From assembly GCF_001295845.1 (NCBI RefSeq), contig NZ_LJIC01000042.1:1-36320 (forward strand): a DNA stretch of 36,320 nucleotides. The letters are read 5' to 3'. The notes below the pieces were generated by a model, which was given only the letters and a program-made list of their open reading frames with translations, searched no databases and had not been told where the DNA came from. Shown here in pieces: positions 1-36,320 of the stretch. Every line of letters starts with the position of its first letter. Position 1 is the first letter of the stretch. Source of the DNA: Rhodopseudomonas sp. AAP120 (GTDB lineage Bacteria > Pseudomonadota > Alphaproteobacteria > Rhizobiales > Xanthobacteraceae). Both the position numbers and the translations under genes were made by a program.

Positions 1-10
1 ACAAACGTGG

Positions 11-33
11 ATGGCCGGGACAAGCCCGGCCAT
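11..33. repeat. GGCCGGG/CCCGGCC intergenic palindrome, copy 1
   Basis: Nine-base arms ATGGCCGGG and CCCGGCCAT flank a 5-base centre. The same palindrome recurs at 10644-10666 with one centre base changed (acaag against tcaag), and a related one lies at 10583-10605. It is downstream of the minus-strand gene that ends at 81, so it might also act as a transcript-end hairpin. It is best read as a dispersed palindromic repeat. Confidence 0.75.
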
Positions 34-80
34 GACGGAATGAAAGCGAACGAGGCGCCTTCAGAGCCAGGCCGTCGACC

Positions 81-884
81 TCACCCCGACTTCCGCAAAC
101 TCACCGGCTGCTGCCGGCTCAGCTGATAGGCGCGGAGCGCTTCGCCGAAGGCGAGGAAGATGGCGCGGTTGATCGGGTTGTGCTGCGGGTCGTATTCGGC
201 GTGCCATTGCACGCCGAGCGCGAAGCCGGGGGCGCCTTCGATACGGATCGCCTCGATGGTGCCGTCCTCGGCGATGCCTTCGATCACCACGCGGCCGCCG
301 GGTTCGAGAATGCCCTGGCCGTGCAGCGAATTCACCCGGACGACGTCGCGGCCGAACAGTTTCGAGAACACGCCGTCCGGCTTGAGCCGAACGTCGTGGC
401 GATCGGCGAACACCACGGTGGCGTCGGGGTGGATTTCGCCGTTCTCCAGCCGCGGCATACGGTGGTTCATCCGGCCGGGAATCTCGCGGATCTCCGGATG
501 CAACGAGCCGCCGAACGCGACGTTCATCTCCTGCAGGCCGCGGCAGATGCCGAGCAGCGGGATGCCGCGATCGACGCACGTCCGCACCAACTGCAGCGCG
601 AGGCCGTCGCGGGCCTCGTCATAGGGCTCGTGCTTCGGATTGGGCTCGGTGTTGAAATGGGTCGGATGCACGTTGGCGCGGCCGCCGGTCAGCAGGATGC
701 CATCGACGATGTCGAGCAACTCCTCGATCTCGGTGATTTCCGAACACGCAGCGAACATCAGCGGCAGCGCGTTGGCCACCTCGGACACCGCGCGCAAATT
801 GCGCTCGCCGACATGCTGGACGGCAAATCGATTATCGACGAGATGGGCGTTGCCGATCACGCCGACCACCGCTCTGCGCCGCAT
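81..884 (-). CDS. Class-I glutamine amidotransferase-like hydrolase (peptidase C26, PuuD-like)
   Basis: The 267-residue protein belongs to the gamma-glutamyl-GABA hydrolase-like branch of class-I amidotransferases, cytosolic enzymes that cleave gamma-glutamyl amides. The nucleophile elbow GICRGLQE carries the catalytic Cys, and the C-terminal GVQWHAEYD supplies the His and Glu of the triad. An oxyanion-type LLTGGRANVHP segment precedes them. I chose the ATG at 884 because AGGAGG lies seven bases upstream; a longer frame from 929 lacks a comparable ribosome site and would add 15 residues before the conserved MRRRAVVGVIGN. Substrate is not certain: family members act in polyamine, ethanolamine or other gamma-glutamylation pathways, and no partner (glutamate ligase, aldehyde dehydrogenase) is in the window. 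It is transcribed away from the ClC gene, with about 240 bases between the two starts. Confidence 0.85.
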   Translation of the reverse strand: MRRRAVVGVIGNAHLVDNRFAVQHVGERNLRAVSEVANALPLMFAACSEITEIEELLDIVDGILLTGGRANVHPTHFNTEPNPKHEPYDEARDGLALQLVRTCVDRGIPLLGICRGLQEMNVAFGGSLHPEIREIPGRMNHRMPRLENGEIHPDATVVFADRHDVRLKPDGVFSKLFGRDVVRVNSLHGQGILEPGGRVVIEGIAEDGTIEAIRIEGAPGFALGVQWHAEYDPQHNPINRAIFLAFGEALRAYQLSRQQPVSLRKSG

Positions 885-1124
885 TCCGGTCCTCCTCAAG
901 ATGTGTTTGGACCATACAGCCAAAGTCACGAAAATCGAACAAAACGATGGGTCTGGAAGCGGTTGCCAGCTCTGCGCTGGCGGCCGCTCGGATCAGCGGG
1001 TAGAAGCTGGCTTCGGTCGGGTTCGCCGCGGCCGGCCCACATCCGTGTCTCCACCAGGATCTCCCCGCAGTGATGTGCCACGCGTGATGTTGTTGATGAG
1101 GGTCGTGACAGGCGAGGGCGATCG

Positions 1125-2936
1125 ATGAGCGTCGTCGCGCCCCCGGAGGCCCCCGCGGTTTCCGGCAGCGCCTCCGCCTCGGCGGCGCCGGGGCCTTGGC
1201 GGCTGCCGGCCGGCATCCGGAATTTCGTCCGCAATCGCGAGATCGGGCTGGTGCTGGTCGCGGTGGTGATCGGCCTGCTGTCGGGGCTTCTGGTGGCGAT
1301 CATCTGGCACGCCAGCGAATTAGCCCACGCCGTGCTGTTCAGCATTCCCTACGGCACGCGCCTCAGCGCCAACGGCGTGATCCCGTGGCAGCGCGTCGTG
1401 CTGGTGCCGCTGTGCGGCGGCATCCTGCTGGCGATCATCAGCGTGTTTTACGTCAAGCGCTTCAAGGGCCAGCTCGCCGACGCCATCGAGGCCAACGCGC
1501 TGTATGGCGGCCGGGTGTCGATGCGCGGCAGCCTGCTGATTTCGCTGCAGACGCTGCTGTCCAACGGCTGCGGCGCGTCGGTCGGTCTGGAAGCCGGCTA
1601 CACCCAGATCTGCGCGGCCTTCAGCTCGCAGATCGGCCGGCGCCTGGCGGCGCGGCGCGCCGACATGCGGCTGCTGGTCGCCTGCGGCGCCGCCGGGGCG
1701 ATCAGCGCGGCGTTCACAGCGCCGCTGGCCGGCGCGTTCTTCGCCTTCGAGGTCGTGCTCGGCGCCTACACGGCGGCGGGCCTCGTTCCGGTGATCGCCA
1801 GCTCGGTCGCGGCCTGGCTGGTGATGCGGCAGCTGGTGCATCCGTCGTTTCTGGTGGTGCCCGGCGAGCCGTCCCCGGTCTCGGTCGAGATGATCGGCCA
1901 GATCATGGTGATCGGCGTGCTGGGCGCGCTGTTCAGCATCGTGGTGATGTTGACGGTGGCGTTCTCCGAGCGGGCGTTCCAGCGGCTGAGCGTGTTGCGC
2001 GGCGCGCTGCGCTTCGTCGTCGGGGCGTTGCTGCTGAGCGGCCTGGCGATGCTGACCCCAACCGTGCTCGGCTCCGGCCACGGCGCCATGCAGCTCCTGC
2101 TGCTCAGCAATCCGACTTGGCTGATGCTGGCCACCACGCTGCTGCTGAAGACGGCGGCGTCGGCGATCTCGCTCGGCGCCGGCTATCGCGGCGGTCTGTT
2201 CTTCGCCTCGCTGATGCTCGGCGCGCTGGTCGGGCAGCTCTACAGCACGGTGCTCGGCCCGATCTTTCCCGAGGTGGCGCTGCAGCCCGGCACGGCCGCC
2301 GTCGCCGGCATGGTGGCGGTCGCGACCGGCGTGCTCGGCGCGCCGTTCAGTATGATCTGTCTCGCGCTCGAACTCACCGGCGATTTTTCGGTGACGGTCG
2401 GCGGCATTGTCGCCGCGTCGGTCAGCGCGATGATCGTGCGCGAACTGTTCGGCTACAGCTTCGCCACCTGGCGCTTCCACCTGCGCGGCGAGGCGATCCG
2501 CGGGCCGCAGGACGTCGGCTGGGTCGACCAGATCTGCGCCGTCACGCTGATGCGCACCGATTTCGACACCGCGCGCGCCGACCTGACGCTGGGCGAGGCG
2601 CAGAAACTGTTTCCGCCGGGGCGCGTCAAGCATCTGGTGCTGCTCGACACCGAAGGCCGCTATGCGGGCGTCGTCGGATCGCCCGAGTTCCACGATATCG
2701 CCGCGCCTGGCGATGCGACGCTGGCGAGCATCGCGCAGCAGCACGATCAATTTCTGTTTCCGGGCACCAGCATCCGCGACATGCTGGCCGCGTTCGATCG
2801 CAGCGAAGTCGATTTGCTTGTGGTGGTCGACAACGCGCAGGACCGCCGCGTCGTCGGCACCGTCAGCGAAGCGCACGTGCTGCGGACGTATTCGAACGAG
2901 CTCGAGCGACGCAATCAGGAATTGTACTACCGCTGA
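1125..2936 (+). CDS. ClC-family chloride channel/antiporter with C-terminal CBS pair
   Basis: A 603-residue membrane protein. About residues 40-450 hold the many hydrophobic helices of the ClC fold and about 465-600 form two CBS modules, often adenine-nucleotide sensors. The usual GREGP motif is represented by SVGLEAGYTQ, so the gating glutamate position is kept while the neighbouring Arg and Pro are not. The later GxFxP motif reads GYRGGLFFAS. The normal GSGIP filter is likewise not standard (SNGCGAS region). This places it in a divergent ClC branch, so chloride selectivity or proton coupling should not be assumed. The ATG at 1125 follows a GGCGAGGG stretch. It has no obvious operon partner; the next gene starts 370 bases later, beyond a repeat. 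Confidence 0.85.
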   Translation: MSVVAPPEAPAVSGSASASAAPGPWRLPAGIRNFVRNREIGLVLVAVVIGLLSGLLVAIIWHASELAHAVLFSIPYGTRLSANGVIPWQRVVLVPLCGGILLAIISVFYVKRFKGQLADAIEANALYGGRVSMRGSLLISLQTLLSNGCGASVGLEAGYTQICAAFSSQIGRRLAARRADMRLLVACGAAGAISAAFTAPLAGAFFAFEVVLGAYTAAGLVPVIASSVAAWLVMRQLVHPSFLVVPGEPSPVSVEMIGQIMVIGVLGALFSIVVMLTVAFSERAFQRLSVLRGALRFVVGALLLSGLAMLTPTVLGSGHGAMQLLLLSNPTWLMLATTLLLKTAASAISLGAGYRGGLFFASLMLGALVGQLYSTVLGPIFPEVALQPGTAAVAGMVAVATGVLGAPFSMICLALELTGDFSVTVGGIVAASVSAMIVRELFGYSFATWRFHLRGEAIRGPQDVGWVDQICAVTLMRTDFDTARADLTLGEAQKLFPPGRVKHLVLLDTEGRYAGVVGSPEFHDIAAPGDATLASIAQQHDQFLFPGTSIRDMLAAFDRSEVDLLVVVDNAQDRRVVGTVSEAHVLRTYSNELERRNQELYYR

Positions 2937-3305
2937 TCGGATCACGCGCTGACACTCTGCAGCACCTCTGCTTTTCATAGAATCAGAGCGGAAGATCAGT
3001 ACCACCTGCCACACGCACAACCTCATGGTGAGGAGGCGCGTAGCGCCGTCTCGAACCATGTGACGCAGGGAATGCGTGGCCCCATCCTTCGAGACGCCCG
3101 GCTTTGCCGGGCTCGTCAGGATGAGGACTCAGTGCATTCGGAAAGGTCCGATCGTCTCAATCACACGATGAAACCGCTCTAACTAACAGCTTCGTCATGT
3201 GCTCGCGATTTCGTGCACGCGGTTCCGTCGCTTCGCCTTGTTCGTGACAAACGGCTTTCCTAGCTCTGGGGTGCGCCCGCGGTTGGGCGCTCTACGGAGA
3301 AAATG
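2937..3305. other. Gene-free stretch with a 121-base repeat
   Basis: No convincing gene is seen in this 369-base gap. Its centre is the family-B repeat at 3016-3136. The last 60 bases are presumably the promoter and leader of the next gene, with GGAG just before its start; I find no clear promoter hexamers. Confidence 0.6.
3016..3136 (+). repeat. Family-B 121-base interspersed repeat, copy 1
   Basis: The unit begins CACAACCTCATGGTGAGGAG and ends GGATGAGGACTCAGTGCA. It contains a CGCCCGGC/GCCGGGC hairpin near its 3' third. A copy of the same length and orientation lies at 3856-3976 and a degenerate inverted copy at 26671-26775. The two left copies flank the 157-codon hypothetical gene as direct repeats. 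Confidence 0.85.
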
Positions 3306-3776
3306 ATGCCGCACCACGACAATATCGCCCTCTCGGGCGTAATTCAGCACGTCTTCGCTCATCGCTTCACGCTCGAAGCACAAGGCGAAACCCACCTCGC
3401 AGATCTCGGCCCGAAGGGCGCGGATGCCTTTCCGCTCAGCGCCGGCCTGCACGTGATGATCGAGGGCGAACGCCGTCCTTCCGAAATCAAGGTGACGCGG
3501 ATCGCCGCGCAGGGCCGCGACGCCGTGCTGATCCATCACAAGAAGCCGCACCATCCGCCGGGTCATCATCATCCCGACGTGCCGGCCAATCCGGACCGCG
3601 TGCTTGCGGCCGTCAAGGATGCCGGCTGGAGCCCGAAGGGCGAGCCGCAGCGCAAGCCGAAGCATTTCGAAGTGCTGGCGCGGCAGGGCCGCGGCCCGTG
3701 GACCGAGCTGCACGTCGACTTCGCCGGCACGATCTACAAGCAGAAAGAGGCCGACCCGGCGAAGTGGTCACTGTAA
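3306..3776 (+). CDS. Conserved-type hypothetical protein with His-rich linker
   Basis: About 156 residues, without signal peptide or membrane segment. The N-terminal 70 residues alternate strand-like stretches (SGVIQHVFAHRFTLEA...), then comes a His/Pro-rich linker HHKKPHHPPGHHHP around residues 80-95, then a 60-residue C-terminal part ending KQKEADPAKWSL. The C-terminal part resembles PepSY-like small folds in outline (KHFEVLARQGRG, TELHVDFAGTIYKQK), but I do not recognise a family with confidence. The linker could bind divalent metal. Two ATGs sit in tandem at 3303 and 3306; GGAG at 3295-3298 fits the second better. The gene is flanked by two direct copies of a 121-base repeat. Function unknown. 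Confidence 0.7.
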   Translation: MPHHDNIALSGVIQHVFAHRFTLEAQGETHLADLGPKGADAFPLSAGLHVMIEGERRPSEIKVTRIAAQGRDAVLIHHKKPHHPPGHHHPDVPANPDRVLAAVKDAGWSPKGEPQRKPKHFEVLARQGRGPWTELHVDFAGTIYKQKEADPAKWSL

Positions 3777-3855
3777 GCCGAGCAAATCTCGAGGCCGCGC
3801 TGGAGCGGTTCTGTTGCTAACAGAAACAGAACCCGCGAGCTGAAGAGGCCACAAA

Positions 3856-3976
3856 CACAACCTCATGGTGAGGAGGCGCGAAGCGTCGTCTGGAACCATG
3901 GGCCACAAATTCGGCGTGGCCTCATCCTTCGAGACGCCCGGCTTCGCCGGGCTCCTCAGGATGAGGACTCAGTGCA
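3856..3976 (+). repeat. Family-B 121-base interspersed repeat, copy 2
   Basis: Same ends, length and orientation as the copy at 3016-3136, with scattered substitutions. It lies between the convergent ends of the His-rich hypothetical gene and atzF, in a 274-base gap where I see nothing else. Confidence 0.85.
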
Positions 3977-4050
3977 GGCGCAGAGGGCGGTAGCGCATCA
4001 AGTAAGCAATGCCCCCTGAGCCGCTGCCTCTCCGCTTGCTAACTACTCCA

Positions 4051-5850
4051 TCAACCCGCTTTGGCGAGGTCGGCCATGTAGGCGCGCCAGCCGCCGAAAT
4101 GGGTGATGTCGCGCGCGCCGTCGAGCGCGGCCGGTTCGACCAGGAAGCCTTTGACCTTTGTCCCGTCCGCCAGCGTGATCGTGCCGATCGACAGTGGCTG
4201 CGGGATCGCGGCGACGAAGCGGCCGAATGCCGACGCCGACAGCGCCCACACTTCGAGCGCGATCGCCGCACCCGCGCCGGGCGCGACGCGTAGCATGCCG
4301 GGCTTCGGCGGCACCGTGCCGCTGAGCGCATAGAGCTTGTAGTCCGGAGCCGTCGCGGTGGTGGCAGCGAGCCGGCCGCCGAGCGAGGTCAGTTCGCCGT
4401 TCAGTGCCATCCCCGAGAGATGCGCGCCGACCACTGCGATATTGATCTCGTCGGTGTTCGCCACGGGCTGCAGCGCAGCGAGAGGCGGCTGCGATTTCCC
4501 GGTCGTGCCGAGCGGCAACGCGGTGTCGGCATGGAAGATGCGGCCGATACTGGCGAGCTCCGCGTCGCGGCCGCCCGGTGCCAGCAGCGTGATGCCGAAC
4601 GGCAGCCCGTCCGCGCCGATCGAGGCCGGCACCGCGAGTCCGCACAGGTCCAGCAGGTTGACGAAGTTGGTGTAGGTCCCGAGCCGGCTGTTGAGCGTGA
4701 TCGGATCGGCGAGCACCTGCTCGACCGTGTAGGTGGTCGGCGCGGTCGGCAGTACCAGGGCGTCGAAGCCGGCGAAGGTCTGGTCCGCGATCTTGCGCAG
4801 CGCCTGCAGCCGGTACAGCGCCGCGAAGGTATCGGCCGCGCTGACCGTCTTGCCGCCGAGCGTGATCTGCCGCGTGACCGGGTGCACGGCGTCGGGATTG
4901 GAGTCGATCAGCTCCCGGATCGCCAGATAGCGTTCGGCGATCCAGGGGCCTTCGTACAAAAGCCTCGCAGTTTCATAAAGCGGCTCGATATCGACCTCGA
5001 TCAGCGCTGCCCCAAGTTTGCCACAACGTTTCAGCGCGTCGTCGAAGGCCTGTTCGGCCTGCTTGTCGCCAAAGAATTGCAATTGGCTTTGGCGCGGGAC
5101 ACCGAGTTTCAGCCCCTCCGGGATCGCCGTCAGCGCCCCGACCGGCCGCTCACGCGAATACGCATCGCTCGCGTCGGGGTGGCCCAATACCCGCAACGCC
5201 GCGACCGCATCGTCGACGGTCAGCGCGAACACCGAAATACAGTCGAGCGTTCGGCACGCCGGCACCAGGCCGGTGCTCGAGATCAGACCGAGGCTCGGTT
5301 TCAACCCGATGATATTGTTCAACATCGCCGGCACGCGGCCGGAGCCGGCGGTATCTGTCCCCAGCGACAACGGCACCAGGCCGGCGCCGACGGCTACCGC
5401 CGATCCCGAACTCGATCCGCCTGGTACCAGATCGGCCCGCATCGCATTGCGCGGTATCCCGTAAGGCGAACGCACGCCGACCAGCCCGGTGGCGAACTGA
5501 TCGAGATTGGTCTTGCCAATGATAATCGCCCCAGCCGCCCGCAGCCGCGCCACAGCGGTGGAATCCTGCGCTGGCTGGTACGCAAATGCCGGGCAAGCCG
5601 CCGTCGTGGGGAGTCCTGCGACGTCGATATTGTCCTTTACCGCCACCGGCACGCCATACAGCGGCAGCGACGGGTCCTTGGCGGCGAGCGCGACGGCTTC
5701 GGCGATCGCATCGGCTTCGTCGCGCAGCGTGATGAAGATCGCCGGATCGCCATGCGCGCGAATCCGCTGGTAACAGCGCGCGATCGTCTGCGCCGGCGTG
5801 GTCGTGCCGGCGCGATGGGCGGCGAGGATTTCGGCAATGGTTTCAGTCAC
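4051..5850 (-). CDS. atzF: Allophanate hydrolase (AtzF type)
   Basis: The 599-residue enzyme hydrolyses allophanate to ammonia and CO2, the last step of urea-amidolyase and cyanuric-acid/biuret pathways. Residues 1 to about 440 are an amidase-signature domain: Lys72 in VAVKDNI, the Ser-rich GGSSSGS at 144-150 and Ser170 in GTDTAGS make up the Ser-cisSer-Lys triad. Residues from about 470 form the C-terminal domain typical of full-length allophanate hydrolases (NIAVVGAHLSGMALNGEL start, ITHFGGWRAY near the end). Length matches the family (about 600). The start is GTG at 5850, with CGGAG six bases before it and only 12 bases after the GntR stop. No urea carboxylase gene is nearby, which favours a role behind AtzGEH rather than urea amidolysis. 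Confidence 0.93.
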   Translation of the reverse strand: MTETIAEILAAHRAGTTTPAQTIARCYQRIRAHGDPAIFITLRDEADAIAEAVALAAKDPSLPLYGVPVAVKDNIDVAGLPTTAACPAFAYQPAQDSTAVARLRAAGAIIIGKTNLDQFATGLVGVRSPYGIPRNAMRADLVPGGSSSGSAVAVGAGLVPLSLGTDTAGSGRVPAMLNNIIGLKPSLGLISSTGLVPACRTLDCISVFALTVDDAVAALRVLGHPDASDAYSRERPVGALTAIPEGLKLGVPRQSQLQFFGDKQAEQAFDDALKRCGKLGAALIEVDIEPLYETARLLYEGPWIAERYLAIRELIDSNPDAVHPVTRQITLGGKTVSAADTFAALYRLQALRKIADQTFAGFDALVLPTAPTTYTVEQVLADPITLNSRLGTYTNFVNLLDLCGLAVPASIGADGLPFGITLLAPGGRDAELASIGRIFHADTALPLGTTGKSQPPLAALQPVANTDEINIAVVGAHLSGMALNGELTSLGGRLAATTATAPDYKLYALSGTVPPKPGMLRVAPGAGAAIALEVWALSASAFGRFVAAIPQPLSIGTITLADGTKVKGFLVEPAALDGARDITHFGGWRAYMADLAKAG

Positions 5851-5862
5851 GTGGTACTCCGC

Positions 5863-6588
5863 TTAGACCGAGACGGCGTAGATTTCGTATTCGTCGCGCA
5901 CCAGCTCGATGTGGCCGCGCATCGCGGCCGCCGCGCCCGTGCGATCGCCGCGCATGATCGCGACGACGACGCGGTCGTGCTCGGCATGCGACTTCGCCAG
6001 CCGCCCGAGATTGCGAAACTGCGCGCGGCGAAACGGCTGCACCCGCACCCGCGTCGCAAGCGTGATCTCGGCGATGTAGTCGTTGTGCGAACCGGCATAG
6101 ATCGCGTTGTGGAAGCGCTCGTTCATTTCGTGAAAGCGCTCCGGATTGCCCTGGTGGCTCAAGAGCCGCAGTTCGGCATGGATCGCTTCGAGGTCGCGGC
6201 GCTCCAGCGGCGACATCCGCTCGGCTGCGAAGCCGGCGCACATCGCCTCGAGCTCGGCCATCGCCTCGAACATCCCGGTGAGCCGCTCAAACGACGGCCG
6301 CGCCACCACCGCACCATGATGCGGGCGGGATTCCACGAGGCCGCTCGCGACCAGCTGGCGCAACGCCTCCCGCACTGGCGTCCGCGAGACGTTGAATCGC
6401 TTGGCGATTTCCGTCTCGTCGAGCGCCGCGCCGGGCGTCAGCACACCGCGCACGATCTCGTCCGCGAGCTGGCGGCGCAACTCCTCGGCACGCGTCGTCT
6501 TGCCGATCGCCGCTGCCGGCTGCTTCGGCGCGGCCGCCAGCGTTTGCGGCGGAGGGCTCAGTCCGGGAGCAGGCGGATCAAGTCTCAT
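5863..6588 (-). CDS. GntR-family transcriptional regulator, FCD subfamily
   Basis: The 241-residue protein has a winged helix at about residues 33-100 (helix-turn-helix ETEIAKRFNVSRTPVREALR) and an all-helical FCD ligand domain at about 105-235. The FCD metal/ligand histidines are visible in NERFHNAIY, KSHAEHDRVV and MRGHIELV. The N-terminal 30 residues are Pro/Ala-rich and probably disordered. Its ATG overlaps the atzH stop (ATGA), so it is translated coupled to atzH and sits inside the operon it probably controls. A plausible effector is a ureide or biuret-type metabolite, by context only. A candidate operator is the near-palindrome TTGCATACAA upstream of the binding-protein gene. Confidence 0.92.
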   Translation of the reverse strand: MRLDPPAPGLSPPPQTLAAAPKQPAAAIGKTTRAEELRRQLADEIVRGVLTPGAALDETEIAKRFNVSRTPVREALRQLVASGLVESRPHHGAVVARPSFERLTGMFEAMAELEAMCAGFAAERMSPLERRDLEAIHAELRLLSHQGNPERFHEMNERFHNAIYAGSHNDYIAEITLATRVRVQPFRRAQFRNLGRLAKSHAEHDRVVVAIMRGDRTGAAAAMRGHIELVRDEYEIYAVSV

Positions 6589-6980
6589 GGCGACGCCGGC
6601 GGCTCGTCGATGACGCTGACATGGGCGGCAACGATGCGCCAGCCTTCCGGAAAGCGGATCCAGGTCTGCATCTGCCGGCCGACCTTGCCGGGCGCGTTGT
6701 CGCGATAGAACAGCGTCGATGCGACGGCGGTATCGCGGCCGTAGCTGGTGATCACCGTACGTGCCGTCTTACGCATCAGCCCGACCGGCGAGCGCGCCGA
6801 GCGGAAATTCTGGATCTCGTTGTAGCCGTAGAGGTTTTCGCCGCCGCCATAGCGCAGCGTGCGCGGATCGTTGCGAAACAGCTCACCGAGCACGGCGACG
6901 TCGTTGGTCACCAGCGCGGTCTCGTAGCGGGCGAAGGCTGCGCTGACTTCGGCCAGCACGTCGGGCAGATCGAGTTCCAT
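6585..6980 (-). CDS. atzH: AtzH/HpxZ-like NTF2-fold protein
   Basis: A 131-residue single-domain protein of the SnoaL/NTF2-like DUF3225 group. The tight pattern of N-terminal helix, FRNDPRTLRYGGGENLYGY and a final strand pair around QTWIRFPEGWRIVAAHVS is characteristic. In cyanuric-acid degraders the homologue AtzH is reported to act on 1,3-dicarboxyurea, giving allophanate; in enterobacterial purine-use clusters it is annotated HpxZ, for oxalurate catabolism. Which applies here is open, but adjacency to atzG, atzE and atzF favours the first. The ATG follows the atzE stop by one base, and the stop overlaps the start of the regulator, so translation is probably coupled throughout. Confidence 0.85.
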   Translation of the reverse strand: MELDLPDVLAEVSAAFARYETALVTNDVAVLGELFRNDPRTLRYGGGENLYGYNEIQNFRSARSPVGLMRKTARTVITSYGRDTAVASTLFYRDNAPGKVGRQMQTWIRFPEGWRIVAAHVSVIDEPPASP

Positions 6981-6981
6981 C

Positions 6982-8394
6982 TCAGAATTCCTTCGGGCGC
7001 GGCGCGCGGGCGACGCCGGCTTGTTCGAGCGCGTAAGCGACGCGCAACGCGATGTCCTCGCGCCACGGCGCGGCGATGATCTGGATACCGATCGGCAGCG
7101 GCTCGAGCGGGATCGGCACGGCGACGACGGGCAGGCCGATGAACGAGATCGGCTGGGTGTGAATGCCGATATTGGCGCGCACCGGCAGTTCGACGCCGTC
7201 CAACACGAAGGTCTGCTGCCCCAGCTTCGGCGCCGTGCACGGCGTCGCCGGTGCGATGATCACGTCGACGTCCCTGAACAGTTCGAGCACCCGAGCACGA
7301 TACCAGCGTCGGAATTTCTGCGCGCGATCGACCAGCGGGGCCGGGATCATCGCACCGGCGATCAGCCGGTCGCGCACCGCCGGGTCGAAATCATTCGGCC
7401 GCTGCCGCAGCCGGTCGAGATGCAGCGAGGCGCCTTCGACGGTGGTCATCACATAAGCCGCGGCGCGGGCCCGCGCGGCCTCGGGCAGCTCGACGGTCTT
7501 GCTGACAGCCAGCGCCTTCGCGACGCGATCGACGGCCTCGCGCGCTTCCGGAAACAGGTTCTGCGCGAAGTAACCGCCGGCGCGTGCGATGCGCAGCCCG
7601 TCGACGCCCTTTGCCAGCAACGCGTGGACCGGTTCGAGGGACCGCACCGCGCAGCCGGCATCGCCCGCGTCAGGGCCCTGCATCGCGTCATAGGCCAAAG
7701 CGAGGTCCTCGGTGCTGCGGGCGAACGGGCCGAGGTGATCGAAGCTGGCGACGAACGGAAACGAGCGGCTGCGCGGCAGCCGGCCATAGGTCGGCTTCAG
7801 CCCGAAGATGCCGCAGAACGACGACGGGACCCGGATCGAACCGTTGGTATCCGAACCGAGCGCCAGCGGCACCTCGCCACCGCCGACCGCGGCGCCGGAG
7901 CCGCCAGAGGAGCCACCCGTCATCCGCGCCGGATCGTGCGGATTGCGCGACGGGCCGTCGTGGATGTTCTCACCGGTGAAATCGTAGGCGTATTCGCCCA
8001 TGTTGAGCGCGCCGATCAGCACCGCGCCGGCGGCTTCGAGGCGCTCGATCAACGTCGCGTCTCGTTTCGCCGGTGGGAGATCGCGATTAATCTTCGAGCC
8101 CGCCAGCGTGGTAAGTCCTTCGACATCGAACAGGTTCTTGACGGCAAACGGCACGCCGGCCAGCGGTCCGACGCTCTCGCCACGGGCCAGCGCGGCGTCG
8201 ATTTCCAGCGCCCGTTTGCGCGCGCGCTCGGCCACGACGTCGGTAAAGGCATTGAGCGTGGCGTCGGCCTTGCCGATCCGCGCCAGAGCGGCTTCGGTGG
8301 CTTCCAGGGCGGTCATGGTCTTGGCCCTGACCGCAGCGGCGGTCTCGGCGGCGGTCATCCAGTCGCTGGACATCTCGGCGGTCACCTCAGGCAC
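6982..8394 (-). CDS. atzE: AtzE-family amidase (1-carboxybiuret hydrolase-like)
   Basis: A 470-residue amidase-signature enzyme with the AtzE hallmark FAVKNLFDVEGLTTLAGS; the Lys of that motif, the serines of TGGSSGGSGAA and the Ser of GSDTNGSIRVP make up the triad. AtzE works as a complex with the small subunit AtzG, much as GatA works with GatC, and deaminates 1-carboxybiuret; relatives (HpxY) are placed in oxalurate use. The start is a GTG at 8394 lying inside the end of atzG (GTGCCTGA, eight-base overlap), which strongly supports co-translation of the two subunits. It is followed one base after its stop by atzH. Confidence 0.9.
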   Translation of the reverse strand: MPEVTAEMSSDWMTAAETAAAVRAKTMTALEATEAALARIGKADATLNAFTDVVAERARKRALEIDAALARGESVGPLAGVPFAVKNLFDVEGLTTLAGSKINRDLPPAKRDATLIERLEAAGAVLIGALNMGEYAYDFTGENIHDGPSRNPHDPARMTGGSSGGSGAAVGGGEVPLALGSDTNGSIRVPSSFCGIFGLKPTYGRLPRSRSFPFVASFDHLGPFARSTEDLALAYDAMQGPDAGDAGCAVRSLEPVHALLAKGVDGLRIARAGGYFAQNLFPEAREAVDRVAKALAVSKTVELPEAARARAAAYVMTTVEGASLHLDRLRQRPNDFDPAVRDRLIAGAMIPAPLVDRAQKFRRWYRARVLELFRDVDVIIAPATPCTAPKLGQQTFVLDGVELPVRANIGIHTQPISFIGLPVVAVPIPLEPLPIGIQIIAAPWREDIALRVAYALEQAGVARAPRPKEF

Positions 8395-8566
8395 TGAACA
8401 CGCTCGCCGGCTCGGTCTCGTCCGGCAACGCGAACTCGTCGACCTGCCGCGCCAGCTTCAGCGACACCTCGAGATTAGCGCGCACCGCGGGTTTCCAGGC
8501 GGGATCGATCGTGAGGCCGAGGGCCGAGCCGACGGCGTCGATGTAGGAGTCGAGGGGATCAGTCAA
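8387..8566 (-). CDS. atzG: AtzG/HpxX-like small subunit (DUF4089), TTG start
   Basis: The 59-residue protein reads MTDPLDSYIDAVGSALGLTI at its start, and the middle contains PAWKPAVRANLEVSLKLARQ. This is the DUF4089 / AtzG pattern: a short helical protein that wraps AtzE as GatC wraps GatA. The frame has no ATG at all and an in-frame stop four codons upstream, so the TTG at 8566 is effectively forced; GAGG lies about eight bases before it. Its last codons overlap the GTG start of atzE. It is easy to miss because of its length and start codon. The residues after about 45 (FALPDETEPASVF) also match the family's usual ending. Confidence 0.9.
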   Translation of the reverse strand: MTDPLDSYIDAVGSALGLTIDPAWKPAVRANLEVSLKLARQVDEFALPDETEPASVFSA

Positions 8567-8595
8567 AGCGAGGCCTCATGCTGAGTATGAGAGTT

Positions 8596-8697
8596 CGTCA
8601 TTCCGGGGCGCCGCGGAGCGGCGAGCTCGGAATCCCTAACCCCTGACAGTGAGTATGGATTCCGGGCTCGCGCCAAGGGGCGCGCCCCGGAATGACG
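8596..8697. repeat. Family-D palindromic repeat
   Basis: A 102-base element whose ends are 16-base inverted repeats, CGTCATTCCGGGGCGC and GCGCCCCGGAATGACG, with GGAATCC/GGATTCC inner arms. It fills most of the gap between the fused ABC ATPase gene and atzG and would form a long hairpin in the operon transcript. It resembles the dispersed palindromes of Rhodopseudomonas and Bradyrhizobium genomes. Confidence 0.8.
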
Positions 8698-8720
8698 GGG
8701 AAATGCAATGCTCAATTCCA

Positions 8721-10556
8721 TCACGTCACCGGCAGCGGCGGGTGCGGGATGGCGGTGAGGAGTTCGCGGGTGTAGGCGTCCTGCGGATTGCCCAGCACCT
8801 GCTCGCTGGTGCCCTGTTCGACGATCCGGCCGGCACGCATCACGATGACGCGGTCGCACAGCAGGCGCACGACGTTGAGGTCGTGCGACACGAACAGATA
8901 GCTCATCCCCATTGATTGCTTGAGATCCTGCAACAGATTCAGCACCACCGCCTGCACCGAGACATCGAGCGCCGCGGTCGGCTCGTCCAGGATGATCAGC
9001 TTGGGCTTCAGCGCGATGGCGCGGGCGATGCCAACGCGGGCCTTCTGGCCGCCGGAGAGCTGGTGCGGGAAGCGGTCGAGCAGATCCAGCGGCAGGCCGA
9101 CCTGGGTGGCCAGTTCCTCGCAGCGCGCCCGCAGCGCGACGCTGCCCTTGATGTCGCCGAGCTGCATGATCGGGTCGGCGATCGCGCGCGCGGCGGTGAA
9201 GCGCGGGTTGAGGCTGTCGGTCGGATCCTGAAACACCATCTGGATCGCTTTACGCTGCGGCAGCCGCGCGAAGCGTTGTGGCAGGATGGCGCCGATCTCC
9301 TCGCCGTCGAAGGTGATCCGTCCCGAGGTCTGATCCAGCAGCCGCATCACCATCATCGAGGTGGTCGACTTGCCGCAGCCGGACTCGCCGACCAGCCCGA
9401 CGCTCTCGCCATGGCCGACCTGGAAGCTGACGCCGTCGACCGCGCGGAAGGCGTCGGGCTCCACGGCAGGCCCGCGTGAGAACAGCCGGCTCAACGTCGC
9501 CGTGGCGCCCTGGCGCGGATATTCCTTGACGAGCTTTTCGACGACGAGGAGGGGAGTCGCTGTCTCCCTCTCCCCGCTTGCGGGGAGAGGGCTGGGGTGA
9601 GGGGGCGTCTCCACAGGGCCGAGCGCCGCGACTCGCGGAGGCGCCCCCTCACCCGACGCGCTGCGCGCGTCGACCTCTCCCCGCGCGCGGGGAGAGGTCA
9701 CGTCGGCGATCCGGGTGAGAACAGTCGATCCCTCGCCCTCCGGCAGCAGATCCCGCAGCCCAACGCCGAGCCGCGGCGTCGCGCGCATCAGTTTCTTCGT
9801 ATAAGGGTGCTGCGGGTTGGCGAAGATCTCGGCGGCGAGGGCGGTCTCGACGACGCGGCCTTTCTCCATCACCACCACGCGGTCGCAGTAGGCAGCGGCA
9901 AGGCCGAGGTCGTGGGTGATCAGGATGGTCGACAGGCCGCGGCTCCGCGTCAGTTCGACGATCAGGTCCATCACCGCCTTCTGGGTGGTGACGTCGAGGC
10001 CGGTGGTCGGCTCGTCGGCGATCAGGAGTTGCGGATTGCAGGCCAGCGCCAGGGCAATCACCACGCGCTGGCACATGCCGCCCGACAGCTGGAACGGATA
10101 AGCGTGATAGCGCTCGCGCGGCCGCGCGATCTTCACCGCCTCCAGTGCGGCAATCGCCTTCTCGCCGCGGTCGGTCGACGTCGATTGCACGTGCTGGCGC
10201 AGCACGTCCTCGATCTGGTCGCCGACCTTGCGGATCGGGTTGAGCGCGGCGCGCGGATGCTGGAAGATCATCGAGATCTCGCGGCCGCGCAGGTCCCGCA
10301 TCTCCTTCTCGCTGGCCGCCTTGATGTCGATGCCGCCGAACATCACCGAGCCCTCGGCGATCCGGCCGGCGCGGTCGAGGATGCGCATCACCGCGTAGGA
10401 CGTCACCGATTTGCCGGAGCCGCTTTCGCCGACGATCGCCAGCGTCTCGCCCTTGCCGACGCTGATATCGACATGCTGCACCGCCTTGACGATGCCGCGG
10501 CGAGTGGCGAACTCGACGGTGAGGTCGCGGACTTCGAGGAGGGGTTGGGTGGTCAT
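8721..10556 (-). CDS. Fused dipeptide/oligopeptide-type ABC ATPase (DppD-DppF-like)
   Basis: 611 residues hold two ATP-binding domains of the peptide/nickel uptake class. The first has Walker A GESGSGKS at 43-50, signature LSGGMCQRV and Walker B LLIADEP. The second has Walker A GESGCGKS near 389-396, signature LSGGQKARV and Walker B LIILDEP. Each half ends with the C-terminal segment (NPQHPYTKKL, NPQDAYTRELL) typical of this class. Fused forms are usually about 530-560 residues; the excess is a roughly 46-residue Pro/Arg/Gly-rich linker, about 286-332, encoded by a palindromic repeat (see 9563-9700). It would energise the two permeases encoded just upstream in the same transcript. Start ATG at 10556. 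Confidence 0.93.
   Translation of the reverse strand: MTTQPLLEVRDLTVEFATRRGIVKAVQHVDISVGKGETLAIVGESGSGKSVTSYAVMRILDRAGRIAEGSVMFGGIDIKAASEKEMRDLRGREISMIFQHPRAALNPIRKVGDQIEDVLRQHVQSTSTDRGEKAIAALEAVKIARPRERYHAYPFQLSGGMCQRVVIALALACNPQLLIADEPTTGLDVTTQKAVMDLIVELTRSRGLSTILITHDLGLAAAYCDRVVVMEKGRVVETALAAEIFANPQHPYTKKLMRATPRLGVGLRDLLPEGEGSTVLTRIADVTSPRARGEVDARSASGEGAPPRVAALGPVETPPHPSPLPASGERETATPLLVVEKLVKEYPRQGATATLSRLFSRGPAVEPDAFRAVDGVSFQVGHGESVGLVGESGCGKSTTSMMVMRLLDQTSGRITFDGEEIGAILPQRFARLPQRKAIQMVFQDPTDSLNPRFTAARAIADPIMQLGDIKGSVALRARCEELATQVGLPLDLLDRFPHQLSGGQKARVGIARAIALKPKLIILDEPTAALDVSVQAVVLNLLQDLKQSMGMSYLFVSHDLNVVRLLCDRVIVMRAGRIVEQGTSEQVLGNPQDAYTRELLTAIPHPPLPVT
9563..9700. repeat. Family-E palindromic repeat inside the ABC ATPase gene
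   Basis: Two hairpins, CCCTCTCCCC/GGGGAGAGGG and GACCTCTCCCC/GGGGAGAGGTC, enclose a third inverted pair GTGAGGGGGCG / CGCCCCCTCAC. The same family occurs at 12696-12793 between genes. Here it is 138 bases, a multiple of three, and open on the coding strand, giving a linker containing TSPRARGEVDARSASGEG and PHPSPLPASGERE between the two ATPase halves. Confidence 0.88.
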
Positions 10557-10582
10557 CGCGGCATCTCCACCTGGTAGCTGTC

Positions 10583-10666
10583 ACCGCCGGGCTTGACCCG
10601 GCGGTCCATCGTCTTCGCAAGATGATCTTGCGCAGTAGGATGGATGGCCGGGTCAAGCCCGGCCAT
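10583..10666. repeat. Pair of GC palindromes (BIME-like)
   Basis: ACCGCCGGG/CCCGGCGGT at 10583-10605 and ATGGCCGGG/CCCGGCCAT at 10644-10666 have complementary 5-base centres (cttga and tcaag), so they are oppositely oriented copies of one palindrome. They lie in the 155-base gap between the DppC-like permease and fused ATPase genes and could affect mRNA stability within the operon. Confidence 0.75.
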
Positions 10667-10711
10667 GACGGGGTTGCGCGGGGTGATAGAAGCGGTTGAT
10701 ACTAACATCCC

Positions 10712-11626
10712 TCACGTCCTCCGCTGCGGATCGAAAATGTCGCGCAGGCCGTCGCCGAGCAGGTTGAAGCAGAACACGGCGATCATCAGCGCGAGGCCGG
10801 GGAACAGCGCGATCCACCATTCGCCGGAGACCATGAAGCTCGCGCCTTCGGCGACCATGATGCCCCATTCGGCGGTCGGCGGGCGGACGCCGAGGCCGAT
10901 GAAGGACAGGCCGGCGGCGTTGAGGATGGCGTAGCCCATCGTCAGCGACATCTGCACGATCATGATCGGCATGATGTTCGGCAGGATATGCACCAGCAGG
11001 ATCCGCATCTCGCTGTTGCCCGACAGCCGCGCCGCCATCACGAAGCCGGCGTCGCGGCGGACATTGGCTTCGGCGCGGGCGACGCGGGCGTAGAGCGGGA
11101 AGTTGACGATCGCGGTGGCGATGATGATGTTCTGCACGGTGTTGCCGAGCGCGGCGACGATGCCCATCGCCAGCACGAACAGCGGGAATGCCATGATCGT
11201 GTCGGCGATGCGGCCGACGATGCGGTCGGTCCAGCCGCCGAAATAACCGGCTGCGATGCCGGCGAGGCCGCCCATCAGGAAGACCAGCACGACCGAGGCG
11301 ACGGCGATGAAGAGGTCAAGCCGGGTGGCGACTACAACGCGGCTGAAGATGTCGCGGCCGAGCTGGTCGGTGCCGAACCAGTTCGTCGCCGACGGCGGCT
11401 TCAGCGCCTGTGCGGTGTTGCTGGCCAGCGGGTCAAACGGCACGAGGTACGGGCCGAACAGCGCGGCGAATACGATCAGGACCAGGAGCCCGAAGGCGAA
11501 AGCGGTGACCCGGTTGTCGCCGAGCACGTAGCGCGTGTGCGCCAGCAAATCTCTCAGCGCAGAGCGGCGCGCCGGTCGGGTGGCCGAGGTCTCGCCGAGG
11601 GGAGGGGCGACGCTGGTCATGGTCAT
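10712..11626 (-). CDS. ABC transporter permease, DppC-like
   Basis: 304-residue inner-membrane permease of the peptide/nickel class. After a 30-residue cytoplasmic leader come an N-terminal helix (FAFGLLVLIVFAALFGPYLV), the OppC-type segment NWFGTDQLGRDIFSRV and a five-helix core. The EAA-like loop that contacts the ATPase is at ARAEANVRRDAGFVMAARLSG. It ends FDPQRRT, typical of DppC proteins. It begins four bases after the stop of the DppB-like gene, so the two permeases are co-translated partners of a heterodimer. Confidence 0.93.
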   Translation of the reverse strand: MTMTSVAPPLGETSATRPARRSALRDLLAHTRYVLGDNRVTAFAFGLLVLIVFAALFGPYLVPFDPLASNTAQALKPPSATNWFGTDQLGRDIFSRVVVATRLDLFIAVASVVLVFLMGGLAGIAAGYFGGWTDRIVGRIADTIMAFPLFVLAMGIVAALGNTVQNIIIATAIVNFPLYARVARAEANVRRDAGFVMAARLSGNSEMRILLVHILPNIMPIMIVQMSLTMGYAILNAAGLSFIGLGVRPPTAEWGIMVAEGASFMVSGEWWIALFPGLALMIAVFCFNLLGDGLRDIFDPQRRT

Positions 11627-11630
11627 GCTC

Positions 11631-12644
11631 CTAGCCTTCCAGCCGCACGCGCGGGTCGATGACGCCGTAGAGAATATCGATCACCAGATTGAGCAGCACG
11701 TACATCACCGCCATGGTCAGCACGAAGCCCTGCACCGGCGCGAAGTCCGAGGCGATCAGCGCCTCGACCGCGTAGGAGCCGATGCCGGGCCAGGCGTACA
11801 CCTTCTCGACCAGCACGTTGGCGCCGAGCAGGAACGAGAACACCATCGAGAGCGTGGTGATCACCGGCAGCATCGCGTTGCGGAACGCGTAGGTCATCGT
11901 CACCTTGCGCGGCGACAGACCGCTGGCGCGCGCGGTGCGGACGAAATCGGACGCCAGGATCGCCAGCATCGAGGCGCGCGTCATGCGGGCGATCGGCGCC
12001 AGCGAGAAGACAGCGAGCGTCGCCGCCGGCAGCAGCAGCTGGCTCAGCGCCGAGCGGAAGGTCTCGAAGTCCCGCGCGATCAGGCTGTCGATCAGATAGA
12101 AGCCCGTCACCGCGGTCGGGGCGCTGTAGAACACGTCGAGCCGGCCGAGCGGCGCCGGCGCCCACCCGAGCTTGAAGTAGAACACATAGACCAGCAGCAG
12201 GCCGGTGAAGAACACCGGCAGCGAGACGCCTGCGGTCGTGGTGACGCGGCACAGATGGTCGATCCACGACCCCGGTCGCGTCGCCGCCATGATGCCGAGC
12301 GGAATGGCGATGACGATGGCGATCGCAAGGCCGAGCAGCGTCAGCTCGGCCGATGCGGGCAGGCGGTTGCGGATCTCGGTGGCGACCGGCTGGCCGGTGG
12401 TCAGCGACTGGCCGAGATCGCCTTGCGCCAGCTCCGTGGTGTAGCGGACGAACTGCTCAGGCAGCGATTTGTCGAGCCCCAGCTTGCTGCGGATCTGTTC
12501 GATCGCCTCCTTGCTGGCCGCAGGGCCCGCGAAGTAAGCGGCCGGATCGCCGGGCAGGGCGCGGGTCAGCAGAAAGGTCACGATCACGACGCCGACCAGG
12601 CTCGGGATCGCGAACATCAGGCGCTTGCCGATCAGGGTGAGCAT
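11631..12644 (-). CDS. ABC transporter permease, DppB-like
   Basis: 337-residue inner-membrane permease. The N-terminus IGKRLMFAIPSLVGVVIVTF and the following LPGDPAAYFAG are diagnostic of DppB/OppB proteins. Six helices are visible, and the EAA loop is at TRASMLAILASDFVRTARASG. It ends YGVIDPRVRLEG, the usual family ending. It lies between the binding-protein gene, from which it is separated by a 157-base gap holding a palindromic repeat, and the DppC-like permease. Confidence 0.93.
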   Translation of the reverse strand: MLTLIGKRLMFAIPSLVGVVIVTFLLTRALPGDPAAYFAGPAASKEAIEQIRSKLGLDKSLPEQFVRYTTELAQGDLGQSLTTGQPVATEIRNRLPASAELTLLGLAIAIVIAIPLGIMAATRPGSWIDHLCRVTTTAGVSLPVFFTGLLLVYVFYFKLGWAPAPLGRLDVFYSAPTAVTGFYLIDSLIARDFETFRSALSQLLLPAATLAVFSLAPIARMTRASMLAILASDFVRTARASGLSPRKVTMTYAFRNAMLPVITTLSMVFSFLLGANVLVEKVYAWPGIGSYAVEALIASDFAPVQGFVLTMAVMYVLLNLVIDILYGVIDPRVRLEG

Positions 12645-12695
12645 TGGGTCAGAGCCTCACGAACGTAGTCACGGCCAAAGTATCAGTGGATCGGC

Positions 12696-12793
12696 TCCCC
12701 TCTCCCTTGCGGGGAGGGGGGCGAGGGTGGGGGTCCCCAGGCACTGTGCCTGCGTCGCCCTCACCCCGACCCTCTCCCGCAAGCGGGAGAGGG
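12696..12793. repeat. Family-E palindromic repeat, intergenic copy
   Basis: TCCCCTCTCCC.../GGGGAGGGG and CCCTCTCCCGC/GCGGGAGAGGG arms with a GGGTGGGGGT / TCACCCCGACCC middle. It is the same family as the copy inside the ATPase gene. Placed just after the binding-protein gene, it may make a hairpin that protects the upstream message and so raises binding-protein level over permeases, a common arrangement, though this is inferred. Confidence 0.8.
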
Positions 12794-12801
12794 AGGAGGC
12801 G

Positions 12802-14421
12802 TCACCCCTTCACCATTGTCCGGTAGTCGAGCCGGCGGTGGAACCAGTAAGCGAAACCGGAGACGTTCTTCTGCATCGCGACGTTGAGATAGGGCTGGTA
12901 CAGCGGCACGCGCGGGATGTCGGTGAAAGCGAGGTCGACGAAGCCCTTGACGTCGCGGTCGTAGGTCGCGGTGTCGCCGGTCGCCGCGGCGATGCGGGAC
13001 GAGTCGATCAGCTTGTCCATCTCGGGCGAGTCGTAGCCCATGGTGTTGAAGATCGACTTGCCGGAGTGATAGCACCAGTAGAAGAAGTATTCCGGATAAT
13101 CGAGCCAGCCCGAGAAGATGTTGACGTAGAGCGGCATCACCTTCTTGTTCAGCTCGGTACGCCAATTGGCGCCCGGGATCTTGTTGATGGTGCAGCGGAT
13201 GCCGATCTGCGCCAGGCTCTCCTGGATCAGGATGCACATCGGCTCGTTGACGCCGGCGAAGCCGAGGTCGAACGACAGCGTGGTGTCGAAGCCGTTCGCG
13301 TAGCCGGCTTCCGCCATCAGCGCCTTGGCCTTGGCCATGTCGGTGTTGTACTTGGTCGGCTGCGGCCATTTCACTTCGGTCGCCTTGTCGGCGGCGGCGC
13401 CGAACATCGGGTTGGCGAGGCCGAACATCACCGCGTCGATGATCTTTTGATACGGTACCGCATAGGCCACCGCCTCGCGCACCTTCGGATTGTTGAACGG
13501 CGGCTGGGTGACGTTCATGCCGAGATACTGGATGCCGTTGCTGATCGGCAGCGACACCACGTTGACCTTGCCGTCGCGCTTCATCTCGGCGAAGTCCTGG
13601 TTCGGCAGTTCGTAGGAGATGTCGGCATCGCCACGCTCCAGCAGCGCGCGGCGGTTGCCGGCCTGCGGCACCATCCGCCAGATCACGCGCTTGATTTTCG
13701 GCAGCGGGCCGCCGACCCACTTGTCGTTGCGCTCCATGATCACTTCGGTGCCGGCGGTCCACTTCACCACGCGATACGCGCCGGAGCCGGCGGTGTTCTG
13801 CTTGGTGTATTCGAGGCCCCACGGATCCTTCTCGCTGGCGTTCTTCTTCACCAGTTCGGAGTTGACGACGCAGGGCACGATCACCGCGAGATCCGGGATC
13901 GTCAGCCGGTCCTTCTTCAGGAAGTCGACCCGCACGGTGTGGTCGTCGACGATCACGAACTGCTCGGGCTTGGTCAGCGAGCCGGCGCTCATCTGGAAGG
14001 TCGGGAAGCCGCCGACGCTGACCGAGCGATCGAGCGACCACTTGACGTCCTTGGCGGTGACCGGCGTGCCGTCCTGGAAGGTGGCGTTCTTCTTCAGCTT
14101 GAAGGTCGCCGACATGTCGCCGATCACCATGTCGTCGGCGAGTTCGCCCTTGAACTTGTCCTTGTCGTAGTAGGGGACGCCGCCGGGGCCTTCCTTCATC
14201 TCGTGGGTGATCAGCCGGTCGTAGCAATTCCACGACACCTCGTAGCCCGGCACGTTGGTGCCGACGCCGTGGATGTCGAGATTGTTCGGTCCGCTTTCCG
14301 AGACCACCAGCAGGGACTCCGACCGGGCATCGGCCTTGGCGGCCGACCAGATCGCCGGCGCGGGCACCATGGCACCGGCGGCGAGGGCAGTGGCGGATTT
14401 GAGGAAGTCGCGACGCTTCAT
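12802..14421 (-). CDS. Tat-exported solute-binding protein, family 5
   Basis: 539-residue periplasmic receptor of the peptide/nickel ABC class. The N-terminus MKRRDFLKSATALAAGAMV carries a twin-arginine motif (RRDFLK) and a hydrophobic core ending in a likely signal-peptidase site after AAKADA, so it is exported folded. The mature part shows family-5 signatures such as WSLDRSVSVGG, YLGMNVTQPPFNNPKVREAV and a C-terminal YQPYLN segment. The start at 14421 has GGAG six bases before it; the frame runs 15 codons further upstream but then precedes the Tat motif with unlikely sequence. As first gene of the minus-strand cluster it defines what is imported for AtzGEH-F; the ligand cannot be read from sequence. 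Confidence 0.93.
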   Translation of the reverse strand: MKRRDFLKSATALAAGAMVPAPAIWSAAKADARSESLLVVSESGPNNLDIHGVGTNVPGYEVSWNCYDRLITHEMKEGPGGVPYYDKDKFKGELADDMVIGDMSATFKLKKNATFQDGTPVTAKDVKWSLDRSVSVGGFPTFQMSAGSLTKPEQFVIVDDHTVRVDFLKKDRLTIPDLAVIVPCVVNSELVKKNASEKDPWGLEYTKQNTAGSGAYRVVKWTAGTEVIMERNDKWVGGPLPKIKRVIWRMVPQAGNRRALLERGDADISYELPNQDFAEMKRDGKVNVVSLPISNGIQYLGMNVTQPPFNNPKVREAVAYAVPYQKIIDAVMFGLANPMFGAAADKATEVKWPQPTKYNTDMAKAKALMAEAGYANGFDTTLSFDLGFAGVNEPMCILIQESLAQIGIRCTINKIPGANWRTELNKKVMPLYVNIFSGWLDYPEYFFYWCYHSGKSIFNTMGYDSPEMDKLIDSSRIAAATGDTATYDRDVKGFVDLAFTDIPRVPLYQPYLNVAMQKNVSGFAYWFHRRLDYRTMVKG

Positions 14422-14574
14422 GAATGGCTCCGAGGCACGAGGGCGATCTCGGAACCAGTTTCGCAAGCTTCATGCCAGAGCGGGCTAGCGGCGCGAACTG
14501 ACTGGCAAGCTTCTGTTCTTAAAGGAAAATATTGGAATGAGAGCGCTGACCTCCCGCTGGCGCGGAATTGCATG

Positions 14575-14584
14575 TTGCATACAA
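14575..14584. promoter_or_regulatory. Candidate GntR/FCD operator upstream of the uptake operon
   Basis: TTGCATACAA differs at one base from TTGTATACAA, a common core for FCD-type GntR regulators. It lies about 155 bases before the start of the binding-protein gene, in an AT-richer stretch that also repeats TTGCAT just upstream and ATGCAA downstream. The link to the operon-encoded regulator is inference. Confidence 0.35.
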
Positions 14585-14635
14585 TGCTTGTTCATTTGCC
14601 TAAATGATATGCAATCCGCATGGCTAGGCCGCCTG

Positions 14636-14675
14636 CTAAAAAGCAAAACGGCGGCGAGTGGAACCCGCCGCCGTT
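14636..14675 (-). terminator. Rho-independent terminator of the 14699-15163 gene
   Basis: Read on the minus strand, a 10-base perfect GC-rich stem (AACGGCGGCG/CGCCGCCGTT, 9-base loop) is followed by TTTTGCTTTTT. It begins about 24 bases after the stop codon of the membrane-protein gene and insulates it from the uptake operon downstream. Confidence 0.85.
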
Positions 14676-14698
14676 ACTCTTTGTCCGTGGCGATGGCT

Positions 14699-15163
14699 TC
14701 AGTTCATCTTGGCCGGTTCGCGCGGAGCGGAGCTGTAGATCACCTGCTCGGCAACCGGCTTCGACTCGATGGCGCCGGCCGGGCGCACCAGCGGTCGCTG
14801 GCTGCGATAGACTTCGAAGGCGTACCAGGCTGCGACTGCGAGCGCGATCAGTCCGACCTGACTCGCCGGCAGCACCAGCGACAGCGCGATGAGCGCAACC
14901 GCGATGGTAGCCGCCTTCACGACGCTCTCACCGTCGGCGAACAGGCCGTTGAAGCGCTCCCAGTTCTCGCCCTTCCAGAACGGTGCGGTGAAACGATCCA
15001 GCCCGAACCGCGACCATGCGCCGACGAAGCCGAGCCTGCGAGCCCACATCAAGTACAAGGAGCCCGCGAAGGCGAGCAGCGAAATGACCGCGCCCACGGG
15101 GCCGGCAGCATAGCCGATCACCACGACCAGCGCGGCAGTAAATGCAATGATCCAGTATTGCAT
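14699..15163 (-). CDS. Small multi-pass membrane protein, unknown function
   Basis: 154 residues starting at ATG 15163 with AAGGG upstream (a longer frame to 15265 adds 34 charged residues and has no ribosome site). Two hydrophobic helices at the start (WIIAFTAALVVVIGYAAGPV, then AVISLLAFAGSLYLMWA) and two more around residues 85-120 (AATIAVALIALSLVLPA, VGLIALAVAAWYAF) surround an amphipathic loop with FTAPFWKGENWERFNGLFADGES. The C-terminal 35 residues are polar. I do not recognise the family. It is monocistronic, with its own terminator. A 7-base hairpin (CACCTGC/GCAGGTG, 15177-15193) lies 13 bases before the start and could mask ribosome access. Confidence 0.75.
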   Translation of the reverse strand: MQYWIIAFTAALVVVIGYAAGPVGAVISLLAFAGSLYLMWARRLGFVGAWSRFGLDRFTAPFWKGENWERFNGLFADGESVVKAATIAVALIALSLVLPASQVGLIALAVAAWYAFEVYRSQRPLVRPAGAIESKPVAEQVIYSSAPREPAKMN

Positions 15164-15423
15164 TGGGTTACCCTTCCACCTGCTTTGCAGGTGCCTTTCC
15201 AATTGATTCGTTTTGGCGGCATCAGCCGGCTCAAGTATGTGCTGAATTCTGTGTATTCGCCGCAAAAAAATTGAATGCTAATCGTTGGCGAGACTAGCCT
15301 TTTGGCTAGAGGTAACTGGATGCAGTTAGTCGGACTAATTCGGTGCGTGTCGGGCAGATAGCTGATGCAGGTCGATGCGCGGTCGTTGGATGCGCGATGA
15401 TGGTGACGTCTGCTCAGCGGCCT

Positions 15424-15690
15424 TTACCGCTCGCTCGGCTGGGGAGACGTTGCCCGGAGCGGCGCGCTCTCTGCCGCCGCGATCTTGGCATCCCGCAGGC
15501 GCTTGACGTCTCGACTCGCCATAAACGGCATGCCCAGCTTGCGGGCCTTCACTTGAACCGACGATCGCGCTCGCTTCAGGGCCGCGGCGGCACGGACGGC
15601 CGAAGCTCCGCTGGCGATCAGTTCCTTGAGGCGCTCGACCTGCTCGTCGTCCCACGGCCGGCACGCGTTGGTCTTCGCTGACATCGGCAT
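15424..15690 (-). CDS. Small SANT/GcrA-like DNA-binding candidate
   Basis: 88 residues from ATG 15690 (GAGGGA eight bases upstream; another ATG two codons on). The pattern RPWDDEQVERLKELIASGAS, then a turn and a second helix ending VQVKARKLGMPF, is that of short helix-turn-helix proteins common in Bradyrhizobiaceae and related to the N-terminal part of GcrA or SANT/Myb-like domains. The basic C-terminus (SRDVKRLRDAKIAAAE) could help bind nucleic acid. An upstream extension of the frame to 15837 contains CVACGRDVAP and other cysteines, but lacks a ribosome site and is probably not translated. Target unknown. Confidence 0.65.
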   Translation of the reverse strand: MPMSAKTNACRPWDDEQVERLKELIASGASAVRAAAALKRARSSVQVKARKLGMPFMASRDVKRLRDAKIAAAESAPLRATSPQPSER

Positions 15691-15999
15691 TGCTTCAGTC
15701 CCTCGCTGGCTGGGCGCCCGGCGACGATGTCCGCACAGGCTTCGATTGCAGTGACGTGATCCCCGGGCGGCGGGCGCGACGTCGCGTCCGCACGCGACGC
15801 ATCGTCGCGGCATCCCGACCCCGGGTTCGAAAACCAATTTCGTGTTCGTTCGAAAGTTCCGTTAGAGCCAGCCGGATGCCCGCGCGGTAATCGGTCCGGA
15901 GCCTGCCTGCTCTCGTCGCAAACCTGTCATCTACCGCCGATAGGTGAAGCGCATGCCGCCACGGGCGACCTTCTTCGACCTGCTCATTCGGGGACCATC
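15691..15999. other. Divergent intergenic region with a possible Pho half-box
   Basis: This 309-base stretch separates the small SANT-like gene (minus) from the binding-protein gene (plus). I see no further gene. CTGTCAT at 15924-15930 equals one half of the Pho-box consensus, but the second half four bases later is poor (CGCCGAT, three of seven). GGGGA precedes the ATG at 16000. Confidence 0.45.
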
Positions 16000-17007
16000 A
16001 TGAGGCTTGTTCGTCTCGCTTCGGCGTTGTTCGCGCTGTCGCTGATCACCGTTGCGGCGCCGGCGAAGGCCGCCGACGTGATCTGCTACAACTGTCCGCC
16101 GCAATGGGCCGACTGGGCGTCGATGCTGAAGGCGGTCAAGGTCGATCTCGGCTACGACATCCCGTTCGACAACAAGAATTCCGGCCAGGCGTTGTCGCAA
16201 CTGCTCGCCGAGAAGGCCAATCCGGTCGCCGACATCGGCTATTTCGGCGTCAATTTCGGTATCAAGGCGAAATCGCAGGGTGTGACGCAGCCGTACAAGC
16301 CGGAGCACTGGGACGAAGTTCCCGCCGGCCTGAAGGATCCCGACGGCGACTGGACGGCGATCCACTCCGGCACGCTCGGCCTGTTCGTCAACGTCGACGC
16401 GCTCGGCGGCAAGCCGGTGCCCGCCTGCTGGAAGGACCTGCTGAAGTCCGACTACAAGGGCATGGTCGGTTATCTCGATCCGCCGTCTGCCGCGGTCGGA
16501 TTCGTCGGCGCCGTCGCCGTCAATCTCGCGCTCGGCGGCAGCGATGCCGACTTCTCGCCGGCGATCACCTTCTTCAAAGGCCTGCACGGCAACGAGGCGA
16601 TCGTGCCGAAGCAGACGTCCTATGCGCGCGTGGTGTCGGGCGAAATTCCGATCCTGCTCGACTACGACTTCAACGCCTATCGGGCGAAGTACACCGAGAA
16701 GGGCAATTTCGCCTTCGTGATCCCGTGCGAGGGCTCGGTGGTGTTTCCCTATGTGGTGTCGCTGGTGAAGGATGCGCCCGACGCCGACAAGGCCAAGAAG
16801 GTGATGGACTATCTGCTGTCGGACAAGGGGCAGGCGATTTGGACCAACGCTTATCTGCGCCCGGCACGGCCGATCGAACTGCCGGCCGAGGTCAAGGCGA
16901 AGTTCCTGCCGGACAGCGATTACGCGCGCGCCAAGAGTGTCGATTGGGCCAAGATGGAAGCGGCGCAGAAGGCGTTCACCGACCGCTATCTGGCGGAGGT
17001 CCGTTGA
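16000..17007 (+). CDS. Periplasmic binding protein, family 1 (organophosphate/spermidine/iron class)
   Basis: 335 residues with a clear Sec signal peptide, cleavage predicted after PAKA at residue 24. The mature protein has the family-1 layout (DIGYFGVNFGIKAKS, LLDYDFNAYRAKY, SDKGQAIWTNAYLRPARPI). A CYNC pair at 29-32 just after cleavage is unusual. It heads an operon with two permeases, an ATPase and a metallophosphodiesterase; that last partner argues for a phosphodiester or related organophosphate ligand rather than iron or polyamine, but this is contextual. ATG at 16000 follows GGGGA by five bases. Confidence 0.9.
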   Translation: MRLVRLASALFALSLITVAAPAKAADVICYNCPPQWADWASMLKAVKVDLGYDIPFDNKNSGQALSQLLAEKANPVADIGYFGVNFGIKAKSQGVTQPYKPEHWDEVPAGLKDPDGDWTAIHSGTLGLFVNVDALGGKPVPACWKDLLKSDYKGMVGYLDPPSAAVGFVGAVAVNLALGGSDADFSPAITFFKGLHGNEAIVPKQTSYARVVSGEIPILLDYDFNAYRAKYTEKGNFAFVIPCEGSVVFPYVVSLVKDAPDADKAKKVMDYLLSDKGQAIWTNAYLRPARPIELPAEVKAKFLPDSDYARAKSVDWAKMEAAQKAFTDRYLAEVR

Positions 17008-17053
17008 CGATGAAGATTGCTCCGGAGACTGCCGGCCGGGGCGTCCGCGTCTG

Positions 17054-17869
17054 ATGTCGCAGCGATCTTTCTCGCTGGCCTGCCTGTCGCCTCTGCTGGT
17101 CCTGACTGCAGCGTTCTTCCTCCTGCCGATGGCCAAGCTGATCGTGGTCGGCGCCGAAGGACCGCAGGGCGTGGCCGGCTATCTGGCGATCGTGCTGGAG
17201 CCGCGCTATCGCGCGACGCTGATCAACACCGTGTTGCTCGCCACCGCGACCACGCTGGCGACGTTGGTGATCGCCACCATTGCGGCCATCTTCCTGCAGC
17301 GGCATCGATTCCCCGGCCGCGCCGTGCTGGTGGCGATGCTGACCTTTCCGCTGGCGTTTCCCGGGGTGGTGATCGGCTTCCTGATCATCCTGCTCGCAGG
17401 GCGGCAGGGCGTGATCGGCGATCTGACGCGCCTCGTCACCGGCACCAAGCTGGTGTTCGCCTATTCGATCTGGGGCCTGTTCCTCGGCTATCTATACTTC
17501 TCGATCCCGCGGGTGATCCTCACCATCATGGCGGCGGTGCAGAAGCTCGATCGCGGCCTCGAGGAGGCGGCGCGCTCGCTCGGCGCCAGCCCTTGGGCAG
17601 TGCAGCGCGACGTCGTGCTGCCGGCGCTGGTGCCGGCCTTCATCGCCTCCGGCGCGATCGCGTTTGCGACCGCCATGGGTGCGTTCGGCACGGCTTTCAC
17701 GTTGGCGACGAATATCGATGTGTTGCCTATGCTGATCTACACCGAGTTCACCCTGGCGGCGAACTTCGCCACCGCCGCGTCGCTGTCGGTCGGGCTCGGC
17801 CTGATCTCCTGGGCGATGCTGGCGCTGGCGCGCTCGCTCAGCGGCGGCACCGTCGCGGCGACCGGCTAG
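17054..17869 (+). CDS. ABC transporter permease 1 (PotB/PhnU-like)
   Basis: 271-residue inner-membrane permease with six helices. The first, LSPLLVLTAAFFLLPMAKLI, and the EAA loop LEEAARSLGASPWAVQRDVVLP near residues 170-195 are clear. It pairs with the next gene as a heterodimer. The ATG at 17054 has only a weak purine stretch before it, 46 bases after the binding-protein stop; the frame is open further upstream into the preceding gene, and I chose the ATG immediately before the hydrophobic start. The segment 17010-17054 reads as a 14-codon frame whose TGA overlaps this ATG, perhaps chance. Confidence 0.88.
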   Translation: MSQRSFSLACLSPLLVLTAAFFLLPMAKLIVVGAEGPQGVAGYLAIVLEPRYRATLINTVLLATATTLATLVIATIAAIFLQRHRFPGRAVLVAMLTFPLAFPGVVIGFLIILLAGRQGVIGDLTRLVTGTKLVFAYSIWGLFLGYLYFSIPRVILTIMAAVQKLDRGLEEAARSLGASPWAVQRDVVLPALVPAFIASGAIAFATAMGAFGTAFTLATNIDVLPMLIYTEFTLAANFATAASLSVGLGLISWAMLALARSLSGGTVAATG

Positions 17870-17872
17870 CCG

Positions 17873-18658
17873 ATGCGTGATCGCCTGATCTTCACGGCTC
17901 AATTGCTGTTCACGCTGCTGGTCGCGGCGTTCCTGGTTGTGCCGGCGCTGCTGTCGATTTCCGCCGGCGTCACGGTGAATTACTTTCGCGGCATCTCGTC
18001 GGGGCTGACGCTGCAATGGGTCGCGCAGGTCTGGGAGCTTTATGCCGACACGATCGGGTTGTCGTTCGTGATCGCGCTCGCGACGCTCGCGGTGACGCTG
18101 GTGGTCGGCGTGCCCGCGGCCTACGCGTTGCATGTCCGCGGCGGCCGGCTGTCGCGGCTGGTCGAGGAAGTGATCACTCTGCCGCTGGCGATTCCGGGGC
18201 TGGCGATTGCGCTGGCGCTGCTGCTGGCCTATGGCGGCTTCGGCGCATTCCGTCGCTCCTGGCTGTTCATTCTCGCCGGCCATGTGGTCTTCACCATGCC
18301 GTTCATGGTGCGCTCGGTGATGGCGGTTTTCGCCACCATCGACATCCGCACGCTCGACGAAGGCGCGGCCTCGCTCGGCGCCTCGCCGCTGCGGCGCTTC
18401 GTCGAAGTGATCGTGCCGAATGCGATGCCGGGCATTCTGGCAGGCGCGCTGATGGTGGTGACGCTGTCGCTCGGCGAATTCAATCTCACCTGGATGCTGC
18501 ATACGCCGCTGACCAAGACGCTGCCGGTCGGTCTCGCCGACAGCTACGCGTCGATGCGACTTGAAGTCGCGTCCGCCTACACGCTGATCTTCTTCATCAT
18601 GATCGTGCCGTTGCTGGTGGCGATGCAACTGCTGGCCGAACGGGAGCCGAAATCATGA
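17873..18658 (+). CDS. ABC transporter permease 2 (PotC/PhnV-like)
   Basis: 261-residue inner-membrane permease with six helices (LLFTLLVAAFLVVPALLSIS first) and an EAA loop DEGAASLGASPLRRFVEVIV. It starts three bases after the stop of permease 1, and its own stop overlaps the ATPase start by four bases (ATGA), so the transporter genes are translationally coupled. Confidence 0.92.
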   Translation: MRDRLIFTAQLLFTLLVAAFLVVPALLSISAGVTVNYFRGISSGLTLQWVAQVWELYADTIGLSFVIALATLAVTLVVGVPAAYALHVRGGRLSRLVEEVITLPLAIPGLAIALALLLAYGGFGAFRRSWLFILAGHVVFTMPFMVRSVMAVFATIDIRTLDEGAASLGASPLRRFVEVIVPNAMPGILAGALMVVTLSLGEFNLTWMLHTPLTKTLPVGLADSYASMRLEVASAYTLIFFIMIVPLLVAMQLLAEREPKS

Positions 18659-19716
18659 AGGCTGATGCCGGGCACGGCGTCTCGGTGCGGATCGAGGCCT
18701 GTGGCAAGACCTTTGCGGACGGCACGCGGGCGCTCGAACCGGCGACGCTGGACATCGCGCGCGGCGAGACGCTGGTGCTGCTCGGTCCGTCCGGCTGCGG
18801 CAAGACCACGATGCTGAGGATCATCGCCGGGCTGGAACAGCCGGACCGCGGCGGCCGGGTGCTGTTCGACAACGCCGACGTCACCGCGGTGCCGATCGAG
18901 AAGCGCAATGTCGGCATGGTGTTTCAATCCTACGCACTGTTCCCCAACATGACGGTGGCCGAGAACATCGGCTACGGGCTGAAGATCCGCGGCACGGCGA
19001 AGCGGGATCGCGCCGCCCGGGTCGCCGAGCTGGTGGCGCTGACCAACATCACTGGATTGGAAGACCGCCGCATCGATCAGCTCTCCGGCGGTCAGCGCCA
19101 GCGTGTCGCGCTCGCCCGTGCGGTGGCGATCCGGCCCGCGGTGCTGCTGCTCGACGAACCGTTGACCGCGCTCGACGCCGCGCTGCGCGACCGGCTGCGC
19201 GGCGAACTCGACCGGCTGCTGCGCTCGCTCGGGATCACCACCATCTACGTCACCCATGATCAGGCCGAAGCGATGGCGCTCGGCGACCGCATCGTGGTGA
19301 TGAGCAAGGGCGCGATCGCGCAGATCGGCGCGCCGCGCGAGATCTATTTTCGGCCGGTCAGCCGCTTTGTGGCCGAGTTCGTCGGCGCCGCCAATATCCT
19401 CGAAACCGAGATCGCCGACGGCCAGCTTCGCCTGCCGGGCGGTACTCTGGCAGTGGCCGACGGCGTGACACGACCTCGCGCGGTCGCGATGATCCGGCCC
19501 GAGACGATCGGCCTCGTCGCGCCCGACGCGGCGACGCTTGCCGGCCGGGTCGACAGCGTCAGCTTCATCGGCGATCGCCAGCGGGTCGTGGTGTCGGGCG
19601 CAGCCGATAAGCCGCTGACGATCGAAGCCCCGAACGGGACGACGATCCGCGCCGGCGACATGGTCGGGCTCGCGGTCGCGCCGGAGGCGATCCGGCTGTT
19701 GCCGGACGCAGTGTAA
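18655..19716 (+). CDS. ABC transporter ATPase (PotA/FbpC/PhnT class)
   Basis: 353 residues. Walker A GPSGCGKTT at 44-52, Q-loop Gln91, signature LSGGQ at 143-147, Walker B LLLDEP at 164-169 and switch His in YVTHDQAEAMALG. From about residue 240 a C-terminal TOBE-like barrel follows (RPETIGLVAPDAATLAGRVD), as in the spermidine/iron/phosphonate importers. It energises the two permeases upstream. The phosphodiesterase gene follows after 16 bases, which ties that enzyme to transport. Confidence 0.94.
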   Translation: MKADAGHGVSVRIEACGKTFADGTRALEPATLDIARGETLVLLGPSGCGKTTMLRIIAGLEQPDRGGRVLFDNADVTAVPIEKRNVGMVFQSYALFPNMTVAENIGYGLKIRGTAKRDRAARVAELVALTNITGLEDRRIDQLSGGQRQRVALARAVAIRPAVLLLDEPLTALDAALRDRLRGELDRLLRSLGITTIYVTHDQAEAMALGDRIVVMSKGAIAQIGAPREIYFRPVSRFVAEFVGAANILETEIADGQLRLPGGTLAVADGVTRPRAVAMIRPETIGLVAPDAATLAGRVDSVSFIGDRQRVVVSGAADKPLTIEAPNGTTIRAGDMVGLAVAPEAIRLLPDAV

Positions 19717-19732
19717 ACGACAGGGAAAGACA

Positions 19733-20569
19733 ATGACTGAGAGGCCCATCCTGATTGCGCAGATCTCCGACCTGCATATCAAGGCGCCCGGCAGCCTCGC
19801 TTACGGCAAGGTCGACACCGCACGGGCGTTGGAGCGGTGCGTCGCAGCGCTCAATGCACTGGCGCCTCGGCCTGATCTCGTGGTGATTTCCGGCGACCTC
19901 GCCGATACGCCGACCGAGGACGAGTATGCGCATCTGGCGCGATTGCTGGCGCCGCTCGCGATTCCCTTCGTCGCCATCCCCGGCAATCACGATTCTCGCG
20001 ACCTGATGCGACGCTGCTTCGCGCAGCCGCTGTTCCCGGCCGAGGGTGCGCTCAATCAGTTACAGCCGGTCGGCGCTCTCGACGTCGTGCTGCTCGACTC
20101 GAGCGTACCCGGGCAGCCGCACGGCGAACTCGACGCGGCGACGCTGCAATGGCTCGACGCCATCCTGTCGTGCTCCGATCAGCGACCGGCGTTGTTGTTC
20201 CTGCACCATCCGCCGTTCCGCACCGGCATCTGGCATATGGACAGGCAGAACCTGCGCAATGCGGCGGAGTTCGCCACGATCGTCGAGCGCTATCCGTGGG
20301 TCAGGCTGATCGCAGCCGGTCATGTCCATCGTGCCACGCTGACGCAGTTCGCCGGCGTGCCGGCGACGATCTGCCCGGCGCCCAATCATGCCGTGGCGCT
20401 CGATCTCGGCGAACTCATCGAGCCCTCGTTCCGAGTCGAGCCGCCGGCCTTCCATCTGCATGCGTGGTTCGCGGCGGACGGCTTCGGAGATCTCGTCAGC
20501 CATCAGGTCCCGATCGGTGACTTCGAAGGTCCGCATCCCTTCTTCGGTCCCGACGGCAAGCTGTTGTGA
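19733..20569 (+). CDS. GpdQ-like metallophosphodiesterase
   Basis: 278-residue cytosolic calcineurin-like phosphoesterase of the class-III cyclic-nucleotide/glycerophosphodiester group. All binuclear metal ligands are visible: Asp13 and His15 in QISDLHI, Asp55 in VISGDL, Asn85 and His86 in PGNHD, then His in FLHHPPF and the AGHVHR pair. The overall pattern, including LAYGKVDTARAL and the RTGIWHMD region, is closest in my memory to GpdQ, which hydrolyses glycerophosphodiesters, rather than to CpdA. Being last gene of the ABC operon, it probably cleaves the imported compound to release a phosphomonoester; the natural substrate is inference. Confidence 0.88.
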   Translation: MTERPILIAQISDLHIKAPGSLAYGKVDTARALERCVAALNALAPRPDLVVISGDLADTPTEDEYAHLARLLAPLAIPFVAIPGNHDSRDLMRRCFAQPLFPAEGALNQLQPVGALDVVLLDSSVPGQPHGELDAATLQWLDAILSCSDQRPALLFLHHPPFRTGIWHMDRQNLRNAAEFATIVERYPWVRLIAAGHVHRATLTQFAGVPATICPAPNHAVALDLGELIEPSFRVEPPAFHLHAWFAADGFGDLVSHQVPIGDFEGPHPFFGPDGKLL

Positions 20570-20701
20570 GTTCCGCCTTCGTCGATCGGCGCGCGCATCG
20601 ACGGGCACGGCGAACGCGATCGAGACTTCCACGAAAGCGAGAATATCCCGGAACGAAGTCTCAGCTGAACCTTTGATTGATCTTGAACAAGAGGTCAAAG
20701 G

Positions 20702-21076
20702 ATGCCGGATTTGGTGAGCAGCAGACCGGTCGTGCTGGTCGTCGAAGACGAAGCGCTTCTACGAATGAACGCCGTCGACATCGTGCAGGAAGCTGGGTTT
20801 GCCGTGCTCGAAGCCAGCACCGCAGACGAGGCGATCCATATCCTGGAGACGCGCGATGATATCTGCGTGGTCTTCACCGACATCCAGATTCCCGGGTCGA
20901 TGGACGGGTTGAAGCTCGCGCGCGCGGTTCGCGGGCGCTGGCCGCCGATCCAGATCATCGCGACCTCTGGACGGGTGCGCGTGTCAGGAGACGAGTTGCC
21001 GGACGGTGGTCGTTTCCTGCCCAAGCCCTACACCACCCATCAGGTCACCCGGCTGCTACTCGAACTCACCTCTTGA
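20702..21076 (+). CDS. Single-domain response regulator
   Basis: 124 residues, a lone receiver domain without output. Acidic pair Glu15-Asp16, phosphoacceptor Asp60 in VFTDIQIPG, Thr88/Ser89 of IATSGR and Lys108 in LPKPY are all present. FTDIQIPGSMDGLKLA and the KPY ending put it with the alphaproteobacterial receivers linked to HWE/HisKA_2 kinases or the general stress response. AGAGG and AAAGG precede the ATG. No kinase is adjacent, so it presumably works with a distant one or as a phosphate sink. Confidence 0.9.
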   Translation: MPDLVSSRPVVLVVEDEALLRMNAVDIVQEAGFAVLEASTADEAIHILETRDDICVVFTDIQIPGSMDGLKLARAVRGRWPPIQIIATSGRVRVSGDELPDGGRFLPKPYTTHQVTRLLLELTS

Positions 21077-21236
21077 GGCCATAGCTCTCGAGACCGCAGC
21101 CAGGCGGGCTGTTATTTTGCACTGCAGCGATCGTCTGCTGTCGAAAATTTAATCCATCTCATTCTAAACGATGATCTTTCCGCGCTACAGTCACGACCCA
21201 AATGGAGTCTGTGAAAGGGGCCCGCAGGGATTGTCG

Positions 21237-22070
21237 ATGAAACGACCTTTGACCGTGCTTTTGGGACTGAGCGCCGTCGCTACCGCGGCGTACTTTACCT
21301 TCAGCCATTGGGCCATTCGGCATGAGAATCTGACCTTCTACGACGAGGCGCGACGCCGTCCGGTCGCGGTCGACCTGGCGGTGCGGCGCGATGCGGAGAT
21401 GAAGGCGGAAGCCGGCCTGTCGACGCTGCCGGTTGCGATCGTCAGCCACGGCAACACCGTGAAGAACTCGGAATACTCGTTCCTTGCGAACGTGCTTGCC
21501 GCGCGCGGCTATCTGGTCGCCAGCATCCAGCACGATCTGCCGACCGACGCGCCGCTGATGACAACGCAGGGATCGCTCTATGTCGGCCGGCTCAAGGTCT
21601 ATGAGCGCGGCGAGAAGAACATCTTCTTCGCGATCCACGAGTTGAAGAAGCTGGTGCCGGGCGCCGACTACGATCATCTGACGCTGGTCGGCCATTCCAA
21701 CGGCGGTGACATCTCGATGTTCTTCGCCCAGCAGCATCCGGAAATGGTTCGGCGGGTGGTGACGCTCGACAATCTGCGGGTGCCGTTCGTCACTTCGGGC
21801 GCCGCCAAGATCCTGTCGTTCAGATCCGAGGACCCGCACTTCAAGACCGACCCCGGCGTGCTGCCGGACTCCAAGGTCGCCAAGCAGGCCGGGATCGAGA
21901 TCGTCGACACCGGGGCGCAGCATAACGAACTCAGCGATCGCGGGCCGGAGAGCGTCAAGTCGCGCATCCAGGCGACGCTGGACCAGTTCCTCTCGGAGCC
22001 GGCCAACAGCAAGGTCAGCCCGATCGACCCGAGGATCCTGCACAACGATCCACGCGCGATGGGCCCATAG
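21237..22070 (+). CDS. Exported or membrane-anchored alpha/beta hydrolase
   Basis: 277 residues from ATG 21237 (AGGGA seven bases upstream; the frame extends 22 codons further without a ribosome site). An N-terminal hydrophobic helix, KRPLTVLLGLSAVATAAYFT, is a signal anchor or uncleaved signal. The fold shows the oxyanion stretch IVSHGNTVKNSEY, nucleophile elbow VGHSNGGD, a likely acid in VTLDNLRVP and a likely catalytic His in TGAQHNELSDR. Substrate unknown; the shape is of esterase/dienelactone-hydrolase-like enzymes. It stands alone upstream of pgm, with about 110 bases between. Confidence 0.8.
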   Translation: MKRPLTVLLGLSAVATAAYFTFSHWAIRHENLTFYDEARRRPVAVDLAVRRDAEMKAEAGLSTLPVAIVSHGNTVKNSEYSFLANVLAARGYLVASIQHDLPTDAPLMTTQGSLYVGRLKVYERGEKNIFFAIHELKKLVPGADYDHLTLVGHSNGGDISMFFAQQHPEMVRRVVTLDNLRVPFVTSGAAKILSFRSEDPHFKTDPGVLPDSKVAKQAGIEIVDTGAQHNELSDRGPESVKSRIQATLDQFLSEPANSKVSPIDPRILHNDPRAMGP

Positions 22071-22181
22071 CGGCCTCGTTGCGCCTTTCTCGAGGTATTC
22101 GTCGGACCGAACCGCTGCGGCCTTGACGACCGCGGCCGGGCAGGCGAGGGATCGCGTCTGGTCCGAGTGATGGAGTGCGAA

Positions 22182-23834
<1,653 letters not shown>

Positions 23835-23900
23835 TCTGCGACAACGTCGGAACCGGGACGGTAGCCGATCGTCGGCGAGCAAAACGTCTCCGCGTCTCTC

Positions 23901-23980
23901 CGTCATTGCGAGCGAAGCGAAGCAATCCAGCTCTATGCACTGAGCTGGATTGCTTCGTCGCTTCGCTCCTCGCAATGACG
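23901..23980. repeat. Family-C palindromic repeat, copy 1
   Basis: An 80-base inverted structure from CGTCATTGCGAGCGAAGCGA to TCGCTCCTCGCAATGACG with inner arms AGCAATCCAGCT/AGCTGGATTGCT. It ends 27 bases before the TTG start of nnrU. Copies at 24705-24820 and 26549-26634. Confidence 0.88.
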
Positions 23981-24007
23981 CGGTGAGGCAATACGTGGGC
24001 ATCTCTC

Positions 24008-24700
24008 TTGACCGGCTGGACCGAATTCATCGCCGCCTTCGCGCTGTTCCTGCTCAGCCACGCGCTGCCGGCGCGGCCGGCGGTGCGGGCGAGGCTGGTC
24101 GGCGCGCTGGGCGAGGGCGGCTTCCTCGCCGCCTACAGCATCGAGTCCCTGCTCGTGCTGACGTGGCTGATCGTTGCGGCCGGACGGGCGCCGTTCGTCG
24201 AGCTGTGGCCGTTCGAACGCTGGCAGATGTGGGCACCAAACTTAGCGCTGCCGCTGGCCTGCCAACTCGCCGCGTTCGGCGTCGGTGCCGCCAATCCGCT
24301 GTCGTTCGGCGGCGATCCGCGCAAGCACTTCGATCCCGAGCATCCCGGCATTGTCGGCGTCGTGCGGCACCCACTGTTGTGGGCGATCGGCCTCTGGGCC
24401 GCCGCGCACGTCGTGCCGAATGGCGACCTCGCACACGTCGTGCTGTTTGGCTTCTTCGCGCTGATCGCGGTCATCGGCATGACGATCATCGATCGACGCA
24501 AGCGTCGGCAACTCGGCGCCGACACCTGGGCGCGCCTCGCCGCCCGCACTTCGTTCTGGCCGTTCGCCGCGCTAATCACCGGCCGCTTCCGCCCGGACCT
24601 TCGCAGGATCAGCCCGCTCCGCGTCGGCATCGGCATCGTCGCCTGGCTGTCGCTGCTGCTGCTGCATCCGTACGTGATCGGCGTCTCGCCGCTGCCGTAA
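24008..24700 (+). CDS. nnrU: NnrU-family membrane protein
   Basis: 230 residues, about six helices. The N-terminal FALFLLSHALPARPAVRARLVGALGE pattern, an HPGIVGVVRHPLLWAIGLWA loop and the following HVVPNGDL are the hallmarks of NnrU, a heme-enzyme-related (NnrU/isoprenylcysteine-methyltransferase-like) membrane protein linked to nitrite and nitric oxide metabolism. The start is TTG at 24008; I see no ATG or GTG near it and only a weak ribosome site, so translation may be low. It is framed on both sides by family-C palindromes, the second of which begins five bases after its stop. Confidence 0.88.
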   Translation: MTGWTEFIAAFALFLLSHALPARPAVRARLVGALGEGGFLAAYSIESLLVLTWLIVAAGRAPFVELWPFERWQMWAPNLALPLACQLAAFGVGAANPLSFGGDPRKHFDPEHPGIVGVVRHPLLWAIGLWAAAHVVPNGDLAHVVLFGFFALIAVIGMTIIDRRKRRQLGADTWARLAARTSFWPFAALITGRFRPDLRRISPLRVGIGIVAWLSLLLLHPYVIGVSPLP

Positions 24701-24704
24701 CCTC

Positions 24705-24820
24705 CGTCATTGCGAGGAGCGGAGCGACGAAGCAATCCAGCTCAGTGCACTGAGCTGGATTGCTTCGCGGAGCCTGTCATCGGGCGGCGCTTTGCGCCGA
24801 CCCGTTGGCTCGCAATGACG
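24705..24820. repeat. Family-C palindromic repeat, copy 2
   Basis: A 116-base element from CGTCATTGCGAGGAGCGGAG to CTCGCAATGACG with central AGCAATCCAGCTC/GAGCTGGATTGCT arms. Its right arm carries an extra GTCATCGGGCGGCGCTTTG segment absent from the other copies, including a CGGCGCTTTGCGCCG mini-hairpin. Confidence 0.85.
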
Positions 24821-24853
24821 CTGAGGCGGTGTTACCCGCCAATCGTTCGCGAG

Positions 24854-24869
24854 TTTGTGCTGGCACAAA
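24854..24869. promoter_or_regulatory. FNR/NnrR/FixK-type palindrome upstream of nnrS
   Basis: TTTGTGCTGGCACAAA is a perfect 16-base palindrome with TTG-N8-CAA spacing, the spacing of FNR/FixK/NnrR sites (TTGA-N6-TCAA and variants). A class-II site 41.5 bases before transcription start would put the start near 24903, giving a short leader before the nnrS start. It fits oxygen- or nitric-oxide-dependent control of the nnrS-DUF2249 pair. Confidence 0.7.
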
Positions 24870-24937
24870 TAGGCTGCGGTCCGGCGGCTTACACAGGAGG
24901 GGCCGGCGGAAGGTCGCCGGTTAATCCGGTGAACGCC

Positions 24938-26155
24938 ATGAGCAGCACGACAGCCCAATCCGCCGCGCCGAAGCGCAAGCCGGTGCCGCGTACGCGCTCG
25001 CACATCGGCTGGACCGTGCTGTCCGCCGGCTTTCGTCCGTTCTTCATGCTCGGCGCTCTGTTCGCGGCCGTCGCGGTGCTGCTGTGGCTGCCGGTGTATC
25101 ATGGCGAGCTGACGCTGCAGACTGCGTTCGCGCCGCGTGACTGGCACGTCCATGAGATGCTGTACGGCTATCTGCCGGCGGTGATCACCGGCTTCCTGCT
25201 CACGGCGATCCCGAACTGGACCGGACGCCTGCCGCTGCAGGGAAAGCCGCTGCTGACCCTGGTGCTGATCTGGTTCGCCGGCCGGCTGTGCGTGATATTC
25301 TCGGCCGACACCGGCTGGCTGGTCACGCTGCTGGTCGATGCGAGTTTCCTGCTGGCGGTCGCGCTCGCCGCGGCGCGCGAGATCGCGGCCGGCAAGAATT
25401 GGCGCAACCTCAACGTCGTCGCACTGCTGTCGCTTCTGCTGATCGGCAACGTCGCGTTCCACCTTGAGGCGCATTTCAACGGAGCAGCCGATTACGGCAT
25501 CCGCGCCGGCATCGCGGTGGTGATCATGCTGATCGCGCTGATCGGCGGCCGCATCACGCCGAGCTTCACCCGCAACTGGCTGGTGCGCGAGAATCCCGGC
25601 CGGCTGCCGGTGCCGTTCAACAAGGTCGACATGGTGATCCTCGGCTTCAGCGCCGCGACGCTGCTGCTGTGGATCGCGTGGCCGGAAGGCGCGCTTACCG
25701 GATCGGCGCTGGCGATGGCCGGTGTGCTGCATCTGGTGCGGCTGGCGCGCTGGGCCGGTGATCGCACGCTGCGCGACCGGCTGCTGCTGGTGCTGCATGT
25801 CGGTTACTTGTTCGTGCCGCTCGGCTTCCTGCTCGGTGCCTGCGCGGCGTTCGGACTGGCGCCCGCCAGCGCCGGCATTCATGCCTGGATGGTCGGCGGT
25901 GCCGGCATCATGACGCTGGCGGTGATGACCCGCGCGTCGCTCGGCCACACCGGGCAGAAGCTGCAAGCCTCGCCGGCGACGCAGGCGGTGTACCTGGCCG
26001 CGCTGGTCGCGGTGGCGGCGCGGATCGGCGCAGCGCTGGCGCCGGCCTGGAGCGATCCGCTGCTGCATGTCGCGGCGCTCGGCTGGTCCGTCGCCTTCCT
26101 CGGCTTCGCCCTCAGCTACGGCCCGACGCTGCTCGCGCGCGGCAAGCTTCACTGA
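24938..26155 (+). CDS. nnrS: NnrS-family heme-copper membrane protein
   Basis: 405 residues, about twelve helices. GWTVLSAGFRPFFMLGALFA, then WHVHEMLYGYLPAVITGFLL with conserved histidines, and GGRITPSFTRNWL in the middle are NnrS signatures. NnrS proteins relieve nitrosative stress and are found with denitrification genes. The frame is open further left only because the palindromic repeat is open; ATG 24938 starts the conserved part, and GTG 24929 is an in-frame alternative. Neither has a strong ribosome site (AGGAGG at about 24894 is too far). It shares its transcript with the DUF2249 gene 36 bases on. Confidence 0.92.
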   Translation: MSSTTAQSAAPKRKPVPRTRSHIGWTVLSAGFRPFFMLGALFAAVAVLLWLPVYHGELTLQTAFAPRDWHVHEMLYGYLPAVITGFLLTAIPNWTGRLPLQGKPLLTLVLIWFAGRLCVIFSADTGWLVTLLVDASFLLAVALAAAREIAAGKNWRNLNVVALLSLLLIGNVAFHLEAHFNGAADYGIRAGIAVVIMLIALIGGRITPSFTRNWLVRENPGRLPVPFNKVDMVILGFSAATLLLWIAWPEGALTGSALAMAGVLHLVRLARWAGDRTLRDRLLLVLHVGYLFVPLGFLLGACAAFGLAPASAGIHAWMVGGAGIMTLAVMTRASLGHTGQKLQASPATQAVYLAALVAVAARIGAALAPAWSDPLLHVAALGWSVAFLGFALSYGPTLLARGKLH

Positions 26156-26191
26156 GTTCGACTTCTTTCCAAAAGCAAAGGATGACTTGCC

Positions 26192-26440
26192 ATGACCGAA
26201 GCCGCGACCGCCGCCGAGCGTGTTCTCGACGTCCGCCAGATCCCGCATCAGCAGCGCCACGAAATCATCCCGCGGCTGTTCGACAATCTGCAGTCGGGCC
26301 AAAGCATGCAGATCGTGGTCGACCACGACCCGCGGCCGCTGAAACACTTCTTCGAGGCGGTGCACGGCGACGATTGCCAGTGGACCTATCTGGAAGAAGG
26401 CCCCGACTTGTGGCGGGTGCAGCTGCGCCGGGCGGCGTAG
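26192..26440 (+). CDS. DUF2249-domain protein
   Basis: 82 residues, one small alpha/beta domain: ERVLDVRQIPHQQRHEIIPR, then LQSGQSMQIVVDHDPRPLKH and a C-terminal strand LWRVQLRR. This is the DUF2249 pattern (a TusA-like fold lacking the thiol cysteine), found beside nitric-oxide and denitrification genes in many proteobacteria. Its role is not established; a cytosolic partner of NnrS or of a nitrosative-stress protein is plausible from context. AAGGATG seven bases before ATG 26192 is a good ribosome site. Confidence 0.88.
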   Translation: MTEAATAAERVLDVRQIPHQQRHEIIPRLFDNLQSGQSMQIVVDHDPRPLKHFFEAVHGDDCQWTYLEEGPDLWRVQLRRAA

Positions 26441-26548
26441 CGAGCGGCATCCATCGGTGGATTGAGGGGATGTGGGGTTTCCACAGGCACTGACCCTCAT
26501 CCTTAGAGACCGGCCGGAAACTCTGTCCGAGAAACGCGGCCTTGAATT

Positions 26549-26634
26549 CGTCATTGCGAGGAGCGAAGCGAAGAAGCAATCCAGGAAGGCCCAATTCGTG
26601 GCCTCTGGATTGCTTCGCTCCGCTCGCAATGACG
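26549..26634. repeat. Family-C palindromic repeat, copy 3
   Basis: From CGTCATTGCGAGGAGCGAAG to GCTCGCAATGACG, with AGCAATCCAG/CTGGATTGCT inner arms and a different centre (gaaggcccaattcgtggcct). Same family as 23901-23980. Confidence 0.88.
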
Positions 26635-26670
26635 GAGAACGCAGCTGATTTTGCTGCACTAGCTTCCAGC

Positions 26671-26775
26671 CAGGCTCTGAGGAGCCCCCGCATCTCGAAG
26701 CATGTGGCCACGCAGTGCCTGCGGCTCATGGTTCGAGACGGCGCTACGCGCCTCCTCACCATGAGGTTGTGGTTG
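26671..26775 (-). repeat. Family-B repeat, degenerate inverted copy
   Basis: Read on the minus strand it begins CACAACCTCATGGTGAGGAG and continues CGCGTAGCGCCGTCTCGAAC, as at 3016-3136, then diverges in the second half, where the CGCCCGGC hairpin is reduced. Right next to a family-C copy. Confidence 0.75.
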
Positions 26776-26817
26776 TGGCACAAGCCTCACCACGGGCTTC
26801 GCTAACTTCCAGAGAGC

Positions 26818-28002
26818 TTAGCTCACACCAAGCCCCGCCAGTTCCTCCTCCGAATAACCGGCTTCGGTGAGCACCGCGCGGGTATGTTGCCCAAGCGTGG
26901 CGACTTGTGGCGTCGGCGCCGGATTGCCTTGCGACAGCCGGAACGGCTGGTTGAGCACCTTGAACGCGCCGGCGCCGTCTTCGACTTCCGCAAACGCCTG
27001 GCGATGCGCGGTTTGCGGGTCGGCCATCGCTTCGGCCACGGTACGATAGGCGGAGCAGGGCACGCCGTATTTGTCGAGCGCGGCGAGGCATTGCTGCGAG
27101 GTCAGCGTTCGCGACCATGTCTCCATGATGTCCATCAGCTCGGCCCAGTGTTCGCGGCGGTGGTGATATTCGGCGAAGCGGGGGTCGGTGATCAGTTCGG
27201 GATGGCCGCCGGCCTGCATGAAGCTGCGGAACGATTTCTCGCTGGCGATTGCGATCATCACATAGCCGTCGGCAGTCTCGACCGGGCCGAATTGCGGGCG
27301 CGATTGTTTCTTGATCGGGAATTGCGCGCTCTGCATCTCGTTCAGCGTCAGGCTCAGCATCGACTCCAGCATCGACACGTCGATATGCTGGCCCTCGCCG
27401 GTGGACATGCGCTGATACAGCGCCGACGCGATCGCCCCATACGCATAGACGCCGGACACGACGTCGGCGAGATAGATGCCGCAATAGTCCGGTTGGTCGC
27501 GGTTCGGTTGATAGGCGAGGTGGGCGAGATCGTAACCGGACGCCGCGTGGATCGCCGGCGCATAGGCGGGCAGTTCGGCCGAGGGACCGGTCTGGCCGTA
27601 GCCTGAGATCGAGCAGTAGATCAGTTTGGGATTGATCGCGCGCAGCGACGCGTCGTCCAGCTTCAGCCGCTGCATCACGCCGGGGCGGAAATTCTCCACC
27701 AGCACGTCGGCGGTCGCCACCAGCCGCTGCACCGCAGCGCGGCCCTCGGCGGATTTGAGGTCGAGCACCACGCTCTTCTTGCCGACATTGAGCTGGCCGA
27801 ACGCAGTGCTGTAGCCGTCGCGCACCGGCGGCCGGTTCCGCATGGTGTCGCCGTCGCTGGATTCGATCTTGATCACCTCGGCGCCCATGTCGGCGAGCAT
27901 CCGGGTGCAGTGCGGGCCGGCGATGGTGGTCGAGAAATCCAGAACGCGGAGCCCCGCGAAAGCGCTCGCGCGCGGCGTTGCGGTCTGCTGGTCGGCAGTC
28001 AT
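26818..28002 (-). CDS. CoA-transferase family III (CaiB/BaiF)
   Basis: 394 residues. FAGLRVLDFSTTIAGPHCTR and ADMGAEVIKIES at the start, VLVENFRPGVMQRL in the first third and the catalytic-type Asp180 in YLADVVSGVYAYG define the family, which moves CoA between carboxylic acids, as in carnitine, formyl-CoA/oxalate and aromatic-acid routes. The particular acids cannot be told. It is monocistronic as far as visible, in a 115-base separation from the regulator gene upstream; no dehydrogenase or ligase partner is close. Confidence 0.92.
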   Translation of the reverse strand: MTADQQTATPRASAFAGLRVLDFSTTIAGPHCTRMLADMGAEVIKIESSDGDTMRNRPPVRDGYSTAFGQLNVGKKSVVLDLKSAEGRAAVQRLVATADVLVENFRPGVMQRLKLDDASLRAINPKLIYCSISGYGQTGPSAELPAYAPAIHAASGYDLAHLAYQPNRDQPDYCGIYLADVVSGVYAYGAIASALYQRMSTGEGQHIDVSMLESMLSLTLNEMQSAQFPIKKQSRPQFGPVETADGYVMIAIASEKSFRSFMQAGGHPELITDPRFAEYHHRREHWAELMDIMETWSRTLTSQQCLAALDKYGVPCSAYRTVAEAMADPQTAHRQAFAEVEDGAGAFKVLNQPFRLSQGNPAPTPQVATLGQHTRAVLTEAGYSEEELAGLGVS

Positions 28003-28119
28003 TCAGTTCCTCCCGCTGTCGTCTCGTTCATCCGCGACGGCGTCACGGCGAGACGTTGGTTCGACAGGGAGAGGCTAGCGGCTCGCGCCGACGCGGGCAA
28101 ATTCGCGATCGCGGCCGCC

Positions 28120-28806
28120 CTATGGGTCCGACAGCCAGCCCATGCTGAGCGCGAAGCGCACCACTTCGACGCGGTTGTGGAAGCCCAGCTTGGCCATGCC
28201 GCGGGCCTTGTAGGTCTCGACGCTCTTGGCGCCGATCTGCAGCTTGGCCGCGATGGTCTTGTTGCTGTGGCCGACGGCGGCGAGGCGCAGCACCTCGATC
28301 TCCCGGGTGGAGAGGTCGGAGACCGCGCTGTGCTCGTCGCCGTTCTGGATGTGCGGCGCGGTGCGGCCGATGGCGCGCCCGGCGATCGCCGGATCGAGAT
28401 AGATGCCGCCGGTGCCGACCGCGTGAATGCCGCGGATCAATTCGTCGGTGGCCGAGCGCTTCAGCACGTAGCCGGAGACGCCGAGATCGAGCAACTGCCG
28501 CAAGTAAGCGCCGTCTTCGTGCACGGTCAGCACCAGCACGCGGCATTCCGGGCAGGCGGCGAGAAATTTCCGCGCCACCTCGATGCCGTTGAGGCCGGGC
28601 ATCGACAGATCGAGCACGGCGACGTCGGGTCTCAGTTCGATCGCGCGGCGCAGCGCGTTCGGGCCGTCGCTGGCTTCGCCGACGATCTCGATCGCCGGGT
28701 CGCCGGCGACGAGCGCCTTCATGCCGCTGAGCACGACCGGATGATCGTCGGCGAGGAAGACGCGCAGTCTGGAAGGGGCTTGCTGGTCCATCGGAGCTGC
28801 TTCCAT
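28120..28806 (-). CDS. NarL/FixJ-type response regulator of the bacteriophytochrome
   Basis: 228 residues (or 223 from the ATG at 28791, which has GGAAG eight bases before it). The receiver domain has Asp20-Asp21, phosphoacceptor Asp66 in VLDLSMPG, Thr94 and Lys116 in YVLKRSA. A LuxR-type helix-turn-helix occupies the last 60 residues (LSTREIEVLRLAAVGHSNKT, then SVETYKARGMAKLG). The first possible ATG lies two bases after the phytochrome stop, so the pair is one transcript. The type matches the NarX-like kinase half of that phytochrome, and the obvious target is the divergent pucBA promoter. This is the order I recall for the R. palustris BphP4 locus. Confidence 0.94.
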   Translation of the reverse strand: MEAAPMDQQAPSRLRVFLADDHPVVLSGMKALVAGDPAIEIVGEASDGPNALRRAIELRPDVAVLDLSMPGLNGIEVARKFLAACPECRVLVLTVHEDGAYLRQLLDLGVSGYVLKRSATDELIRGIHAVGTGGIYLDPAIAGRAIGRTAPHIQNGDEHSAVSDLSTREIEVLRLAAVGHSNKTIAAKLQIGAKSVETYKARGMAKLGFHNRVEVVRFALSMGWLSDP

Positions 28807-28808
28807 GG

Positions 28809-31136
28809 TTACAACGGAATTCGTGCGAACAGAGCGGTGCCCTTGCCGGGCGCGGATTCGATTTCGAGCGAGCCGCCGACCAGCGTCAGCCGCTCGCGGA
28901 TGCCGAGCAGGCCGAGTCGCTGGGGCGGGCGGTCGGCGTCGGGATTGACGAAGCCGCGACCGTCGTCTTCGACCACCATCGTCACCTGCTGATCGGTCAG
29001 GCGCAGGATGACGCTGACATGCGTCGCGGCCGCGTGGCGGACGATGTTGGTGAGCGCTTCCTGCAGCACGCGATACAGCGTGGTCTCGATCGCCGGCGGC
29101 AGCCGGCGGTCGCCGAGCGTCATGTGCAGGTCGAACTGCACCTGCGCTTTCTCGCTCCAGGCGTCGAGCAGATGCTGGATCGCGGTCTGGATGCCGAGAT
29201 CGTCGAGCGCGGTCGGGCGGATTTCCCAGGCGAGCCGGTTGACCTGGCGGCCGATATCGGCGGTCAGCGTCTTCATTCCGGCGACGCGGTCCTGCAGTTG
29301 CGCGTTGTCGGGCGCGGCCTGTCCCAAATTCTCGAAGCCGAGTTGCAGCAGCGTCAGCGACTGGCCGAGCGTGTCGTGCAGTTCGCGCGCGATCCGCAGC
29401 CGTTCGGCTTCCTGATCCTCGACGGTTCGCCGCAGCACCTGCGACAGATCGGCTTCCACCGACACTCGCCGTCTGGTTTCTTCTTGCAGCGTCTGGGCGA
29501 CGTCCTGCGAGCGGCGCAAGCCGAACTCGACCTGCCGCATCAGCTGCTCCTGCAGCAGCCGCGCCGATCTACGCTCGCGGGCGATGCCGTCGATCCGGCG
29601 CAGCACGACTTCGAGCAACGACAGCCGCAGCCGGTGCGCCGCCTCGATCTCCGATCCGAGCCACGGCTCGGCATGCAGGCGCACCGATTCCTGCCACGCC
29701 GCGAAGCTGCGCCGCGGTGTCAGCAGTTCGCCGCTCGGGCCGACGCCCACCGGCTTGTGCGGATTGCCGGCCCAGGTGACGGTGCGGATCACCTCCGGCC
29801 GGAACCACAGTACGTAGTCGCGCGGCGTTTTCGACAGCGACAGCGCGAGCAGGCCGCTGGCGCGATCGGCGTAAGCTGTCGCCGGCTCGTAGATCAGCGG
29901 CAGGCTATCGGTGTGGAAGATGCCGTCGCTCGAATTGGCGCCGAGCCAGGCTATCAGCGCTTCGGTTTCGGCCGCATCCGGCGTGACGCCGAGGCCGGTG
30001 AACTGGCCATCGATCCACAGGCCGACGCCAGTCGCGGGAATGAAGTCGAGCAGGTTCGGATGAAACCGGATCAGCCCTTCAGCGAGGTCGGATTCCTGGC
30101 TCATCCGCGTCACCAGCTCTTCGTGGATGCGCGTGCTGCGCAGCCGCGCCTCGAGCTGTTCGGCGGCGATCTTGGCTTCGAGCTGCGACGACGCCATCTC
30201 GGCGAACATCTCGCACGACTCGCGCATGCGGTACGGCAGGTAGCGCGGCGAGCCGTGATGGCAGGCGATCAGTCCCCACAGCCTGCCGTGCTGAATCAGC
30301 GACAGCGACATCGACGCCACGACGCCCATATGGGCGAGATACAGCCGGTGCACCGGGGAGATGCTGCGGATCACGCTCTGGCTGAGGTCGAGCGGCTGCC
30401 CCGTCCGCGGATCGACCGTGGGGACGATCGGCGCCGGCGCGTAGCGGGCGTCGGGAATCGCGCGGATCCAGTTGCTGAGATACAGCGCGCGGGCCTGCTT
30501 GGGGATATCGGACTCCGGATAGCGCAGGCCGAGAAAGCTCTCGACGCCGGCGGCGCGGGATTCGGCGATCACTTCGCCGCTGCCGTCGGTGCCGAAGCGA
30601 TACACCATCACCCGTTCGAAGCCGGTGACGGCGCGCACTTCGTCGACCACCGCCTGACAGAACGCCTGCGTGCCGTCCGCACGCTGCACGTGGCGGATCA
30701 TCGACTGCACCAGCGCCAGGGAGTTATCGGGCGCAGCTTCCCGTCGTGGGTCGAACTCCAGCACCAGCAGGCCGGACGCCTGATGCACGACGACGTCCAC
30801 CATCGCCGCGTCGGGCGGGTTGAGTGTGAACGCATGCAGCGGCCGTTCGAGTTTGCGATCCGGGCCGAGCAGCGCGCGGATCTTGCCGATCTGATCGGCC
30901 GACAGCAGCGTCGCCACGGAGGTGCCGGGCAGGCGCTCGGCCGGGACGCCGAATAGTGGCGTCGTGTCACCGGCGGCGTGGATCACCTGCAGATCTTCGG
31001 GCGCCAGCGCCAGCAATGCGCCGTGAGGCTGGATCGAGCCGGGAAGATGAATCGCCTCACGCTCACATCCGGCCTGGCCGGGCGCGTCGAAATTTGCGAC
31101 TATCATTTCGGCGACGTTGTCAATGCCGGACTGCAT
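28809..31136 (-). CDS. bphP: Bacteriophytochrome histidine kinase (PAS-GAF-PHY-HisKA_3)
   Basis: About 775 residues; ATG at 31136 is preceded by an in-frame GTG at 31139 (numbers here count from the GTG). Cys25, just before HLPGSIQPHG, is the position of the biliverdin-linking cysteine. PAS about 20-130, GAF about 140-330 with RYPESDIPKQAR (Asp211, the conserved PASDIP aspartate), His264 in SPVHRLYL and His294, PHY about 340-510 with the tongue motif TPRRSF. The output is a NarX-type kinase, not the usual HisKA: His588 in IARELHDTLGQ, N-box EALTNIVRHA, G-boxes EDDGRGF and GLLGIRER. All photosensory residues I can check are intact, so it should be a red/far-red sensor. It is divergent from pucBA and co-transcribed with its regulator. 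Confidence 0.95.
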   Translation of the reverse strand: MQSGIDNVAEMIVANFDAPGQAGCEREAIHLPGSIQPHGALLALAPEDLQVIHAAGDTTPLFGVPAERLPGTSVATLLSADQIGKIRALLGPDRKLERPLHAFTLNPPDAAMVDVVVHQASGLLVLEFDPRREAAPDNSLALVQSMIRHVQRADGTQAFCQAVVDEVRAVTGFERVMVYRFGTDGSGEVIAESRAAGVESFLGLRYPESDIPKQARALYLSNWIRAIPDARYAPAPIVPTVDPRTGQPLDLSQSVIRSISPVHRLYLAHMGVVASMSLSLIQHGRLWGLIACHHGSPRYLPYRMRESCEMFAEMASSQLEAKIAAEQLEARLRSTRIHEELVTRMSQESDLAEGLIRFHPNLLDFIPATGVGLWIDGQFTGLGVTPDAAETEALIAWLGANSSDGIFHTDSLPLIYEPATAYADRASGLLALSLSKTPRDYVLWFRPEVIRTVTWAGNPHKPVGVGPSGELLTPRRSFAAWQESVRLHAEPWLGSEIEAAHRLRLSLLEVVLRRIDGIARERRSARLLQEQLMRQVEFGLRRSQDVAQTLQEETRRRVSVEADLSQVLRRTVEDQEAERLRIARELHDTLGQSLTLLQLGFENLGQAAPDNAQLQDRVAGMKTLTADIGRQVNRLAWEIRPTALDDLGIQTAIQHLLDAWSEKAQVQFDLHMTLGDRRLPPAIETTLYRVLQEALTNIVRHAAATHVSVILRLTDQQVTMVVEDDGRGFVNPDADRPPQRLGLLGIRERLTLVGGSLEIESAPGKGTALFARIPL

Positions 31137-31215
31137 CACATTTTACTCAATTTTCCGTGTCCGGGAGTCGTCGGACCGGTTTGAGGATGTCCGGTATGAC
31201 ACGGACACCCCTCAG

Positions 31216-31233
31216 TGTCATGTTAAATTGACA
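31216..31233. promoter_or_regulatory. PpsR/CrtJ site 1
   Basis: TGTCATGTTAAATTGACA fits the consensus TGTC-N10-GACA exactly. PpsR/CrtJ is the aerobic repressor (in Bradyrhizobium and Rhodopseudomonas with PpsR1/PpsR2 variants) of photosynthesis genes. It overlaps a TTGACA that could be the -35 of pucB. Confidence 0.85.
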
Positions 31234-31241
31234 AAGATGTG

Positions 31242-31259
31242 TGTCAGGATCATCTTACA
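31242..31259. promoter_or_regulatory. PpsR/CrtJ site 2
   Basis: TGTCAGGATCATCTTACA keeps TGT-N12-ACA with one changed inner base. It begins eight bases after site 1, the spacing known for cooperative tetramer binding by CrtJ. Confidence 0.75.
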
Positions 31260-31281
31260 ATCACTCGGATGTGATCGAAAA

Positions 31282-31313
31282 GGGTGATGAGCCCAGATCA
31301 CCCGGGTCTGGGC
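31282..31313 (+). promoter_or_regulatory. Overlapping alternative hairpins in the puc leader
   Basis: GGGTGAT (31282-31288) pairs with ATCACCC (31297-31303), while GCCCAGA (31291-31297) pairs with TCTGGGC (31307-31313). The two 7-base stems share bases and cannot form together. This is either a leader switch in RNA or a protein-binding inverted repeat, for example for the phytochrome-linked regulator. No experimental support. Confidence 0.45.
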
Positions 31314-31496
31314 GAGCCCCGCATCGGTTCCGCGTCCCAGCGCCAAGTCCTCTTGAAGTTGACGGCGCGGACGGGTGACGAGGCCACCAAAGGAAAGATG
31401 CTGAGACCAACGAACTCCGTTCGGCGTAGCAGCGAAAACTACCTACGTGCGGGTTCAGCACGAAACTGATCGAAAGTCTCTTAGGAGGTTTTTACT

Positions 31497-31652
31497 ATGG
31501 CAGACGATCCCAACAAGGTCTGGCCGACTGGCCTGACGATCGCGGAATCGGAAGAGCTCCACAAGCACGTCATCGACGGTACGCGCATTTTCGGCGCGAT
31601 CGCGATCGTCGCGCACTTCCTGGCGTATGTTTACTCGCCCTGGCTGCACTAA
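31497..31652 (+). CDS. pucB: LH2 light-harvesting beta polypeptide
   Basis: 51 residues: [20 protein letters not shown] begins the polar N-terminus, and one membrane helix follows ([19 protein letters not shown]). His40 (counting Met) is the B850 bacteriochlorophyll ligand and His22 lies at the B800 side. It is nearly the same as R. palustris PucB proteins as I remember them. AGGAGG lies eight bases before the ATG. It forms the alpha-beta unit of the peripheral antenna with the next gene, 12 bases away. Confidence 0.97.
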
Positions 31653-31664
31653 GGAGTATCTAAG

Positions 31665-31844
31665 ATGAATCAAGGTCGCATTTGGACTGTCGTGAAGCCG
31701 ACCGTCGGCCTGCCGCTCCTGCTCGGCAGCGTCACCGTGATCGCCATCCTCGTTCACTACGCCGTGCTGTCGCACACCACCTGGTTCCCGAAGTACTGGA
31801 ACGGTAAGACTGCGGCGATCGAGAGCTCGGTCACCATCGGCTAA
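31665..31844 (+). CDS. pucA: LH2 light-harvesting alpha polypeptide
   Basis: 59 residues, start [20 protein letters not shown], one membrane helix and B850 ligand His31. Tyr44 and Trp45 (WFPKYWNG) are both kept; these bond the acetyl groups of B850 pigments and predict a normal 850-nm type antenna, not the 820-nm or low-light variant in which they are replaced. The tail [10 protein letters not shown] is short and differs from the Ala/Pro-rich tails of PucAa/b. AAGGAG sits eight bases before the ATG, overlapping the pucB stop. Confidence 0.97.
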
Positions 31845-31848
31845 TTGC

Positions 31849-31897
31849 AGCTTCTCTCGAAGCTGTGTGGCTGGACCGGGATCCAAGGGTCCCGGTC
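31849..31897 (+). terminator. Double hairpin after pucA
   Basis: AGCTTC-TCTC-GAAGCT (31849-31864) is followed by GACCGGGATCC/GGGTCCCGGTC (31874-31897), then GCTTGCTTTG. The second stem is long but the T-run is poor. As in other puc operons it may protect the abundant pucBA message and partly end transcription, so that pucC and the downstream genes are made at a lower level. Confidence 0.65.
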
Positions 31898-32048
31898 GCT
31901 TGCTTTGTAGCCGGGGTGAATCGCGGCGGCGGTTTGATCTGCCGCAGTTCGTCTCCGGCCGCAAAGTGGTGCTGTTCGTTCGGGTCGCCGTTCGTTCGGT
32001 CACGCTGACCAACGTCGCCGGCCTCTCGCAAGCTGGATTTGCTGGACG

Positions 32049-33476
32049 ATGAACACAGTCAGCCAAAAGATGATGAAGGTCTGGGCCTCGCTGGGGCCTC
32101 GCTTTCTGCCATTCGCGGATGCGGCGACGCCGGATCTGCCTCTATCCCGGTTGTTGCGCCTGTCGCTGTTTCAAGTCGCGGTCGGCATGTCGCTGGTACT
32201 GCTGGTCGGCACCTTGAACCGGGTGATGATCGTCGAACTCAACGTGCCGGCCTCGATCGTCGGCGTGATGGTTTCGCTGCCGCTGATCTTCGCGCCGTTC
32301 AGGGCGCTGATCGGCTTCAAATCCGATGTCCATAAATCCGTGCTGGGCTGGCGCCGCGTGCCGTTCCTCTACAAGGGGACGCTGGTGCAGTTCGGCGGTC
32401 TGGCGATTCTGCCGTTCGCGCTGCTGGTGTTGTCCGGCGGCGGCGAGGCCGGTCATGCGCCGGTGTGGATCGGTCAGTTCGGCGCCGCGCTGGCGTTCCT
32501 GCTGATCGGCGCCGGCGTGCATACCACCCAGACGGTCGGGCTCGCGCTCGCCACCGATCTCGCCGCCCCCGAGACGCGGCCGAAGGTGGTCGGCCTGATG
32601 TACACCATGCTGATGTTCGGCATGATCGCGAGCGCGATTATCTTCGGCATGCTGCTGGCTGATTTCTCGCCCGGCCGCCTCATCCAGGTCATTCAGGGCT
32701 CGGCCGTCGTCACCATTGTGCTGAATGCCGTCGCTTCCTGGAAGATGGAAGCGCGCCGCCGCACCGGCGGTGAGGTCGCCACCGCGCATCCCGGTGCGCC
32801 GGCCGGTGGCTTCCGCCAGTCGTGGGACGCGTTCATCTCCGGCGACAACGCGATGCGCCGGCTGATCGCGGTCGGCTTCGGCACCATGGCGTTCAGTATG
32901 GAAGACGTGCTGCTCGAGCCCTATGGCGGCCAGATCCTGCATCTGTCGGTCGGCGACACCACCAAGCTCACGGCGGCGCTGGCGGTCGGCGGCCTGTTCG
33001 GCTTCGGCCTTGCCTCGCGCGTGCTCAGCCGCGGTGCCGATCCGTTCCGGATGGCGAGCGCAGGCGCGCTGGTCGGCATCCCGGCGTTCCTGCTGGTGAT
33101 CTTCGCGGCCGAGCTGCAAGGCGCAGCCTCCGCGCTGGTGTTCGGCTTCGGTACGCTGCTGATCGGTTTCGGCGCTGGGCTATTCGGCCACGGTACGCTG
33201 ACGGCGACCATGAACGCCGCGCCGAAGGATCAGGCCGGGCTGGCGCTCGGCGCCTGGGGCGCGGTGCAGGCCTCCGCGGCCGGCGTGGCGATCGCGCTTG
33301 GCGGCATCCTGCGCGACGCGGTGACGGCGCTGGCGCCGCATCTCGGACCGGCGGCCGGTTACAATTTCGTCTACTGCCTCGAACTGCTGCTGCTGTTCGC
33401 AACGCTGGTGACGATGGTCCCGCTGATCAGGCGACGGGACACCCTTCTGATGCAGGGCCAACCCTCGCGGCCCTGA
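32049..33476 (+). CDS. pucC: PucC-like light-harvesting assembly protein
   Basis: 475 residues, about twelve helices, of the BCH/PucC branch of the MFS. PucC/LhaA proteins assist assembly of LH2 or LH1 and probably hand over bacteriochlorophyll. Seen: LSLFQVAVGMSLVLLVGTLN with the Asn-Arg-Val-Met that follows it, FAPFRALIGFKSDVH, LGWRRVPFLYKGTL, and DLAAPETRPKVVGLMY, all PucC signatures. ATG 32049 has only GGA upstream; the ATG pair at 32070-32073 is an alternative. The next gene starts 18 bases after its stop. Confidence 0.93.
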   Translation: MNTVSQKMMKVWASLGPRFLPFADAATPDLPLSRLLRLSLFQVAVGMSLVLLVGTLNRVMIVELNVPASIVGVMVSLPLIFAPFRALIGFKSDVHKSVLGWRRVPFLYKGTLVQFGGLAILPFALLVLSGGGEAGHAPVWIGQFGAALAFLLIGAGVHTTQTVGLALATDLAAPETRPKVVGLMYTMLMFGMIASAIIFGMLLADFSPGRLIQVIQGSAVVTIVLNAVASWKMEARRRTGGEVATAHPGAPAGGFRQSWDAFISGDNAMRRLIAVGFGTMAFSMEDVLLEPYGGQILHLSVGDTTKLTAALAVGGLFGFGLASRVLSRGADPFRMASAGALVGIPAFLLVIFAAELQGAASALVFGFGTLLIGFGAGLFGHGTLTATMNAAPKDQAGLALGAWGAVQASAAGVAIALGGILRDAVTALAPHLGPAAGYNFVYCLELLLLFATLVTMVPLIRRRDTLLMQGQPSRP

Positions 33477-33494
33477 GAGTGAAACGGAGTCAAC

Positions 33495-34157
33495 ATGACG
33501 CAAATCATCACCCGGTTGTACGATTCCAGCAGCAAGCTCGCTGCGCTGGAAACCGACCTGAAGAAGAGCAATTATCAGTATTCCGTCGTCACCGCCTATC
33601 AGGCGGGCAAGGCGAGCTCCACCGACGATATCATCGCCGCGCTCGGCAGGGCCTATGTGTCGAGCGGTGAGGCGCGGACCTATGCCGACTACGTCAAGAA
33701 GGGCGCGGTCGTGGTCGCCGTGAAGGCCGAATTCGGCTTCGCCGCCAAGGCGGCGGAGATCCTCGACGGCTATCAGCCGAACAAGATCAGCCTGCAGAAG
33801 TCGTCGTCGGCGAGCGCTGAACAGAGCGAAGCGACGCCGTTCTCGAACCTGCTGCACCTCAAGACGCTGCTCGACACGTCGGGGAAGTACAAATCCTATT
33901 CCGGCGACTGGCTGCTCGTCGACAGCGACAAGACCTTTTCGGGTACGCCGCTCGTCATCAGCAGCAAGGGCCCATACCAGTCGTTCTCCGGAACGCCGCT
34001 GCTGCTCGCCAGCAACGGTCCCTACAAGTCCTTTTCCGGGACTCCCCTGTTGCTGGACAGCAGCGGTCCGTACAAATCCTATTCGGGCGAACCGCTGCTG
34101 ATCAACAACCCGACCATCTTCTCCTCCTGGCTGGGCCTGCCAGTGCTCTCTAAGTAA
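33495..34157 (+). CDS. Stress-protein-like domain joined to six 16-residue FSGTPLLL repeats
   Basis: 220 residues, no signal or membrane helix. Residues 1-95 (IITRLYDSSSKLAALETDLK, then YADYVKKGAVVVAVKAEFG and AAEILDGYQP) have the outline of YflT/general-stress-protein-17M-type alpha/beta domains, which I infer from pattern only. A Ser-rich linker of about 35 residues follows. From Gly130 there are five repeats of the form GPYKSFSGTPLLLDSS (the second lacks three residues), and a last degenerate unit TIFSSWLGLPVLSK. CGGAG before ATG 33495 and 18 bases of spacing to pucC show it belongs to the puc operon. I know of no named family for the repeat. A cytosolic factor in antenna assembly or membrane organisation is speculation. 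Confidence 0.85.
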   Translation: MTQIITRLYDSSSKLAALETDLKKSNYQYSVVTAYQAGKASSTDDIIAALGRAYVSSGEARTYADYVKKGAVVVAVKAEFGFAAKAAEILDGYQPNKISLQKSSSASAEQSEATPFSNLLHLKTLLDTSGKYKSYSGDWLLVDSDKTFSGTPLVISSKGPYQSFSGTPLLLASNGPYKSFSGTPLLLDSSGPYKSYSGEPLLINNPTIFSSWLGLPVLSK

Positions 34158-34168
34158 AGGAATTGATC

Positions 34169-34456
34169 ATGAGCGAATACAAAGGACACTCCGGTACTCC
34201 GCTGATTCTCGAGCAGAAGGGCGAGTACGAAGGCTATTCGGGCACCCCGCTGCTGCTGAAGCAGGAGGGGGAATACAAGAGCTTCTCCGGCACGCCGCTG
34301 CTGCTCGAGCAGAAGGGCGAGTACCAGAGCTTCTCGGGTACGCCGCTGCTGCTGAAGCAGGAGGGCGAGTACCAGTCGTTCTCCGGCACGCCGCTGATCC
34401 TGAAGCAGGAAGGCGAGTACAAGTCGTTCTCGGGCTATCCGCTGCTGCTCAACTTC
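34169..34456 (+). repeat. Six tandem 48-base coding repeats
   Basis: Six 48-base units without spacers, coding for the six 16-residue repeats. Units differ at many third positions and serine codons (agc and tcg), while the residues stay nearly constant, which points to selection on the protein rather than recent DNA duplication. Confidence 0.9.
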
Positions 34457-34459
34457 TGA
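34169..34459 (+). CDS. Protein of exactly six 16-residue repeats
   Basis: 96 residues from ATG 34169 (AAGGA seven bases before; a TTG two codons upstream is less likely). The whole protein is six units: MSEYKGHSGTPLILEQ, KGEYEGYSGTPLLLKQ, EGEYKSFSGTPLLLEQ, KGEYQSFSGTPLLLKQ, EGEYQSFSGTPLILKQ, EGEYKSFSGYPLLLNF. Each offers two short strand-like stretches (EYKSFS and PLLLKQ) joined by GT and by charged turns. No helix, signal or membrane segment is seen. The repeats of the preceding gene are the same, with Asn/Ser/Asp in the turns in place of Glu/Lys. It starts 11 bases after that gene and ends before a strong terminator. Function unknown. Confidence 0.88.
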   Translation: MSEYKGHSGTPLILEQKGEYEGYSGTPLLLKQEGEYKSFSGTPLLLEQKGEYQSFSGTPLLLKQEGEYQSFSGTPLILKQEGEYKSFSGYPLLLNF

Positions 34460-34487
34460 GCCGGTTCGCGGTCGCAAGGCCTCGATG

Positions 34488-34517
34488 CGCCGCGGGCAGC
34501 GATGCCCGCGGCGTTTT
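34488..34517 (+). terminator. Rho-independent terminator of the puc operon
   Basis: A perfect 11-base stem (CGCCGCGGGCA/TGCCCGCGGCG) with GCGA loop, followed by TTTT, 28 bases after the last repeat-gene stop. It defines pucB-A-C and the two repeat genes as one unit, separate from the monooxygenase. Confidence 0.92.
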
Positions 34518-34705
34518 GCTGTCTCAGGTGCGAGCCGTGACGCGCGCGGGCGGCTGCTCGCGGTTTCGTTCGGTGAAAAATCGCGGTGCAGCGAGACGTC
34601 ATCGACCGCGCCTGCGATCGGGCACGTGCCTGCAAGAAAATGCTGGGCAAACCTCGGCGCAGACGGCAATCTGTCGGGCAACGACAGAAAAAAAGTCGAG
34701 GAAAC

Positions 34706-36232
34706 ATGACCCAGCTTGCCGAAGCCGTCGCCATGCGCGCCGGCCCATCCGCTGACGCCGCTTCCTGTCCCGACCATGTCGACGTGTTGATCGTCGGCGC
34801 CGGTATTTCCGGTATCGGCGGCGCCTATCATTTGACCAAGCAGTGCGCCGGCACCAGCTTCATCGTGCTGGAAGCGCAGGACAGTTTCGGCGGCACCTGG
34901 CTGACGCACCGCTATCCCGGCATCCGCTCCGACAGCGATCTCTACACATTCGGCTATCGCTTCAAGCCGTGGACCGGCAAGCCGATCGCGACCGCGGCCG
35001 AGATTCGCGCCTATATGAGCGAGGTGATCGAGGAAAACGATCTGGCGCAGCACATTCGCTACGGCCACCGCATCGTCTCGGCGAACTGGTCGAGCACCGA
35101 GCAGTGCTGGACGATCGTCGCCGAGCGCACCGACACCGGCGAGGAGGTTCGCCTCACCGCGAATTTCCTCTGGATGTGCCAGGGCTATTATCGTCACAGC
35201 GAGGGCTACACGCCGGACTGGGACGGCATGGCCGAGTTCAAGGGCCGCATCATCCATCCGCAGACTTGGCCGGACGATCTCGACTGCGCCGGCAAGAAGG
35301 TGGTGGTGATCGGCTCCGGCGCGACGGCCGCCACCGTGGTGCCGGCGTTGGCGCCGAGCTGCGCGCACGTCACCGTGCTGCAGCGCTCGCCGACCTATTT
35401 CATCCCCGGCCGCAACAAGATCGAGATCGCCGACACGCTCCGCGAACTCGGCATCTCCGAGGACTGGATCCACGAGATCGTCCGCCGCAAGATTTTGTTC
35501 GACCAGGCGACCTTCACGCGGCGCTCGATGAGCGAGCCGGAGGTCGTGAAGGAGGAACTGCTCGCCGGCGTCCGCGCGCATCTCGGCCCGGACTACAATC
35601 TCGATCCGCATTTCATGCCGAGCTATCGGCCGTGGCGGCAGCGCATCGCCTTCGTGCCCGATGGCGACCTGTTCAAGGGCATCGCCTCCGGCAAGGCTTC
35701 GGTGGTTACCGACGAGATCGAGCGCTTCACCGAGACCGGCATCCAGCTGAAATCGGGCCAAACGCTCGAAGCCGACATCGTCGTCACAGCGACCGGCTTC
35801 AATCTCAACGTGCTCGGCGACATCGGCTTCAGCATCGATGGCGAGCCGCTCGACTTCGCCAGCACGGTGACCTATCGCGGCATGATGTTCACCGGCGTGC
35901 CGAACATGGCCTGGGTGTTCGGCTACTTCCGGGCCAGCTGGACGCTGCGCGCCGATCTCGTCGCGGACTTTGTCTGCCGGCTGCTCGGCCACATGCAGCA
36001 GCACGGCTATCGCAGCGTCGTGCCGAGGCTGCGGCCGGAGGATGCCGGCATGGAGCTGCTGCCCTGGATCGATCCGGAGAATTTCAATCCGGGCTATCTG
36101 ATGCGCGGCATGCATCTGCTGCCGAAGCGCGGCTCAAAGCCGGAATGGCAGCACAGCCAGGACTACTGGACCGAGAAGGACGAACTGCCGAAGATCGACC
36201 TCAACGATCCCGCCTTCGTCTATACGAGCTGA
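34706..36232 (+). CDS. Baeyer-Villiger-type flavin-containing monooxygenase
   Basis: 508 residues from ATG 34706 (GAGGAAAC directly before; the frame extends 40 codons left without a ribosome site). FAD-binding GxGxxG in VLIVGAGISGIGGA, NADPH-binding VVVIGSGATA and the fingerprint FKGRIIHPQTWPD between them, which fits the BVMO pattern FxGxxxHxxxWP. FGGTWLTHRYPGIRSDSD is also typical. Such enzymes insert oxygen into ketones or oxidise N/S atoms with NADPH and O2, so it acts under aerobic conditions, unlike its antenna neighbours. Substrate unknown. It follows the puc terminator by 188 bases, so it is likely its own transcript. From 36233 to the window end I see no gene. Confidence 0.92.
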   Translation: MTQLAEAVAMRAGPSADAASCPDHVDVLIVGAGISGIGGAYHLTKQCAGTSFIVLEAQDSFGGTWLTHRYPGIRSDSDLYTFGYRFKPWTGKPIATAAEIRAYMSEVIEENDLAQHIRYGHRIVSANWSSTEQCWTIVAERTDTGEEVRLTANFLWMCQGYYRHSEGYTPDWDGMAEFKGRIIHPQTWPDDLDCAGKKVVVIGSGATAATVVPALAPSCAHVTVLQRSPTYFIPGRNKIEIADTLRELGISEDWIHEIVRRKILFDQATFTRRSMSEPEVVKEELLAGVRAHLGPDYNLDPHFMPSYRPWRQRIAFVPDGDLFKGIASGKASVVTDEIERFTETGIQLKSGQTLEADIVVTATGFNLNVLGDIGFSIDGEPLDFASTVTYRGMMFTGVPNMAWVFGYFRASWTLRADLVADFVCRLLGHMQQHGYRSVVPRLRPEDAGMELLPWIDPENFNPGYLMRGMHLLPKRGSKPEWQHSQDYWTEKDELPKIDLNDPAFVYTS

Positions 36233-36320
36233 CGCAAGGTCGCCGGCCGGAAGAGCGCGCGAGCCGTCGTTCGCGTGTTCTTCCGCGGGCCGAGTTCCGA
36301 CTGGGCGGACATCGGCGGGG

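Follow-up and report, generated by a model that had tools for sequence, protein, structure and literature searches.

An unnamed pucC-linked protein with a gamma-like repeat tail in Rhodopseudomonas and its relatives in other proteobacteria

What are two adjacent genes that encode the same short repeat doing at the end of a putative light-harvesting (LH2) operon? The question arises in a stretch of 36,320 nucleotides from Rhodopseudomonas sp. AAP120 (contig NZ_LJIC01000042.1), the whole of which we call the window. A reading made from the sequence alone had placed the two genes immediately after pucC and ahead of a terminator, in a phytochrome-linked puc operon, and had suggested that they serve the antenna. 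The 16-residue repeat common to both genes was borne out, as were the terminator-like hairpin behind them and a bacteriophytochrome kinase just upstream. The features are as follows.

28120..28806, minus strand: LuxR-type response regulator (Response_reg and GerE domains)
28809..31139, minus strand: bacteriophytochrome histidine kinase (PAS_2, GAF, PHY, HisKA_3 and HATPase_c domains)
31497..31652, plus strand: pucB, LH2 beta (Pfam LHC)
31665..31844, plus strand: pucA, LH2 alpha; Y44 and W45 are of LH2 type by the residue table in the part of PMC5069747 consulted
31874..31897, plus strand: hairpin of 10 pairs between pucA and pucC
32049..33476, plus strand: pucC (PUCC, E 1e-149)
33495..34157, plus strand: gene 1, 220 residues, unnamed and pucC-linked, with an N-terminal alpha/beta domain and a repeat tail
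33495..33794, plus strand: N-terminal domain of gene 1, residues 1-100, from the structure model
33837..34154, plus strand: tail of gene 1, residues 115-220, seven slots, five of them with SG
34169..34459, plus strand: gene 2, LH2 gamma polypeptide, 96 residues from the ATG, six 16-residue units
34487..34514, plus strand: terminator-like hairpin of 12 pairs with a T run

Gene 1 follows pucC after 18 bases and gene 2 follows gene 1 after 11; the kinase and the regulator are divergent from the puc genes and lie directly upstream of them. In the DNA, the repeat forms 48-base tandem arrays of 3.3 copies in gene 1 (33928-34084) and 5.4 copies in gene 2 (34189-34449). Both genes are under purifying selection, with dN/dS values of 0.23-0.35 for gene 1 (6 pairs) and 0.16-0.35 for gamma (4 pairs); those for pucC were 0.13-0.14 (2 pairs).

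The smaller of the two genes encodes an already known protein. Judged by its sequence, gene 2 is the orthologue of the LH2 gamma polypeptide of Rps. palustris (RPA1495, Q6N9P5): residues 2-95 match chain S of PDB 7zcu with an E-value of 1.5e-49, and the two share six units, a serine before each glycine, a 16-residue pitch and the lack of any other domain. There are exactly six units, as had been counted, with the serine of SG at residues 8, 24, 40, 56, 72 and 88. Gamma has been solved in four structures (PDB 7zcu, 7zdi, 7ze3 and 7ze8), and the part of the structural report available to us (PMC9618040) describes an extended ribbon, close to the cytoplasmic face of LH2, that encloses six of the nine alpha/beta pairs. 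Each of its six units provides one serine that ligates one bacteriochlorophyll, at a mean pigment spacing of 27.6 Å, and the authors present this attachment of bacteriochlorophyll to an extended ribbon as a new mode of holding the pigment. That same text reports gamma from Rhodopseudomonas only, and leaves the partial coverage of the ring unexplained. Q6N9P5 was also detected by mass spectrometry in low-light LH2, according to the portion of PMC9897067 seen. A six-bacteriochlorophyll LH2 subunit, as demonstrated for the Rps. palustris protein (PMC9618040, in the part cited above), is what gene 2 would encode by orthology. The repeat had been thought to belong to no named family; this fails for gene 2 and holds for gene 1, for which we found no Pfam or NCBIfam family. 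The known family that did emerge is an antenna subunit, not a repeat family of unrelated function. Matches of gene 2 to the ZNF142 zinc finger, DUF3823, SelR and NF040919 fell under curated cut-offs and were set aside as matches to repeats or composition.

Gene 1 shares the unit with gamma and differs from it in having a folded head and seven slots, two of them without serine. Its tail has five SG units, with serine at residues 136, 149, 165, 181 and 197, and the glycine or its equivalent falls at 121, 137, 150, 166, 182, 198 and 214, so that one step is 13 residues and the rest are 16. The first and last slots are divergent forms that lack the serine (PFSNLLHLKTLL and IFSSWLGLPVLS), and the six units previously assigned to gene 1 are thus better described as five plus two others. 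The protein is neither a six-serine-unit gamma nor made of gamma units only, since a head of about 100 residues precedes the tail. This head, which had been predicted as an alpha/beta domain, was modelled confidently as strand-helix-strand-helix-helix-strand-helix (pLDDT by block 79-92, but 67 around residues 31-40). Structure prediction of the single proteins succeeded there and not in the repeats: the tail of gene 1 was mostly below pLDDT 50 and gave no confident model, and gamma modelled alone had a mean of 38 despite its solved bound structure. The low values for the tail are therefore no argument against a ribbon.

The literature searched held no description of gene 1 and no mention of RPA1494, which is its orthologue by position only. 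Searches of the PDB by sequence with gene 1 and its family gave gamma as the only accepted relative. Fold searches with the gene 1 model found common arrangements only, those of V-ATPase a-subunit, PII-like, CutA-like and nucleoside diphosphate kinase entries among them, and in the Foldseek output gamma (7zdi chain S) stood in row two with an E-value of 0.084.

How far does gene 1 extend? A search with its protein gave matches in 18 of 41 genomes. Sixteen of these belong to the genus, gene 1's own genome included; the other two are G020, from a different genus of the same family, and G025, from a different family. In one genus genome, G006, the match was limited to gamma-type repeats near contig ends. 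We then surveyed PucC loci, taking the best 80 of 584 candidates, and found relatives of gene 1 (E ≤1e-3) in 30 of these 80, in each case within about 1.4 kb of pucC. By class, 25 of 40 alphaproteobacterial and 4 of 6 gammaproteobacterial loci among these best 80 were positive, as was one Myxococcota MAG, whose score was weak (4.8e-7 by the first profile); the classes are those given in the titles of the records, which may in some cases be mistaken. No relative was present in the stretch read around pucC in any of the 28 betaproteobacterial loci or the 5 of unclear class, and some contigs end near pucC. The relative (X) occurs as pucBA-pucC-X, as pucBA-X-pucC or upstream of pucBA, on either strand. 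At least one tail unit was recognised in 29 of the 30 positive loci, the exception by the unit matrix being L145. An alignment of 28 members was built from the window protein and 27 of the 30 positive loci, leaving out L116, L159 and L161 (an ORF start too early, a weak score and a different repeat, respectively); a second alignment held the 24 members from outside Rhodopseudomonas. When the fetched ORFs were searched a second time with the family profile, no additional members appeared, and the Litoreibacter relative had no match when plasmids were searched with it.

Stray weak matches aside, Pfam and NCBIfam offered no family for gene 1 or its 27 relatives in the alignment. The matches discounted, as falling under curated cut-offs and reflecting repeats or composition, were EcoO109I for gene 1, Nucleoporin_FG, LIP1, DUF7336, ActD and DUF7373 for its relatives, and NF009675 for one of the 28 members (E 2.4e-5). 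The enzyme 2gs8 of the PDB, reached by the 28-member profile at E 1.7e-4, was taken as a chance match, because the profile from outside Rhodopseudomonas reached it at only 0.035 and the best single stretch at 1.6.

The head provides evidence of homology that is independent of the tail. A profile of Rhodopseudomonas heads recovered 22 of the 24 members from outside the genus (E ≤1e-3, among 13,728 ORFs). The same profile also recovered tail-less YflT-like proteins distant from puc genes, so the head alone is no marker of the gene 1 family. Gene 1 itself gave no YflT match in Pfam, and 2 of the 28 members matched at E ≤0.01 (best 2.5e-4); one protein reached with gene 1 and the profiles, at L021, passed the cut-off with 26.5 against 26.2 bits. 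From these profile matches the gene 1 head is distantly YflT-like. It is distantly homologous to YflT-type stress proteins (PF11181) and DUF2382 fusions, which in the loci read lack both a repeat tail and neighbouring puc genes.

If the head does not mark the family, the tail may, and we asked whether linkage to pucC goes with it. An order-level sample of 397 genomes had 32 matching at E 1e-8, and 30 of the 37 places were read. In all 20 tail-bearing loci, the window included, pucC lies inside the 3-4 kb that were read, while none of the 10 tail-less head relatives had a puc gene. The other seven places comprised five that match the head part only and two contigs of the window's own genome, C39 and C62; the protein on C39 is tail-bearing and adjoins pucBA. 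In a phylum-level sample (398 genomes, 14 matching), the 14 loci first obtained comprised 11 with a tail, of which 10 adjoined puc genes, and 3 without, of which none did. For one of the ten, L197, pucC appears only when the stretch is widened (L020), and six of the places had already been read earlier in the analysis. A class-level sample of 385 genomes had 32 matching at E 1e-3, with wider stretches taken at 17 places outside the window's own contigs and at C62. At each of its ten strongest places outside the window's own genome (L067-L076) there is a PUCC-family gene; the PucC profile identified it at nine of them and Pfam at L067, where it adjoins a UbiA-type gene. The weaker places L077, L078 and L080-L084 had no PucC, and by eye no tail. 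The three samples overlap (L085, L133 and L138, for example). As tail-less relatives are not beside puc genes and most tail-bearing ones are, linkage tracks the tail.

Four tail-bearing paralogues, all in Rhodopseudomonas, lie in stretches that, as far as read, contain no puc genes: L079:2135-2659 (the same place as L208, on the window genome's own contig C62), L030:7996-8502, L031:9103-9609 and L032:8555-9214. Their Pfam neighbours include a branched-chain amino acid transporter, a MatE protein and a tRNA-guanine transglycosylase. With these four exceptions, the prospect that matches would lie mostly away from photosynthesis genes was not realised, and the link of the repeat proteins with the antenna is not incidental: gene 2 is LH2 gamma, and pucC stands beside every tail-bearing locus read in the order sample.

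Outside Rhodopseudomonas the common unit is PLSSLFGLPLLT, and successive units there lie 16 residues apart in 51 of 93 intervals and 32 apart in 9 of 93. The gamma-type unit SFSGTPLLL agrees with it at S, G, P and L, its serine replacing F or L. Among the 80 loci (the best of 584), SG-type units were confined to Rhodopseudomonas members, and in the tails examined beyond Rhodopseudomonas and one related genus the serine is absent while the 16-residue pitch is often kept. Any pigment binding in those 80 loci outside Rhodopseudomonas therefore cannot use that serine. Units were counted with a matrix that is stricter than our loose pattern (at least 3 per ORF), since the loose pattern was also reached by 3 shuffled ORFs; it had picked out 43 of 13,728 ORFs, of which 40 were family members and the other three were two PucC proteins and one short ORF.

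The direct link between gamma and these wider tails is significant with the tail profile (1.2e-5), but other measures gave a weak one: in a PDB search with the full profile from outside Rhodopseudomonas gamma came at E 0.45, behind the enzyme 2gs8, the hhalign probability was 74%, and a unit matrix trained outside Rhodopseudomonas found no units in gamma and two in gene 1. Gene 1 is the bridge between them as far as the alignments go, with both unit forms in one register.

Two pucC-linked members (L020:9066-10169 and L161:5337-6374) carry eight units at an exact 25-residue spacing and an end unit.

Gamma also varies in length. A form of 145 residues consists of eight SG units, spaced by exactly 16 residues, plus an end unit, making nine slots; it occurs in 3 of the 16 genus genomes (G002, G012 and G006) and in G020 of the related genus (L025:3077-3514, L026:10073-10510, L027:225-662 and L024:12165-12602), each time adjoining a shorter gamma or gamma fragment. 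The glycine of the end unit is kept in three of the four and is another residue in G020. By the residue table in the part of PMC5069747 consulted, pucA in the nine-slot operons of G002 and G012 has the LH4 pattern (M26, F44 and M45) and that of G020 is LH2' (Y44 and M45), these types covering three of the nine-slot operons, as the G006 contig starts within gamma. We suggest that a nine-slot gamma may be long enough to enclose all nine LH2 alpha/beta pairs. Nine slots were rejected as a universal rule, because recognised PLSS-type units range from 0 to 10 per protein among the 80 loci, and with such variation the matching of unit number to ring size is a suggestion only. In other genomes, gamma keeps six units in G014, and in G010 it has six by sequence, though most are 13 residues long. 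One of the two puc operons of G012 has a four-unit gamma (L026:10566-10772, 68 residues from the listed start).

What, then, might gene 1 do? We think it reasonably probable that it is an accessory protein that grips the LH2 ring, acting mainly in ring building or pigment loading, and that gamma derives from such a protein. Its tail would run along the same LH2 rim as gamma, with one 16-residue unit per alpha/beta pair. We place it on the ring because it is related to gamma, has the same pitch and adjoins pucBA and pucC; one unit per pair in gamma follows from its six units and six enclosed pairs (PMC9618040, as far as consulted). In Rhodopseudomonas, the five of seven slots with a gamma-type serine could hold bacteriochlorophyll. 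The protein would sit on the cytoplasmic side and work with its neighbour PucC mostly while the ring is being assembled or loaded with pigment, and would not be a permanent subunit; a role in assembly is suggested because purified Rps. palustris LH2 is described, in the part of the source available, with alpha, beta and gamma only. Gamma would most likely have arisen from a gene 1-type protein that lost its head and acquired a serine in every unit, the direction that we infer. LH2 may form without gene 1, as relatives are absent from the 28 betaproteobacterial loci and from 15 of the 40 alphaproteobacterial loci in the stretch read. Counting against the proposal are the four puc-distant places with tails and the 25-residue pitch of the two long-tailed members, as well as the weak agreement of gamma with the profile, hhalign and unit matrix from outside Rhodopseudomonas, the lack of SG-type units in the members from elsewhere among the 80 loci, and the occurrence of the head in tail-less proteins far from puc genes.

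We consider it unlikely that gene 1 is instead a permanent LH2 subunit, held loosely or present below stoichiometry, for example on the three pairs free of gamma or on rings that lack gamma. It has gamma's unit in a mostly 16-residue register, five ligand-competent serines and a place in the same gene cluster. However, the gel text in the part of PMC9618040 seen reports, apart from alpha and beta, a single additional band near 10 kDa (loss in detergent is possible), and seven slots fit poorly on three free pairs. A role as a linker or membrane organiser, joining LH2 rings to one another or LH2 to PucC or RC-LH1, is the reading closest to the stacking that had been suggested from the sequence alone, and seems more improbable still: a folded head on a ring-binding tail would make a plausible tether, and relatives lie near pucC in 30 of the best 80 loci, but we found no sequence feature of gene 1 that indicates tethering. 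Least credible is a YflT-like stress protein whose tail does not bind LH2 and whose location reflects co-regulation only, since the distant YflT relation (L021 above the cut-off, 2 of 28 members weakly) and the four paralogues away from puc genes are set against tail-less relatives that are never beside puc (0/10 and 0/3), tail-bearing ones that mostly are, and a tail related to a solved LH2 subunit.

The proposal of a ring-gripping accessory can be carried further. Many alphaproteobacterial and some gammaproteobacterial LH2 rings beyond Rhodopseudomonas might be wrapped by a ribbon-tailed protein, or assembled with its help, and this protein would have escaped notice through its loss on purification, with gamma as a pigment-carrying offshoot in Rhodopseudomonas; this is a speculative extension that we consider less likely than not. 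The relatives of gene 1 do extend beyond the genus to which gamma is confined in the text of PMC9618040 consulted. The gene 1 family would give gamma an origin and a wider distribution, the nine-slot gamma is a natural test of what fixes ribbon length, and a conserved neighbour of pucC with a likely ring-binding tail is a lead on LH2 building beyond PucC. What is new is the long gamma and the wide family to which gene 1 belongs; the gene 2 half of the question is already explained.

Products encoded downstream of pucC have a precedent in PucD and PucE of Rhodobacter capsulatus, which aid stable LH2 formation. Within Rhodopseudomonas, locus L034 has the order pucB, pucA, a gene 1 paralogue, pucA, pucB, a regulator and phytochromes, and this gene order alone identifies RPA3011, in the LH4 locus, as the paralogue of gene 1 that follows pucBAd. 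RPA3011 is a hypothetical protein that is up in low light, with no function given in the part of its source consulted.

Some smaller observations concern the upstream genes. Two orthologues of the window's phytochrome matched it only partly by tblastn, L024:16041-17219 at the ends only and L036:3717-4979 in the C-terminal part only. In the window's own phytochrome (28809-31139), we take the cysteine in CEREAIHLPGSIQPHG to be the chromophore site. The hairpin between pucA and pucC (31874-31897) is perhaps a processing or attenuation site.
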